Positions 1-64,000 of a stretch of DNA of 64,000 nt are shown piece by piece. The notes under the pieces were generated by a model, which worked only from the letters and a program-made list of their open reading frames with translations, searched no databases and was not told the origin of the DNA. A program made the position numbers and the translations under genes. The stretch is from Pseudidiomarina piscicola (GTDB lineage Bacteria > Pseudomonadota > Gammaproteobacteria > Enterobacterales > Alteromonadaceae): NCBI RefSeq assembly GCF_902806985.1, contig NZ_CADCXY010000001.1:372001-436000 (forward strand). Direction: 5' to 3'. The first letter of the stretch is position 1. The number at the start of each line of letters is the position of its first letter.

Positions 1-474
1 CACCGAGCGTTTGTGAATGCACGGTTAATGTCGGCGATTGAGCTAAATGGCGTATGTGATAGCTATAACTGGGCTGATGCAATTAGTTTGTTGAAGTCGG
101 GACGCGTCGTGATATTTTGTGCCGGCACCGGCAATCCGTTTTTCACTACTGACTCCGCTGCATGTTTGCGCGGCATTGAAATAGAAGCTGAGTTGGTTTT
201 GAAAGGTACTAAGGTTGATGGCGTATACTCTGCTGATCCAAATACCGATAGCAATGCACAACTCTACCCGCAAATCAGTTATAATGAAGTGCTAGAGCAA
301 CAGTTGAAAGTGATGGACCTTGCGGCATTTACGCTGGCTCGTGACCACAAGTTACCAATTCGTGTATTTAATATGAACAAGCCAGGCGTGTTGCGCGCGG
401 TAATTATGGGCTCTGAAGAAGGCACCTTAATTGCCAGCGACGAAATGCTGGAACGGTTGTCATCAAGAATTTAG
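1..474 (+). CDS. pyrH: UMP kinase PyrH, 3' part (5' end outside window)
   Basis: Bacterial-type UMP kinase of the amino acid kinase fold, which phosphorylates UMP to UDP in pyrimidine nucleotide synthesis. The reading frame is open from base 1, so the N-terminal part is cut by the window edge. Visible are the [12 protein letters not shown] segment, the [12 protein letters not shown] nucleotide-binding segment and the M-N-K-P-G C-terminal segment, all characteristic of PyrH. About a dozen residues follow the usual G-T-L-I end, a slightly long tail. It lies 13 bp before frr, the normal gene order (tsf-pyrH-frr). Confidence 0.95.
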
Positions 475-487
475 AAGGGAAAAAACA

Positions 488-1045
488 GTGATAAACGATA
501 TCAAACAAGACGCTAAGCAGCGTATGGAAAAAAGCGTTGAAGCCTTACGTTCACAAATCTCTAAGGTTCGTACTGGGCGCGCTCACCCGAGTTTACTCGA
601 TAGCGTAATGGTGAACTATTACGGTGTTGATACCCCTTTGCAGCAGTTGGCGAACATTAGCATTGAAGACTCGCGAACGCTGACACTAACGGTGTTCGAT
701 AAGTCTTCTAGCGCGGCTGTTGAAAAGGCAATTATGACCTCAGATTTAGGCTTGAATCCAGCCGCTGCTGGGTCGGTCATTCGTATTCCATTACCTGCGC
801 TAACCGAAGAACGTCGTCGCGACTTAGTTAAAGTGGTGCGTGCGGAAGCCGAGCAGGGTCGTGTCGCGATCCGCAATATTCGCCGGGACGCCAATAGCGA
901 CTTGAAAGAATTGCTAAAAGAGAAAGAAATTACCGAAGACGATGAACGCCGTGGTAATGACGATATCCAAAAATTAACCGACAGCTATGTAGCTAAAATT
1001 GATGAGCTGTTGGCGGATAAAGAACGCGACTTGATGGAAGTCTAA
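488..1045 (+). CDS. frr: Ribosome recycling factor
   Basis: Ribosome recycling factor, which with EF-G splits the post-termination ribosome. The product is 185 residues, the usual family length, if it starts at the GTG at 488. An AGAAGGG ribosome binding site stands about seven bases upstream. The in-frame upstream extension overlaps pyrH and is not conserved in the family, so the GTG is preferred. The conserved [12 protein letters not shown] segment near residue 30 and the charged C-terminal helix are visible. A terminator hairpin follows. Confidence 0.96.
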
Positions 1046-1074
1046 TTTAGTCGCTTTATCTGATTGGTTCCAAG

Positions 1075-1110
1075 CGCCGTGTTCGGTTACACTCGCACGG
1101 CGTTTTTATT
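1075..1110 (+). terminator. Rho-independent terminator after frr
   Basis: The 7-bp inverted repeat CGCCGTG/CACGGCG with a 14-base loop is followed directly by TTTTTATTTTT. It would end transcripts coming from pyrH-frr before uppS, and it separates translation genes from the lipid and envelope group. Confidence 0.8.
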
Positions 1111-1125
1111 TTTACGGCAGCGCGA

Positions 1126-1899
1126 ATGGACACGATTGATTTTGAACAATTAAGGCTACCCAAGCATGTAGCTATTATTATGGATGGTAATGGTCGCTGG
1201 GCACAGCTGCGAGGCAAACACCGAACGTTCGGCCATAAGGCTGGAGCCGAAGCGGTGCGCCGAGCAGTTACCTTCGCGCGGCAAAAAGGCATACAGTCAT
1301 TAACGCTGTTTGCCTTTAGTAGTGAAAATTGGAAACGTCCCGAGCAAGAAGTCTCGGTACTCATGGATCTTTTTTTTACGGTGCTAAAGCGCGAAGTAAA
1401 AAAACTGCATAAACACCAGGTACGGGTGCGAGTGGTTGGCGACAAACGCGCTTTTTCGGCCAAGTTACAACAGCGTATTAATGAAGCTGAGCAATTGACC
1501 GAAAACAATACCGCTTTGACCCTAAATATAGCCGCTAATTACGGCGGTCGTTGGGATATTACTCAAGCCGCAAAGCAGTTGGCTAGCGACGTACAAGAAG
1601 GTAAGCTAGGGCTTGATGATATCAGCGAAGACAAACTGGCAGAACAATTGTGCTTAGCCGAACAGCCCGCACCGGATTTATTGATCCGTACTGGCGGCGA
1701 ACATCGGGTTAGCAATTTTTTACTCTGGCAATTGGCTTACGCGGAATTTTACTTTGCCGATGTTTTGTGGCCCGACTTTGATGAGCAGGCATTCGCCCGC
1801 GCTGTCGCCGATTTTAGTTGCCGTGAACGGCGTTTCGGTTTGACCAGCGAGCAGGTGCAGCAAGCCATCCTCGACACTGATGTAACTTCTGGGGAGTAA
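1126..1899 (+). CDS. uppS: Undecaprenyl diphosphate synthase (cis-prenyltransferase)
   Basis: Adds isopentenyl units in cis to farnesyl diphosphate to make the C55 carrier for peptidoglycan and O-antigen. The 257-residue length is normal. The N-terminal signature [13 protein letters not shown] is at about residues 15-27, with the catalytic Asp in M-D-G-N. The S-S-E-N-W-K-R-P segment and the C-terminal [15 protein letters not shown] segment are intact. The ribosome binding site is weak. The gene sits three bases before cdsA. Confidence 0.95.
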
Positions 1900-1901
1900 G
1901 C

Positions 1902-2765
1902 GTGTTAAAACAACGTCTAATAACAGCCCTTATATTACTGCCCCTTGCCTTATACGCGGTATTTGGCCTAGCGCTCGAGTGGTTTGCGGTAGTCATTACC
2001 GTGGTAATGCTTGGCGCAGCTTGGGAATGGTCACCTATTATGGGGCTCAAACGGCAAGCCAGCCGTTGGGCTTATACGGGTTCAGTTGCGGTCGCTTTAA
2101 TAGCGCTGCAATGGTGGTTTCCGGTGACCGAAATTTGGCAAAATGAACAACTACAACCGGTTTATTTTTGGTTGATGGTTGCCGGCGGAGCTTGGTGGGC
2201 GATCGCTACGCTTTTAGTACTCAATTATCCGAATAGCCGACGCTTGTGGTCGCGAACACGATCTATTGTTGGGGTGTTTGGCTACTTAACTCTAATTCCT
2301 GCAGCCGCTGGGATGTTTGCCGTTCGCTCACTCAACTACCAAACCGAGCCATTATTTGGTGGCTTTGTACTACTATTCATTCTTTTGCTGGTGTGGGCAG
2401 CCGATGTCGGTGCCTATTTTGCCGGCGTGCGCTATGGCCGAAATAAGCTAATGCCGGCGGTGAGCCCGGGTAAAACCATGGAAGGCCTATGCGGTGGGGT
2501 AGCGTTAGCATTTGTGGTGATGATCGTTATTGCGCAGTGGGTACAAATTCCCGCGACACATTACAGCGGTTTTTATTTCACTGGCTTATTAACCGTCGTC
2601 GTTTCAGTTTTTGGTGACCTTACCGAAAGCATGTTTAAACGTTGCGCAGGGGTCAAAGATAGCGGTGCCTTGTTACCGGGTCATGGCGGACTGCTTGATC
2701 GTATTGACAGCCTTACCGCGGCCTTGCCGGTATTTACACTTGCCTATCTGTGGTTTTTAGTATGA
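1902..2765 (+). CDS. cdsA: Phosphatidate cytidylyltransferase (CDP-diglyceride synthase)
   Basis: Integral membrane enzyme that makes CDP-diacylglycerol from phosphatidic acid and CTP, the branch point of phospholipid synthesis. The 287-residue product begins at a GTG preceded by GGGGAG and has about eight hydrophobic segments. The family signature near the C terminus is seen in [18 protein letters not shown], followed by L-D-R-I-D-S. Its last codons overlap the ispC start (ATGA). Confidence 0.94.
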
Positions 2766-3970
2766 TGCATCGCGTGTGTCTTTTAGGGGCGACAGGCTCG
2801 ATAGGTGCGAGTACCTTGGCAGTGTTGCGTGAGCAACCTGAGCGTTTTCAACTGAGTGCAGTGACCGCAAATTCCAACGTTGTACAAATGCAGGCAATTT
2901 GCCAAGAGTTTCAACCGGCCGTAGCGGTAATGGTCGATGAAGCGGCTGCCAAACAGTTGCAGCAGGCGTTACAAGGTGGCCCCACTGAAGTTTTAAGTGG
3001 CGCGCAAGCTGTTGCCGAGGTCGCAGCCGACTCAAACAGCGATACGGTAATGGCAGCCATTGTCGGCGGTGCTGGTTTAGTGCCGACTTTCGCGGCCGTA
3101 GAGGCTGGTAAACGAGTGCTGCTAGCCAATAAAGAAGCTCTGGTGATGTCGGGGCAATTGTTTATTGATGCTGCGGCGGCAAGTGGTGCTCAAATTTTGC
3201 CCGTTGATAGTGAACACAACGCCATTTTTCAGTGCCTACCGGCCGCCGTGCAACAACAGCTTGGTCATTGCGATCTCGTCGGGGCAGGGGTCGATAAAAT
3301 TCTATTAACTGGTTCCGGCGGACCTTTTCGTCAGTTACCACTGACCGAACTCGAACAGCAAACCCCGGCTGCCGCGTGTGCTCACCCTAACTGGGACATG
3401 GGGGAGAAAATCTCGGTTGACTCTGCAACCATGATGAATAAAGGGCTGGAATATATTGAAGCGCGTTGGTTGTTTAACTGCAACGCCGACCAACTACAGG
3501 TAGTGTTGCATCCGCAAAGCGTTATTCACTCCATGGTAAGTTATACCGACGGCTCGGTGTTGGCGCAAATGGGGCAACCGGATATGCGTACCCCCATCGC
3601 ACACTGTTTGAGTTTCCCCGAACGTTCGGTAAGTGGTGTGAAACCACTCGACTTTCTAAGCCTTGGTGAATTGAGCTTTGCCGCGGCCGATAGTGCTCGT
3701 TATCCATGTTTGGAGCTTGCCATGCAGGCCTGTTGGCAGGGGCAGTGGGCAACGACCACACTCAATGCCGCCAACGAAATTGCGGTGGCAGCGTTTTTAG
3801 CTGGGCAGATTAAATTTACCGAAATTGCACGTATTTGCGCGGTGGCATTAGACCGAGTTGCGCAACAAAAGCAGACGGCTGAATTGAACTCGGTGGCAGC
3901 AATTTTGTCAGTTGATGAGCAAGCTCGTGCCTATGCAACTGAGCAGATTAAACAGGTAGAACAATGCTAG
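2762..3970 (+). CDS. ispC: 1-deoxy-D-xylulose 5-phosphate reductoisomerase
   Basis: Second enzyme of the MEP isoprenoid pathway (DXP to MEP with NADPH). The start is the ATGATG pair at 2762/2765 that overlaps the cdsA stop, giving about 402 residues. The N-terminal [10 protein letters not shown] is the NADPH-binding loop. The L-L-A-N-K-E-A-L-V segment, the [11 protein letters not shown] metal/substrate site and the [21 protein letters not shown] segment are all intact. Other pathway genes, ispD and ispF, are near 44-45 kb. Confidence 0.96.
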
Positions 3971-5319
3971 ACATTATTTGGTCGTTAGGGGCTTTTGTCG
4001 TCACCTTAGGCATACTGGTAACCTTCCATGAGTTTGGTCACTTCTGGGTAGCCCGTCGCTGTGGCGTCAAAGTGTTAACTTTCTCTGTTGGCTTCGGCAA
4101 AGCACTGTGGCAGCGCCGAGCAAAAGACGGCACGGTTTACCAAGTTAGTAGCATTCCCTTGGGCGGCTATGTGCGCATGCTCGATGAACGCATTGATGAT
4201 GTCGCCGAAATCGACCGCGATAAAAGTTTCAATTCTAAATCGGTCGGTCAACGCGCCGCGATTGTTGCGGCCGGCCCGATCGCCAACTTTATTCTCGCCA
4301 TCGCGGTGTTATGGGTGATGTTCCTCATCGGCGTGCCTTCCGTAAAACCTATGCTTGGCAGTGTGACGCCTAACTCTATAGCTGCCCAAGTTGATTGGCC
4401 AATACCGAGCGAAGTGGTCAGTGTCAATGGCGCAGAAACAGAAGACTGGCAACAAGTAAATCTCGCCTTTGCTGCAGCATTAGGTAATGATTCTGCGACC
4501 GTGACGGTGGTGGATGAAAACCAACGCAGTTTCACTAAAACATTAGATATTAGTTCGTGGCGCTTGGGCAAGGAAGAACTGCCCACCTTTATGGCGTTAG
4601 GACTACAGCCGTTCCAGCCGGAAATCTATACCGAGCTTGATTATATCGAAGAAAACTCACCTGCAGCGCAAGCTGATCTGCGGGTCGGTGATAAAATTCT
4701 TGCCTTTGATGGAACTCTCATGGACGAATGGTCTCAAATACGAGACGCAATCATGGCAGCACCAGGCGCTACCGTAGAGCTGGCTATACTGCGACAGCAG
4801 CAACAGCAGAAGGTATCGGTAACCATTGGTGAGCGAGAGTTTGATGGTTCGAGCTATGGTTTCCTTGGGGTTGAACCACGTCGTGAAGCTTACCCAGAAA
4901 CGTATCGGTTTGTGCAACAATACGGTATAGTGGACGGCCTAGCGAAAGGTGCCGAACGCACTTGGGAACTCATGGTTCTGAGTGTCAAAATGATCGGCAA
5001 ATTAATAACCGGAACGGTTTCGGTCACCAATTTAAGTGGCCCAGTAGCAATCGCAGAGGGAGCAGGGACGTCTGCGAGCTACGGATTCGTTTACTTTTTA
5101 GGGTTTCTCGCGCTAATCAGTGTTAATCTCGGTATCATAAATTTGGTACCTTTGCCGATGCTTGATGGCGGACATTTATTGTTCATCGCTATTGAGAGTG
5201 TGCGCAAAAAAGAGGTCTCCGAGCGAGTCCAAGAGATGAGTTACCGCATTGGCGGAGCACTGATTTTTGCACTGATGGCAATTGCAATTAGTAACGATGT
5301 ATTGCGATTACTTCGGTGA
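3964..5319 (+). CDS. rseP: Site-2 intramembrane protease RseP
   Basis: Inner-membrane zinc metalloprotease that makes the second cut in RseA and so releases sigma-E during envelope stress. The 451-residue length is usual. The H-E-F-G-H zinc motif is in the first membrane segment near residue 20, with two PDZ-like regions in the middle. The second catalytic motif L-D-G-G-H is in the C-terminal third, followed by the last membrane helix. It overlaps ispC by seven bases and precedes bamA. Its substrate gene rseA is at 26855. Confidence 0.96.
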
Positions 5320-5354
5320 GAATAAATTTACAATAAACAAATAAGTAGCACAGA

Positions 5355-7841
5355 ATGACGTTGAAAAAGCTATTTTTAAGTGCCCTTGTAGCGGGTGCTG
5401 CACTACCAGCCTACAGCGCTGAAGAATTTGTCGTAGAAGATATTCGAGTTCGCGGATTACAGCGAGTCGCCTTAGGCGCCGCCTTAACTTATATTCCGAT
5501 TCGAGTTGGCGACAGCATCGATAGTGAGAATATACAGACCTCTGTTCGCTCGCTATACTCTTCCACCCACTTCAATGACATCGTGGTTCGCCGCGTCGGT
5601 GATACCTTAATTTTTGAGGTTACCGAACGCCCCACGATTAGTGATATCGAGTTCGATGGTAACAGCGATATCAAAGACGAAATGCTGGTTCAGAGTTTGA
5701 CCGATCAAGGCATTATCGAAGGTGAACCGCTGGATTTAACCACCATTTCAAGCATCGAAACCGGACTTGAAGACTTTTATCACTCAATTGGTAAATACAG
5801 CGCGGAAGTTAATGTAAATATTATCAAGCTACCGCGTAATCGTGTGCGCTTAGAAATTGATTTCGACGAGGGTGAATCGGCAGAGATTCAACAAATTAAC
5901 ATCGTCGGAAACTCTGTTTTTAGCGACGAAGAGTTACTTGCGAACCTAGAACTTAAAGACCGTTTACCTTGGTGGAACTTCCTCGGTGCGCGTCAGTACC
6001 AAAAACAGCAACTGAGCGGCGATCTTGAAACCCTTGAATCGTTCTATAAAGACCGTGGTTACCTGACTTTCCGACTTGAGTCAGTGCAGGTGAGCATGAC
6101 GCCCGATCGCTCAGGGGTTTATATCACCCTCAACATTGATGAAGGTGAAATTTTTAACGTTCGTGAAACCAGTGTTATGGGCGACCTGCGCGGCCAAGCC
6201 GAAGTGGTTAAACGAATGACCAAAATCGAGCCTGGTACTCGCTATAGCGCCGCCCAAGTTACCTATCTGGAAGAGATGGTAGCGAAGCTATACGGCCGTT
6301 ACGGTTATGCTTATCCAGAAGTTCGCGCAATACCAGAGATTGATGAAGAGACGAATGAAGTTGACCTGATTTTCTCTATCAATCCAGGTAAAAGGGTTTA
6401 TGTAAACCGTATTAAATTCCGCGGTAATAGCGTCACAGAAGATGAAGTCTTACGTCGCGAAATGCGCCAATTTGAGGGCTCTCCGTTAAATGACGATTTA
6501 GTTGAACAAGGTAAAGTTCGACTCGAACGTTTAGGCTTCTTTGAAACGGTTGAAAGCTCAACTAACCGGGTCAATGGTCGCCAAGATTTGGTCGACATTG
6601 AATATATGGTGAAAGAGCAGCCGTCAGGTTCATTCAACTTTATGTTGGGTTACGGTGATTACTCTAAATTACAGGTCGGTGTCGGTGTGTCGCAAGATAA
6701 CTTCTTGGGAACGGGTAACCGGGCTGCAATTAATATCAACACCAACCGCTTTAATAAAACACTAAGTTTGTCATATATGGATCGCTACTTCACAAAAGAT
6801 GGCGTAAACCTGTCTGGACAAATTTTCATGAGCGAGTTTGATGCGGGCAACCAAGACAACCTGATCCGCTATAATACTAAGCGTGTGGGTATTGGTGGCA
6901 ACTTAAGCTTCCCGATCAATGAAGTGAGCAGCTTAAGCTTTGGTGCAATGGCTCGCCGCGAAGAAGTAACCAATGTTGAAGGTTATGAGCAGGTTAAACG
7001 TTTCTACCAGCCTTACCTCGATGAACAAGACCCGAATTCTGGTGTCGCATTTGACATGTTGTCGCTAGAGGCCGGTTGGCAACGCGCCACACTTAACCGT
7101 GGTACATACCCAACGGCAGGCTCGTTAAATAGAATTAATGCTGAAATTACCGTGCCCGGTAGCGATATTCGTTACTTCCGCGTTAATTATGAATTTAAGC
7201 ATTATTGGCCACTAACAGATGATCATAGCTTTGTGCTCTTATCGCGTTTGAAAGTTGGTTACGGTAATGGTTATGGCTCAGATGATCAGGGCAATGATTA
7301 TATTTTCCCGTTCTATGAGAACTTCCGTATTGGCGGTAATGATAACTTGCGTGGGTTTGAAGCCAACACCGTAGGGCCGCGTGCGGTTTATCGTTATCCT
7401 GACTCTATTACTGGACCACCGAACTACTACGGTATTCCAAGTGATTTGCCTGTCGGCCCTGGTGCTGATACTTTAGCGGTAAGTCAGTACTCGGTTGGCG
7501 GTAACGCCATGTACAGTGGTGGTCTAGAATTAATTGTCCCGACACCTTTGGTGAAAGATGAAACCAAAAACTCGGTGCGAACCAGTATCTATGTGGATAT
7601 TGGCAGCGTGTGGGACACAGAGTTTCAATACGATGAGTATAGTCAGTTACAACAAGTAGGTAATCAACAATATCGCTTGTATGACTTTAGCTCGCCAAGT
7701 TTATACCGGGCTTCAGCGGGTATCGCCGTACAATGGCTTTCTCCAATGGGACCCTTAACCTTTGCCTTAGGCCGTCCAATCAAAACTTACGAAGGCGACC
7801 GTACGCAAAGCTTTAGTTTCAACTTTGGCACGACTTTCTAA
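5355..7841 (+). CDS. bamA: Outer membrane protein assembly factor BamA
   Basis: Central Omp85 subunit of the BAM complex, which folds beta-barrel proteins into the outer membrane. The product is 828 residues, slightly longer than the E. coli protein. It has an N-terminal signal peptide ending near A-Y-S-A, five POTRA domains (about residues 22-425) and a C-terminal 16-strand barrel with the conserved [10 protein letters not shown] element. It ends in Phe, as outer-membrane barrels do. It sits between rseP and skp. Confidence 0.96.
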
Positions 7842-7851
7842 AAACTATAAT
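7824..7851 (+). promoter_or_regulatory. Possible sigma-70 promoter for skp-lpx-fabZ
   Basis: A perfect TATAAT (7846-7851) stands 16 bases after TTTGGC (7824-7829), overlapping the end of bamA. The -35 element is poor, so this is a candidate internal promoter of the envelope operon. Confidence 0.4.
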
Positions 7852-7892
7852 CGAGTCGGGCTATTACATTTTTGAATAACAGGAGTATTCAC

Positions 7893-8408
7893 GTGAAAGT
7901 ATTAATGAAAACAACTATTGCAGCAGCATTATTGTCTACCGCATTTTTTGCCAACGCTGCCGAAGCACAGCAAAAGATTGGTGTTGTAAGCATGCAAAAC
8001 GTTCTACAGCAGTTACCACAAGCACAGGAAATTTCTGCGCGTTTGCAGGAAGAGTTCGCGGATGACTTCGCTGAGTTAGAAAAAATGACCACTGAGCTGC
8101 AAGGTCTGCAAGAAAAGGCCGAGCGTGATGCGCAAATCATGTCGCCTTCTGAGCGTCTTGATTTAAGCCGTGAAATTGAACTGCTCGAAACGCGTCGTCA
8201 GTTGAAGTACAAAGCTTTGCGTGAAGACAGCGAGCGCCGCCAGCAAGAAGAACGTAACAAGCTGATGCGTGATATCGTTCGTGAAGCACAAGCTTTAGCG
8301 CAAGCGCAAGGCTTCGACATGATGCTCAACGACGGTTCAGTGCTTTATGCAACCGACGCACTTGATATGACTGATGAAGTGCTTGCGAAAATGACTGGCG
8401 GAAATTAA
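7893..8408 (+). CDS. skp: Periplasmic chaperone Skp (OmpH family)
   Basis: Trimeric periplasmic chaperone that holds unfolded outer-membrane proteins on the way to BAM. An AGGAG site seven bases before the GTG at 7893 decides this start. The product is 171 residues with a signal peptide ending at A-N-A-A-E-A. A short beta-strand body (Q-K-I-G-V-V-S-M-Q-N-V) and long charged coiled-coil arms at about residues 50-130 follow. It is next to bamA and lpxD in the conserved order. Confidence 0.93.
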   Translation: MKVLMKTTIAAALLSTAFFANAAEAQQKIGVVSMQNVLQQLPQAQEISARLQEEFADDFAELEKMTTELQGLQEKAERDAQIMSPSERLDLSREIELLETRRQLKYKALREDSERRQQEERNKLMRDIVREAQALAQAQGFDMMLNDGSVLYATDALDMTDEVLAKMTGGN

Positions 8409-8413
8409 GAGCC

Positions 8414-9433
8414 ATGCAGCAACTCACATTGCAGCAGTTAGCATCGGTGATCGATGCGGATATTGTCGGTGATGAGCAACAGCTCATCACCGGAGTTGCA
8501 ACACTTGCCTCGGCTCAGTCGGGGCAAATTGCATTTTTAGCGAACGAAAAATACCGCTCACAACTCGACACGACAAAGGCCAGCGCTATTATCGTGGCGC
8601 CGGGTATCGCGTTGCCCGAGGGCTTGTCGGCGCTAGTAACGAAAAACCCCTATGCCGGTTTTGCTAAAATTGCGCAACAACTAGATACCACACCACGCTC
8701 TGCCGAGGGAATTGACCCGTCGGCGCAAATCGCCTCATCGGCCACGCTTGGCAAGAATGTATCCGTTGGCCCGTTAACCATTATTTCTGAGCACGCAGTG
8801 ATTGGCGATAATGTGCAAATTGGCGCGAGCTGCTTCATTGGTCCCGGCGTGCACATTCAAGCCGAAACAAAGCTTTGGCAACAAGTTGTGATCTACCATA
8901 ACTGTGAAATCGGCAAAAACTGCCTTATTCACAGCGGGGCAGTGATCGGGGCTGATGGTTTTGGTTGGGCAAATGAAGCTGGTAAATGGATCAAAATTCC
9001 ACAGTTAGGTCGCGTAATTATTCATGACCGTGTTGATATTGGTGCAAGTACCACTATCGATCGCGGCGCTCTTGATGACACTATTATTAGTAGTGGCTGC
9101 ATTATTGATAATCAATGCCAAATTGCCCACAACGTCTTCATCGATGAAGACACAGCCATAGCTGGCTGCACCGTGCTGGCAGGAAGCTGTCGTATTGGGA
9201 AACGTTGCCTGATTGGTGGTGCAACCGCCATTAATGGCCACATCGAAGTGTGTGATGACGTACAAATTAGCGGCTTCTCGATGGTTATCAAAGGTATTAC
9301 CGAGCCCGGCGTTTATGCCTCCGGAATTCCTGCTGCGCCACACCGAGAGTGGCGCCGTAATGGCGCGCGCTATCGTCAATTAGACGATTTGTTCAAGCGT
9401 GTGAAGAAAATCGAGACTAAACTTAGCGATTAA
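8414..9433 (+). CDS. lpxD: UDP-3-O-acylglucosamine N-acyltransferase
   Basis: Third step of lipid A synthesis: transfers a second hydroxyacyl chain from acyl-ACP to UDP-3-O-acyl-glucosamine. The 339-residue protein has an N-terminal uridine-binding domain (about 1-100), then a left-handed beta helix of hexapeptide repeats. It ends in an amphipathic helix (L-D-D-L-F-K-R-V-K-K-I-E). The catalytic His lies in the C-Q-I-A-H-N-V segment. It starts five bases after skp. Confidence 0.95.
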   Translation: MQQLTLQQLASVIDADIVGDEQQLITGVATLASAQSGQIAFLANEKYRSQLDTTKASAIIVAPGIALPEGLSALVTKNPYAGFAKIAQQLDTTPRSAEGIDPSAQIASSATLGKNVSVGPLTIISEHAVIGDNVQIGASCFIGPGVHIQAETKLWQQVVIYHNCEIGKNCLIHSGAVIGADGFGWANEAGKWIKIPQLGRVIIHDRVDIGASTTIDRGALDDTIISSGCIIDNQCQIAHNVFIDEDTAIAGCTVLAGSCRIGKRCLIGGATAINGHIEVCDDVQISGFSMVIKGITEPGVYASGIPAAPHREWRRNGARYRQLDDLFKRVKKIETKLSD

Positions 9434-9456
9434 ATTTGGGAATTGGAGAATTAACT

Positions 9457-9915
9457 TTGTCTGCTTCTGACTCAGCCTTTAATATTCACGAAGTGATGCG
9501 TTTATTACCTCACCGCTACCCGTTCTTACTGGTAGACAAAGTGGTAAGTTGTGACGCAGAAAGCAAAATTCATGCGGTGAAAAATGTCACCGTAAATGAA
9601 AATTTATTTACCGGACACTTTCCAGACAACCCAATATTTCCAGGTGTTTTAATCCTTGAAGCGCTTGCGCAAGCGGCAGGGCTATTGGGCTTTAAAATCA
9701 CTGAAAGCAAGCCCGGTGCCAATGATCTATACTTGTTTGCAGGTGTTGATAATGCACGTTTCAAGCGACAAGTTTTGCCGGGTGACAGTATGGATTTACA
9801 CGTCACGTTTGAGAAAGAACGTCGCGGCATTTGGGTGTTCAAAGGTCGCGCGGAAGTTGACGGTGAGCTGGCGTGTAGCGCCGATATCATTTGTGCAAGA
9901 AGAGAAACTAAGTGA
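9457..9915 (+). CDS. fabZ: 3-hydroxyacyl-[acyl-carrier-protein] dehydratase FabZ
   Basis: Hot-dog-fold dehydratase of fatty acid synthesis. The TTG at 9457 has a GGAG site a few bases upstream and gives 152 residues, close to the usual length. A longer in-frame start at 9436 would add an unconserved extension. The signature L-L-P-H-R-Y-P-F-L-L-V-D and the catalytic segments G-H-F-P-D-N-P-I-F-P-G-V-L-I-L-E-A-L-A-Q are present. It lies between lpxD and lpxA, where fatty acid and lipid A synthesis compete for hydroxymyristoyl-ACP. Confidence 0.95.
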   Translation: MSASDSAFNIHEVMRLLPHRYPFLLVDKVVSCDAESKIHAVKNVTVNENLFTGHFPDNPIFPGVLILEALAQAAGLLGFKITESKPGANDLYLFAGVDNARFKRQVLPGDSMDLHVTFEKERRGIWVFKGRAEVDGELACSADIICARRETK

Positions 9916-10676
9916 TTCATCCTACAGCAATAATTGATAAAACAGCGGTTATTGGCAAGAACGTAGAGATCGGGCCTTATTCGATTATTGGCGCTGATGT
10001 TGTCATCGGTGATGATTGTTGGATTGGTCCTCACGTAGTGCTCAAAGGCCCTACGGTGATGGGCAAGGGCAATAAGATCTTTCAGTTTGCCTCAGTGGGT
10101 GAAGACTGCCAAGACAAAAAGTACAATGGTGAACCGACGCGTCTCGAGATTGGCGATAACAACGTTATTCGTGAATCGGTGACCATTCACCGAGGTACAG
10201 TTCAAGACCAGAGTCTTACGAAAATTGGCAGTAATAACTTGCTGATGGCCTACGTGCATGTTGCCCATGACTGTATGGTTGGTGACAATATAATTCTCGC
10301 TAACAATACTACCTTGGCGGGCCATGTTCATGTTGGTGACTGGGCGATTTTAGGTGGTTTTACTGGTGTGCATCAGTTTTGCCATATCGGCGAACATGCG
10401 TTCACGGCGGTTAGTTCGGTGGTCGTGCAAGATATCCCTCCGTTTATCATGGCCCAAGGCCACAACGCAGTACCTCGCACTATCAACGGCGAAGGTTTGA
10501 AGCGTCGTGGTTTTAGCCAAGACCAAGTGATGACGATTAAACGCGCCTTTAAAACCCTTTATCGTAAGGGCTTAACGGTCGACCAAGCGGTGCAGGAAAT
10601 GCAGAGTTGGCAAGCGAGTGAACTCGAGAGCTTTATCCATTTTGTACAACATAGTTCGCGCGGCATTATTCGCTAA
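9912..10676 (+). CDS. lpxA: UDP-N-acetylglucosamine acyltransferase
   Basis: First enzyme of lipid A synthesis (3-O-acylation of UDP-GlcNAc). The GTG start overlaps the fabZ stop (GTGA), so the two are translationally coupled. The 254-residue product is a left-handed beta helix of hexapeptide repeats (I-G-P-Y-S-I-I-G type) with the catalytic His in the Y-V-H-V-A-H-D-C segment. A C-terminal helical domain follows, with the G-L-K-R-R-G-F segment. Confidence 0.96.
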   Translation: MIHPTAIIDKTAVIGKNVEIGPYSIIGADVVIGDDCWIGPHVVLKGPTVMGKGNKIFQFASVGEDCQDKKYNGEPTRLEIGDNNVIRESVTIHRGTVQDQSLTKIGSNNLLMAYVHVAHDCMVGDNIILANNTTLAGHVHVGDWAILGGFTGVHQFCHIGEHAFTAVSSVVVQDIPPFIMAQGHNAVPRTINGEGLKRRGFSQDQVMTIKRAFKTLYRKGLTVDQAVQEMQSWQASELESFIHFVQHSSRGIIR

Positions 10677-10679
10677 CTT

Positions 10680-11852
10680 ATGAGCGCTGAAACTCCTTTA
10701 TTGGTTGCTGTGATCGCCGGCGAGCATTCCGGCGATCTGCTTGGTGCTGGCGTACTGCGTGAGCTAAAACAACGCCATCCACAGGTTGAGTTTATCGGAG
10801 TCGGTGGCCCGTTGATGGAAGCCGAAGGCCTTCGTAGTATCGTACCCATGGACGACTTAGCAGTGATGGGTATCGCCGAAGTGTTGGGCCGACTACGAAC
10901 CTTACTAAAACACCGTAAACAGCTGATAGAAACCTTCATTGAGCGTCAACCACAGGTATTTATTGGTATTGATGCACCAGACTTTAATCTGCCCATTGCC
11001 AAACGTTTAAAAGCCTTAGGCATTCCCACCATGCACTACGTAAGTCCGAGTGTTTGGGCGTGGCGACAAGGGCGTATCAAAGGCATTAAAGAAAGTGTCG
11101 ATCATGTATTGTGCTTGCTGCCTTTTGAAAAAGAGTTTTATGACCGCCATCAATTGCCAGCAACATTCGTAGGCCACCCTCTAGCTGATGCAATTCCGTT
11201 GCATTGGAGCAAAGAAGAAGCACGCGACGAGTTGCAACTGGAAACGACTGCAGGGCAATCCATTATTGCTTTGTTGCCGGGGAGTCGTGCGGGCGAAGTG
11301 GGTCGTTTGGGGCCTATTTTTTTACGCGCCGCCGAAGCGTATTGGCAGCGTCATCCCGAGACTCTATTTATTAGCCCGATGATTTCGACTGCGCGTGCCG
11401 AGCAGTTTCGACAGCTCCAACAAGAGTTAGTGCCAGAACTACCGCTAAAACTCATAGCGGGGCAGTCGCGTACGGCCATGGCGGCAGCGGACGGGTTATT
11501 ACTTACCTCGGGCACCGTCACCTTAGAAGCGATGTTAATTAAACGACCGATGGTGGTTGCGTATCGCTTCAATTGGTTGAGTTATCAGATTATTCGCCGA
11601 ATGTTTAAAGCGGCCTTTTTTAGCTTACCTAATCTACTCGCGGGTCGAGAGTTAGTTCCCGAACTCTTACAAGGCGATGTGAACCCAGCACAGCTGGTCG
11701 CGGCATTAGAGTCGCAACTAACCGCAGCCGACCAGGGCTCGCTGATTGAAACCTTTTTAGAGTTGCATAAAGGCTTGCAACTTGCCGCCGACAAAGTAAG
11801 TGCCGAGGTCGCACTGGAGTTGGCATCATGTGAAGAACGTTCGATTGAATAG
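10680..11852 (+). CDS. lpxB: Lipid-A-disaccharide synthase
   Basis: GT-B glycosyltransferase that joins UDP-diacylglucosamine and lipid X into the lipid A disaccharide. The 390-residue product shows the N-terminal A-G-E-H-S-G-D-L-L-G-A motif, the S-P-S-V-W-A-W-R segment, L-L-P-G-S-R-A-G-E-V and the C-terminal S-G-T-V-T-L-E-A donor-binding segment. It starts three bases after lpxA and ends the operon. The rnhB-dnaE genes that follow in many enterobacteria are not here. Confidence 0.95.
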   Translation: MSAETPLLVAVIAGEHSGDLLGAGVLRELKQRHPQVEFIGVGGPLMEAEGLRSIVPMDDLAVMGIAEVLGRLRTLLKHRKQLIETFIERQPQVFIGIDAPDFNLPIAKRLKALGIPTMHYVSPSVWAWRQGRIKGIKESVDHVLCLLPFEKEFYDRHQLPATFVGHPLADAIPLHWSKEEARDELQLETTAGQSIIALLPGSRAGEVGRLGPIFLRAAEAYWQRHPETLFISPMISTARAEQFRQLQQELVPELPLKLIAGQSRTAMAAADGLLLTSGTVTLEAMLIKRPMVVAYRFNWLSYQIIRRMFKAAFFSLPNLLAGRELVPELLQGDVNPAQLVAALESQLTAADQGSLIETFLELHKGLQLAADKVSAEVALELASCEERSIE

Positions 11853-11934
11853 AACGTTACTACCCAATTTTCGAACTCTTCATTCAAGTTAGATCTAGCT
11901 ATACTCATGTTTCATGAACTTAAAGAGGTGAAAC

Positions 11935-12891
11935 ATGGGACTTTTAGTCGACGGTAAATGGCAAGATAAATGGTATGACACTGACAAAAGTGATGGCCAC
12001 TTTGAGCGCAGTGCAGCCCAATTTCGCAATTTTCTAAGCAACGATCCTGATGCGGAATTTCCAGCCGAATCTGGACGCTATCATTTGTACGTTTCTTATG
12101 CCTGTCCATGGGCTCATCGAACGCTTATTTTTCGTAAGCTTAAAGGCCTAGAAGAGCATATTTCCGTGTCTGCAGTTGAGCCGCTGATGTTGGAAAATGG
12201 CTGGGAGTTTGGTGCCAATGAGCTTAGTGATCCGTTGTATGAAAATGACTTCATGTATCAGTTATACCTCCGAGCAGATCCCAATTATAGTGGTCGCGTA
12301 ACGGTACCGGTGTTGTGGGACAAGGAAAAACAGACCATTGTCAGTAATGAGTCGGCCGATATTATTCGCATGCTAAATAGTGCTTTTAACGACATCACTG
12401 GCAATACCTTAGACTTTTACCCTGAACACCAGCGTACGACCATCGATCGTATTAACGAGCAGGTGTATGACACTATTAATAACGGCGTGTACAAGTGCGG
12501 GTTCGCAACACGGCAGAAGGCTTATGAGGAAGCCTATCAGGCATTGTTCGCAAGTCTAGATGAGCTGGAACAGCGGCTAAGTAAACAACGCTTTTTAGCA
12601 GGTGACCAAGTAACCGAGGCCGATTGGCGTTTATTTACCACTTTGGTCCGTTTCGATGCTGTGTATTACAGTCATTTCAAAACCAATGCGCGGCGTATCG
12701 TCGATTACCCAGCCTTGTGGGACTATTTGCGCGCGTTGTATCAAGTGCCAGGTGTTGCTGACACGGTAGTGATGGGGCATATCAAAACCCATTATTATGC
12801 TAGCCATACCATGATTAATCCGACACAGATTATTCCGCAGGGGCCTGAGCTTGATTTTAATGCACCACATCAACGAGGAGAGGTGCTATGA
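11935..12891 (+). CDS. Glutathionyl-hydroquinone reductase (Xi-class GST, YqjG/EcmB-like)
   Basis: The 318-residue protein matches the Xi-class glutathione transferases, which reduce glutathionyl-hydroquinones to hydroquinone and glutathione. The thioredoxin-like N domain carries the catalytic Cys in S-Y-A-C-P-W-A-H-R-T (about residue 59). The V-P-V-L-W-D segment, the E-S-A-D-I-I-R-M glutathione-binding segment and the all-helical C domain with R-F-D-A-V-Y-Y-S-H-F-K are visible. AGAGGTGA precedes the ATG. It overlaps the downstream pirin gene by four bases, suggesting a shared redox or quinone-handling role. Confidence 0.88.
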   Translation: MGLLVDGKWQDKWYDTDKSDGHFERSAAQFRNFLSNDPDAEFPAESGRYHLYVSYACPWAHRTLIFRKLKGLEEHISVSAVEPLMLENGWEFGANELSDPLYENDFMYQLYLRADPNYSGRVTVPVLWDKEKQTIVSNESADIIRMLNSAFNDITGNTLDFYPEHQRTTIDRINEQVYDTINNGVYKCGFATRQKAYEEAYQALFASLDELEQRLSKQRFLAGDQVTEADWRLFTTLVRFDAVYYSHFKTNARRIVDYPALWDYLRALYQVPGVADTVVMGHIKTHYYASHTMINPTQIIPQGPELDFNAPHQRGEVL

Positions 12892-13724
12892 GTGTGATTT
12901 TAAGTCGTCATAGAGGAATGCCTGCGCAAGATGGTGCGGGAGTGAAGCTGACGCGAGTTGTGAACCAACCGAACTTGGGCTATCAAGACCCCTTTTTGAT
13001 GCTGGATGAGTTTCGTTCAGATGACGCGAATGATTACATTGCGGGCTTTCCAGCGCATCCACACCGTGGGTTTGTAACCCTAACGTACATGCTCGCTGGG
13101 CAAATGGAACATAAAGACTCGGTCGGCAATACCGGCCTAGTGAGTGGCGGCGGTGCGCAATGGATGAAAGCTGCGCGCGGGATTATTCATGCCGAAATGC
13201 CTCATCAAACTGATGGGCTTATGTGGGGCTTTCAAATCTGGATAAACTTGCCAGCGGAAGACAAGATGGCCGATGCCGAGTGGGCTGATTACCCAGCGCA
13301 GCAGATCCCTGAGTGGCAGTCAGAGAATGTCACGGTGCGCGTGGTCGCCGGTGATCTAAGCGTTGATAAAGAGGCGTTTAAGGGGCCAGTACAGCAACCT
13401 AAACAACAATTGCAGATACTTGATGTCCGTTTTGCTGGGCAGGGGCAGTTTAGGTATAGCGGTTTGGAGCAGGCCACTCGTATGGCTTACATCTACCAAG
13501 GTAACGTTAGTATTAATCAGCAGCAAGTCAGTCGCGGTGAACTGGTTCGATTAGAGCCACATGCAGAGTTGCTTTTTAGTGCCACGGAAGACGCCGGACT
13601 CCTATTACTTTCAGGGCGTCCGATCGGTGAACCCATTGCCCAGTACGGGCCTTTTGTTATGAATACAGAAAGTGAAATAGAACAAGCGATACGCGACTAT
13701 CAAAATGGTACACTCACCGACTAA
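12888..13724 (+). CDS. Pirin family protein
   Basis: Bicupin protein of 278 residues with the pirin signature: the metal-binding H-P-H-R-G-F-V-T-L-T-Y segment near residue 55, then H-K-D-S-x-G-N-x-G and A-A-R-G-I-I-H-A-E. Some bacterial pirins act as quercetin 2,3-dioxygenases and others bind regulators, so the substrate cannot be told here. Its ATG overlaps the end of the glutathionyl-hydroquinone reductase gene (ATGA), so the pair is translationally coupled. Confidence 0.88.
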   Translation: MSVILSRHRGMPAQDGAGVKLTRVVNQPNLGYQDPFLMLDEFRSDDANDYIAGFPAHPHRGFVTLTYMLAGQMEHKDSVGNTGLVSGGGAQWMKAARGIIHAEMPHQTDGLMWGFQIWINLPAEDKMADAEWADYPAQQIPEWQSENVTVRVVAGDLSVDKEAFKGPVQQPKQQLQILDVRFAGQGQFRYSGLEQATRMAYIYQGNVSINQQQVSRGELVRLEPHAELLFSATEDAGLLLLSGRPIGEPIAQYGPFVMNTESEIEQAIRDYQNGTLTD

Positions 13725-13762
13725 AGCAATGAAGTTATGCTAGCGATAGACGAGGAGTGTTT

Positions 13763-14731
13763 ATGCCGAAAACTGCAATCGGGTACATTGTTGAGCAGGG
13801 GCGTCCCGTCGCCACTGAATTTGAACTTGCCACGCCGCAGGTTGATGAGGTCGTCATTGAGGTAAGTCATAGCGGTATTAACCGTGCCGACTTGTCTCAG
13901 TTGGCGGGGCATTACCCACCACCAGCCGGCGCGTCTGATCGTTTAGGGCTTGAAGCCAGTGGTCGCGTGATTGCGGTAGGCCCCGCGGTAAGCCGCTTGC
14001 AAGTCGGTGATGAAGTGTGTGCTTTGCTCGCTGCTGGGGGCTATGCAAGCCATGTGGTGGTGAGCGAGCAACAAGTTGCAAAGCTACCACAGGGAATTAG
14101 CCTAGAGCAGGGCGCCGCCATCTGTGAAGCCTATGCAACGGCTTGGTATAACTTATACGAAATTGCAGCGCTGCAGCCGAAGGAGCGATTGTTAATGCAC
14201 GCAGGGGCGAGCTCTGTCGGTTTGGCAGCTGTGCAATTAGCCGCGCAGTCCGGCAACAAAGTGTTCGTAACTGCCGGTAGTGATGAAAAGCTTGCCCTGT
14301 GTAAAGAACTCGGTGCCGATGCCGGTTGGAACCGCCATCAAGGCCCATTCGTTGAAGCAGTGAAAGGCTGGGGTGGCGCCGATGTCATTATTGATCCTGT
14401 TGCGGGTGATTATTTAGCGGCTGATCAGCAGGTATTGAATCTCGATGGTCGTATTGTGGTGCTAGGCTTGATGGGCGGCCGAGACGCACAACTTGATGCC
14501 GCACGCTTATTGATGAAACGCCAGCGCATTCAAGGAAGTACATTACGAAGTCAATCGTTAACAGTGAAAGGCCGTTTAATGCGAGCGCTTGAGCAAAATG
14601 TCTGGCCGTTACTTAGTAAAGGCACATGTCAGGCACGCGTCGAGCAGGTGTATCCGATAGCTGATGTTGCCGTGGCGCTACAACAACTGGCCGAGAACAA
14701 AACCATGGGTAAATTGGTATTAGCTTGGTAA
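13763..14731 (+). CDS. NAD(P)H-quinone oxidoreductase, zinc-free MDR family (PIG3-like)
   Basis: Medium-chain dehydrogenase/reductase of 322 residues. The ATG at 13763 follows GAGGAGTGTTT. An in-frame GTG six bases earlier is too close to that site. N-terminal G-I-N-R-A-D, the G-L-E-A-S-G core, the A-T-A-W-Y-N-L segment and the H-A-G-A-S-S-V-G-L-A-A-V-Q-L nucleotide-binding loop are those of the TP53I3/quinone oxidoreductase branch. Zinc ligands are absent. Downstream of pirin, it fits a quinone detoxification group. Confidence 0.87.
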   Translation: MPKTAIGYIVEQGRPVATEFELATPQVDEVVIEVSHSGINRADLSQLAGHYPPPAGASDRLGLEASGRVIAVGPAVSRLQVGDEVCALLAAGGYASHVVVSEQQVAKLPQGISLEQGAAICEAYATAWYNLYEIAALQPKERLLMHAGASSVGLAAVQLAAQSGNKVFVTAGSDEKLALCKELGADAGWNRHQGPFVEAVKGWGGADVIIDPVAGDYLAADQQVLNLDGRIVVLGLMGGRDAQLDAARLLMKRQRIQGSTLRSQSLTVKGRLMRALEQNVWPLLSKGTCQARVEQVYPIADVAVALQQLAENKTMGKLVLAW

Positions 14732-14735
14732 GAAA

Positions 14736-14820
14736 TGGTGGAGGGGGCAGGATTCGAACCTGCGAAGGCTGAGCCGTCAGATTTACAGTCTGATCCCTTT
14801 GGCCACTCGGGAACCCCTCC
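14736..14820 (-). tRNA. tRNA-Tyr (anticodon GTA)
   Basis: On the minus strand an 85-nt class II tRNA folds with a 7-bp acceptor stem (GGAGGGG/CCCCTCC), a long variable arm, the T loop GTTCGAATC and an encoded CCA end (14736-14738). The anticodon GTA lies at 14784-14786 inside the loop CTGTAAA. Its 3' end is only four bases from the convergent oxidoreductase gene. Confidence 0.97.
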
Positions 14821-14833
14821 ACGAAGACGCCGC

Positions 14834-14861
14834 ATCATAGCAGATTGAGGCTTACTGTAAA
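14834..14861 (-). promoter_or_regulatory. Sigma-70 promoter of tRNA-Tyr
   Basis: On the minus strand TTTACA (14856-14861) and TATGAT (14834-14839) are separated by 16 bases. The GC-rich GCGGCG that follows is the discriminator type seen at stringently controlled stable-RNA promoters. Confidence 0.75.
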
Positions 14862-14917
14862 CCCCGCTATGATGAAAGCTTAGGTATTTTTCGCTGTACT
14901 CAAACAGGTTGCTTACT

Positions 14918-15820
14918 TTGTCGACATCCACTGCTGAATTAATCAACACCTTCTTGGAGCGCTTATGGCTTAAACAAGGGGTGAGTCAACACACGTCGTC
15001 GGCGTATGGCACCGATTTAAAAAAGTTTTATCAGTTTCTACTTGAGTACCAAGGCGAAGCGGCTGATTTACTGCAGGTTGAGACTGAAGCCATCGAAAAT
15101 TATCTGTTGTGGCGGCGGCAGCAAGGTCTTTCGCCACGCAGTACAGCGCGCGCACTGAGTGCGCTGAAAAAGTTTTACAACTATGCAGTGAAAGAGCGTT
15201 GGTGCTCGGTCGACCCAACCACGCGTTTACGGCAACCCAAGCAGCCCCAATCGATTCCCCATAGCTTGGCTGAAAGCGAAGTTGAAGCGCTACTAGCGGC
15301 ACCTGACTTAGATGATCCCGTGCAGTTGCGCGATCGAGCGATGCTAGAAGTGCTTTATGCGACAGGTTTACGCGTGACCGAATTGGTGCAACTCAACTTC
15401 AGTCAAGTCTCGATGCAACAAGAGTTGGTACGAGTGATAGGTAAGGGCAACAAAGAGCGTTTGGTACCCCTTGGCGAGTCTGCGTTAGAGTTATTACAGC
15501 AGTATCAGCAGCATGGGCGCCCGGCGTTAAGCCAAAAGAATTCGGATTTTGTATTTATCACGCGCCGCGGCGGGCCTTTGACGCGCCAAGCTTTTTGGCA
15601 TCGTATTAAATATTATGCGCAGCGCGCCGATATCCGTTCACACTTATCGCCACACACGTTGCGCCATGCATTTGCCACCCATTTATTGAACCATGGCGCC
15701 GACTTGCGTGTTTTGCAGATGTTGTTAGGCCACAGCGATCTATCAACCACGCAGATCTACACCCATGTCGCCCGAGAGCGCTTACAGCAACTTCATGCAA
15801 GCCATCATCCACGGGCTTAA
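14918..15820 (+). CDS. xerD: Site-specific tyrosine recombinase XerD
   Basis: Chromosome-dimer-resolution recombinase acting with XerC at dif under FtsK control. The N-terminal SAM-like core-binding domain (about 1-100) is followed by the catalytic domain, with Arg in A-T-G-L-R-V-T-E-L, H-T-L-R-H-A-F-A-T-H, L-G-H-S and the nucleophile Tyr in T-T-Q-I-Y-T-H. No ATG is available. The TTG at 14918, nine bases after ACAGG, gives 300 residues; another TTG lies at 14909. The call of XerD over XerC rests on the following dsbC-recJ-prfB order. Confidence 0.92.
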   Translation: MSTSTAELINTFLERLWLKQGVSQHTSSAYGTDLKKFYQFLLEYQGEAADLLQVETEAIENYLLWRRQQGLSPRSTARALSALKKFYNYAVKERWCSVDPTTRLRQPKQPQSIPHSLAESEVEALLAAPDLDDPVQLRDRAMLEVLYATGLRVTELVQLNFSQVSMQQELVRVIGKGNKERLVPLGESALELLQQYQQHGRPALSQKNSDFVFITRRGGPLTRQAFWHRIKYYAQRADIRSHLSPHTLRHAFATHLLNHGADLRVLQMLLGHSDLSTTQIYTHVARERLQQLHASHHPRA

Positions 15821-15892
15821 AAAGGCTGCAGTAGCTGCAGTTTCACGATAGACTGAGTGCTAATATCTGACGCCATTAATTTTAGGATCCTT

Positions 15893-16609
15893 ATGAAACC
15901 AATGCTTGTAATTGCCAGTGTGATTGGCCTATTGGCTTGTAGCCCACAGGGTACAGCGCAAAATGATGCAAATTTGAATACCGCACATTTGGAACGTATG
16001 GGCTTTGTTGTTGAGTCGGCTGACGAGTCATCGATCGCAGGCGTTTACGAAGTGATCACCGACCAAGGTTTGGTCTACGTCACCGCTGATGGTAAAACGC
16101 TGATTGGCGGACGACTTTACGATATTACGGGTGATGAGCCGGTAAATGTCAGTGAAGTCGCAATTCAAGACATGCGCCGCAATGATCTAGCGCAAATTGT
16201 TGATGAGACCATTTACTATAAAGCCGATAATGAAGACTTTGTGATCACTGTGTTTACGGACCCAACCTGTGGTTATTGCCGACAGTTGCATTCCAACCTT
16301 CAGCAGTATCATGATGTCGGTATTTCAGTGCGCTACTTGGGGTGGCCACGAATGGGGCTGCAAGGTGAAGGCTACGAACAGCTGAAAGCTATTTGGTGTG
16401 CAGATGATAAAGCTGCGGCCCTGACCGCAGCAAAAAATGATCAACCGCTGTCGCAGCGTAGCTGTGATCATCCCGTCGACCGTCACTTCGCTCTTGGGAG
16501 TAAGTTCGGCATTCGCGGCACGCCAGCGATTGTGCTGCCTTCAGGTGAAATGCTTCCTGGCCTAGTACCGGCTCAGCGTTTATTAGGTCAACTCGAAAAC
16601 GGACAATAA
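15893..16609 (+). CDS. dsbC: Thiol:disulfide interchange protein DsbC
   Basis: Periplasmic disulfide isomerase of 238 residues from the ATG behind AGGATCCTT. It has a dimerisation domain, a linker and a thioredoxin domain with the redox pair C-G-Y-C at residues 126-129 and the cis-Pro loop R-G-T-P-A. The leader ends L-L-A-C (Cys16, followed by Ser), which looks like a lipobox rather than a standard signal peptidase I site, so this DsbC may be a lipoprotein. It lies in the conserved order xerD-dsbC-recJ. Confidence 0.92.
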   Translation: MKPMLVIASVIGLLACSPQGTAQNDANLNTAHLERMGFVVESADESSIAGVYEVITDQGLVYVTADGKTLIGGRLYDITGDEPVNVSEVAIQDMRRNDLAQIVDETIYYKADNEDFVITVFTDPTCGYCRQLHSNLQQYHDVGISVRYLGWPRMGLQGEGYEQLKAIWCADDKAAALTAAKNDQPLSQRSCDHPVDRHFALGSKFGIRGTPAIVLPSGEMLPGLVPAQRLLGQLENGQ

Positions 16610-16621
16610 GTTAGGGTTAAA

Positions 16622-18346
16622 GTGACAGAATCCACAGTCGAAATTCAACGGCGCCCAGATGTTGATATGGGGCGCTTGCCCACGGATATGCCCGAGATAC
16701 TGCGCCAGATTTTGGCCCGTCGCGGGGTAACTGAACAACAGCATCTAGACCTACGCGTTCAACATCTGCCACATTTTGCTCAGTTGCATGATTGTGAAAA
16801 AGCTGCCGAGCGAATTTTAGAGGCCATAATTGCGCAGCAGGGCATCTGTATTTGCGGTGATTTTGATGCCGACGGTGCCACCTCAACAGCTCTGATGATA
16901 TCGGTACTTAAAGCGATGGGAGCTCAGCGCGTAAGCTATTGTGTGCCGAATCGCTTCAGTGACGGTTATGGTTTATCACCGAATGTGGTGAAGGCTGCTG
17001 AACAGCAAGGTGCAGATTTATTAATCACCGTCGATAGTGGTATTTCTTGTCATGCTGGCGTACTTGCAGCAAATGCAGCTGGCTTAGATGTGATTGTGAC
17101 GGATCACCATTTAGCCGGCGCTGAGTTACCGCCAGCCTATGCCATTGTGAATCCGAATCAACCCGCTTGCGCGTTCCCTAGTAAATCGATTGCAGGGGTT
17201 GGGGTTGCGTTTTATGTGTTGTTAGGGATTCGCGCGGCGGCACGCGCACGACAACATCGCGCCGCTGACGTGAATTTAGCGCAATGGTTGGATCTGGTCG
17301 CGTTAGGTACCGTTGCCGATGTGGTCAAGCTCGATGGTGTGAATCGCATTCTCGTGCAGCAAGGGTTACAACGTATTCGTAACGGTTACTGTCGCCCCGG
17401 AATTCAAGCTCTACTCACCGTGACGCAGCGCGATGCGGCCCGCATACAAGCAAGTGATTTTGGCTTTGCTCTGGCGCCGCGAATCAATGCTGCAGGTCGG
17501 TTGGATGACATGGGGCTCGGTATTGAATGTTTACTTAGCGAAAGTGACCAACAGGCCGAGCAGTTTGCGCAACAACTCAACGAACTAAACGGTCAACGTC
17601 GAGAAATTGAATCCGAAATGCGCGAGAGTGCGGCTCAGTACGTTACCCAGCTAAAATTAGATAGCGTAGAACTTCCGGCATTATTAGTTCTACATGAAGA
17701 GAGTTGGCATCAAGGTGTGATTGGAATCGTTGCGGGGCGCGTAAAAGAACAATTTCATCGGCCTACAATTACCTTTGCTCGCGGTGACGACGGTTTATTA
17801 AAAGGCTCAGCGCGTTCGATTCCGGGCTTACATATGCGTGATTTGTTGGAGCGCGTTCATAGCCTTGAACCAGATTTAATCACGCGTTTTGGTGGCCATG
17901 CCATGGCCGCTGGACTATCGCTGCCCGAAGCACACTTACCACGGTTTCGCGAGTGCGCTGAGCAAGTGGCGCGCGAATGGTTAGTGGAAGAAGATCTTAA
18001 GCGTCAGATCTGGAGTGACGGAGAGCTCGATGGTTCGTGTTTTAGCGTGCCTTTTGTTGAACAGTTAGAGCGTCTTGGCCCCTGGGGACAAGGGTTTCCA
18101 GAACCAGCTTTTGATGGGGTATTTAGCTTAGTACAGCAACGAATAGTTGGGGCCAAGCATTTAAAACTAGTGCTGCAAACAAACGACGGTATTACGGTGG
18201 ATGCCATCGCATTTAACGTTGACCTTACTCGTTGGCCGAATTTAGCCATTCAACAGGCAAAACTGGTTTATAAACTGCAATTAAATCACTTCCGCGGGCG
18301 TACCAATGTGCAACTGTTGGTGGAGCATTTAGAGCCTTTACGGTAA
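16622..18346 (+). CDS. recJ: Single-stranded-DNA-specific exonuclease RecJ
   Basis: 5'-3' exonuclease of the DHH phosphoesterase family used in recombination and mismatch repair. The product is 574 residues from a GTG start 12 bases after dsbC. Motifs for Mn2+ binding are present: D-F-D-A-D-G-A-T-S, V-D-S-G-I-S and V-T-D-H-H, then the DHHA1 domain segment R-F-G-G-H-A-M-A-A-G-L. The C-terminal OB-like domain completes the usual length. Confidence 0.95.
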   Translation: MTESTVEIQRRPDVDMGRLPTDMPEILRQILARRGVTEQQHLDLRVQHLPHFAQLHDCEKAAERILEAIIAQQGICICGDFDADGATSTALMISVLKAMGAQRVSYCVPNRFSDGYGLSPNVVKAAEQQGADLLITVDSGISCHAGVLAANAAGLDVIVTDHHLAGAELPPAYAIVNPNQPACAFPSKSIAGVGVAFYVLLGIRAAARARQHRAADVNLAQWLDLVALGTVADVVKLDGVNRILVQQGLQRIRNGYCRPGIQALLTVTQRDAARIQASDFGFALAPRINAAGRLDDMGLGIECLLSESDQQAEQFAQQLNELNGQRREIESEMRESAAQYVTQLKLDSVELPALLVLHEESWHQGVIGIVAGRVKEQFHRPTITFARGDDGLLKGSARSIPGLHMRDLLERVHSLEPDLITRFGGHAMAAGLSLPEAHLPRFRECAEQVAREWLVEEDLKRQIWSDGELDGSCFSVPFVEQLERLGPWGQGFPEPAFDGVFSLVQQRIVGAKHLKLVLQTNDGITVDAIAFNVDLTRWPNLAIQQAKLVYKLQLNHFRGRTNVQLLVEHLEPLR

Positions 18347-18390
18347 AATGCCGCCCTTTGCATTTATCAACGGACGAGCTGAGACGCATT

Positions 18391-19489
18391 ATGTTTGAAA
18401 CCAATGCCACTTATGTCGCTATAAAAGAGATGCGCGAACGCAGTGAAGCGCTTCGGGGGTATCTTTGACTATGCTCAAAAAGTTGAGCGTTTAGAAGAGG
18501 TTACTCGTGAATTGGAAGATCCTAATGTATGGGATGATCAGGAGCGTGCGCAGTCGTTAGGTAAAGAACGCGCCAGTTTAGATGAGGTTGTTTCGACCTT
18601 AGAGCAACTGGCACAAGGCCTTGAAGATGTCGAAGGTCTGGTCGATTTAGCCGTTGAAGCGGAAGACGAAGCGACCTACAACGAAGCCGTTGACGAACTA
18701 AAGCAATTAGAACAGCAGTTGGCGAAACTTGAATTTCGCCGCATGTTTTCAGGCGACCAAGATGCCTCTGACTGTTACTTAGACATTCAAGCAGGCTCTG
18801 GCGGTACTGAAGCCCAAGACTGGGCTAATATGCTGTTGCGGATGTATTTGCGTTGGGCTGAGAGTCACGAATTTAAAGCCGAAATTACCGAGCTTTCAGA
18901 AGGTGATGTTGCGGGTATTAAGTCCGCGACCGTTCGAGTTCCGGGAGACTACGCCTACGGTTGGCTGCGCACTGAAACTGGGGTGCACCGATTGGTTCGT
19001 AAATCTCCGTTTGACTCTGGTAATCGCCGACATACGTCATTTGCATCGGTGTTTGTGTACCCGGAAATTGATGACTCGATAGAAATTGATATCAACCCAG
19101 CAGATTTGCGGGTGGATACCTATCGAGCATCGGGTGCTGGTGGTCAGCACGTTAACCGAACCGACTCGGCAATTCGGATCACCCACGAACCTACAGGTAT
19201 TGTGGTGCAGTGTCAGAGTGACCGGTCACAACATAAGAACCGTGACGCAGCCATGAAACAGCTACGCGCTAAGCTTTACGAGTTTGAACTGCAAAAACAG
19301 TTAACCGAAAAGCAAGCGCTGGAAGATAGTAAATCAGATATTGGTTGGGGCAGCCAGATCCGTTCCTATGTTCTTGATGACGCGCGCATTAAAGACTTAC
19401 GTACCGGTATCGAAAACCGTAACACCCAAGCCGTGCTTGATGGCGCGCTGGACCCTTTTATTGAAGCAAGCTTGAAGTCAGGCCTGTAA
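18391..19489 (+). CDS. prfB: Peptide chain release factor 2 (programmed +1 frameshift)
   Basis: Release factor for UGA and UAA. The gene is read in two frames: 25 codons from ATG 18391 to CTT 18463-18465, a +1 shift over the in-frame TGA (18466-18468), then from GAC 18467 to 19489. The sum is 365 residues, identical in length to E. coli RF2. The recognition tripeptide S-P-F and the catalytic G-G-Q (in S-G-A-G-G-Q-H-V-N) are present. Frameshifting is autoregulatory: low RF2 lets the ribosome slip. It precedes lysS as usual. Confidence 0.97.
18451..18469 (+). promoter_or_regulatory. prfB programmed frameshift site
   Basis: The sequence CTTCGGGGGTATCTTTGAC carries the Shine-Dalgarno-like GGGGG, the slippery CTT and the in-frame stop TGA followed by C. 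This is the known RF2 recoding signal. Confidence 0.95.
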
Positions 19490-19529
19490 GTATAGATTTT
19501 GAGAAACGAGAAACAATAGGACTTTAACC

Positions 19530-21044
19530 ATGAGCGAGAAAACGCAAAGCAATGACGTTGTTGATGTTAACGAACAAATTGCACAGCGAAAGGCCAAATT
19601 AAAAGCTTTGCGTGAGCGGGGCGTTGCGTTTCCAAACGACTTTCGTCGCGAACACCTTGCTGCTGAGTTACATGCGGAGTTTGATGACGCCGACAAAGAA
19701 GAGCTAGCAAGCAAAGGAATTCGGGTTGCTGTAGCTGGTCGCATGATGACACGGCGTATCATGGGTAAAGCGAGCTTTGCGACGATCAAAGACATGTCAG
19801 GCCAGATCCAACTTTATGTGGCACGCGATAACTTGGCTGAAGGTTTTTATAATCAAGAATTCAAGAAATGGGATCTGGGCGATATTGTCGGCGCTACAGG
19901 CACGCTATTTATTACCGGTACCGGTGAACTAAGTGTTCAGGTCGACGATGTACGCTTATTGACAAAAGCTTTGCGTCCATTGCCCGATAAGTTTCACGGC
20001 CTTGCTGATCAAGAAACACGTTATCGTCAAAGATACCTTGACCTCATCGCAAACGATAGCTCACGGCGTACATTTATGGTGCGCTCGAAAGTAGTTGAAT
20101 ATATTCGTCGCTTTTTAAGTGAGCAGCAATTTTTAGAAGTTGAAACGCCGATGATGCAAACGATTCCTGGTGGCGCGGCGGCTCGACCTTTCGCCACGCA
20201 TCACAATGCCTTAGATATGGAATTGTATTTGCGTATTGCACCGGAGTTGTTCCTTAAACGTTTAGTGGTGGGCGGTTTTGAAAAAGTATTCGAAATTAAT
20301 CGTAACTTCCGCAATGAAGGGCTTTCGACTCGCCATAACCCAGAATTCACCATGTTGGAGTTCTATTGGGCTTATGCAGACTATCAGGACTTGATGGATC
20401 TGACCGAGAAAATGTTGCGTGGCATGACCGAAGAAATCTTAGGCTCGAGCACCTTTACGAGTGAAAATGTTGAGTATGACTTTAGTCAGCCGTTTACCCG
20501 AATCACGGTAAACGAAGCGATTTTGCAACATTTGCCGAGCGCTTCAGCTGAGCAATTAGCGACGCTTGAAAAAGCTACCGAGTTAGCGCAAAGCGTTGGT
20601 ATAGAAGTGAAGAAGAACTGGGGGCTCGGCAAGGTACAAATTGAAATATTTGAAGCCGTTGCCGAACATAAGTTGATTCAACCCACTTTTATTACTGCTT
20701 ATCCAGCGGAAGTGTCGCCACTGGCCCGTCGTAACGATAACGACCCGCATGTAACCGACCGCTTTGAATTCTTTGTTGGTGGGCGTGAGCTGGCAAATGG
20801 CTTCTCGGAGCTAAATGATGCGGAAGATCAAGCAGAGCGTTTTCAGCATCAAGTAGAGCAAAAAGAAGCCGGTGACGACGAAGCGATGTTTTATGATGAA
20901 GATTATATTACGGCGCTTGAACATGGCTTACCACCAACCGCAGGTGAAGGTATTGGCATCGACCGTTTGGTGATGTTGTTAACCGACTCACCGTCGATTC
21001 GAGACGTACTGTTATTCCCACACATGCGCCCGCGTCAGGACTAA
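19530..21044 (+). CDS. lysS: Lysyl-tRNA synthetase (class II)
   Basis: Charges tRNA-Lys. The 504-residue product has the N-terminal anticodon-binding OB fold (about 60-150) and class II motifs: motif 1 around V-E-T-P-M-M-Q, motif 2 [14 protein letters not shown] and motif 3 [15 protein letters not shown] precedes the ATG. It ends the xerD-lysS run and a terminator follows. Confidence 0.97.
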
Positions 21045-21068
21045 GTAACTGAGTAAAGTGTATGTTTT

Positions 21069-21094
21069 AAAAGGCCCGTCAGGGCCTTTTTTTA
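21069..21094. terminator. Bidirectional terminator between lysS and the PLP enzyme gene
   Basis: The hairpin AAGGCCC-GTC-GGGCCTT (with an A in the loop) is flanked by an A run and TTTTTTT. It separates convergent genes and can act on both strands, best on the plus strand. Confidence 0.85.
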
Positions 21095-21115
21095 TAGGGC
21101 GGTTAGTTTCAGCCG

Positions 21116-22279
21116 CTAGGCCTGAAGAGCTTGTAGGAAGTCGTCGAGCAGTTCTTGTTTATCTTCAATACCAACGGATAAACGCAATAAATCATTAGGG
21201 CAGGGGGTAGCTGGGCCCTCAATACTTGCGCGATGTTCGATCAGGCTCTCGACCCCACCCAGCGAGGTAGCTCGCTTCCATAGCTTGGTACGGGCCGCGA
21301 CGCCAATCGCCGCAGTTTCACCTGCTTTGAGGCGCACCGACAGCATGCCGCCAAAGCCGCCCACCATTTGCCGCTTTGCCACGTCATGACCGGCAAAAGA
21401 CTGCAGCCCAGGATAGAGAACTTCAAGTACATCGCTGTGTTGCTCAAGCTGTTCAGCGATGAATTGTGCATTGTGACAAGACTCTCGAACACGTAAATGC
21501 ATGGTACGCATGCCTCGCAACAGCTGAGCGGCATCGTGCGGACTAGCGACAGCACCTGCTTGTGCTCGCACTTGGCGAATACGCTGCCAATAAGCATCGT
21601 CACGCGCGGCAATCAGGGCGCCAGCGATGACATCCGAATGGCCGTTTAAGTACTTAGTTGCTGAGTGCATAACAATATCTGCACCAAGCTTTATAGGCTG
21701 GGTAAGCAGTGGTGTGGCACAGGTAGAATCAACCGCCACTTGTGCACCCGCTTGATGAGCTAACTGGCAAATTGCCGCGATATCACTTATGCACCATAAC
21801 GGGTTCCCGGGCGTCTCTAACCAGACCAACTTGGTTTGACCTTGGCGCAGGTGCTGCTGCACCTTGTGCAACTGGGTCATGTCGACAAATTCAATGTCTA
21901 AGCCCCAATCACTGGCGAAGGTGAGCAGCCAGTTTCGTAATGCCCAATACATGACCTTGGGAGCAAGCACATGGTCACCGGGTCTTAAGCCTTGAAACAC
22001 TGCGGTGGCGGCGGCCATACCGGAACCAAATAAAAGCGCCTGATGACCTTGTTCTAACTCGCAAATCAAGGCTTCAACGGGTTCGTAAGTGGGGTTGTCG
22101 GCCCGCGAATAAACGCGACCTGTGGGGTAGCTGTTGTCAGCGCCTCGCAGGTAAGTCGTGGCAACGTGAATAGGCGGCACGACCGCTTGGGTTTGTTGAT
22201 CGATACGACCGAGCGATTGCGCTAACGCAGTCGCTGCCGAATAGGCGTAATTAGAGGAAGATTTAGAGCTGCCAGACAT
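21116..22279 (-). CDS. Cys/Met metabolism PLP-dependent enzyme (cystathionine gamma-synthase/lyase type)
   Basis: Fold-type I PLP enzyme of the trans-sulfuration family, 387 residues. The PLP-binding Lys lies in H-S-A-T-K-Y-L-N-G-H-S-D. The A-V-D-S-T-C-A-T-P segment and the C-terminal S-L-G-G-V-E-S-L-I are also present. These segments look more like MetB/MccB than MetC, but synthase and lyase activities cannot be separated from sequence. The Met at 22279 is preferred over one 16 codons upstream, because the extra residues do not resemble the family. Its 3' end faces lysS. Confidence 0.85.
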   Translation of the reverse strand: MSGSSKSSSNYAYSAATALAQSLGRIDQQTQAVVPPIHVATTYLRGADNSYPTGRVYSRADNPTYEPVEALICELEQGHQALLFGSGMAAATAVFQGLRPGDHVLAPKVMYWALRNWLLTFASDWGLDIEFVDMTQLHKVQQHLRQGQTKLVWLETPGNPLWCISDIAAICQLAHQAGAQVAVDSTCATPLLTQPIKLGADIVMHSATKYLNGHSDVIAGALIAARDDAYWQRIRQVRAQAGAVASPHDAAQLLRGMRTMHLRVRESCHNAQFIAEQLEQHSDVLEVLYPGLQSFAGHDVAKRQMVGGFGGMLSVRLKAGETAAIGVAARTKLWKRATSLGGVESLIEHRASIEGPATPCPNDLLRLSVGIEDKQELLDDFLQALQA

Positions 22280-22347
22280 CGCATGTTCTCGCCGGTTAGA
22301 GATCACAAAGAGAGCTAGAGTATACAACTAGAAGGCACTTGAAAAGA

Positions 22348-22382
22348 GCAAAAAAAAACGCATCGCTATGAGGCGATGCGCT
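22348..22382 (-). terminator. Rho-independent terminator after slyD
   Basis: On the minus strand AAGCGCATCGCCTCATAGCG continues into a GCGATGCG-type hairpin, ending in a run of nine T. It lies downstream of the SlyD-type isomerase gene and before the PLP enzyme gene on the same strand. Confidence 0.85.
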
Positions 22383-22425
22383 TGGCTTGCTTGCGTTGAC
22401 ACAGCCGGAGCTGCGGCAAAAAGCA

Positions 22426-22914
22426 TTATTCGTGATCGTGGTTACCGTCTGCGTGCACGTGACCGTGTTCCAATTCAGTTGGATCAGCATCACGAACTTC
22501 AACAACTTCTACGTCAAAGTTTAGCGCAGCACCTGCTAATGGGTGATTGCCATCAACAGTCACTTGGTCATCGTTAACTTCTACGATAACAACAGATTGT
22601 TCACCGTGGTCCGTGCTAGCACGGAACTGCATACCTGGCTCAACTGGGTTGTCGCCAAACAAGTTGCGCGGTACGGTTTGGATCAAACCGTCGTGACGCT
22701 CGCCGTAAGCATTTTCAGGGTCGATGTCTGCGGTGAATTTGTCGCCTTCGCTTTTGCCAGCAAGTGCGTCTTCAAGACCTTTGATCAGCATACCGCGACC
22801 GAAGATAAACTGTAACGGTTGGCCTTCTTTTGATTGGTCAAGCGTTTGTCCTTCGGTGGTTTTCACGGTGTAGTGAATGCCGACAACTTTGTCTTGGCTA
22901 ATGGTTTGAGTCAT
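22426..22914 (-). CDS. slyD: FKBP-type peptidyl-prolyl isomerase, SlyD type
   Basis: The 162-residue protein has the split FKBP domain with an inserted-in-flap chaperone domain, as in SlyD: Y-T-V-K-T-T-E-G near residue 16, F-I-F-G-R-G-M-L-I-K-G-L-E at about 37-49, the A-Y-G-E-R segment opening the flap, and V-D-G-N-H-P-L-A-G at about 121-129. The C terminus is rich in His, Asp and Glu (H-G-H-V-H-A-D-G-N-H-D-H-E), a short form of the metal-binding tail that serves nickel handling in E. coli SlyD. Its start overlaps the end of ygfZ by four bases. It could equally be named as a general FKBP. Confidence 0.85.
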   Translation of the reverse strand: MTQTISQDKVVGIHYTVKTTEGQTLDQSKEGQPLQFIFGRGMLIKGLEDALAGKSEGDKFTADIDPENAYGERHDGLIQTVPRNLFGDNPVEPGMQFRASTDHGEQSVVIVEVNDDQVTVDGNHPLAGAALNFDVEVVEVRDADPTELEHGHVHADGNHDHE

Positions 22915-23855
22915 GATTCATCCAATTTATAGGGCAGTGGGTAAATTTCCAAGAGACTCGCGTCATCACCTTTAATGCGAAGTCGCGTAGTACTTTCGAG
23001 ATCGCTCGGAAGTACCGCTAACACATCAAGATGTTGGTCAGCACGGCTCACTGCATTTATTACCGTGCCTGCACGTCGCCAGTTTTCACCGAGTTGCCGC
23101 TCAACAGTCGCTCCTGTTGAAACTTGCTCACCGTGTCCGCTGAGGCGAAAGAGTGCACGCTTTTGCTTGCCCAAATATTTCATTCGGGCTACCGTCTCTT
23201 GGCCGATATAGCATCCCTTACTAAAACTTATGCCGCCTAGGGCCTGAAGATTCAGCATCTGGGGAACGAATTCTTGTATTGTACCTGAAAAGAGGGTCGC
23301 TCGGCCACGTTCGATTTCCAAAGCCTGCCAGTAGCGGACGTCGGAATTGGTCGGTAGTTGCTCGCCATAGTTCAGGCACAAGTATTGATCTGGATGCCCA
23401 CCTAAGCTCAGTACTTCGGCGCTATCGGTATGCGTCACCTGCATTGATTCTGCCTCAGCAAGAGGGCTATCAAGTAGCTCGGCTAACCGCCCAGGCGCCG
23501 CAGTACCGAACACGCCGACTAACTGAAAATCGGCGCTGGCATCACGTATCTCTACTTTACTAAAGACACCATATTTCTGAAGTTGGTTTAACGATGCTTC
23601 TAGCGCTGGCTTCGACGTCACTATAAGTACGCCATCAGCGTGTCGCAAGATCCGAAATAGGCTCAGAGTTTTGCCTTTATTGTCACAGTGTGCGCCATGC
23701 AGCCACTGACTATCGTCTAGTTCTGCCATGTCACAGGTAAACTGGCCCTGTAGAAACTTGTCAGTATCTGCACCAGTAACCTGAATAATTCCGTGATCAT
23801 CAAGTGAAACTGTTACGTATTCCGGTGGAGCTTTGGTAAACTCTGTCGTTAACAC
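22911..23855 (-). CDS. ygfZ: tRNA-modifying / Fe-S maintenance protein YgfZ
   Basis: Folate-binding GcvT-like protein that supports some iron-sulfur enzymes such as MiaB. The signature K-G-C-Y-I-G-Q-E-T-V-A-R is present. The chosen GTG at 23855 has GAGG upstream and yields 314 residues. An ATG at 23939 would overlap the divergent sdhE start and add an unrelated N-terminal stretch, so it is rejected. The YgfZ/SdhE neighbourhood is conserved. Confidence 0.9.
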   Translation of the reverse strand: MLTTEFTKAPPEYVTVSLDDHGIIQVTGADTDKFLQGQFTCDMAELDDSQWLHGAHCDNKGKTLSLFRILRHADGVLIVTSKPALEASLNQLQKYGVFSKVEIRDASADFQLVGVFGTAAPGRLAELLDSPLAEAESMQVTHTDSAEVLSLGGHPDQYLCLNYGEQLPTNSDVRYWQALEIERGRATLFSGTIQEFVPQMLNLQALGGISFSKGCYIGQETVARMKYLGKQKRALFRLSGHGEQVSTGATVERQLGENWRRAGTVINAVSRADQHLDVLAVLPSDLESTTRLRIKGDDASLLEIYPLPYKLDES

Positions 23856-23933
23856 AATCAACCTCGTCTTTTCGTGTCCATGACAACTAGGTGGGGATAG
23901 ATTTTTAATATACAAGGGGCGCAATTCAATCCT

Positions 23934-24206
23934 ATGCAAAAGTTACAACAAAACGCAGAAACTTTACGCGATAAAAATCGGTTACGTTGGGCCTGCCGCC
24001 GCGGCATGCTTGAGTTAGATGTGTTGTTTATGCCCTTTGTTGAAGAGGCATACGATGATCTCGATGAACAGCAACAGGCGGCATTTCGGCGTCTACTGAC
24101 GTGTGATGATCCAGATTTATTTGCGTGGTTTATGGGCCATCAAAAATGTGAAGACGCTGAATTGAAAGCCATGGTTGATTACATTTTGAGCCGAGTTAAA
24201 GTCTAA
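23934..24206 (+). CDS. sdhE: Succinate dehydrogenase flavinylation factor SdhE
   Basis: Small helical protein (90 residues) that promotes covalent FAD attachment to SdhA and FrdA. The key R-R-G-M-L-E-L-D (RGxxE) motif is at about residues 22-29 and the C-terminal F-A-W-F-M-G segment is present. It is divergent from ygfZ, with 78 bases between starts, and is followed without a gap by the YgfX-like ORF. Confidence 0.95.
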   Translation: MQKLQQNAETLRDKNRLRWACRRGMLELDVLFMPFVEEAYDDLDEQQQAAFRRLLTCDDPDLFAWFMGHQKCEDAELKAMVDYILSRVKV

Positions 24207-24497
24207 GTGTGGCTGTGTTGCCAGCGACCGTGGCTCTGGTGTGGCCTTAAACCTTCGGTATGGGCGCTGGATCCTTTGCAGCAACAACTGCTGCGGCTCG
24301 ACACATTTGCATTATGGCGGCTACAGCGGCCGCGTTATATTTTTCTTTGCCCATGGTTTATTGCGGTACGCTTTGAACAGGTGTATTGCGGTAAGCTAAA
24401 GCGAGAACCACAGTGGTGGTTCTGCTGTAAATATTGGATCGACGGGCAAGCGTTTGCCCGTTGTCGTCGTTTATTCCTGGCTTGGCGCGAGAATTGA
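24207..24497 (+). CDS. Short YgfX-like protein (C-terminal part only)
   Basis: A 96-residue ORF starting with GTG directly after the sdhE stop codon. Position and parts of the sequence ([10 protein letters not shown], then [13 protein letters not shown]) resemble the C-terminal region of YgfX (CptA), the membrane protein encoded after sdhE in enterobacteria. The two N-terminal membrane helices of E. coli YgfX are not seen, and this protein is about 40 residues shorter. It contains many Trp and Cys residues. Its end overlaps the end of nadB on the other strand by 27 bases. The homology is inferred by eye. Confidence 0.6.
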
Positions 24498-26075
24498 AGG
24501 TGTTGGGGTGGCGCTTTGTTCGGGGAAGTCGAGATTGTAATGTAAACCACGACTTTCTTTGCGGGCCATCGCTGAACGCACAATAAGCTCGGCAACTTGC
24601 ACCAAATTTCTTAACTCTAATAAGTTATTGCTGACCTTAAAGTTGCTGTAATAGTCGTGGATCTCTTGCTGCAATAACTCAATGCGGCGCAGTGCTCGTT
24701 CGAGTCGTTTAGTGGTACGAACAATTCCCACGTAGTCCCACATGAACAGACGTAATTCATGCCAGTTATGCTGAATGACCACTTCTTCATCTGAGTTGCT
24801 GACTTTACTTTCGTCCCAAGCTGGCAAATCAAGATGCAACTCGACGTTGTCGAGGTGTTGGCATATATCTGCTGCGGCAGCTCGAGCGAATACCACGCAC
24901 TCAAGTAATGAGTTACTAGCCATTCGATTCGCACCATGGAGACCGGTATAGGCCACTTCGCCGATAGCATAAAGGTGGGTAAGGTCCGTTTGTGCATTGA
25001 GATCGGTCATTACACCACCACAGGTGTAGTGTGCTGCGGGCACAACGGGCATGGGTTGCTGGGTAATATCAAGCCCTAAACTCATGCACTTGTCGTAAAT
25101 AGTGGGGAAGTGTTCACGGACAAACTCCGCGGGTTGTTGAGAAATATCAAGATACATGCAGTCAGCGCCAAGCCGTTTCATTTCATAGTCGATGGCGCGG
25201 GCTACCACATCACGCGGTGCTAATTCGGCCGCAGTGTGAAAATCGGGCATAAACCGGCTGCCATCAGGGCGTTTCAACACTGCCCCCTCACCGCGCAATG
25301 CTTCGGTGAGAAGAAAAGAATGAGCATTAGGGTGAAACAGGCAGGTTGGATGGAATTGATTGAATTCCATATTTGCCACTCGGCATCCTGCACGCCATGC
25401 CATTGCAATACCATCCCCTGAAGCAACGTCGGGATTCGAGGTGTACTGATACACTTTGCTTGCGCCACCCGTGGCTAAGGCAACAAATTTGGCAGCAACA
25501 GTTTCCACTCGCTCGGCGGCGCGGTTCCAAATATAAGCGCCGTAAACCTTAGGCTCTTTAAGCGTCTGCCGGCTGGTAATGAGGTCAACGGCGTTATAGC
25601 GTTCTAACACCTGTATATTCGGATGCTGTTTCACTTGACCAACCAGCGTGGTTTGCACCGCTTTACCGGTGGCATCGGCGGCATGTAAAATACGTCTGTG
25701 GCTGTGGCCACCTTCTTGATTGAGATGGAACTTTGACGCACTATCGGCAGCATCGACGCGATCAAAACCAACACCCAAGTCGATCAGCCATTGTAAACTT
25801 TTACGAGCATTAGAGGTGGTAAAGGCGACGGCTTCAGGGTCGCATAGACCCGCACCGGCTACCAACGTATCTTGAATGTGGCTTTCAATGCTATCATCTT
25901 CATCGAAGACGGCCGCAATACCGCCTTGGGCATAATAGGTCGAGCCTTCGGTGAGCGGGCCTTTGGAAAGCACCAAGACCTTGGCGTGGTCGGCAAGGTG
26001 TAAGGCTAACGTAAGGCCGGCGGCACCACTGCCAATGATGAGTACGTCGCATTGATAATCGATAACTGGTTGCAT
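24471..26075 (-). CDS. nadB: L-aspartate oxidase
   Basis: Flavoenzyme that oxidises aspartate to iminoaspartate, the first step of NAD synthesis with NadA. The 534-residue length is standard. The N-terminal FAD motif is [11 protein letters not shown], followed by Y-A-Q-G-G-I-A-A-V and the [11 protein letters not shown] segment. The active-site H-Y-T-C-G-G-V and the [13 protein letters not shown] segments are intact. It is divergent from rpoE, the classic arrangement. Confidence 0.96.
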
Positions 26076-26156
26076 AAAGTAGGTAGCTTATAGAGCGCAA
26101 CGCGCTGTTTTTACGAACGGAATAGCAGCGATTTTACTCTTTTAGAATTTTTTTGC

Positions 26157-26183
26157 GAACTTTTTACCAAGGCTTGGGTCTGA
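26157..26183 (+). promoter_or_regulatory. Sigma-E promoter of the rpoE operon
   Basis: GAACTT (26157-26162) and TCTGA (26179-26183) are separated by exactly 16 bases, the spacing and sequence of the extracytoplasmic sigma-E consensus. It lies 76 bases before the rpoE start, so it should give autoregulation of rpoE-rseABC. Confidence 0.85.
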
Positions 26184-26258
26184 ATCTGCACAAAGAGAAT
26201 TTTGCATGCTTGGGCCTAGTTCGCAGTACAAGATATGGGTTGAGGAGAACAGGCTCAG

Positions 26259-26837
26259 ATGAGCGAACAAGATACTGATAAAGCCCTGGTACTGCGAGTA
26301 CAGCAGGGCGACCAACAAGCTTTCGATCTGTTGGTAAAAAAATATCAGCACAAAGTAATGAGCCTGATTTCACGTTATGTCAAACAGGCAGCAGATGTTC
26401 CAGATGTGGCTCAGGAAGCTTTCATAAAAGCTTATCGAGCAATAGGGAACTTTCGTGGCGATAGTGCGTTCTACACATGGTTGTACCGCATTGCTGTGAA
26501 TACTGCGAAAAACTATCTGGTGTCACAAGGGCGTAAGCCTCCGGCATCTGATGTTGATGCTGAAGAAGCAGACTATTACGAAGGAGCAGGTGCACTTCGT
26601 GATTCGGCTTCACCGGAAAGCTTGTTGTTAACTGATGAGATTCGCGACGTGGTTATGCGAACCATCGAAACATTACCTGAAGATTTGCGTAGAGCAATCA
26701 CTCTACGTGAGATTGAGGGGCTGGGGTACGAAGAAATTGCAATCGAGATGGATTGCCCAATTGGTACGGTGCGTTCACGCATCTTCCGGGCTCGAGAAGC
26801 AATCGACGCGCAGTTACACCCTTTATTAGAGCGCTAA
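26259..26837 (+). CDS. rpoE: RNA polymerase sigma-E factor
   Basis: Envelope-stress sigma factor of 192 residues. Region 2 (about 10-95) includes D-V-P-D-V-A-Q-E-A-F-I-K-A-Y and T-W-L-Y-R-I-A-V-N-T. Region 4 (about 130-185) includes R-E-I-E-G-L-G-Y-E-E-I-A and G-T-V-R-S-R-I-F-R-A-R-E-A. GGAG precedes the ATG. A sigma-E promoter lies upstream and the regulators rseA, rseB and rseC follow. Confidence 0.97.
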   Translation: MSEQDTDKALVLRVQQGDQQAFDLLVKKYQHKVMSLISRYVKQAADVPDVAQEAFIKAYRAIGNFRGDSAFYTWLYRIAVNTAKNYLVSQGRKPPASDVDAEEADYYEGAGALRDSASPESLLLTDEIRDVVMRTIETLPEDLRRAITLREIEGLGYEEIAIEMDCPIGTVRSRIFRAREAIDAQLHPLLER

Positions 26838-26854
26838 AAGTTAAAGGAAACCTT

Positions 26855-27472
26855 ATGACAGACCGTAGCTATGAACAACTATCAGCATTGCTTGATAATG
26901 CAAGTGAGAACTCTCGCGAGCAAGAGCAACAGCTTGATACTTTGTTGAGCGACTCAGAGGCACAGCAGGTTTGGAGCCGCTATGCATTGATAGGTCGAGT
27001 GATGAAAGGCGATACAGCTGACCAGCAACCACTAGATATTAGTGCTGCGGTAGCCGCTCGTATCGAGTCCGAAGCGCCACCCACTCAAGTGGTTCAAGGC
27101 CGATTTGGCAAACAACGCATTCAACGTTGGCTGCGCCCAGCAGGAAGTGTGGCGATTGCTGCCAGCGTAGCATTAATTGCGGTGGTATCGGTGCAGCAGA
27201 ACACACCGGTAGTGCCAGAAGAAACCGTACAACCTGCGTTCGCAACGGCGCCACTTGGTGGACGTAATCCAGTAAGTTACAATACCGTACTGCAATCAAA
27301 CGAACCGACGCAGGCAGAGCTTGCGCAACAAACCCGTTTGCTGCAGTCCTATATGTTGGATCACCAACAACAACTTCAGCTTTCATTGCAGGCCCAGCAA
27401 CTAAATGAGAACCTTGAAACAACCTCTGAAACCGCTGCAGAATCGGATGGTAAACCTACCGAAAATGATTAA
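26855..27472 (+). CDS. rseA: Anti-sigma-E factor RseA
   Basis: Inner-membrane anti-sigma factor of 205 residues. The ATG at 26855 follows AAAGGAAACCTT. An N-terminal cytoplasmic sigma-binding domain opens with Y-E-Q-L-S-A-L-L-D (about 1-85). One membrane helix follows (A-I-A-A-S-V-A-L-I-A-V-V-S-V, about 100-117), then a Gln-rich periplasmic part. It is cut by DegS and then by RseP, whose gene is at 3964. The 3' end overlaps rseB by eight bases. Confidence 0.94.
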   Translation: MTDRSYEQLSALLDNASENSREQEQQLDTLLSDSEAQQVWSRYALIGRVMKGDTADQQPLDISAAVAARIESEAPPTQVVQGRFGKQRIQRWLRPAGSVAIAASVALIAVVSVQQNTPVVPEETVQPAFATAPLGGRNPVSYNTVLQSNEPTQAELAQQTRLLQSYMLDHQQQLQLSLQAQQLNENLETTSETAAESDGKPTEND

Positions 27473-28487
27473 TAACTGGTGCCGCAGTAGTCTAGTGGGA
27501 CTGCTGCTGGCAAGCGTTACCGTTTCCACTGCCGCCCAAGAAAACGTAACAGATAACGCGTCGAACACCACACCATCACCAACCGCACAGAGTCCTGCTT
27601 CGTCCGCTGAATTTTGGTTTAACCAAATGTCGACGGCATTACGTGAGTTAAATTTTGAAGCAACCTTAGTCAAAAGTAGTGGTTCGCGACTCGAGCCTAT
27701 GACCTGGCTGCATGGCGTTTATCAAGACGGCCTAGAGGTTGAACTCGTAGTGCGCCTTAATGGGGCAGATGTGCGTAGTGTGCGTATCGGTGACGATACC
27801 TCGTATTATTCCCAACCAAGCGATAGTTCCTATACCTTGCATAGCGATGTTACGTACGGTTTGTTGCCAGCTGCTTTTTATCAACCGTTTGAAGCCTTAC
27901 AGCCGCATTATCAAGTGCGTGTCGATCGTGGCATGCGAGTGACCGGACGCGCGACCTATTTTATCCGTATTTTAAGTCGTAATAACGACCGCTACCATTA
28001 TGGTCTTTGGATCGATCGTAGCAGCGGTATGTTGCTAAAAATGCAAATGACGACGCCCCAAGGTGAAGTGCTTGAACAAATTCAACTGACCACCTTTTCA
28101 GAACGTGAATCAATGCCGATCAGTCTCAGTGATTTGCGCGGTGTGCCACGACCTCCGCGGCTCCATGAAATTCGTAACTTAGAGGCACCGCAGTATGGCG
28201 TGCAAGCGCAATGGTTACCGGCGGGGTTTGAGTTGTTACGAGCCAGCCATCGGCGTATTGCAGGAACGCAACTCGCCACCGATCACTTTTTATACACGGA
28301 TGGCTTAACTGAAGTTTCAATTTACGTTAGCAATCGTCAACAGCAGGCGCTTCCTGAGTTAGCGATCCAAGGCCCGGAGTCCTTATTTAACTTAAACCTT
28401 GGTGAGCACGCAATTACCGTGGTTGGTAAGCTTCCCGCAACAACCTTAGAACGTATTGCGCAAAGCGTACAGGCCGACAGCGAGTAA
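27465..28487 (+). CDS. rseB: Sigma-E regulatory protein RseB (MucB)
   Basis: Periplasmic protein that shields RseA from DegS until lipopolysaccharide intermediates are sensed. The ATG at 27465 overlaps the rseA stop and opens a clear signal peptide ending near S-T-A-A-Q. This gives 340 residues with an N-terminal lipoprotein-like domain (L-R-E-L-N-F-E-A-T-L-V) and a smaller C-terminal domain. Upstream in-frame starts would spoil the signal peptide. Confidence 0.93.
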   Translation: MINNWCRSSLVGLLLASVTVSTAAQENVTDNASNTTPSPTAQSPASSAEFWFNQMSTALRELNFEATLVKSSGSRLEPMTWLHGVYQDGLEVELVVRLNGADVRSVRIGDDTSYYSQPSDSSYTLHSDVTYGLLPAAFYQPFEALQPHYQVRVDRGMRVTGRATYFIRILSRNNDRYHYGLWIDRSSGMLLKMQMTTPQGEVLEQIQLTTFSERESMPISLSDLRGVPRPPRLHEIRNLEAPQYGVQAQWLPAGFELLRASHRRIAGTQLATDHFLYTDGLTEVSIYVSNRQQQALPELAIQGPESLFNLNLGEHAITVVGKLPATTLERIAQSVQADSE

Positions 28488-28502
28488 AAGGTCGTAATCA
28501 AG

Positions 28503-28940
28503 ATGATTAGAGAACTAGCAACAGTCCAAGCGATTGAAGGCGATATCTTAAAGGTGACCACAGAGCTCAAGTCAGGTTGCTCGGGCTGTGAGCAGCAGTC
28601 GCATTGTGGGGCCGGAATTATTTCCAAGGCATTTTCTGATCGCCGTGCTGAATTTAGTGTGAATAAACCGCATGGCGTAGAAGTGGCGGTGGGCGAACAA
28701 ATCGAATTGCTACTACCTGAACAAATGTTAACTCGGGCGTCGTTATTGATTTATGGACTACCTCTGTTTGCCTTGCTAGGCACAGCCATCATTGCTCAAT
28801 TCATGTTTGGTGTGAGCGAAGGAATTGCGATTTTACTGTCGCTAGGTGGATTCGCTGCATCTTTTTGGGCTCTTAAACACTGGTTTCAAATGCGTGATTT
28901 AAAGGTGAGTAAGTTGCTACAGGTGCAACAAATGCATTGA
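28503..28940 (+). CDS. rseC: RseC family protein
   Basis: Membrane protein of 145 residues encoded last in the sigma-E regulator group. The N-terminal part holds the Cys cluster C-S-G-C-E-Q-Q-S-H-C-G at about residues 24-34, typical of RseC/MucC. Two membrane helices follow at about 78-100 and 104-123. In E. coli RseC influences sigma-E and SoxR reduction; the exact role here is not shown by sequence. Confidence 0.9.
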   Translation: MIRELATVQAIEGDILKVTTELKSGCSGCEQQSHCGAGIISKAFSDRRAEFSVNKPHGVEVAVGEQIELLLPEQMLTRASLLIYGLPLFALLGTAIIAQFMFGVSEGIAILLSLGGFAASFWALKHWFQMRDLKVSKLLQVQQMH

Positions 28941-29028
28941 AAAGCCCGAAAATCCTTTGTTCTGAGCCGTATTATCAGTATGATCGGCGGTTATTCACGT
29001 ATTTCATTTTGTAGTTGCGGGGGCATGA

Positions 29029-30840
29029 ATGCCAGAACGGGCGTTTAAGCAAGAAAACATTCGAAATTTTTCGATCATTGCACATATTGATCATGGTAAA
29101 TCGACACTCTCAGATCGTCTTATCCAAGACTGCGGAGGCTTAACCGATCGCGAAATGGCCGCTCAGGTTCTCGATTCTATGGATCTTGAGCGTGAGCGTG
29201 GTATTACCATCAAAGCGCAAAGTGTCACCCTGCACTATACCGCAGAAGACGGTGAAACCTATCAGCTCAACTTCATCGATACACCGGGTCACGTTGACTT
29301 CTCGTACGAAGTTTCGCGTAGCTTGGCGGGTTGTGAAGGGGCACTACTGGTGGTCGATGCGGCACAAGGTGTGGAAGCTCAGACATTGGCGAATTGCTAC
29401 ACCGCCATCGAAATGGACCTCGAAGTTGTTCCAGTTCTGAATAAAATCGACTTGCCTCAGGCTGACCCGATGCGGGTTGCTGAAGAAATTGAAGACATTG
29501 TTGGCATCGAAGCGGTCGATGCGGTGCAGTGTTCGGCAAAAACAGGTGTTGGTATCACTGAAGTGTTGGAGCGAATTGTGCGCGATATCCCGCCGCCACA
29601 AGGGGACTCTGAGGCACCCGTGCAAGCTCTTATTATCGACTCTTGGTTCGATAATTACCAAGGCGTCGTGTCGTTAGTACGAGTGAAGAACGGTATTCTG
29701 CGTGCCGGCGATAAAATGAAAGTGATGTCGACCGGACAAGTACACCAAATTGATAAGGTGGGTTTCTTCTCACCGAAAGCGACGGAAACAGGCATTCTAC
29801 GCTGTGGCGAAGTAGGTTTCGTGATTGCCGGTATTAAGGACATCTTAGGCGCGCCGGTTGGCGATACCTTAACGCTTGCTAAAACGCCTGCGGACAAACC
29901 CTTACCTGGTTTTCAGAAAGTGAAGCCACAGGTCTATGCCGGTATGTTCCCAATATCGTCAGACGACTATGAAAACTTTCGTGATGCGTTAGGAAAACTA
30001 TCGCTAAACGATGCCTCCTTGTTTTACGAGCCAGAGAACTCCTCAGCCTTGGGTTTTGGTTTCCGCTGTGGTTTCCTCGGCATGCTGCACATGGAAATTA
30101 TTCAAGAGCGCTTGGAACGTGAATATGATATCGACTTGATTACCACAGCCCCGACGGTAGTTTACAAAGTTGTCACCACGGACGGTACCGAAGTGAGTGT
30201 TGATAACCCGACCAACTTACCACCGGTAAACGATATTGAAACCATTTACGAACCTATTGTTGAAGCCAATATCTTGGTGCCACAGGAATACTTGGGCAAC
30301 GTGATCACCTTGTGTGTCGATAAACGTGGCGTACAAACCAAAATGGCCTACCACGGCAACCAGGTTGCGGTCACCTATGAGTTGCCTATGGCCGAAGTAG
30401 TGATGGACTTTTTCGACCGTTTAAAATCAACCTCTCGTGGTTATGCATCACTCGATTATCAGTTTAAACGCTTTCAAGAAGCCGATATGGTGCGAGTAGA
30501 TGTGCTGATCAACGGCGATCGGGTTGATGCATTGGCAATGATCACACACCGTGATCATTCTCAAGGGCGTGGCCGCGAGTTAGTAGATAAAATGCGCGAA
30601 CTGATTCCGCGCCAGATGTTTGATATTGCTATTCAGGCGACCATAGGCACTCATGTTATTGCTCGCTCAACGGTGAAACAATTACGTAAGAACGTGACAG
30701 CGAAGTGTTACGGCGGTGATGTGAGCCGTAAGAAGAAGCTGCTGCAGAAGCAAAAAGAAGGTAAGAAGCGGATGAAGCAGTTAGGGAATGTTGAAGTACC
30801 GCAAGAGGCTTTTTTAGCGGTATTAAAAGTAGGGAAATAA
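29029..30840 (+). CDS. lepA: Elongation factor 4 (LepA)
   Basis: Ribosome-bound translational GTPase of 603 residues. G1 is [11 protein letters not shown]2 lies in R-G-I-T-I-K-A-Q, G3 is D-T-P-G-H-V-D-F and G4 is N-K-I-D. The LepA-specific C-terminal domain with [17 protein letters not shown] is complete. It precedes lepB, as in enterobacteria. Confidence 0.97.
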
Positions 30841-30855
30841 ACCACAAGGCTGAAC

Positions 30856-31779
30856 ATGGCAAATTTTTACTCGGTACTGTTAACCGTCGTGACCCTCTGT
30901 GCAGGGTTGATTTGGTTGTTTGATGCCTTGGTGTTAAAACCTAAGCGCCGGCAACGTATTAACGACGAAGAGCAACGCTTACAGCAAACATTAGACCAGG
31001 AAGCAAGAGAGCGTATTGCACCACAAGGCAACATTGCCGAATTCGCGCAATCGGTGTTTCCGATTCTTTTCGTTATTTTAATTTTACGCTCGTTTGTCTA
31101 TGAACCATTTCGGATCCCTTCGGCCTCGATGATGCCAACGCTTAAAGAGGGTGACTTCATATTGGTTCAGAAATATGCGTTTAGCCTTCGTGATCCTATC
31201 TGGCGTCATGAACTCTTAGAAATTGACCGTCCTGAGCGGGGTGAAATTGCCGTCTTTAAATATCCACCGGAGCCACACTTAGACTTTATTAAGCGAGTTG
31301 TAGGTTTACCTGGCGATCGTATTATTTACCGTAACAAAACCCTTTATATTGAACCTGCCTGTGAACAGAATGCGAATGACTGTGCGCCACTAAAAGTTAT
31401 CGAGCAGACGAATGCGGAATCAGATGCCTTCTACTTTAATGGGGCAACGCCGTTAAAAGCTTATAATGAAAATCTAGGTGCGACTGAGCATGCCATTTTG
31501 GTTGACCCAACTGTTGGTGGTCGTGAACGTTTTTACTTTCAGCAGCCTGGCACTGCGCGTGATGAATGGATTGTTCCTGAAGGTAGCTATTTTGTTATGG
31601 GCGACAACCGTGATAATTCCGAGGACAGCCGTTATTGGGGTTTTGTTCCAGAACAAAACCTGGTCGGCAGCGCTCAATTTATCTGGATGAGTTTTGAAAT
31701 GGAGCGACCGGCTTCAAGCATACTGCCAAGCTGGGTTCCAAGTGGTATTCGTTGGGAACGCTTAGGCGGGGTGGAGTAA
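30856..31779 (+). CDS. lepB: Signal peptidase I
   Basis: Membrane serine protease that removes Sec signal peptides. The 307-residue product has two N-terminal membrane segments (about 4-22 and 60-76). The catalytic Ser is in S-A-S-M-M-P-T-L, the general-base Lys in K-R-V-V-G-L-P-G-D, and box E is [11 protein letters not shown]. It ends one base before the rnc start codon. Confidence 0.96.
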
Positions 31780-31780
31780 C

Positions 31781-32482
31781 GTGAGCTTACCAAAGCCACC
31801 ATTGAGTGAGTTAGAACAAGCCTTTGGTTATACCTTTAACAATCGCGAGCGCTTTCAACAAGCGCTGACGCATCGTAGCGCTAATGCCAAGCACAATGAA
31901 CGGTTAGAGTTTTTAGGTGATTCGGTGCTCGGTATTGTGATTAGTGAAGCTTTATTTGAGCGCTTTCCAGCCATTGATGAAGGCGACTTGAGTCGTATGC
32001 GAGCGACGCTTGTTTGTGGTCGTTCATTAGCTAAGTTAGCGCAGAAGTTTCAGTTGGGTCGGCATTTATGGTTAGGCCCGGGTGAAATGAAAAGCGGCGG
32101 CCATCGGCGCGAGTCTATTTTGGCAGACGCAGTGGAAGCATTGCTAGGTGCTATGTACTTAGAAAGTGATCTGGCAAACTGTCGAACTGTGGTACTAAGC
32201 TGGTATGAAGAGCAGCTACGCCACATTAAGCCGGGGGCTGGGCATAAAGATCCAAAAACGCGGTTGCAGGAGTACTTGCAAGGGCGTCAATTGCCGTTGC
32301 CACTTTATGATGTGGTAACGATTCAAGGTCAGGCACATAATCAGCGCTTTACCGTGAGCTGCTCAACAGAGTTGTTGGACGAGCCGGTGCTAGGCAGCGG
32401 TACGAGCCGTCGTAAAGCCGAACAACAAGCAGCTGAACAAACTTTAGAACGACTGCAAACGCAGGAACAGGAAACGAAATGA
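31781..32482 (+). CDS. rnc: Ribonuclease III
   Basis: Double-strand-specific endonuclease for rRNA processing. The 233-residue product begins at a GTG directly after lepB. The signature [13 protein letters not shown] is in the catalytic domain (about 1-150) and a double-stranded RNA-binding domain follows (about 160-228, with [14 protein letters not shown]). It overlaps era by four bases. Confidence 0.96.
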
Positions 32483-33387
32483 TGAATGATAACTCGGTGG
32501 CCGAATCAGCATTTGTTGCAATCGTCGGGCGTCCGAATGTCGGCAAGTCGACCCTAATGAACCGTATTTTGGGGCAGAAAATAAGTATTACTTCAAGTAA
32601 ACCCCAAACAACTCGCCATCGCATTTTAGGTATTGAAACGGAAGGCGAGCGGCAGATCGTTTATGTCGATACTCCGGGTCTGCACAAAGACGAAAAAAAA
32701 GCGATTAATCGTATGATGAACCGCGCGGCGTCGAGCTCTATGAGTGGCGTCGAAGTAGTGCTGTTTGTGGTCGAGTCCGAGCGCTGGACGCAGGAAGACG
32801 AGCTGGTTTTAGCGAAGCTTGTGAAGAGTCGTCGGCCGGTTATTTTGGTCGTTAACAAAGTTGATGAGCTGAAAGACAAAGCTGCGCTATTACCGATTTT
32901 GCAAAAGCTTGCTGAACGCCATGCATTTGCTGAAATTATTCCGCTGTCAGCAAAAACAGGCGATCAGGTCGATGCGTTGCGCCAAGTCGTACAAAAGTAT
33001 GCGAAACCGGGCGCCCATCATTATCCCGATGACTATGTGACCGACCGTTCCGTGCGCTTTATGACCGCCGAAATTATCCGTGAAAAGCTGATGCGCTTTA
33101 CTGGTGATGAACTACCTTATAGCACTACGGTTGAAATCGAGCGGTTTCAAACTGCGCCGTCAGGGACAACTCACATCAATGCGTTGATTTTGGTGGAAAG
33201 AGATGGCCAGAAGCGTATGGTCATAGGTGCCGGCGGTAGTAAATTGAAAACCATAGGTAGCGAAGCGCGCCGAGACATCGAAAAGCTGATCGACGGCAAA
33301 GTGCATCTCGAACTATGGGTCAAAGTGAAGTCAGGATGGGCAGACGATGAACGTGCCTTGCGTAGCTTAGGTTACGGTGAGGACTAA
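32479..33387 (+). CDS. era: GTPase Era
   Basis: GTPase that binds the 3' end of 16S rRNA and supports 30S assembly. The 302-residue length is normal. G1 [10 protein letters not shown]3 D-T-P-G, G4 N-K-V-D and the C-terminal KH domain (about 215-290, [11 protein letters not shown]) are present. The ATGATG start overlaps the rnc stop, so it is translationally coupled. Confidence 0.97.
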
Positions 33388-33392
33388 CGCGG

Positions 33393-34109
33393 GTGGAACC
33401 AGCTTTTGTTCTTCATCGCTGGCCATACCAAGACTCAAGCCTAATCGTTGAGCTATTGAGCCGCGAGCAAGGGCGCTTTCGGGTTGTAGCGAAAGGTGCT
33501 CGACGCCCCAAAAGTCAGTGGCGCGCCGTGCTGCAACCGTTTATACCTTTGTTGATTAGCTCGCGTGGGCGGCATGAATTACAAACCTTAACCCACGCCG
33601 AAGCCTCGCGCGATGCCTACCCCTTAAAAGGGCCTGCACTGTACAGCGGCTTCTATCTTAACGAGCTTATTCAGCGTTTAACCTCTCATTATCAGCCCGT
33701 TGACGGGCTTTTCAACGATTATGATAAAGCCCTCGAACAATTGGCATTGCTGCCTTCAATTGAGCCTACATTGCGCGAATTTGAGTGGCAACTACTGTGC
33801 CATTTAGGCCACGGTTTTGATTGGTTTCACGATGAACAGGGCGAGGAAATCATCGCTGAGCGCACTTATCATTTCGTTGCAGAGCAGGGGTTTTGTCGCA
33901 GTCAGGCAGACCAAAAACATGTTTTCTTAGGCGCTGATATCCAGCAGCTGTCAACATTTGAGCTGGTGGAGCCGCACCTGCTAAACTCAATGAAGTTAAT
34001 TATGCGCCAAGCGCTCTTGCCGTATCTTGGTGAGCAACCTTTGAAGAGCCGGCAGTTGTTTGCGCAATTGTCGCAGCTTTCGCAACAGTCCAAACAAGAA
34101 GGAATCTAA
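33393..34109 (+). CDS. recO: DNA repair protein RecO
   Basis: Mediator that loads RecA on gaps with RecR. The 238-residue protein starts at GTG 33393. The N-terminal OB fold shows [16 protein letters not shown] and [12 protein letters not shown]. The C-terminal helical domain is divergent, as common in this family. It sits in the conserved place between era and pdxJ. Confidence 0.93.
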
Positions 34110-34110
34110 G

Positions 34111-34875
34111 ATGTATCTAGATGCTCCAGGAAATACTATTTTGCTAGGGGTGAATATCGATCATGTCGCCACGGTACGTAATGCGCGAGGAGTGAGTTAT
34201 CCAGATCCAGTTACCGCCGCAGCGATTGCCGAACAGGCGGGAGCCGACGGTATTACGATACATTTGCGAGAAGATCGTCGCCATATAAAAGATCGTGACG
34301 TTGAGCTGTTAGCAGAAACACTACAAACGCGAATGAATTTGGAAATGGCGGTAACCGATGAAATGCTTGATATCGCTTGCCGCATTAAACCTACCTATTG
34401 TTGTTTAGTACCAGAGAAACGTGAAGAACTAACAACGGAGGGCGGTCTAGATGTCGCTAATCAGCAAGATAAAATTAAAGCAGCGGTCGAGCGTTTAGCA
34501 GAGCAAGGCATTGAAACCTCGTTGTTTATCGATGGCGACAAAAAGCAAATAGATGCCGCAAAAGCGACTGGCGCTAAGATTATCGAGTTACATACTGGAC
34601 ACTATGCCGAACAAACCGAATTTGCCCAGCAGCACCACAGCCTGGTACTGCTGCATGATGCCGCTAAGCATGCTCAGGCCGCGGGACTACAAGTCAACGC
34701 CGGCCATGGTTTGCATTATCACAATACGGCGTCAGTGGCGGCGTTGCCGGAATTAGTGGAACTTAATATCGGTCACGCGATTATTGCCCGCGCAGTGCTG
34801 GTAGGGCTCGATCAAGCAGTACGCGACATGAAGGCGCTCATGCTTAACGCGCGTTCACACGCCGCAACCCGCTAA
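34111..34875 (+). CDS. pdxJ: Pyridoxine 5'-phosphate synthase
   Basis: TIM-barrel enzyme that condenses 1-deoxyxylulose 5-phosphate with 3-amino-2-oxopropyl phosphate to form pyridoxine phosphate. AAGGAATCTAAG precedes the ATG at 34111, giving 254 residues. Visible are the N-terminal [16 protein letters not shown] and [12 protein letters not shown] and the C-terminal [10 protein letters not shown]. An upstream in-frame start would overlap recO and is rejected. Confidence 0.96.
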
Positions 34876-34876
34876 C

Positions 34877-36196
34877 ATGGCGCAAATCTATCGCCCAGCG
34901 CCTCGTCGCAAAACCACCCAGCAGCAATGGCTACGTGATGCCAAGGTGGTAGGGTTGGACCACCAGGGGCGTGGTGTTATTCGCACCAGCAAAGGCGTGC
35001 GGTTTGTCGCCGGCGCCTTACCTGAGGAAGTGGTAGACGTTGTGCCTAAAGGTAAGTGGGACGCTGAACTCCGCACGTTAAAGACGACCTCTGAGCAACG
35101 TTGTCAGGCCGATTGTCGTTACTATGAACGCTGTGGCGGCTGCGACTTGCAGCACCTGCATTTGGCCGCACAGCGACAGCATAAGCAGCAAGTTGTGAGT
35201 GAGCTATTTGCTAAGTTCGCTGAACATGAAATAAGCACTTGGCTGCCGCCATTAACGGCGGCAGCTTGGCGTTATCGACGGCGCTTACGCCTAGCGTGTC
35301 ATTGGGATGCAAAACGTAAAAAACTCAAGCTGGGCTTACGCCAAGCCAACAGCAAAACCATTGTTGAGATCAACGATTGCCTGGTTACCCAGACCTCACT
35401 GACGCAGCTTTTTGCCCCCTTGCGGGAGCTGTTACCGCAGTTAAATTTAGTAAACCAGCTGGGCCATGTGGAGCTGTTATCGAGTACAACAAATTGCGTG
35501 ATTTTGCGTGTTAAAAGTTGGCCCAATAAAGACGACAGCCAGCAGCTCAAGGCGTTTGCAGATAGACACAACGTAGATGTCTGGTTGCATAGTGATGACG
35601 GGCCACCACGGCCATTAAATAAACAACAAGAACTACCCAAATATCGTAGTTGGCAAAGTGAACTAGCGTTCCAGCCCGGTGATTTTTTGCAGGCCCATGC
35701 CGAGCTAAGTGAAGCGATGGTCGCGCAGGCTGTGGCGTGGTTAGCCCCACAGCGCGACGAGAAGATACTCGAATTATATGCCGGCAGTGGCAACTTTAGC
35801 CTGCCTATAGCTTTACAGGGTGCCCAAGTGACCGCCATTGAAGGCGTCGCATCGATGGTTGATCGCTTACGTTATAACGCGCAGCAATATGCGCTAACTA
35901 TAGATGCTCGACAAGCCGACTTAGAACAAAACTGGCAGGCTTACGAATGGGCGCAAACGCGCTATCAGAAAGTCTTTTTGGATCCGGCGCGGGCCGGTGC
36001 TGCAAATGCGATTAAAGAGGTCGCACAACGCCGCCCCCAGCGTATTGTTTATGTATCCTGTGCGCCCGATACACTGGCGCGTGATGCGAAACAGTTATTC
36101 AACGCGGGTTATCGGCTGGTACAAGCGCAAATCGTTGACATGTTCCCGCAAACCCATCACATTGAATGCCTTACATGGTTTGAACGGGAGGCATAG
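34877..36196 (+). CDS. rlmD: 23S rRNA (uracil-1939-C5)-methyltransferase
   Basis: SAM-dependent RNA methyltransferase of the TrmA/RumA family. The 439-residue protein has an N-terminal TRAM domain (about 15-75) and the iron-sulfur Cys cluster C-x5-C-G-G-C-D-L-Q-H. The SAM motif is L-E-L-Y-A-G-S-G-N-F-S-L-P. The catalytic nucleophile is in Y-V-S-C-A-P-D-T-L-A-R-D, and the general base Glu is near the end in H-I-E-C-L. It lies one base after pdxJ and before relA, as in enterobacteria. Confidence 0.94.
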   Translation: MAQIYRPAPRRKTTQQQWLRDAKVVGLDHQGRGVIRTSKGVRFVAGALPEEVVDVVPKGKWDAELRTLKTTSEQRCQADCRYYERCGGCDLQHLHLAAQRQHKQQVVSELFAKFAEHEISTWLPPLTAAAWRYRRRLRLACHWDAKRKKLKLGLRQANSKTIVEINDCLVTQTSLTQLFAPLRELLPQLNLVNQLGHVELLSSTTNCVILRVKSWPNKDDSQQLKAFADRHNVDVWLHSDDGPPRPLNKQQELPKYRSWQSELAFQPGDFLQAHAELSEAMVAQAVAWLAPQRDEKILELYAGSGNFSLPIALQGAQVTAIEGVASMVDRLRYNAQQYALTIDARQADLEQNWQAYEWAQTRYQKVFLDPARAGAANAIKEVAQRRPQRIVYVSCAPDTLARDAKQLFNAGYRLVQAQIVDMFPQTHHIECLTWFEREA

Positions 36197-36198
36197 TT

Positions 36199-38382
36199 GT
36201 GGTCCATGTGCGCAGTATCCATGTTGATAAACCAAACCAGCACGGAGATTGGTTACAACACATAACGTCAAGCGAGACCAAAGACCAACTCGCACGTCAT
36301 TACAAGATGCTGCAAGAGCATCTAAAAACTCAGCCGGAACTACTGTTAAAAGGGCAGGAAATGGTTGAGATTTTGGCTGCCTTGAACCTCGATCCCGACT
36401 CGTTACTGGCTGCACTCTATAGTCCCGCTTACCAAGCGCAGTGCGTGACAGCGAATACGATAGAAAAACAAACAGATCTTCATGACTTAGTACAACTCCT
36501 CGATGCGGTGCAGCAAATGCAAATGATCAGCGACTTGCAGCACTTTCAGCACGGTAAACCTAACGCCGAACAGATCGACAATGTACGACGCATGTTATTG
36601 TCGATGGTTGCTGACGTTCGAGCCGTATTAATCAAACTTGCCGAACGCATTTGTCGGTTACGTGAAGTAAAAAAAGACGACGAAGAAACCCGTGTATTGG
36701 TCGCCAAAGAATGCCAGGACATTTATGCGCCACTGGCTAACCGTTTGGGTATTGGTCAGCTCAAATGGGAACTCGAAGACCTCGCTTTTCGTTATTTGCA
36801 TCCGCAAACCTATAAGTCTATTGCTAAACAGCTGCATGAACGGCGAATGGACCGTGAAAATTATATTGAACAATTCGTGGCGGACCTGAGTCACGGGTTA
36901 CAGCAAGAAGGCGTACAAGCTGACGTTTACGGCCGGCCAAAACATATCTACTCCATTTGGCGAAAGATGCAGAAAAAGCACCTGAGCTTCGAGCAACTGT
37001 ATGATATTCGCGCGGTGAGAGTGATAACGCAGTCGCTTAAAGATTGCTATGCCGCGCTAGGGGTTGTGCACAGCCAATGTCGGCATATTCAATCAGAATT
37101 TGATGACTATATTGCCACCCCGAAAGCAAATGGTTATCAGTCGATTCACACAGTGGTGATAGGGCCCGAGCAAAAGCATGTCGAAATTCAAATTCGTACT
37201 GCGGAAATGCACGATGATGCTGAGTTAGGGGTTGCGGCGCACTGGCTTTACAAAGAGGGTGCAGCGACCAAAACCAGTGGTTTCGAAGAGAAAATAGCTT
37301 GGCTGCGTAAACTTTTAGCTTGGCATGAAGACATGGCTGAGAACGATGAATTAGTGGCCGAGGTGCGTTCACAGGTTTTTGAAGATCGGGTTTACGTCTT
37401 CACCCCCAAGGGAGAGGTGATTGACCTTCCGCAAGGTGCAACGCCGCTCGATTTCGCCTATTACATACATTCGCAAGTGGGTCACCGCTGTGTTGGCGCG
37501 AAAGTAGATGGCCATATTGTGCCCTTTACCTACACCCTTAAAAATGGTCAACGCGTTGAAATTTTAACTCAAAAAGCGGTGAATCCGAGGCGTGACTGGC
37601 TGAACCCGACACTTGGGTATCTGCGTACGTCGCGCGCGCGAAGCAAAGTTATTACTTATTTTAAGAAACTCGATCGCGATAAAAATCTGAAAGCCGGTCG
37701 GGAAATGCTCGAAACTGAACTGGCTAAGTTTGATATTCCAGTGAATCGCGCAAGCTCAGTGCTAGAGCGCTTTAATTTTAATCAACTTGATGACTTGTTG
37801 GCGGCTATTGGTGCCGGTGATGTGCGCTTAAACCAAGTGGTAAATCAACTTAAACCTGCACCGGACACTACGCAGGATCGGCTTGAGCGCTTGCAACGCA
37901 AACCTCAGCGTACAGGTAACACCAAGCAAGGGGATGTAAGTGTACAGGGCATTGGTAATCTGATGGTGCAGTTTGCCAAGTGTTGCCAGCCATTACCTGG
38001 TGAACCGATCATGGGATTTGTGACTCAGGGACGTGGTGTTTCGGTGCATCATGATGATTGTGAGCAACTTAAACATCTGCTTCAAGAGCACCCAGAGCGA
38101 GGCATTCAGGTACATTGGAGCAATACCGATAAGGGCCGCTACCGTGCCGACCTGCAGATTGATGCGGATGATAGAAGTGGGTTATTGCATGACATTACCG
38201 CAATACTTGCGAACGAAAAAATTACTGTGGCGCAACTTGGCTCGCAAACCGATACCAGTACGCATCAGGCAAGTATATCGCTAGGTGTCTTTATTGAAAA
38301 TCAAACAATCCTGCAACGGCTTGTCGCTCGACTGTTACAGGTTTCAGGAATTCATAAGGTAGAACGCAGTGGCAGTCACTAA
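36199..38382 (+). CDS. relA: (p)ppGpp synthetase I, RelA
   Basis: Ribosome-associated stringent-response synthetase that makes (p)ppGpp when uncharged tRNA is present. The 727-residue protein starts at GTG 36199. It has a degenerate HD-like region (about 30-190) and the synthetase domain (about 240-370, with Y-D-I-R-A-V-R-V and A-T-P-K-A-N-G-Y-Q-S-I-H). A TGS domain (about 405-465), a Cys-rich zinc-finger segment (F-A-K-C-C-Q-P-L-P-G) and a C-terminal ACT domain follow. It overlaps mazG. Confidence 0.96.
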   Translation: MVHVRSIHVDKPNQHGDWLQHITSSETKDQLARHYKMLQEHLKTQPELLLKGQEMVEILAALNLDPDSLLAALYSPAYQAQCVTANTIEKQTDLHDLVQLLDAVQQMQMISDLQHFQHGKPNAEQIDNVRRMLLSMVADVRAVLIKLAERICRLREVKKDDEETRVLVAKECQDIYAPLANRLGIGQLKWELEDLAFRYLHPQTYKSIAKQLHERRMDRENYIEQFVADLSHGLQQEGVQADVYGRPKHIYSIWRKMQKKHLSFEQLYDIRAVRVITQSLKDCYAALGVVHSQCRHIQSEFDDYIATPKANGYQSIHTVVIGPEQKHVEIQIRTAEMHDDAELGVAAHWLYKEGAATKTSGFEEKIAWLRKLLAWHEDMAENDELVAEVRSQVFEDRVYVFTPKGEVIDLPQGATPLDFAYYIHSQVGHRCVGAKVDGHIVPFTYTLKNGQRVEILTQKAVNPRRDWLNPTLGYLRTSRARSKVITYFKKLDRDKNLKAGREMLETELAKFDIPVNRASSVLERFNFNQLDDLLAAIGAGDVRLNQVVNQLKPAPDTTQDRLERLQRKPQRTGNTKQGDVSVQGIGNLMVQFAKCCQPLPGEPIMGFVTQGRGVSVHHDDCEQLKHLLQEHPERGIQVHWSNTDKGRYRADLQIDADDRSGLLHDITAILANEKITVAQLGSQTDTSTHQASISLGVFIENQTILQRLVARLLQVSGIHKVERSGSH

Positions 38383-39196
38383 CTCCCTAACAAATAACAA
38401 CTTTCCCGGTGTAGCAGCGTTACTCGAAGTGATGCGAAGGTTACGAGACCCCGAAACCGGATGCCCATGGGACTTAAAGCAAACGTTAACAAGTTTGATT
38501 CCCTATACTATTGAAGAAGCGTATGAAGTCGCAGCGGCGCTCACCGAGGGTAATACTGACGACATCAAAGATGAACTTGGCGATCTGTTATTCCAAGTCG
38601 TGTTCTACACTCAGCTAACTGGCGAACAAGGTTTATTCGACTTTGATCAAGTGGCACAACAAACCGCTGACAAACTTATCCGCAGGCATCCCCATGTGTT
38701 TGGCGATACTACGGCACAAACAGACGCTGAGATTAAGCAACAGTGGGAGCAAATTAAGCAACAGGAACGCGCCGATAAAGGAGCTGATGAATCAGTTTTT
38801 GCTGGTATACCGGCAAACCTACCGAGTATGCTACTCGCGCAAAAATTACAAAAACGTGCGGCGACGGTGGGGTTTGATTGGGAGCACTTAGCTCCGGTGT
38901 TGGCAAAAATTAAAGAAGAAATTGCTGAAGTGGAAGAGGAACTCGAGCGTACGAACCCCAGTCAAGACGCTATCGAAGATGAAATTGGTGATGTTTTGTT
39001 TGCGGTGGTCAACTTAGCTCGGCATGCTCAGGTGAATCCAGAGCACGCATTAAGGCGCACCAACCTCAAGTTTAAACAGCGTTTTCAAGCGATAGAGCGA
39101 CGCCTGGCGAAGCAAAACCAGCGAGCTGAAGACCTAAATTTAGAGCAACTTGAGGCCGAGTGGCAGCGGGTAAAGCAACAAACGCAATCTGATTAA
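38369..39196 (+). CDS. mazG: Nucleoside triphosphate pyrophosphohydrolase MazG
   Basis: House-cleaning NTP pyrophosphatase of 275 residues with two MazG domains. The first starts at L-R-D-P-E-T-G-C-P-W-D-L-K-Q-T with the metal-binding E-E-A-Y-E-V and D-E-L-G-D-L-L-F-Q-V-V-F segments. The second contains E-D-E-I-G-D-V-L-F-A-V-V-N. The GTG start lies inside the end of relA (14-base overlap). In E. coli MazG also lowers ppGpp, which fits the placement. Confidence 0.94.
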   Translation: MAVTNSLTNNNFPGVAALLEVMRRLRDPETGCPWDLKQTLTSLIPYTIEEAYEVAAALTEGNTDDIKDELGDLLFQVVFYTQLTGEQGLFDFDQVAQQTADKLIRRHPHVFGDTTAQTDAEIKQQWEQIKQQERADKGADESVFAGIPANLPSMLLAQKLQKRAATVGFDWEHLAPVLAKIKEEIAEVEEELERTNPSQDAIEDEIGDVLFAVVNLARHAQVNPEHALRRTNLKFKQRFQAIERRLAKQNQRAEDLNLEQLEAEWQRVKQQTQSD

Positions 39197-39204
39197 TTTT
39201 TAAA

Positions 39205-39233
39205 TTGTCGGAATTAAGTCGTTAAGGTATACT
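39205..39233 (+). promoter_or_regulatory. Sigma-70 promoter of pyrG-eno
   Basis: TTGTCG (39205-39210) and TATACT (39228-39233) are 17 bases apart, an ideal spacing. They lie just after the mazG stop and 53 bases before pyrG. Confidence 0.8.
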
Positions 39234-39270
39234 GTTTTCCCGTCTTGAAGCAATTCCCTTATTAACCTGA

Positions 39271-40923
<1,653 letters not shown>

Positions 40924-40947
40924 ACGTCGTCTCAGACAGGAGTGTAG

Positions 40948-42252
<1,305 letters not shown>

Positions 42253-42269
42253 TCTCAAGTGAGGTTACG

Positions 42270-42893
42270 GTGAGCGAACAGCGCGATATTTTCGAAGTTA
42301 TTGAACGACAGCCGGGCTACGACCCGGCTGCTTTTCCTGAGCTTTGTACCGCGCTTTATGAACGTGAGTTAGCCGTTCTTGCCAACCTTAATGTGCAGTC
42401 GGCGGCTGGTTTACAGCGCCGTCTGAAAAGCCTTAGCTACTATATTCAAAAAGCAGCGCGAGCCATGATACTTAGTTCGTGCCCATGCGAACTAGACGTG
42501 CAAAATGCAAGTTGGCAAACACCGCAAAAGCGTCAGTTAAAAGCAGCTGCAAACCGTGCCACAAAAGTCGAAAAGTGGCTAACTTCAACTACGCCTCAAC
42601 TTGGTACTACAGTACCGATTTTAAATCTCGCTCCGCGGCTACAGCAGGTTCGTTTAGACTCTATTGATAGTATCGATAAACAAAGTAAACGGGTTCACTG
42701 TAATGAATCAGGTTGGTTTACCTTTACCGGCGAAAGCAGTCTCGCAGAGGGTGATCACTTATACCTAGCAAAGCCTGAAACGGCATTGTTAAAAGCTGCC
42801 GTTAGCGGCCATCAATGGTCTCACAAAGGCCGTATTGACCCACGTACTTTATCTTTACGTGAGCTTCTACTGGCGACGGCAATCGACTGGTAA
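42270..42893 (+). CDS. Unrecognised protein downstream of eno
   Basis: A 207-residue ORF starting with GTG behind GAGGTTAC, 17 bases after eno and likely in the same transcript. I do not recognise the family. No signal peptide, membrane helix or known catalytic motif is evident. The N-terminal 100 residues look helical, with many Arg, Lys and Ala (L-Q-R-R-L-K-S-L-S-Y-Y-I-Q-K-A-A-R-A). The C-terminal 70 look more mixed and end with L-R-E-L-L-L-A-T-A-I-D-W. Codon use looks like that of its neighbours, so it is probably a resident gene. Confidence 0.7.
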   Translation: MSEQRDIFEVIERQPGYDPAAFPELCTALYERELAVLANLNVQSAAGLQRRLKSLSYYIQKAARAMILSSCPCELDVQNASWQTPQKRQLKAAANRATKVEKWLTSTTPQLGTTVPILNLAPRLQQVRLDSIDSIDKQSKRVHCNESGWFTFTGESSLAEGDHLYLAKPETALLKAAVSGHQWSHKGRIDPRTLSLRELLLATAIDW

Positions 42894-42901
42894 GTTTATT
42901 G

Positions 42902-43618
42902 TCACTGGCTAAAAAGTACCATTAGCCCTGCACCGATCACAATGCTTAAGGTAAGTTTGCGAAATACCTTTTCCGGTAACAAGTGACTGACACTGTGACC
43001 GGTAAAAGCCCCCGCTATTGCACCTATCAATAGGGCGACGAAAGTAGGTATGTTGGCGTACGAATAGCTGCCTTGCAGCGCAAATGAACTAACATTAGTC
43101 AGCCCCAAAACGAGAAAGAAGAGCGCTAAGGTGGCACGAAACTCACTTCGATTTAAACGACTAGCAGTTAAGAATAAAACGACGGGCGGGCCGCCGAGTG
43201 TTAGCGCACCGTTGGCAAAGCCCGATAGTAACCCCGTGGTGCTTTGTTGTAGGGGCGTTGCAGCAAGCCTAAACTGCAGGCCAAACCAAAAAATTAAACC
43301 GGCACTGATCACAAACAGTGCCATACCTTGTTGCAGTATTTGAATCGGTAAGTAGATAAGTGCAGTGTTGCCAATCAAACTACCAAGTATGCCGGTAATG
43401 AGCAGGCTGCGCCACTTGTACCACGTGAAGTGATGCCTTAGCAGCCAACATAAATATACCGCCATCGCTACGTTGATGACCGATAGTAGTGGCGTGAGTT
43501 GGGGCAGGGGTAATAACAAACTCAAAAAAGGTACGGCAACTAATCCGGAACCGAACCCAGTAATTCCTTGTAAAGAAGCTCCCGCAAACATGATCAATGC
43601 GATAAGGTAGTATTCCAT
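42902..43618 (-). CDS. TauE/SafE family membrane permease
   Basis: A 238-residue integral membrane protein with about seven or eight hydrophobic segments. The N-terminal Q-G-I-T-G-F-G-S-G-L-V-A-V-P-F-L segment and the repeated-half arrangement (G-L-L-S-G-F-A-N-G-A-L-T-L-G-G-P-P-V-V) are typical of the TauE/SafE sulfite and sulfonate exporter family. The substrate is unknown. It is transcribed towards the unrecognised gene after eno and divergent from ftsB. Confidence 0.85.
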   Translation of the reverse strand: MEYYLIALIMFAGASLQGITGFGSGLVAVPFLSLLLPLPQLTPLLSVINVAMAVYLCWLLRHHFTWYKWRSLLITGILGSLIGNTALIYLPIQILQQGMALFVISAGLIFWFGLQFRLAATPLQQSTTGLLSGFANGALTLGGPPVVLFLTASRLNRSEFRATLALFFLVLGLTNVSSFALQGSYSYANIPTFVALLIGAIAGAFTGHSVSHLLPEKVFRKLTLSIVIGAGLMVLFSQ

Positions 43619-43634
43619 GTTAGCCTTGAATAAC

Positions 43635-43662
43635 TTGGTTCATAACAAAAGAAAGGTATACT
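43635..43662 (+). promoter_or_regulatory. Sigma-70 promoter of the ftsB operon
   Basis: TTGGTT (43635-43640) and TATACT (43657-43662) are separated by 16 bases in the gap between the divergent permease and ftsB genes, 28 bases before the ftsB ATG. Confidence 0.7.
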
Positions 43663-43690
43663 TAGGACATCATACCATGCGAGTGAAACG

Positions 43691-43987
43691 ATGCGCCTGC
43701 TAAAACTTTTCTTGTTCGTGCTATTGATGGCGCTGCAATACCGACTTTGGTTCGGCAAGAACAGCTTACCTGAATATTGGCATCTACAAGAGGATGTCGC
43801 GCGACAAGAACAAACAAACCAAAAGTTACGGCAACGTAATCAAGTGCTTATCGCAGATATTGAAGATCTGCGAGAGGGCGAGGTTGCGCTCGAAGAGCGC
43901 GCTCGAAATGAGCTTGGCTTGATTAAACAAGACGAAACTTTTTTCCGCCTTATTCCCGTGAAAACAAAAACTTATGACGACGATTAA
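43691..43987 (+). CDS. ftsB: Cell division protein FtsB
   Basis: Bitopic divisome protein of 98 residues that forms a complex with FtsL and FtsQ. It has one N-terminal membrane helix (about 3-18) followed by a periplasmic coiled coil (about 30-70) and the family segment E-E-R-A-R-N-E-L-G-L-I-K. It overlaps ispD by 14 bases, as in many gammaproteobacteria. Confidence 0.95.
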   Translation: MRLLKLFLFVLLMALQYRLWFGKNSLPEYWHLQEDVARQEQTNQKLRQRNQVLIADIEDLREGEVALEERARNELGLIKQDETFFRLIPVKTKTYDDD

Positions 43988-44669
43988 ACAGGTTGCCGCA
44001 GTTCTTCCTGCTGCCGGTGTCGGTCGGCGGATGCAGTCTGAAATACCTAAACAATATCTACAACTGGGTGATGCCACGGTTCTGCAATGGACCGTTCGCG
44101 CACTGAATCAAGACCCTAGAGTTACCAAAATATATATCGCCACGAGTGCTGCGGATCCCTATTTTAGTACGCTGCATTTCGATTCGCGGTGCACCATTCA
44201 GCGTGTCGATGGCGGGGCAACTAGAGCTGCTTCAGTCGCTGCTGGAGTACGCGCAGCTGCCACAGATGGTTTCCAATGGGTTGCGGTTCATGATGCCGCT
44301 AGACCCTGTTTAGGCGCTGCCGAACTCAGCTCCGTGCTAGATGCTGCACTCAGTGATAGTGTCGGCGCGTTACTCGCTTTACCCGTAGCTGATACACTCA
44401 AGCACGCCGATGGGCAGCAACGGTGTGACAAAAGCATCGCTCGAGAGTATTTGTGGCAAGCGCAAACGCCGCAAGTCTTTCGAACGGCTGAATTGCTTCG
44501 TGGTTGGCTGAAATTCGGCACTGAGCATCATGAATTTACCGACGAAGCCTCAGTGCTAGAGGCTTTGGGACAACGTCCAAAATTGGTTATAGGGCGCCGC
44601 AGCAATTTTAAAATAACGCAGCCGGGCGATGAGGAAATTGCTCGGTTATTGTTAGTAAACAAGGAGTAA
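43974..44669 (+). CDS. ispD: 2-C-methyl-D-erythritol 4-phosphate cytidylyltransferase
   Basis: Third step of the MEP pathway: forms CDP-methylerythritol from MEP and CTP. The 231-residue protein shows the nucleotide-binding [11 protein letters not shown] near the start, [10 protein letters not shown] and the Q-T-P-Q-V-F segment. Its start lies within the end of ftsB and it is followed two bases later by ispF, the next-but-one enzyme of the pathway. Confidence 0.96.
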
Positions 44670-44671
44670 CT

Positions 44672-45148
44672 ATGCGGATTGGCCACGGCTATGATGTGCA
44701 TAAATTTGGTAGTGATAAGCCGCTACTTTTAGGTGGTATTGAGGTACCTTACGAGCAAGGTTTGATCGCGCACTCTGATGGCGATGTTGTATTGCACGCT
44801 ATTACAGATGCCGTGCTAGGGGCTTTAGCCCTAGGCGATATTGGTCATCACTTCCCCGATACTGACGCGAACTATGCTGGCGCAAACAGTAGTGAGTTAT
44901 TAGCGCACATAATTACGCTTGCGAAACAGCGCCAGTGGGTGTTGGGAAACCTTGATGTCACTATCGTAGCGCAAGCACCACGGTTGGCAGAGTCGATAAA
45001 CGCGATGAAGCAACATATTGCGGATCTATTCAATAGTGTGCCAGACAATGTCAATGTGAAAGCCACAACCACTGAAAAACTTGGTTTTGTTGGTCGCAAA
45101 GAAGGCATTGCTTGCCACGCAGTTGTTTTACTAAAGGCGCACCAGTAA
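44672..45148 (+). CDS. ispF: 2-C-methyl-D-erythritol 2,4-cyclodiphosphate synthase
   Basis: Zinc enzyme of 158 residues that makes the cyclodiphosphate in the MEP pathway. The N-terminal G-H-G-Y-D-V-H provides metal ligands; [11 protein letters not shown] and the C-terminal [15 protein letters not shown] segments complete the signature. Its stop overlaps the truD start (TAATG). Confidence 0.97.
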
Positions 45149-46206
45149 TGACCACAGATGTTATAGCTAAACTTCACTATTGGCACGACACACCAACGGT
45201 GACCGGGCGTTTCCGACAGTGTCATGAAGATTTTAAAGTTACTGAACAGCTGGAAGTAGCAGCAGATGAACCGGGTGAGCATCAATGGTTATGGGTTTAT
45301 AAAAAAGGTGCGAATACGACCTTTGTTGCCCGCCAACTTGCCGAGTTTGCCGGCGTTTCAGAACGCGAGGTCAGTTATGCCGGGCTCAAGGACAGACACG
45401 CGGAAACCTGGCAATGGTTCTCGGTGCAACTACCAGGACAAGATCTTCTCGATTGGAGCCAACTTGAACACCCTGAATTTCGCGTTGAGCGCGCGGTGAA
45501 GCAAGCTAAGAAATTGAAACTGGGTTACCATCAAGGTAACCACTTTGTCTTGCGTCTGCGTGATGTATCTAATGTGGATGAACTGAAAAAACGTTGGGAC
45601 AAGGCCGTTGCAGAAGGCGTTCCCAATTATTTTGGCGAGCAACGCTTTGGCCACTTAGGACAAAATCTTACAAAAGCCAGAGCTTGGTTAACAGGTGAAC
45701 TAAGTCGCAAGCAAACGCGCAAATGGAGCCGTCAGCAGTTTGGAATGTTGCTGTCAGCTGCGCGCAGTTACTTGTTCAATAAAGTCGTTAGTGCACGGTT
45801 AGAAGCTGGTAAAGTTACCCCCGAACAAGGCGACTTCATGATCCTTGATGGCAGCCGGTCATTTTTCCAAATTAAAGAGCTGGACGAAGAAATTTTGCGA
45901 CGCTGGCAAGAGGGGGATATTCTGCTTTCAGCACCCATGGCAGGAAGCTGGCGTGGCGAGTGGCATGAACACTTAAGTGAGTTTGAGCATCAAGTTTTAG
46001 AGCCGGAAGCGGACCTAGTTGCCGGGCTCAAACAACAACGTGTCGATTTAGCAAGGCGAGCGCTATTGATTAAACCTACTGCAGCCGAGTTTAAACAACT
46101 TGATGAAAGCAGTGTAGAATTGCGATTTACGCTCGTTAAAGGCAGTTTTGCAACGAGTTTGTTGCGTGAGCTCATGGTTGCGATGGCCTCCGAACACTAT
46201 AATTGA
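45148..46206 (+). CDS. truD: tRNA pseudouridine(13) synthase
   Basis: Makes pseudouridine 13 in tRNA-Glu. The ATG at 45148 overlaps the ispF stop codon and gives 352 residues. A start upstream inside ispF is rejected. The catalytic Asp lies in Y-A-G-L-K-D-R-H-A at about residue 80, and the N-Y-F-G-E-Q-R-F-G segment marks the family. The ispDF-truD-surE-pcm-nlpD-rpoS order is that of enterobacteria. Confidence 0.95.
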   Translation: MTTDVIAKLHYWHDTPTVTGRFRQCHEDFKVTEQLEVAADEPGEHQWLWVYKKGANTTFVARQLAEFAGVSEREVSYAGLKDRHAETWQWFSVQLPGQDLLDWSQLEHPEFRVERAVKQAKKLKLGYHQGNHFVLRLRDVSNVDELKKRWDKAVAEGVPNYFGEQRFGHLGQNLTKARAWLTGELSRKQTRKWSRQQFGMLLSAARSYLFNKVVSARLEAGKVTPEQGDFMILDGSRSFFQIKELDEEILRRWQEGDILLSAPMAGSWRGEWHEHLSEFEHQVLEPEADLVAGLKQQRVDLARRALLIKPTAAEFKQLDESSVELRFTLVKGSFATSLLRELMVAMASEHYN

Positions 46207-46220
46207 AAGGGTTTTCCGTT

Positions 46221-46970
46221 ATGATGAAGTTATTAGTTAGCAATGATGACGGCGTTCATGCGCCAGGCATTGCAGCCTTACATAAAGCCTTAAACGAAAT
46301 TGCGCAGGTTCGGGTGATTGCACCCGATCGTAATTGCAGTGGCGCAAGTAACTCGCTGACTCTCCATAATCCTTTAAGGGTACAAGAGCTGCCAAATGGA
46401 TTTTTTTCGCTGAATGGAACACCGACGGATTGTGTGCACTTAGGCACGAACTCGCCTTTGGCTGACGATGTCGATCTTGTTGTTTCAGGGATTAACGATG
46501 GGCCAAATATGGGCGACGATGTGCTCTACTCTGGTACTGTTGCAGCTGCGATGGAGGGCCGTTATATGGGGCTGCCAGCCATCGCCGTTTCTATGGGGTC
46601 GCGTAGTGATGATTACTATGATGTTGCAGCGAGAGTCATCGCCGATGTGGTCAATAAAATGGCAGATAGCCCATTACGATTAGACACTATTCTCAATATC
46701 AATGTTCCTGCGCTACCGTACGAAGACTTGAAAGGTATTAAGGTGACACGGTTAGGCCGTCGCCACCGTGCTGAAACGATGGTTGAATCGGCCGATCCAT
46801 TCGGTCGTAAAATTTATTGGTACGGCCCCATTGGAGGTCATCAAGATGACGGGGCAGACACAGACTTTACGGCGGTTCGTGAGGGGTATGTGTCGATTAC
46901 GCCGATTAGTTTGGATATGACGGCAAGGCGTCATCAGGATACGCTAACGAATTGGTTAAACGAAAAATAA
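46221..46970 (+). CDS. surE: 5'/3'-nucleotidase SurE
   Basis: Survival protein with nucleoside monophosphate phosphatase activity, about 249 residues. The ATGATG pair at 46221/46224 follows AAAGGG. The metal-binding [13 protein letters not shown] is at the N terminus, and the S-G-A-S-N-S-L-T and [13 protein letters not shown] segments are intact. It lies between truD and pcm. Confidence 0.95.
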
Positions 46971-46983
46971 GAAAACAAAAACC

Positions 46984-47619
46984 ATGATACAAAACTTTCA
47001 GGGAATGGCGAAACGCTTGGTCGCTCTTTTGCGCGACCAAGGCATTACTAATGAGGCCGTATTGTCGGTGATTGCGGCAACACCCAGACACCGTTTTATG
47101 CCGGAGTCTTTAGCGCATAAAGCCTATGAAAACACGGCTTTGCCTATTGGTAAGGGGCAAACTATTTCACAACCCCTGATGGTTGCCTCAATGACTCAAT
47201 TGTTGATGCAGCATCAGTGCCACTCGGTGCTAGAAATAGGCACTGGAAGTGGATACCAAACAGCGATCTTAGCGCAACTGGTTGACCGAGTGCATTCCGT
47301 CGAACGTATTGCAGAATTGCAATACCAGGCGAAACGACGCCTAAAAAATTTAGACTTACACAATATCAGTATGCGTCACGGTGATGGCTGGCAAGGATGG
47401 CAATCGAAAGCACCGTTTGATGGTATTATCGTGACTGCCGCGGCAAGTGATATCCCACATGCGCTAATGCAGCAATTGGCAGACGGTGGTGTCATGATCA
47501 TTCCCGTAGGTTCAGTAACGCAACGCTTAGTTGTGATACGTCGTTTTGGCGATGATTACGAGCATAAGCAACTTGGTGATGTGAAATTTGTTCCTTTGGT
47601 TCCGGGAAGCCTTGCATGA
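46984..47619 (+). CDS. pcm: Protein-L-isoaspartate O-methyltransferase
   Basis: SAM-dependent repair enzyme for isoaspartyl residues in ageing proteins, 211 residues. [17 protein letters not shown], the SAM-binding [13 protein letters not shown] and I-I-V-T-A-A-A are visible. It overlaps the next gene by four bases (ATGA). Confidence 0.96.
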
Positions 47620-48197
47620 AAATTTTTAGTTCGTTATACGATCATGTTTTGCAGTGGTCACAGCATCGTAAAGCACCGTTTCTACTCGCAGTTGTGAGTT
47701 TCTTTGAATCCATTATTTTTCCGATACCAACCGATGTAATGCTGGCGCCTATGGCGATGACGCAACCTAAGCGTGCATGGACCTTTGCGCTGATCACTAC
47801 CGTGGCTTCGGTACTAGGTGGAATAGCGGGTTATTGGCTAGGCTATTTCGCCTTTGAGCCTTTTGTGTTGCCGTTAATTGAATGGGCCGGTTACCAAGAC
47901 AAGCTTGCAACGATAACCCAATGGTTTCAAGACTACGGCTTTTGGATCATCTTTCTTGCAGGCTTTTCGCCGTTACCGTATAAATTATTTACGGTAACCG
48001 GTGGAATGTTGCAAGTGATGTTCATTCCTTTTGTACTTGGTTCACTTATAAGTCGCGGTTTGCGTTACTTTTTAGTCGCATGGTTACTGCGCACGGGCGG
48101 CCCAACGATGGCTGTAAAACTTCGAACTTACGTCGACCGAATAGGTTGGACATTAGTTATCCTTGCGGTAATTGTCTATGTATGGACACGTTATTAG
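47616..48197 (+). CDS. DedA-type membrane protein YqaA
   Basis: A 193-residue membrane protein of the VTT (SNARE-associated/DedA) family with about four or five membrane helices. The family segments [17 protein letters not shown] and [14 protein letters not shown] are present. DedA-family proteins are linked to flipping of undecaprenyl phosphate or lipids. YqaA itself has no assigned substrate. Its end overlaps nlpD. Confidence 0.88.
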
Positions 48198-49044
48198 GAT
48201 TATCTGGATAGGCCTATTGGCGGTCACTTTGGTTGCTTGCGCGCAGCGTGAAGTACCTGCCCCTGTAACTCGTGTTTATCAAGGCCCGAGTATTCATGAC
48301 TTTGAGCCTAACTCATTAGCTGGTGACACCTATCAAGTAGCGCCAGGAGATACGCTCTACTCGATAGCGTTTCGTGCCAATGTAGATGTTCGTAACTTGG
48401 CTGCATACAACAACCTGAGCAAACCCTATACGATTTACCCCGGGCAAAAACTTCGATTAAACCGCGAATCAAAACCATCATCTTCGTCTGCTTCAGCACG
48501 AAACCCAACACAAGTCGTTGATTCCGGCGAAGAGACAGGGTATGTTGAGGTTAAAAGTAAAGAAAAGGTTACGAGCTCACAAAAGCCTGTAGAAAGTAAG
48601 CCAGCACCGATCGCGAGCTCACCAGTACGAATGCCACAAAAAGCAGAGCGATTTCCAGCGAGTAATGAATTGGAATGGCAATGGCCGGCGACAGGTGAAG
48701 TGATACGTAACTTTTCGACCGCAGCCTCGGGTAATAAAGGTCTCGACTTTGCCGGTTCGAAGGGAGCTCCAGTTTACGCTGCTGAAGCTGGTAAAGTGGT
48801 TTACGCCGGAGGCGCGTTAAAAGGCTATGGGAACTTAATTATTCTCAAGCACAACGATGATTATATAACTGCGTACGCTCACAATGATGAACTTTTAGTT
48901 AGTGAACAAGAGTGGGTCAGCGCAGGAGATAAAATTGCGGCAATGGGGAATTCAGACGCGGATCGGGTTAAGTTGCATTTTGAGATCCGATTTCGAGGTA
49001 AGTCTGTTAATCCGCGGCATTATTTACCACGGGGGTCACAATGA
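48178..49044 (+). CDS. nlpD: Murein hydrolase activator NlpD
   Basis: Outer-membrane lipoprotein that activates the amidase AmiC at the septum. The leader ends in a lipobox (T-L-V-A-C). A LysM domain is at about residues 53-100, followed by a Ser/Lys-rich linker and a C-terminal LytM (M23) domain. The metal ligands of active M23 enzymes are missing in part (N-K-G-L-D-F instead of H-x-G-x-D, and a single His in K-L-H-F-E-I), as expected for a non-catalytic activator. A TTG two codons upstream is another start candidate. rpoS follows. Confidence 0.92.
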
Positions 49045-50015
49045 GTCAGCGTAACGACATCGACGAAGTTGATGAACAGGCGGTTGCTCCAGAAGCAGAA
49101 AAACCGGTCGCATCCGACACAAGTTCGGATGATTCAGACTTCGAAGAAAGTGTTTCCAACCGAGCGAACTACCAAAAGAAAATGGACGCCACTCAAATGT
49201 ATTTGAGTGAAATTGGCTTTTCTCCTCTTTTAACTGCTGAGGAAGAAGTTTATTTTTCTCGAAAAGCTCTGAAAGGTGATCAAGCAGCTCGTGCGCGAAT
49301 GATCGAGAGTAATTTGCGGCTAGTGGTGAAAATTGCGCGGCGCTATACCAACCGAGGGTTACCGTTACTGGACTTAGTCGAGGAGGGAAATTTAGGCCTG
49401 ATTCGAGCAGTAGAGAAATTCGATCCGGAGCGAGGTTTTCGCTTTTCGACCTATGCGACCTGGTGGATTCGCCAAACCATTGAACGTGCAATAATGAATC
49501 AGACACGCACGATTCGGTTACCCATTCACGTAGTTAAAGAACTTAACAGCTATCTTCGAGCCTCTCGAGAGCTCGCTCATAAACTCGATCACGAGCCTAC
49601 CGCTGAAGATATTGCCGCGCAGCTAGACGTGTCAGTCAGTGATGTTAGCCGCATGTTGCGACTTAATGAACGTATTGCCTCGGTAGATACCCCGCTAGGA
49701 GGCGATAACGATAAATCACTCGTTGATCTGCTTACGGATGAGTCTGATCATGGCCCAGAAGGCGAAATGCAAGATGACGACTTAAAAGAACATATTGTAG
49801 ATTGGTTAGCGAGCTTGAATGCCAAGCAGCGTGAAGTATTAGCGCGGCGTTTTGGCTTGATGGGTTACGAACCAGCAACACTTGAAGACGTTGGTCGAGA
49901 GATTGGTTTAACACGTGAACGCGTTCGACAGATCCAAGTCGAAGCACTGCGTCGCTTGCGTGATATGTTACGCCAGCAAGGCTTGAGTTTGGACGCACTA
50001 TTTCAAGCTGAATAA
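49041..50015 (+). CDS. rpoS: RNA polymerase sigma factor RpoS
   Basis: General stress and stationary-phase sigma factor, 324 residues, of the sigma-70 group. Regions 1.2 to 4 are visible: [11 protein letters not shown], the region 2 core [17 protein letters not shown], region 3, and region 4 with [14 protein letters not shown]. Its ATG overlaps the nlpD stop. In relatives its main promoter lies inside nlpD. The accessory insert begins about 50 bases after its stop. Confidence 0.97.
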
Positions 50016-50447
50016 TAGCGTCGGCGATTCAGTAGTGCCCCTATTTAACTATGAAGTGCTGTATGGTTGAACCTGTGACCTCTGCCTCCGGAGGGTAGTC
50101 ACCGTTAATGTGGTAAATTGATAATGCCAGGCGTGGTAAGGGCTTAAACGGTGTTGCTGTTTTCGATTTCTAAAAATTATTCGCACTTTTGAGGCCATTT
50201 AACGACAAAATTGGTCACAGAACACTACTCCTAAAACCGACAATTTTTGACCTTTGCCTCAGAACAAAAAATCTCAATCATCGACCTAAAACCTGTGAGT
50301 TTTGAGGTGGAAAAAATTCTATGTTTATCCGTATGCACACTGACGTTTATGCCACACCGAGAATAATCGAATATCTAAATGTTGGGATGTTGTTTTAATC
50401 ATGATGCAGTGGAGTTGCTTTATGTTAACTTACATGGACGTTGCCTA
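50016..50447 (+). other. 432-base gap between rpoS and the rhs gene
   Basis: No credible gene is seen here. The left copy of the tRNA-Arg-derived repeat is at 50066-50098. The remainder is AT-rich with short imperfect repeats (CGACAAAATTGGTCA near 50213 and CGACAATTTTTGACC near 50239). No strong terminator was seen after rpoS. A promoter for rhs is expected here, but I could not settle on one. Confidence 0.6.
50066..50098. repeat. Left direct repeat (attL-like), tRNA-Arg(CCG)-derived
   Basis: Thirty-one of 33 bases are identical to 56164-56196, with a perfect 26-base core at 50069-50094. The core corresponds to the anticodon arm (CTCCGGA loop), variable region and first half of the T arm of a tRNA-Arg(CCG) read on the minus strand. 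The rest of the tRNA is missing on both sides. Confidence 0.85.
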
Positions 50448-53400
50448 ATGAAACTAGCGATTCGAAGCCTTATAGCCTTCAGTATTTTGGTCACTCCTTT
50501 CACATTACATGCGCAGGCTTCTCAGGAAATTTGTTGGACCACATATACAGAGGTATCGAGGCCGAACGGAACACTCCCAGATGGCACGCCAAGGTACGAA
50601 ACTGTTCTTGTTGCAGGACAAGCATGTTATGACATGGCAAATCTTGATGGCGGATGGCCGGGTATAGGCGGCGACCAGGATTATCAGCTCGGTGGTGGTG
50701 GCGGTTCGGGGGCAGGTGCAGGTGATACGCCATCTTCAGAAAACCAAGATGAACGTGACGAACAATGTACGGCGGGAAATCCTATCGTAGTCGCGACGGG
50801 AGAGAAAACGCAGCATGAAGTTGACTTTGCAAATCCGGTGAATAGCTTGCTTTCAATCGAAAGAGGTTATCGTAGCTTCCGTGATGCCACATCTTTATTT
50901 GGAGCTGCATGGCGAAGTAACTTTGATTATGGTGTTACTGTGATTAATCACCCAGACTTCGATGAAATAGTCCTTCAGCGCGGTATCAATGGTTCACTCA
51001 GTTTGGTGCGCGCTACAACGGACGATGGCGATACCGTGTTCGTGAAAATGGGGACGCAACGAATCGAGCGATTGATTGAAAGCCCTGCAGGCTGGACCTA
51101 TTTTGCGGCTAATGGACAAGTTGAGAACTACGACGCCAATGGATTAATTCTTTCGATCGACAATGTAACCACGAATGAGACGATCGTATTTGTCTATGAA
51201 ACGATAGGTGGTGTGCAGCGTTTGACACGAGTGAATGGTAACAAAGGTGGTTCACTCAAGTTTCAATATGTGGGCGGTCGGATCAATTCCATCACTGACA
51301 ACAATGGTGGCGTCTACTTCTACAGCTACAGTTATACCTATGATGGCTACGTGCTCAGCGGAGTTAATTTCCCGGGAAATGATAGCAAGACCTATCATTA
51401 CGGCAGTGGACGTCTGCTTACGGGCATTTCCATGAACGGCACGCGCTTTGCGACGTGGGCCTATGATAGTCAGGGACGCGCGGTCTCAAGCTCACATGGC
51501 AATGGTGTTGATCAAGTTCTTTTGGATTACTCCAGCGTTGCGGCTGGATACGTAACTGAAACGAATCCCAAAGGTAAACAAACTAAGTTTTGGTTATCCA
51601 GCGATGACCCCACTAAAATTGGTGAAGTTGAAGGGCTTGCCTCATCGAACTGTATCGCCACAAGCAGTCTTTACACATTTGATGACAACGGGTATACCGC
51701 TTCCACAACCGATCCGGCTGGAAATACAACAACGTTTGAGCGGGATTTTGTTGGTAATATCCTTACCGAGGTGCGTGCGGCGGGGCAGGCGCAGGAGAAG
51801 ACGATAACCACGCAGTGGCATGCATTTTACAATAAGCCAACGGTAATAACCGAAGAGACATTACGGCGTAATTTCTCCTACAATAATTCGGGTCAATTAG
51901 TGCAAGAGCAATGGGTAGATTTAGCGACCCAACAGACCCGCACGACAACTTATTCATATACCCGCAACAATGATGGACAATTAATTAAGATAAGCGTTAA
52001 CGGGCCTCAGCCGGGCAGCGCGGATACTATTGACTATCACTATGATAATTTAGGTCGGTTATATCAGGTGAATAATGGGCTTTTCGTCATAGCACAATAT
52101 TCTAACTTTGATGGAATGGGGCAACCCACCTTGATGGTAGACCCAAATGGTATTCAGATTTCGATGAGCTATGATGCCCGAGGTCGTTTGAGTCAGCTGA
52201 CTAAGCATTATCCTTCAGGCGATGTCTCAACCTCGTACACTTATGCAGTTGATGGGCAACTCAAAGAAGTTTTCTCTCCCACAGGGTTGGCGTCCATTTT
52301 AACTTATGACGCTGCTCGGCGTCATGTGAGCACAACGTTGCAAAAAGGCTCGGGAATGCCTGTAAAGCAGCGCTTCAGTTATGACACTGCAAGTAACCTG
52401 ACAGCGACGCGGTACAGCCATATTGAACGGAGGATCATCCAAAACAACAACTGCACTCCGAGTCCCTGTCGCATCGACGACACGGTGGGCGACACCCAGT
52501 ATGAAGAAGTTGAAATCAATAACTTCATTCACACGCAACAGTACGATGAGTTGAACCGTCCCCTTTCAGCACAAACAGGCGCACTGCGGTTAAGCTTTGC
52601 ATACGATGCGCGCGGTAATGTGATAGCGAAGACAGATGGACAGAACCAAACGACTTTGTATGAGTATGATGCGCACAACCGTCTCATCAAAGAAACGGCA
52701 CCGGATGGCAGCACCGTAGAGTTTAGCTACAACGCAAATGGTCATTTGACCGAAGTGACCGATGCAAAAGGCAATATCACTAGCTACACCGTGAACGCCT
52801 TTGGTGATGTGCTTTCGCGTACAAGTCCCGACACCGGCACTACAACGTACGGCTATAATGCAGCGGGACAGTTAACACTAGTGAGCCGTGCGAACGGGAC
52901 AAGTACCACACTCAGTTACGATGGTATCGGGCGTGTGACGCAACGCAGCTCTGGCGATGTCAACGAAACATTCAGCTACGATAATTGTAGCTATGGCGTG
53001 GGTAAGCTGTGTCATACCACCGACCGCGCGGGCTCAACAGATTATGACTATACCGCAGCAGGTCAACTGGCGAGCGTAACGCGAAGCATCTTGGGTGCGA
53101 GCTACACCACACAGTGGGTATACGATGAAGAAGGACGTGTGGTTGAAATCAGCTATCCATCGGGTATCTTGGTGGACTACGAATATGACGGTATGGTTGT
53201 GAAACAAGGGCGCCCGTCAGCGGTCTATGTGACGATAAACGGCGTCCGTGAGCCGGTCATGACGATGCTCAATCATGAAGCCTTTGGACCGTTGCGTTAC
53301 GGCACCTATGGTAATGACCTGAGCGCGTTTCGGCAGTATACGAGCGGTTATGAGTTAAAATCCTCTTATGTGGGCGGTGGTTGGGCGCCATTGACCACTG

Positions 53401-54647
53401 AATATCAGAATTTTTACTTTCAAGCGCCGTACATCTCGCAAGCTAAGTTGGCGTATAACAGCGCTGGCAACATCGTCAGCATTGAAGATGTGTTAGGCTC
53501 AGAGCTCGATAGTTTTACCTACGATAATCGTTCGCGCTTGACGCAGCGTAAGCGTAATGGCAACTCGCTAGAAGTCTATAATTACGATGCAAATGGCAAT
53601 CGCACACGATTTAACAATGAGTACTACAGAGTCGATGCCGACAGCAACCAATTGACGGGGCACCGTGTCGGTGCCAGTGGTAGCTTTGCATCGATATGGA
53701 GTTATGACAGTGCAGGTAATCAGCTGCAAAAAGAGACCCACACATGGACCTATGGCGGCGACAATCGTGTACGCCGGCTGACCCGCTCGTCAGGGTTTTA
53801 CTACGAAAACTGGTATGACACTAACGGGCAACGGGTCGCCAAGAGCTCAACGACGACCGACTGGCACTTTTTGTATGGCCAAAGCGGCGAACTGCTGAGC
53901 GAAACCAAGAACGGGCCACATGTTAAAAGCTATATTTGGCTTGAAGGCGAGCTGGTTGCGCTTATTTATAATGATGAACTTTATTTTGTCCACAACGACC
54001 ACTTAGGTCGCCCATACAAGGTAACCGATGATGCGAAAGCGGTGGTTTGGGAGGCCGATTTGCAAAGCTTTGACCGCAGTGTTGTGAGCTCTAGCATTGG
54101 TGCCTTGAATATCGGCTTCCCAGGTCAGTACTGGGACAGCGAGAGCGGCACTTGGCAGAACTGGCATCGTGATTACGACCCAAGCACGGGGCGCTATATT
54201 CAGTCGGATCCGATTGGGTTATATGGTGGCTTAAACACTTATGCCTACGTCGATAGCAATCCTTTGCTTTACAGCGACCCAGACGGTCTATCTCGTAAAA
54301 AAATGGTTGGCGTTGTCTGTTTGGGGATGTCAGTTGGAGCGTTTGCTTTTGATGCCGCAGGAGTGCGAACTGCTGCCATGAACGCTTATGAAAACAATCC
54401 TTATGCTCGTGGGGTTGCAATGTTGGGTCAAGCTGTTGACGAACTCGGTTCAGCAGCAAATAGCTGTAACAACCTCGAAAGAAAAGTGGAATTACAGTTA
54501 AAGCAGAGCGAAATGAGGGATTTGTATCAGAAGATGAGTGTCGCTCACGCTGATTGGGCGAAGGCTAATAATTTTGACGCTGCATCTGGCACTCTAGGAG
54601 TTATGCTGGTTGTTGCGGTCGGGACATGTGGAAGCTTGCTAAGATGA
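50448..54647 (+). CDS. Sec-exported RHS/YD-repeat protein with variable C-terminal tip
   Basis: Large RHS protein, 1399 residues from the ATG at 50448. The start is chosen because it opens a signal peptide ending near L-H-A-Q-A. A Gly-rich linker (about 80-95) and a DUF6531-like entry (G-N-P-I-V-V-A-T-G-E-K, near 115) come next. Many YD repeats (Y-D-x-x-G-R/N) form the shell, and the RHS core end is R-Y-I-Q-S-D-P-I-G-L to D-P-D-G-L at about 1277-1281. The last 118 residues (54291-54644) differ from the core and hold two hydrophobic stretches, as a toxin tip would. Polymorphic-toxin function is inferred from the architecture. No T6SS motif (PAAR or VgrG) is present. Confidence 0.9.
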   Translation: MKLAIRSLIAFSILVTPFTLHAQASQEICWTTYTEVSRPNGTLPDGTPRYETVLVAGQACYDMANLDGGWPGIGGDQDYQLGGGGGSGAGAGDTPSSENQDERDEQCTAGNPIVVATGEKTQHEVDFANPVNSLLSIERGYRSFRDATSLFGAAWRSNFDYGVTVINHPDFDEIVLQRGINGSLSLVRATTDDGDTVFVKMGTQRIERLIESPAGWTYFAANGQVENYDANGLILSIDNVTTNETIVFVYETIGGVQRLTRVNGNKGGSLKFQYVGGRINSITDNNGGVYFYSYSYTYDGYVLSGVNFPGNDSKTYHYGSGRLLTGISMNGTRFATWAYDSQGRAVSSSHGNGVDQVLLDYSSVAAGYVTETNPKGKQTKFWLSSDDPTKIGEVEGLASSNCIATSSLYTFDDNGYTASTTDPAGNTTTFERDFVGNILTEVRAAGQAQEKTITTQWHAFYNKPTVITEETLRRNFSYNNSGQLVQEQWVDLATQQTRTTTYSYTRNNDGQLIKISVNGPQPGSADTIDYHYDNLGRLYQVNNGLFVIAQYSNFDGMGQPTLMVDPNGIQISMSYDARGRLSQLTKHYPSGDVSTSYTYAVDGQLKEVFSPTGLASILTYDAARRHVSTTLQKGSGMPVKQRFSYDTASNLTATRYSHIERRIIQNNNCTPSPCRIDDTVGDTQYEEVEINNFIHTQQYDELNRPLSAQTGALRLSFAYDARGNVIAKTDGQNQTTLYEYDAHNRLIKETAPDGSTVEFSYNANGHLTEVTDAKGNITSYTVNAFGDVLSRTSPDTGTTTYGYNAAGQLTLVSRANGTSTTLSYDGIGRVTQRSSGDVNETFSYDNCSYGVGKLCHTTDRAGSTDYDYTAAGQLASVTRSILGASYTTQWVYDEEGRVVEISYPSGILVDYEYDGMVVKQGRPSAVYVTINGVREPVMTMLNHEAFGPLRYGTYGNDLSAFRQYTSGYELKSSYVGGGWAPLTTEYQNFYFQAPYISQAKLAYNSAGNIVSIEDVLGSELDSFTYDNRSRLTQRKRNGNSLEVYNYDANGNRTRFNNEYYRVDADSNQLTGHRVGASGSFASIWSYDSAGNQLQKETHTWTYGGDNRVRRLTRSSGFYYENWYDTNGQRVAKSSTTTDWHFLYGQSGELLSETKNGPHVKSYIWLEGELVALIYNDELYFVHNDHLGRPYKVTDDAKAVVWEADLQSFDRSVVSSSIGALNIGFPGQYWDSESGTWQNWHRDYDPSTGRYIQSDPIGLYGGLNTYAYVDSNPLLYSDPDGLSRKKMVGVVCLGMSVGAFAFDAAGVRTAAMNAYENNPYARGVAMLGQAVDELGSAANSCNNLERKVELQLKQSEMRDLYQKMSVAHADWAKANNFDAASGTLGVMLVVAVGTCGSLLR

Positions 54648-55219
54648 AAAATCCATTGTCGCTATTTGGTACGTTTGTCGTGAGTGTGACCTTTTTTCTC
54701 GTTGCTTCACACTTTCTTTTGAAATATGCGGATGGCGCGCGGTTTTGGCTGCAACAAGAAATGGCGCCGGTAACTGCAGAAAGCGATACAATTTTGCAGG
54801 AAATGCTTGGGACACACTACATAGTTACTTCGGCTTCTAAACTCCATTTTTCGTCCAGTCCATATTATTTCACACCGTTTGATGCAGTTTATACCTGGCG
54901 AATAATGACCGAAACTACGAGTTATCAAGCTTGCGCGCCGAGGTCGAGTTCATGTGTTCCCTTGGTGGTTTTTGATCCATTCACAAATGGTGCCGCAGGG
55001 TTTGAGTTTTCGGCTGAAATGATGAAACAAGGCTACCCGAATGGAAATGTGTACTATTGTATTGATGGTGAACTGGCGATTGGCGCTGAAGCTATAAAGA
55101 AAGTTGAATTTAGTAATCGGCAGGTAACGATGTTTACGTTCTTAACACCCCGTGGACACTATATGGTTCTCGGCTTGCCCGAAAAACAATTGGAAAAGTG
55201 GAGAGGACGCTGTTCATAG
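54644..55219 (+). CDS. Membrane-anchored protein, candidate immunity protein of the Rhs tip
   Basis: A 191-residue ORF whose ATG overlaps the rhs stop (ATGA), so it is translationally coupled. One N-terminal hydrophobic helix (about 7-27) would anchor it in the inner membrane, with the remainder probably in the periplasm. Four Cys residues in the outer part (C-A-P-R-S-S-S-C, Y-Y-C-I-D and the C-terminal R-G-R-C-S) could form disulfides. I do not recognise the family. Immunity is suggested only by its place behind a toxin tip and by a location matching an exported effector. Confidence 0.75.
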   Translation: MKNPLSLFGTFVVSVTFFLVASHFLLKYADGARFWLQQEMAPVTAESDTILQEMLGTHYIVTSASKLHFSSSPYYFTPFDAVYTWRIMTETTSYQACAPRSSSCVPLVVFDPFTNGAAGFEFSAEMMKQGYPNGNVYYCIDGELAIGAEAIKKVEFSNRQVTMFTFLTPRGHYMVLGLPEKQLEKWRGRCS

Positions 55220-55242
55220 CACTTAAATACACAGGAACTAAG

Positions 55243-55310
55243 TTTTGCTCGAAGGCGAGTTGGTTACGCTTGTTTACGCAGGAGGTTTTCAGTGGTCATG
55301 GGTGTTATAA
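55243..55310 (+). pseudogene. Remnant of a second rhs gene (core fragment)
   Basis: Bases 55248-55280 encode L-E-G-E-L-V-T-L-V-Y-A, close in DNA and protein to L-E-G-E-L-V-A-L-I-Y-N of the intact rhs gene at 53940-53972. Similarity is lost soon after, and the frame ends at a stop at 55308-55310. It is an orphan piece of an older rhs core, as left when rhs tips are exchanged. Confidence 0.7.
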
Positions 55311-55378
55311 GTGCGGGAGCTGGTGGATTTCAATTGGGAGCGCTAGGTTACTGTAATGTAACCTGCGCAATGAAATAA
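55298..55378 (+). CDS. Small ORF, probable displaced end of an Rhs tip
   Basis: A 26-codon ORF (M-G-V-I-S-A-G-A-G-G-F-Q-L-G-A-L-G-Y to C-A-M-K) follows GGAGGTTTTCAGTGGTC, so it has a usable ribosome binding site. It starts within the rhs remnant in another frame and ends by overlapping the next start codon (TAATG). It may be the C-terminal end of a lost toxin tip after a frameshift, or a leader peptide that couples translation to the next gene. No family was recognised. Confidence 0.45.
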   Translation: MGVISAGAGGFQLGALGYCNVTCAMK

Positions 55379-55599
55379 TGAGTTTAATCATACGTGTTCT
55401 TGGAATTGCTGTTGGTCTGGTTATGCTTCTGATGGGAGGCTGGCTTATTTATAAGCCAGTTTTCGGTAATATGCTTGAAAGCCTCAATGCAGTCGTTTTT
55501 ATTTTACTGGGCTTTTTATTTATTACGGTATTACCGGAAGAGGTAATTTATTTCGAAAGTAATACGGGTAACTATAAACCGGTGGTAGTGGATGCTTAA
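55378..55599 (+). CDS. Small two-helix membrane protein, candidate orphan immunity protein
   Basis: A 73-residue ORF with two hydrophobic helices (about 3-24 and 36-54) joined by a short loop and followed by a polar tail. Its ATG overlaps the stop of the upstream 26-codon ORF, the same coupling as seen for rhs and its neighbour at 54644. It may be an immunity gene kept after its toxin was displaced. The family is unknown. Confidence 0.65.
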   Translation: MSLIIRVLGIAVGLVMLLMGGWLIYKPVFGNMLESLNAVVFILLGFLFITVLPEEVIYFESNTGNYKPVVVDA

Positions 55600-55638
55600 T
55601 TGCGACAGAGTTATCGATAATAAGCTGGGGGGCTAAGT

Positions 55639-56115
55639 ATGAAAATCGCGATTGTTGCCATCCTAGTGGCTGTTGTATCCGTTATTGGGTTCCCATATAT
55701 CTATCGATTACTTGACCTGTATACGGCAGATCACGAGAAGTTTCTGCCAATTGCTCAAGCCAACCTCACTGAAGATTTATATAAACTTGATTTTTCACCC
55801 CCGCGCTCGGGGTATTTCGAAGTCGGATTGCTATCCAATGATGGGGTTTCGGTCGAAAATTTGCAGGCGCTATCGATGACTGGTCATTTAAAAATAGAGC
55901 GTGGTCTAGATGTATTATGGGAGATGGATATAGATAAACCTCTTCATTTTCGGTCTCCTAATCATCCTGAAATAGTTAACAAGGCAATTCTATTTCAGTT
56001 TCCCGTTAACACGCTGATCAATAGTACACCGTTAAAGATAAGCTATCAGCCTGAAAGTGACGAACCTAACTCAAAGTTTCCTATAATTTATGTTTCGATT
56101 AGCGCAGCGTACTAA
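55639..56115 (+). CDS. Membrane-anchored protein of unknown function
   Basis: A 158-residue ORF with GGGGGGC a few bases before the ATG. The N-terminal hydrophobic segment (about 2-20) is a signal anchor or uncleaved signal. The remainder seems to be a beta-rich periplasmic domain (Y-F-E-V-G-L-L-S, G-H-L-K-I-E-R-G, P-I-I-Y-V-S-I-S) without Cys. I do not recognise it. Lying last in the rhs block, it could be another immunity or accessory protein; this is inference. Confidence 0.65.
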   Translation: MKIAIVAILVAVVSVIGFPYIYRLLDLYTADHEKFLPIAQANLTEDLYKLDFSPPRSGYFEVGLLSNDGVSVENLQALSMTGHLKIERGLDVLWEMDIDKPLHFRSPNHPEIVNKAILFQFPVNTLINSTPLKISYQPESDEPNSKFPIIYVSISAAY

Positions 56116-56122
56116 GACAAGA

Positions 56123-56156
56123 GGGTGCGCTACAGGCCAGTAAAAATGGCGCACCC
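56123..56156 (-). terminator. Possible terminator downstream of mutS
   Basis: GGGTGCGC and GCGCACCC form an 8-bp stem with an 18-base loop. On the minus strand the hairpin is followed by TCTTGTCTT, a weak T tract. One arm is the acceptor strand of the tRNA-Arg fragment. Confidence 0.35.
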
Positions 56157-56192
56157 GACAGGAGTCGAACCTGTGACCTCTGCCTCCGGAGG
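56147..56192 (-). pseudogene. 3' half of tRNA-Arg(CCG) (tRNA fragment)
   Basis: Read on the minus strand, 46 bases match the 3' half of a tRNA-Arg(CCG): anticodon loop CTCCGGA, GGCAG arm, AGGTC variable region, a full T arm (ACAGG-TTCGACT-CCTGT), acceptor strand CGGGTGC, discriminator G and CCA at 56147-56149. The D arm and 5' acceptor strand are absent; mutS sequence takes their place. It is not a working tRNA gene, and an intact copy must be elsewhere if the tRNA is essential. Confidence 0.8.
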
Positions 56193-56196
56193 CTAG
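56164..56196. repeat. Right direct repeat (attR-like), tRNA-Arg(CCG)-derived
   Basis: This is the partner of 50066-50098 in the same orientation, 31 of 33 bases identical, core 56167-56192. The core ends on the base before the mutS stop codon (56193-56195 on the minus strand). Confidence 0.85.
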
Positions 56197-56201
56197 AGGT
56201 C
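56175..56201. repeat. Palindrome spanning the mutS stop codon
   Basis: GACCTCT-GCCTCCGGAGGC-TAGAGGTC is a 27-base near-perfect inverted repeat centred on CCTCCGGAGG with one unpaired base. On the plus strand it is followed by TTTTATATT, so it could also end transcripts leaving the rhs block. The last two sense codons and stop of mutS lie in its right arm. Confidence 0.75.
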
Positions 56202-58781
56202 TTTTATATTCTCCGTGCGGGGCTGCCAACGGGCTAACCATTGAAGCGCTTCGAGAGGTGTCATTGCCTCAATATTAAGCTTTTTCAAGGCATCGATAGC
56301 TGCTAATGATTCTGAGCAAAGAAATGGCTCGGTTGTCGGTGCGTTGAGCTCACTTTGCGGCTTGTTTATGGCTGGCTTGGTTGGTTGCTCAAGCTGTTCT
56401 AAAATCTGCTTGGCACGCATCAAGACAGGTTTTGGCAAACCTGCGAGTTGTGCAACTTGTACACCGAAACTGCGGTTTGCGGCACCCTCTGTGACGCGGT
56501 GCTCGAACACAATACGCTCTTCGTGCTCACTTGCCTCCACATGTAAGTTTACGCATCCACTTTGTTCACCGATACTCTCGGTTAACTCAAAATAGTGGGT
56601 CGCAAACAAGGTAAGCGCACGGTTATCAGAAAGAAGAGACTCAGCACAAGCCCAGGCTAAAGCTAGACCGTCATAGGTCGATGTTCCACGACCGATTTCA
56701 TCCATTAATACTAGGCTACGATGCGTTGCGTTATGCAGTATAGCCGCTGCTTCTGTCATTTCTACCATAAAAGTAGAGCGGCCAGAGGCAAGATCGTCTG
56801 ACGCACCAATCCGCGTAAAAATCCGATCAATCGGTCCGAATGTTGCTGCAGAAGCGGGAACAAAACTGCCACAGTGAGCCATGATGGTTAACAAAGCGGC
56901 TTGACGCATATAGGTCGACTTACCGCCCATGTTGGGGCCGGTAATAAGCAACATGCGCTCCGCCTCATTAATTACAAGATCATTAGCTATAAAAGGCGCA
57001 TCTAGCTGCTGTTCAATGACAGGGTGACGCGCAGCTTTGAGTGACATTCCAATGCTTTGACTTAACTTGGGGCGACAGTAATTATGGGTGGCTGCTTGAG
57101 CGGCAAAGCCACGTAAAACATCGATTTCTGCTAGCGCTTGCGCAGTGCCTTGAAGCAGGGTAAGACTTTCAGCCACAACGTCTAACAAGGCTTCATAAAG
57201 CCATTTTTCCCTTACTAAAGCTCGAGACTGTGCCTGCAGTACTTTATCTTCGTAGGTTTTTAGCTCAGGGATTATATAACGTTCAGCATTCTTTAAGGTT
57301 TGACGCCGCTGATAATCGGCTGGAATGTGCGCCGAACTTGCCCGACTGGCTTCTAAGTAATAACCATGTACCTTGTTATAACCAATTTTTAAAGTCGAGA
57401 TCCCTGTTCGTTGACGTTCGCGTGTTTCTATCTGCTGCAAAAAGTCTGTTGCTCCCGCTGCAAGCTGGCGTTGTTCATCAAGTTCCTCATCAAAGCCATC
57501 GGCAATGACGCCACCATCACGGATCAGCATTGGCGGTGCATCAACTAAAGCTTGTTCCAGTGTTTTCAACAGTTCAGGGAAGTCGTGCAAACTTTCAAGC
57601 CATGGTTGCAGCTGATCATAACCGGTCAGTGAGGTTCGCAACGTCGGTAAGCTTTGCAGTGCATGGCGTAGCCGCGTTAAATCTCGCGGTCGAGCGCTGC
57701 GCAGGCCAACACGAGAAAGTATACGTTCTAGGTCACCGATATTACGCAACGTTTTATGTAATTCGTCTAGGTCGACAGATTGCAGCACAGAAACAGCTTC
57801 ATATCTCTCGTTGAGCGTGAAGTGATCTCGAATAGGGCGTTGAAGCCAACGGCGGAGTAACCGTCCTCCCATTGCCGTAGCAGTCACATTTAATGTGTCG
57901 AATAATGAGGTTGCTGCACCGCTTAACGAGCTGACGATTTCTAAATTACGTTGACTCGTAGCATCTAGTTGAATAGCTTCGTCACCTTGTTCCGCTCTAA
58001 TACTTTGAATATGTGGCAGCGCTGCGCGTTGGGTTAGCTTTACATAGTTCAAAATAGCCCCAGCGGCACCGATAGCATGACGGTAGCGTGATATGCCAAA
58101 ACCATCAAGATGCTGAACGTGAAGCTGCCGACAAAGTAATGCTTCGCCGCTATCACTTGCAAATTCCCAGTCTGGTCGAGGGCGAATAGAGCCGTTTTGG
58201 TACCACTGCGGCGACCAGCTCATCGTATCGGGATGGAGTAGTTCAGCCGGCTGTAGGCGTTGTAACTCTGCCTGAAGCTGCGTCTCATTCGTGCATTCAA
58301 GAACACTAAAGCGCCCACTGGCCAAATCTAAACACGCGATGCCGAATAATTTGTCGTAGGTGACCGCCACCAACAAGTTTTCTTTGGTTTCTGAAAGTAA
58401 GGCTTCATCAGTAACAGTACCCGGTGTGAGCACGCGCACAACTTGACGTTCAACCGGTCCTTTACTCGTTGCTGGATCGCCTACTTGTTCGCAAATCGCA
58501 ACCGACTCACCCATTTGCAGTAAACGTGCAAGATAATTCTCGGCCGCATGGTACGGCACACCAGCCATTGGAATCGGCTTGCCGTTACTCGCTCCTCTTT
58601 GGGTCAGCGATATACCAAGTAATTCAGCTGCTTTACGGGCATCATCAAAGAAGAGCTCGTAAAAATCCCCCATGCGATAGAATAAAAGCGTATCGGAATG
58701 TTCCGCCTTTATGCGTAGATATTGCTGCATCATCGGTGTATGTGCGGAAAAGTCTGCGGTGGCTGTTGTCGCTTTCGGCAT
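56193..58781 (-). CDS. mutS: DNA mismatch repair protein MutS
   Basis: Mismatch-recognition ATPase of 862 residues. The N-terminal domain holds the mismatch-contacting F-Y-E-L-F motif ([10 protein letters not shown], near residue 40). The ATPase domain has Walker [26 protein letters not shown] and T-H-Y-F. The C-terminal tetramerisation segment [10 protein letters not shown] is intact, but the final residues and stop codon run into the tRNA-derived repeat. It is divergent from pncC. Confidence 0.97.
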
Positions 58782-58831
58782 GCCTGTTATTATCCGTATA
58801 GAGTAAGTTTATCTGGGAGCCTTTAGTTAAA

Positions 58832-59314
58832 ATGGTAACACAATCTCACATCGAACTGGCACAGAAATTCGGCGATTGGTTAAGCCAAAAAAATTGGCGA
58901 ATTGCGACAGCAGAATCCTGCACGGCTGGAGGAATAGGCTATGCTCTAAGCTCAGTTGCGGGTAGCTCAAGATGGTTTGAGGGCGGTCTTATAACATACA
59001 GTAATGCGCTCAAACGTGACTTGTTAGGGGTTTCTGAGTCTGTGCTAGATCATTATGGTGCAGTTTCAGCCGAAACAGCTGAAGCCATGGCAACAGGTGC
59101 ACAGCGAGCAACAGGTGCTGACTTAGCGATTGCGGTAACAGGTATTGCTGGGCCTGACGGTGGTAGTGTAGAAAAGCCTGTAGGACTCGTTTGGTTTGGC
59201 CTTGCTTGGCCTGATGGATGCCGGAGCTGGTCAAAGCAATTTGCAGGTGACAGAGCCGCAGTGCGCGATGCAACTATTACTGAGGCGCTGAGAAGTTTTC
59301 AAAATTTATCTTGA
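58832..59314 (+). CDS. pncC: Nicotinamide-nucleotide amidase (CinA C-terminal domain, PncC)
   Basis: Single-domain CinA-type protein of 160 residues that deamidates NMN in the pyridine nucleotide cycle. The A-E-S-C-T-A-G-G-I-G signature is at about residues 27-36, with G-L-I-T-Y-S-N-A-L-K and G-I-A-G-P-D-G-G. The N-terminal molybdopterin-binding-like domain of full CinA is absent, as in E. coli PncC. It lies directly before recA, and the recA promoter overlaps its stop codon. Confidence 0.94.
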   Translation: MVTQSHIELAQKFGDWLSQKNWRIATAESCTAGGIGYALSSVAGSSRWFEGGLITYSNALKRDLLGVSESVLDHYGAVSAETAEAMATGAQRATGADLAIAVTGIAGPDGGSVEKPVGLVWFGLAWPDGCRSWSKQFAGDRAAVRDATITEALRSFQNLS

Positions 59315-59338
59315 TACTGTATAAAAATACAGTATACT
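59311..59338 (+). promoter_or_regulatory. recA promoter with LexA (SOS) box
   Basis: TTGATA (59311-59316) and TATACT (59333-59338) are 16 bases apart, and the spacer is exactly a CTGT-N8-ACAG LexA box (59317-59332) in the wider palindrome 59315-59334. LexA binding here would block RNA polymerase, giving DNA-damage control of recA. Confidence 0.93.
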
Positions 59339-59374
59339 CAAATTAACTTAGTTATTAATAGAACGGACATTATC

Positions 59375-60430
59375 ATGACCAATGACAAACAAAAAGCACT
59401 CGACGCGGCGTTAGGCCAAATCGAACGTCAATTCGGTAAAGGCTCCATTATGCGTTTGGGGGATAACCAAGCGATGGACATCGAGTCGGTTTCAACGGGC
59501 TCGTTAAGTTTAGATATTGCCCTTGGTATTGGTGGCTTACCGTTCGGTCGTGTGGTCGAAATTTATGGACCAGAATCCAGTGGTAAAACGACACTTACTC
59601 TACAAGTCATTGCGGAAGCTCAAAAAGCAGGTAAAACCTGTGCCTTTGTCGATGCCGAGCATGCACTTGACCCAGTTTACGCCGAACGACTTGGCGTTAA
59701 CGTCGATGAGCTGCTGGTTTCGCAGCCTGATACCGGTGAACAAGCACTGGAAATTTGTGACATGCTGGTACGTTCTGCAGCTGTCGATGTCGTTATTGTG
59801 GACTCTGTAGCGGCTCTGACACCTAAGGCTGAGATCGAAGGTGAAATGGGCGATAGCCACGTTGGCTTGCAAGCTCGTTTAATGTCTCAAGCGTTGCGTA
59901 AACTTACCGCAAATATTAAAAAGTCGAATAGCTTGTGTATCTTTATTAACCAAATCCGCATGAAGATTGGTGTGATGTTCGGTAATCCTGAGACCACCAC
60001 AGGCGGTAATGCTCTTAAATTCTATTCCTCGGTGCGTTTAGATATTCGTCGTACTGGTGCGGTGAAAGAGGGTGATGAAGTTGTTGGTAACGAAACTCGT
60101 GTAAAAGTTGTAAAGAACAAAGTGGCTCCGCCGTTTAAACAAGCTGAATTCCAAATCATGTATGGTGCAGGTATCTCTAAGGAAGGCGAGTTAATTGACC
60201 TAGGCGTTAAACAGAAAATTGTGGACAAAGCTGGTGCATGGTACAGCTATAACGGTGATAAGATAGGCCAAGGTAAAGCAAATTCGATCAAGTTTCTGAT
60301 CGAGAATCCAAAGATCGCAGCTGAAATTGAAAAGCGTATCCGTGAACAGTTATTGGCTAAACCTGTAAAAGCTGACAAGAAGGCTGCGGCGAAGCCTGAG
60401 ACTGAAGCGGCGGATGATGATTTGATTTAA
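59375..60430 (+). CDS. recA: Recombinase RecA
   Basis: Strand-exchange ATPase and LexA coprotease, 351 residues. Walker A is G-P-E-S-S-G-K-T-T, Walker [13 protein letters not shown], and loop 2 lies near [15 protein letters not shown]. The acidic C-terminal tail ends E-A-A-D-D-D-L-I. The gene is controlled by the SOS box upstream. recX does not follow. Confidence 0.98.
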
Positions 60431-60450
60431 TGTATAAGGATAACTAAGCG

Positions 60451-61485
60451 ATGAGTTATGTGAAAGTTGCTCTCGCACTTGGCTCTGGTGCAGCTCGCGG
60501 TTGGTCTCACATTGGTGTTATTAAGGCACTCAATGAAATGGGTATCGAAGTGAATATGGTTGCAGGAACTTCAATCGGCTCCCTTGTGGGGGCCGGTTTT
60601 GCTTCTGGACGAATCGAAGAGCTGGAAGAGTGGGTTCGTGACATGGGGCGTTGGCAGGTATTTAACTTGCTTGATTTTGGCTTTAGTCACGGTGGAATTA
60701 TTCAAGGTGAGAAAGTATTTAGTCACGCACGCGAACGATTCGGCGGTGTCGAAATTGAAGATCTTGATGTCACTTATGGTGCCGTCGCAACTGATTTGTA
60801 CACTGGGCGCGAAGTTTGGTTACGTAAAGGTGATATTTACCATGCGGCGCGTGCATCTTGTGCCATGCCTGGACTATTAGCACCGGCCGCACACAATGGT
60901 CGTTGGCTGGTAGACGGGGGTTTGGTGAATCCTGTTCCTGTTTCATTGTGCCGAGCGTTAGGTGCCGACTTTGTCATTGCTGTACATCTTAATTCTCAGT
61001 TAAATAATGCAGCTGTTGAAGCGCGTGGTAAACATCGTCCACCGCACCCTGAACCACAAGCCGACCTTCACGAAATGCCAAAAACTCGTACGACAGCGGT
61101 GGATACGGGGGGAAAATACGAACCCTCTGATTTGACGCAGCAAAAGCCTGATGAAGACGAAGGTTTTTTCAAGAACTTCTTAACTACGAGTAGCCAGTAC
61201 TGGGATAACGTGGTTGATAAGTTCAATGGGCCGTCACATAAGGCTCCAGGTATGTTTGGTGTGATGGCGGGAGCTATCGATATTATGCAAGAGAGGATTA
61301 CTAAAGGGCGTATAGCCGGTGATCCACCCGACATTTTAGTGCAACCAAAGTTAGGCCATATTGGTTTACTTGAGTTTGAACGAGGCAATGAGGCGATAGA
61401 CTTGGGCTATGAAACGACAATGAGAATGAAAGACTATATTCTCAGTGAGCTTGAGCTTTATGCCGAAAGGTCAGGCGCTATTTAA
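60451..61485 (+). CDS. Patatin-like phospholipase family protein (RssA-type)
   Basis: A 344-residue serine acyl hydrolase of the patatin family. The oxyanion G-S-G-A-A-R-G is near residue 11, the nucleophile is in G-T-S-I-G at about 40-44, and the catalytic Asp is in V-D-G-G-L near 156. The N-terminal 190 residues resemble E. coli RssA. A polar insert of about 60 residues follows (H-R-P-P-H-P-E-P onward), then a conserved C-terminal part. It starts 20 bases after recA. The substrate is unknown. Confidence 0.88.
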   Translation: MSYVKVALALGSGAARGWSHIGVIKALNEMGIEVNMVAGTSIGSLVGAGFASGRIEELEEWVRDMGRWQVFNLLDFGFSHGGIIQGEKVFSHARERFGGVEIEDLDVTYGAVATDLYTGREVWLRKGDIYHAARASCAMPGLLAPAAHNGRWLVDGGLVNPVPVSLCRALGADFVIAVHLNSQLNNAAVEARGKHRPPHPEPQADLHEMPKTRTTAVDTGGKYEPSDLTQQKPDEDEGFFKNFLTTSSQYWDNVVDKFNGPSHKAPGMFGVMAGAIDIMQERITKGRIAGDPPDILVQPKLGHIGLLEFERGNEAIDLGYETTMRMKDYILSELELYAERSGAI

Positions 61486-61519
61486 TAAAAAACCGCAGCA
61501 AGAGCTGCGGTTTATTTTG
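61486..61519. terminator. Bidirectional terminator between the patatin gene and putP
   Basis: The hairpin ACCGCAG-CAAGAG-CTGCGGT is flanked by TTTATTTT on the plus strand and by TTTTTTATT on the minus strand. It lies between two convergent genes and should serve both. Confidence 0.88.
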
Positions 61520-61544
61520 GTCTTCAAGAAATGAAAACGATAGC

Positions 61545-63068
61545 TTAGTAGCTATTCATTTTGCGTTCCATTTCATCAAATGTTTCGCGAAGGTTTTCAT
61601 CTGGCTTAGCCGTTGCGAGGCTAAAGACGATAATCGCGATAGTACATAAGATAAAGCCTGGAATAATTTCATAAACGAAACTACTCAAGGTTTGTCCGTC
61701 AATCACCGGTACGTAAATGCAGAAAAGTAAGGTTGCCGCACCTACTAACATACCCGCAAGAGCACCATGACGGTTCATGCGTTTCCAGAACAAGCTCAGA
61801 ATGACCACAGGACCAAATGCAGCACCGAAACCTGCCCATGCGTTAGCAACGAGACTCAGAATCGTATTTTCTGGGTTCCATGCCAAAGCAATAGCCACCA
61901 AGGAAACGATAAGTACCGAAATTCGGCCGACCAGAACAAGTTCTTTTTGGCTTGCATCACGACGTAAAAATGCCTTGTAAAAATCTTCTGTCAATGAACT
62001 TGATGTCACTAGTAGTTGTGATGAGATGGTACTCATAATTGCAGCCAAAATTGCGGCTAACAAGAACCCTGCAATGAGAGGGTGGAACAAGAACTGCGAG
62101 AAGATAATAAAGATTGTCTCGGCATCGTTAAGTACCATTTTGGTTTCGGCAACGTATGCGATTCCAACAAAACCGGTGATCATGGCGCCAATAATTGAAA
62201 CTGTCATCCAAACGATACCGATGCGACGTGCTTTGGGTACATCCTCAACTGAGCGAATGGCCATAAAGCGTACAATAATGTGAGGCTGACCAAAGTAACC
62301 CAAGCCCCAAGCTAACAGTGAAATGATGCCTAAGAACGAAAGTTGGTTAAGCATTGGATCAGCGATAGCACCATCGCGGAAGAAATCTAAGAAGTCTGGG
62401 TTAATCGTACGTACTTGGTCGGTTACTGAGTTGATACCGCCAAGGTCAAATATAGCGACGATAGGAACCAAGACCAAGGCGACGAACATAATACAGCCTT
62501 GCACAAAGTCGGTCATGCTGACCGCTAAAAAACCGCCAAATAGCGTGTAGGCACAAACCACACCAGCGGTCACCCAGAGCCCTAAGCTGTATTCAAGGCC
62601 AAAGGCTGAGCTGGCAAACAACTTACCGCCGGCAACTAAGCTTGCTGAGGTGTATAGGGTAAAGAAAATGATGATGACCAGAGATGAAAAAACGCGAAGT
62701 AGTCGCGCTTTATCGTTAAACCTGTTGGCAAAATAATCAGGTATGGTAATAGAGTCGTTGGCGACTTCTGTATACATACGTAGGCGTGGTGCAACAATAA
62801 TGTAGTTAAGATAGGCACCGACCACGAGACCAACAGCGATCCATAACTGGGAAACACCTGAAACATAAATGGCGCCGGGAAGCCCCATGAGCATCCATCC
62901 GCTCATATCCGATGCACCTGCAGAAAGCGCAGTCACACCAGGACCTAAACCTCGTCCGCCAAGCATATAGCCTGATACGTCGTCTGTTGATTTTTTATAG
63001 GCGTAGAGTCCAATCCCCAGCATTGCTATGAAATAGAGCGCTAATGATAAAAGCGTACCTGTTTCCAA
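61545..63068 (-). CDS. putP: Sodium/proline symporter PutP
   Basis: SSS-family sodium:proline symporter of 507 residues with 12-13 membrane helices. The N-terminal G-L-Y-A-Y-K-K-S-T-D-D-V-S-G-Y-M-L-G-G-R segment, S-A-G-A-S-D-M-S-G-W-M-L-M-G-L-P and G-L-G-Y-F-G-Q-P-H-I-I-V-R-F-M-A are those of PutP. The start is TTG at 63068, with AAGGAG seven bases upstream that overlaps the sapF stop codon. It may import proline for nutrition or osmotic balance. No putA is seen in the window. Confidence 0.94.
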   Translation of the reverse strand: METGTLLSLALYFIAMLGIGLYAYKKSTDDVSGYMLGGRGLGPGVTALSAGASDMSGWMLMGLPGAIYVSGVSQLWIAVGLVVGAYLNYIIVAPRLRMYTEVANDSITIPDYFANRFNDKARLLRVFSSLVIIIFFTLYTSASLVAGGKLFASSAFGLEYSLGLWVTAGVVCAYTLFGGFLAVSMTDFVQGCIMFVALVLVPIVAIFDLGGINSVTDQVRTINPDFLDFFRDGAIADPMLNQLSFLGIISLLAWGLGYFGQPHIIVRFMAIRSVEDVPKARRIGIVWMTVSIIGAMITGFVGIAYVAETKMVLNDAETIFIIFSQFLFHPLIAGFLLAAILAAIMSTISSQLLVTSSSLTEDFYKAFLRRDASQKELVLVGRISVLIVSLVAIALAWNPENTILSLVANAWAGFGAAFGPVVILSLFWKRMNRHGALAGMLVGAATLLFCIYVPVIDGQTLSSFVYEIIPGFILCTIAIIVFSLATAKPDENLRETFDEMERKMNSY

Positions 63069-63072
63069 AGCT

Positions 63073-63873
63073 TTACTCCTTCGTTGTTGAGTGTAACGGC
63101 ACTTTGTAATTATGATCTGAGTGCAACAAGCTCTTGGTGAGTTGTTCCTCAGGATGGTTTATCAGTGCCTGCGTTGTTCCAAACTCGATCATTTTACCAC
63201 GATGCATTATCAAGATCTTGTCTGAAACATGTTTCACGATCTCCGCCGAATGTGAGACAAAAATAAAGGAAATTCCCATATCTTCTTGGAGATCGATAAT
63301 AAGATTAATAATTTGAGCTCTAATCGATGGGTCAAGAGCAACGAAAGCTTCGTCGGCCACCACAATTTGCGGCTCAAGCACAATGGCGCGCGCAATACAG
63401 ACCCGTTGCTGTTGTCCACTTGAAAGCATGTGTGGATAGAAACCGAAATGGTCTGGTAACAGACCAACTTTGCGTAAAGTATCGTACACATGTTGTTTTT
63501 GTTGTTGTGCCGGCCAATCAGTATTAAAGATAAGTGGCTCAGTCAGTTGCTGACCAACGGTGGTCTGCGGGTTAAGTGAGCGTAAGCTGTCTTGAAAGAT
63601 CATTCGAATATAGCGACAGCGCTGTTGGTCTGTCATGGCCTTGAGAGACTGACCATTGAGAAACACTTCACCTGATGTTGGGCGTTCAGCCGCAGCGATA
63701 ATTTTGGCAATGGTTGATTTACCTGAGCCTGTTTCTCCCATGATGGCAAGCGTTTCACCGCGTTCGAGGTCAAACGATAGAGGCTCTAAGGCGCAAACGC
63801 GTTTACTGGGCATCCAACCGTCTTTATGTACATAAGACTTACTAATGTTGCGTACCTCGAGTAGCTTACTCAT
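63073..63873 (-). CDS. sapF: Peptide ABC transporter ATP-binding protein SapF
   Basis: ABC ATPase of 266 residues from the ATG at 63873 (GAGGAC upstream). Walker A G-E-T-G-S-G-K-S-T, the Q loop F-Q-D-S-L-R-S-L-N-P typical of the peptide-importer branch, the ABC signature L-S-S-G-Q-Q-Q-R (first residue Leu), Walker B I-V-V-A-D-E-A and the H loop V-S-H-S are present. The SapF assignment rests on length and on the upstream sapD end. It overlaps sapD by eight bases and is followed after four bases by putP. Confidence 0.9.
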   Translation of the reverse strand: MSKLLEVRNISKSYVHKDGWMPSKRVCALEPLSFDLERGETLAIMGETGSGKSTIAKIIAAAERPTSGEVFLNGQSLKAMTDQQRCRYIRMIFQDSLRSLNPQTTVGQQLTEPLIFNTDWPAQQQKQHVYDTLRKVGLLPDHFGFYPHMLSSGQQQRVCIARAIVLEPQIVVADEAFVALDPSIRAQIINLIIDLQEDMGISFIFVSHSAEIVKHVSDKILIMHRGKMIEFGTTQALINHPEEQLTKSLLHSDHNYKVPLHSTTKE

Positions 63874-64000
63874 GTTCACTGTCCTCGCGTAGCGGGTAGT
63901 GACAAGCAAACTGCTGGTGTTGCTGCTTTCTCAGCTCTGGCTGCTTAACACATGCACGGCGTGCATAAGGACAGCGTGGACCAAGGCGACAACCGATGGG
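63866..64000 (-). CDS. sapD: Peptide ABC transporter ATP-binding protein SapD, C-terminal part (cut by window end)
   Basis: The minus-strand frame entering at base 64000 encodes the last 44 residues of an OppD/DppD-type ATPase. It includes G-C-R-L-G-P-R-C-P-Y-A-R-R-A-C, the C-terminal Cys cluster of this group, followed by F-A-C-H-Y-P-L. This resembles the SapD C terminus. The stop (TAA) lies inside the start of sapF, so the two are coupled. The rest is outside the window. Confidence 0.85.
   Translation of the reverse strand, partial: PIGCRLGPRCPYARRACVKQPELRKQQHQQFACHYPLREDSEHE

Follow-up and report, generated by a model that had tools for sequence, protein, structure and literature searches.

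Integrase-less Rhs island between rpoS and mutS of Pseudidiomarina piscicola, a probable trans-mobilised member of a tRNA-Arg(CCG) island family

How could an accessory block with tRNA-derived ends and no integrase of its own have reached the interval between rpoS and mutS? This question is raised by a 6.1-kb block in the genome of Pseudidiomarina piscicola, within a 64,000-nt stretch of contig NZ_CADCXY010000001.1 (positions 372,001 to 436,000) which was analysed as a whole and is referred to here as the window. The initial annotation, made from the letters of the window, described 33-bp direct repeats with a 26-bp core around the block, and these were confirmed at the coordinates claimed: the copies at 50066-50098 and 56164-56196 are identical at 31 of 33 positions (94%), are spaced 6098 bp apart and share a perfect 26-bp core at 50069-50094 and 56167-56192. 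By an arithmetic estimate, the chance expectation of a 26-bp perfect repeat in 64 kb is about 5e-7, so that such a repeat is not expected.

The derivation of the repeat from the 3' half of a tRNA-Arg stands for the right copy, while the left copy represents only a part of that half. The right end of the island (56147-56192) is identical at 46 of 46 positions, the complement of CCA included, to the 3' half of the genome's own tRNA-Arg(CCG) (G000:C2:230781-230857). The left copy matches the same gene at 28 of 29 positions, from the T-loop to the anticodon loop only. The tRNA gene itself is located on contig C2, elsewhere than the island. ARAGORN detected no tRNA gene within the insert. In an Rfam search of 44-62 kb nothing reached the gathering score, and the one sub-threshold match lies outside the island. 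The left copy is preceded by rpoS 3'-flanking DNA, with 50 bp from the rpoS stop to the repeat. The host site at rpoS-mutS is not a tRNA gene: an intact tRNA at one end with a displaced fragment at the other is found in the sister units at tRNA-Arg and not in the window island.

The accessory rhs block is enclosed by the repeats as had been described, with a 1422-aa rhs ORF, three smaller ORFs and an rhs remnant all lying between the two copies (Table 1). Within the rhs ORF, an in-frame ATG at 50448 is followed by a stretch which by eye resembles a signal peptide. The cargo consists of an Rhs protein and candidate partner ORFs, one of them the 197-aa ORF, whose homologues in G003 and G004 stop 73-74 bp short of the core at tRNA-Arg. 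That no integrase lies inside was borne out by a PF00589 search of the interval, which gave no match, and by a Pfam scan of the island ORFs, which found no integrase family. Likewise, no transfer gene was matched among the four island ORFs scanned, and no transposase or integrase family by the five non-mutS proteins scanned in and beside the island. The island has the core at both ends and, as far as these four ORFs go, neither integration nor transfer genes, which is how a CIME is recognised.

Table 1. Coordinates of the island and its borders in the window
Feature	Position	Strand	Basis or remark
Left core copy, T-loop to anticodon loop of tRNA-Arg(CCG)	50066..50094	+	28/29
Presumed 7-bp crossover TCCGGAG	50087-50093	+	Placed from short-match ends
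Type-A left arm, conserved	50095..50320	+	14 copies aligned over 269 columns, mean column identity 88%; 31 distinct copies among fetched loci
Inner core-like site GACCTTTGCC-TCAGAAC	50249..50265	+	Degenerate here; TCGCGAC in most aligned copies
Rhs ORF, 1422 aa	50379..54647	+	Pfam RHS_repeat, DUF6531; RHS just below cut-off
197-aa ORF, candidate Rhs partner	54626..55219	+	Without Pfam match
rhs remnant	55238..55276	+	82% like 53930-53968
73-aa ORF	55378..55599	+	Without Pfam match
158-aa ORF	55639..56115	+	Without Pfam match; homologues in G003, G005, G012
Right arm adjoining tRNA half	56114..56146	+	Common to other units; matches ~56114 to 56192 in several loci
tRNA-Arg(CCG) 3' half with CCA, including right core copy 56164-56192	56147..56192	-	46/46 to own tRNA gene
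Host flank CTAGAGGTCT with mutS stop codon	56193..56202	.	By-eye reading; mutS from ORF list

The common gene order on both sides of the island (nlpD-rpoS and mutS-pncC-recA) was upheld, with the identity of rpoS and mutS confirmed by Pfam (MutS domains I-V were all matched) and the neighbours recognised from their ORF translations as what we take to be nlpD, pncC and recA. A match to this region is present in 37 of 40 genomes, and in all 19 relatives for which the locus was returned rpoS and mutS are convergent and uninterrupted by an insert, the distance between their stops being -32 to +42 bp. The core is also absent from the rpoS-mutS gaps of these 19 relatives, so the empty site with a single repeat which the initial annotation predicted was not found. 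A bare core at rpoS-mutS as the state before insertion was considered as well and set aside, as none was recognised by eye in the locus rows, where L022 has only an arm stub. Removal of the repeats from the window flanks would leave 50 bp. The reading of the block as an integrated island is nevertheless supported by its absence from all 19 relatives and by ends that are typical of islands stacked at a real tRNA-Arg(CCG).

The right border of the island directly adjoins the mutS stop codon, all of which is host DNA. The host flank GCTAGAGGTC, which includes the G before 56193 and reads GACCTCTAGC backwards, agrees by our own reading with the half-core GACCTCTGCC at 8 of 10 positions, in inverse orientation. 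The last residues of MutS vary among the relatives, and the island adjoins this variable end (window 56193-56230).

Judged from its sequence, the island is one of a family of tRNA-Arg islands, most of them integrase-less, which occurs mainly in Idiomarina and Pseudidiomarina. Its left end continues into an arm of about 255 bp which is common to the islands stacked at tRNA-Arg(CCG) in these genera and which occurs at 30 places (at least 79 bp aligned) in 15 of the 26 genomes of the genus. Most copies of the arm lie in head-to-tail units beside tRNA-Arg(CCG), each in the order core, left arm, cargo, right arm, tRNA 3' half, core; the array of G014 has nine cores between 2,197,916 and 2,279,397 and gave no PF00589 match. 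A 25-bp core pattern with up to 3 mismatches was found at 66 places in 24 of the 26 genomes, with 0 for the reversed control, and the core is also common to other left-arm types.

The composition of the units was assessed in 28 core-to-core intervals that were picked by hand, the window included and ends broken by contigs dropped. Arm types were read from alignments, the automatic arm label having failed for type A, and integrase hits were assigned to units by reading coordinates in all 26 genomes. The units are 1.9-45 kb long. PF00589 is unmatched in 26 of the 28; a type-A arm is present in 18, and 17 of these 18 are without an integrase match. Homologues of toxin-antitoxin or abortive-infection proteins (nine queries) are found in 17 of the 28 units and Rhs homologues in seven; the window unit has Rhs and was matched by none of the nine queries.

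The left arm was found in only one of 295 genomes drawn from the order (E 1e-20), namely the own genome, and a GTDB scan returned 28 loci, 22 of them in Idiomarina or Pseudidiomarina. The other six are in a gammaproteobacterial MAG (1), Aliidiomarina (1) and, together, Arsukibacterium, Alteromonas, Rheinheimera and a Kangiellaceae MAG (4). Phages and plasmids were rejected as a source: 4 phage and 43 plasmid records matched the left arm and 46 plasmid records the whole island, none of them covering 80%, and among the left-arm matches listed the coverage was 16-18%, at the tRNA part of the arm. IMG/VR gave no match to the left-arm pattern or the integrase patterns. Of the titles that literature searches listed, none dealt with islands of this kind in Idiomarina or Pseudidiomarina, which does not show that no such work exists.

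As the family is mostly without a moving enzyme, it probably borrows one. The two units that hold a PF00589 match are G018_E1 (45 kb) and G006_E1 (39 kb, with a B-like left arm), and their integrases of about 398 aa are 73% identical; that of G018 (L037:11493-12689) has arm-binding and catalytic domains and is 92% identical to an integrase of G011. This candidate integrase family was found in four genomes only, the fourth being G022 with a 55% relative on a different contig from its tRNA. The initial annotation had suggested a search for a tyrosine recombinase next to another copy of the core, and one does lie close to the tRNA-Arg core of G018 and G011, at 1.7-3.1 kb, and at a greater distance of about 14 kb in G006. 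The own genome has a short XerD-like ORF some 6 kb away from its third core copy, but this ORF is not of the candidate family.

No clean autonomous parent with a type-A arm was found among the 28 units, because the two integrase-holding units are long and possibly composite. G018_E1, which is bounded by the core and a type-A arm and holds an integrase, was set aside as such a parent because it may be a composite: one part of it matches, at 98.6% identity, a metal-efflux stretch of a separate G007 unit. The integrase unit of G011 has no core between its tRNA and the contig start. Integrases of the own genome were rejected as the mover: of its six PF00589 matches, two are presumed XerC/XerD proteins and the four others are not close to the candidate integrase, and a search with the candidate family gave only weak matches in this genome. 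As to a phage source, phage integrases are below 60% identity to the candidate in 1084 of 1084 records, with 31% in the ten matches listed. As its genome lacks a close relative of the candidate integrases, the window copy is probably immobile until a helper integrase enters. Larger tyrosine-recombinase-like proteins were also seen, namely two neighbours in G018 (L044:1894-7058), 751 and 970 aa long, of which only the second passes the Pfam cut-off, and one of 974 aa in G011 (L046:5114-8038) that is 92.5% identical to the 970-aa protein.

The point of exchange can be approached through the shortest ends. Three left ends in foreign DNA (L031, L126, L071) have little beyond the half-core and an overlap in common with the tRNA. 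From these short ends, and from the inverted half-cores that surround the anticodon loop, the putative crossover is placed in TCCGGAG, within that loop. A tyrosine integrase supplied in trans would recombine two cores within these 7 bp to release a circle, which would re-integrate at tRNA-Arg and restore its 3' half or, more rarely, enter a site that resembles one half-core. For the window unit, the point of entry would be a secondary site of this kind, in contact with the mutS stop codon. Six left ends lack the tRNA 3' end (window 50066-50094, L022 8686, L087 10267, L077 12950, L032 8782, L033 3376), yet their tRNA match extends 18-22 bp past the presumed crossover, to about the T-loop; such extra tRNA sequence would not result if a plain circle had entered a non-tRNA site. 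It could be explained by a piece of an array cut with a core at each end, or by loss of the first unit after tandem integration. A hairpin flank, considered as a possible cause of the border at the T-loop, is present in L022 and L087. About 160 bp inside the left arm lies an inner core-like site (TCGCGAC), at which, and not at the outer core, some unit borders fall (L027 11897, L087 13933, L083 4617).

Evidence on how the units travel comes from those shared between species. A type-B unit of 7,690 bp with an AcrB-type efflux gene and no integrase is present whole in G012, G014 and G040 (94.2-98.4%), beside the tRNA in G040 and within arrays in the other two, and a 5.7-kb integrase-less type-A unit is 99.2% identical over 98% between G010 and G015. 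By comparison, the DNA identity of rpoS-mutS is 72.0% for G012-G014 and 70.9% for G010-G015 (G040 was not compared). That whole integrase-less units recur across species with 71-72% identity at rpoS-mutS suggests that the family normally moves in trans. Such recurrence at different places or in different species is true of the sister units, while the window unit is shared in part, with 33-47% covered: it matches G014_E2 at 90.1% over 696 bp and at 94.8% over 1.3 kb of rhs (rpoS-mutS 71.2%), and G003 has rhs modules related to it (94.1%, 47% of the island), located in a unit whose end is at tRNA-Arg and whose left arm is of a different type. The Rhs gene is 94-96% identical over part of its length in the tRNA-Arg islands of G014 and G003, and is interrupted in G014.

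Taken together, we consider it reasonably probable that the block is a non-autonomous, integrase-less island of the tRNA-Arg(CCG)-specific Idiomarina/Pseudidiomarina family which was mobilised in trans and now occupies a secondary site. The best explanation is a CIME-like island that left its tRNA-Arg site for one abutting the mutS stop. The earlier alternative of an element mobilised in trans or a remnant is thereby supported as a reading, with the trans movement itself being what we infer. Should the island instead be a fossil CIME, an ordinary integrase-bearing island would have integrated, lost its integrase and become fixed, with no movement in trans. The lack of an integrase in the island and of a close family member in its genome, the degenerate inner site of this copy and the rhs remnant at 55238 all fit such a history; it is nevertheless unlikely, as the absence of an integrase is the rule of the family (26 of 28 units) and as decay after insertion does not predict whole integrase-less units that recur in distant species.

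A weaker case can be made for natural transformation followed by homologous recombination at common cores or cargo, with no site-specific enzyme involved. The units are mosaics with arms and cargo blocks in common, and rhs tips are found without island ends: contig C7 of G012 has a related rhs C-terminal (tip) region (88-98%), and neither core nor arm was matched in the 16 kb retrieved there. Rhs tips therefore move also without the island, and the case of rhs genes without repeats in relatives, which the initial annotation counted against its reading, is seen to this extent. Unit borders, however, fall on the core, and no homology is on offer at the rpoS-mutS interval of the relatives, which makes this route decidedly improbable. 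Rhs genes are often accessory, which would suit an independent rhs locus with repeats there by chance or left by a transposon. This reading, which could also draw on the mosaic mutS-rpoS region of E. coli (PMC4209514), is hardly credible, being already contradicted by an arm and a tRNA half common to a whole family and by the five scanned proteins without a transposase or integrase match.

The trans-mobilised island has counterparts in known systems. CIMEs, as PMC5704250 describes them, keep their att sites, have no integration or transfer genes and accrete in tandem at one target. The island family is like them in its att sites without integration genes and its tandem accretion. CIMEs are, however, described in the same text as decayed ICEs or IMEs, while whole integrase-less units recur between distant species here; in contrast to tandem accretion, the window unit is alone and off the tRNA. 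The ssrA islands of Dehalococcoides (PMC3146451) are likewise in tandem, split by repeats of the RNA gene's 3' end, and fifteen are without an integration module. They target tmRNA with a serine recombinase, whereas the family here uses tRNA-Arg(CCG) and an anticodon-loop core, and an integration module is present in sixteen of them, compared with an integrase match in 2 of 28 units. On sequence grounds, the recurrence of whole integrase-less units between distant species and the position of the window unit, alone and off the tRNA, appear to go beyond both CIMEs and ssrA islands. CALINs, arrays of integron cassettes without an integrase that depend on one in trans (PMC11389934), would resemble the units in this dependence; they use attC, while the sites here are tRNA-derived halves with arms and the units are 1.9-45 kb long. 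Salmonella genomic island 1 has a secondary chromosomal attachment site, integrates in tandem and is mobilizable, according to PMC2297512. There it is called an IME, and IMEs encode their own integration (PMC5704250), whereas the window unit is integrase-less.

More tentatively, Idiomarina and Pseudidiomarina may possess a tRNA-based, integron-like cassette system in which a shared integrase, acting in trans, loads units at tRNA-Arg(CCG), stacks them and shuffles them, with some leaking to sites like rpoS-mutS; we hold this to be possible, with the balance somewhat against it. The units of such a system would be mostly integrase-less, with a left arm of about 255 bp (an outer and an inner recombination site) and a tRNA-half right end, and many would have a toxin-antitoxin or abortive-infection module. 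Islands that have no integrase tend to be dismissed as dead, and here movement in trans is suggested as the normal mode of a family. If this is so, a large share of the accessory genes in these marine bacteria would be spread as cassettes by a borrowed enzyme, with metal efflux, toxin-antitoxin, restriction and Rhs among the cargo. The copy at rpoS-mutS shows that the family is able to leave its tRNA.

Some further copies were observed in passing. The third core copy of the own genome (L022:2104-8714, G000:C2) has a left-arm stub, and its neighbours are rhs fragments, IS-like ORFs and the short XerD-like recombinase. At the own tRNA-Arg site (L021, G000), sequence like a type-B unit is present with AbiE-like and Fic-like ORFs (by eye) and no type-A arm. 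Near-identical copies of the left arm (98-99.9%) occur in Arsukibacterium, a Kangiellaceae MAG, Alteromonas and Rheinheimera (L109, L111, L115, L127), and in L115 a transposase-like ORF, by eye of Tn3 type, adjoins the copy.
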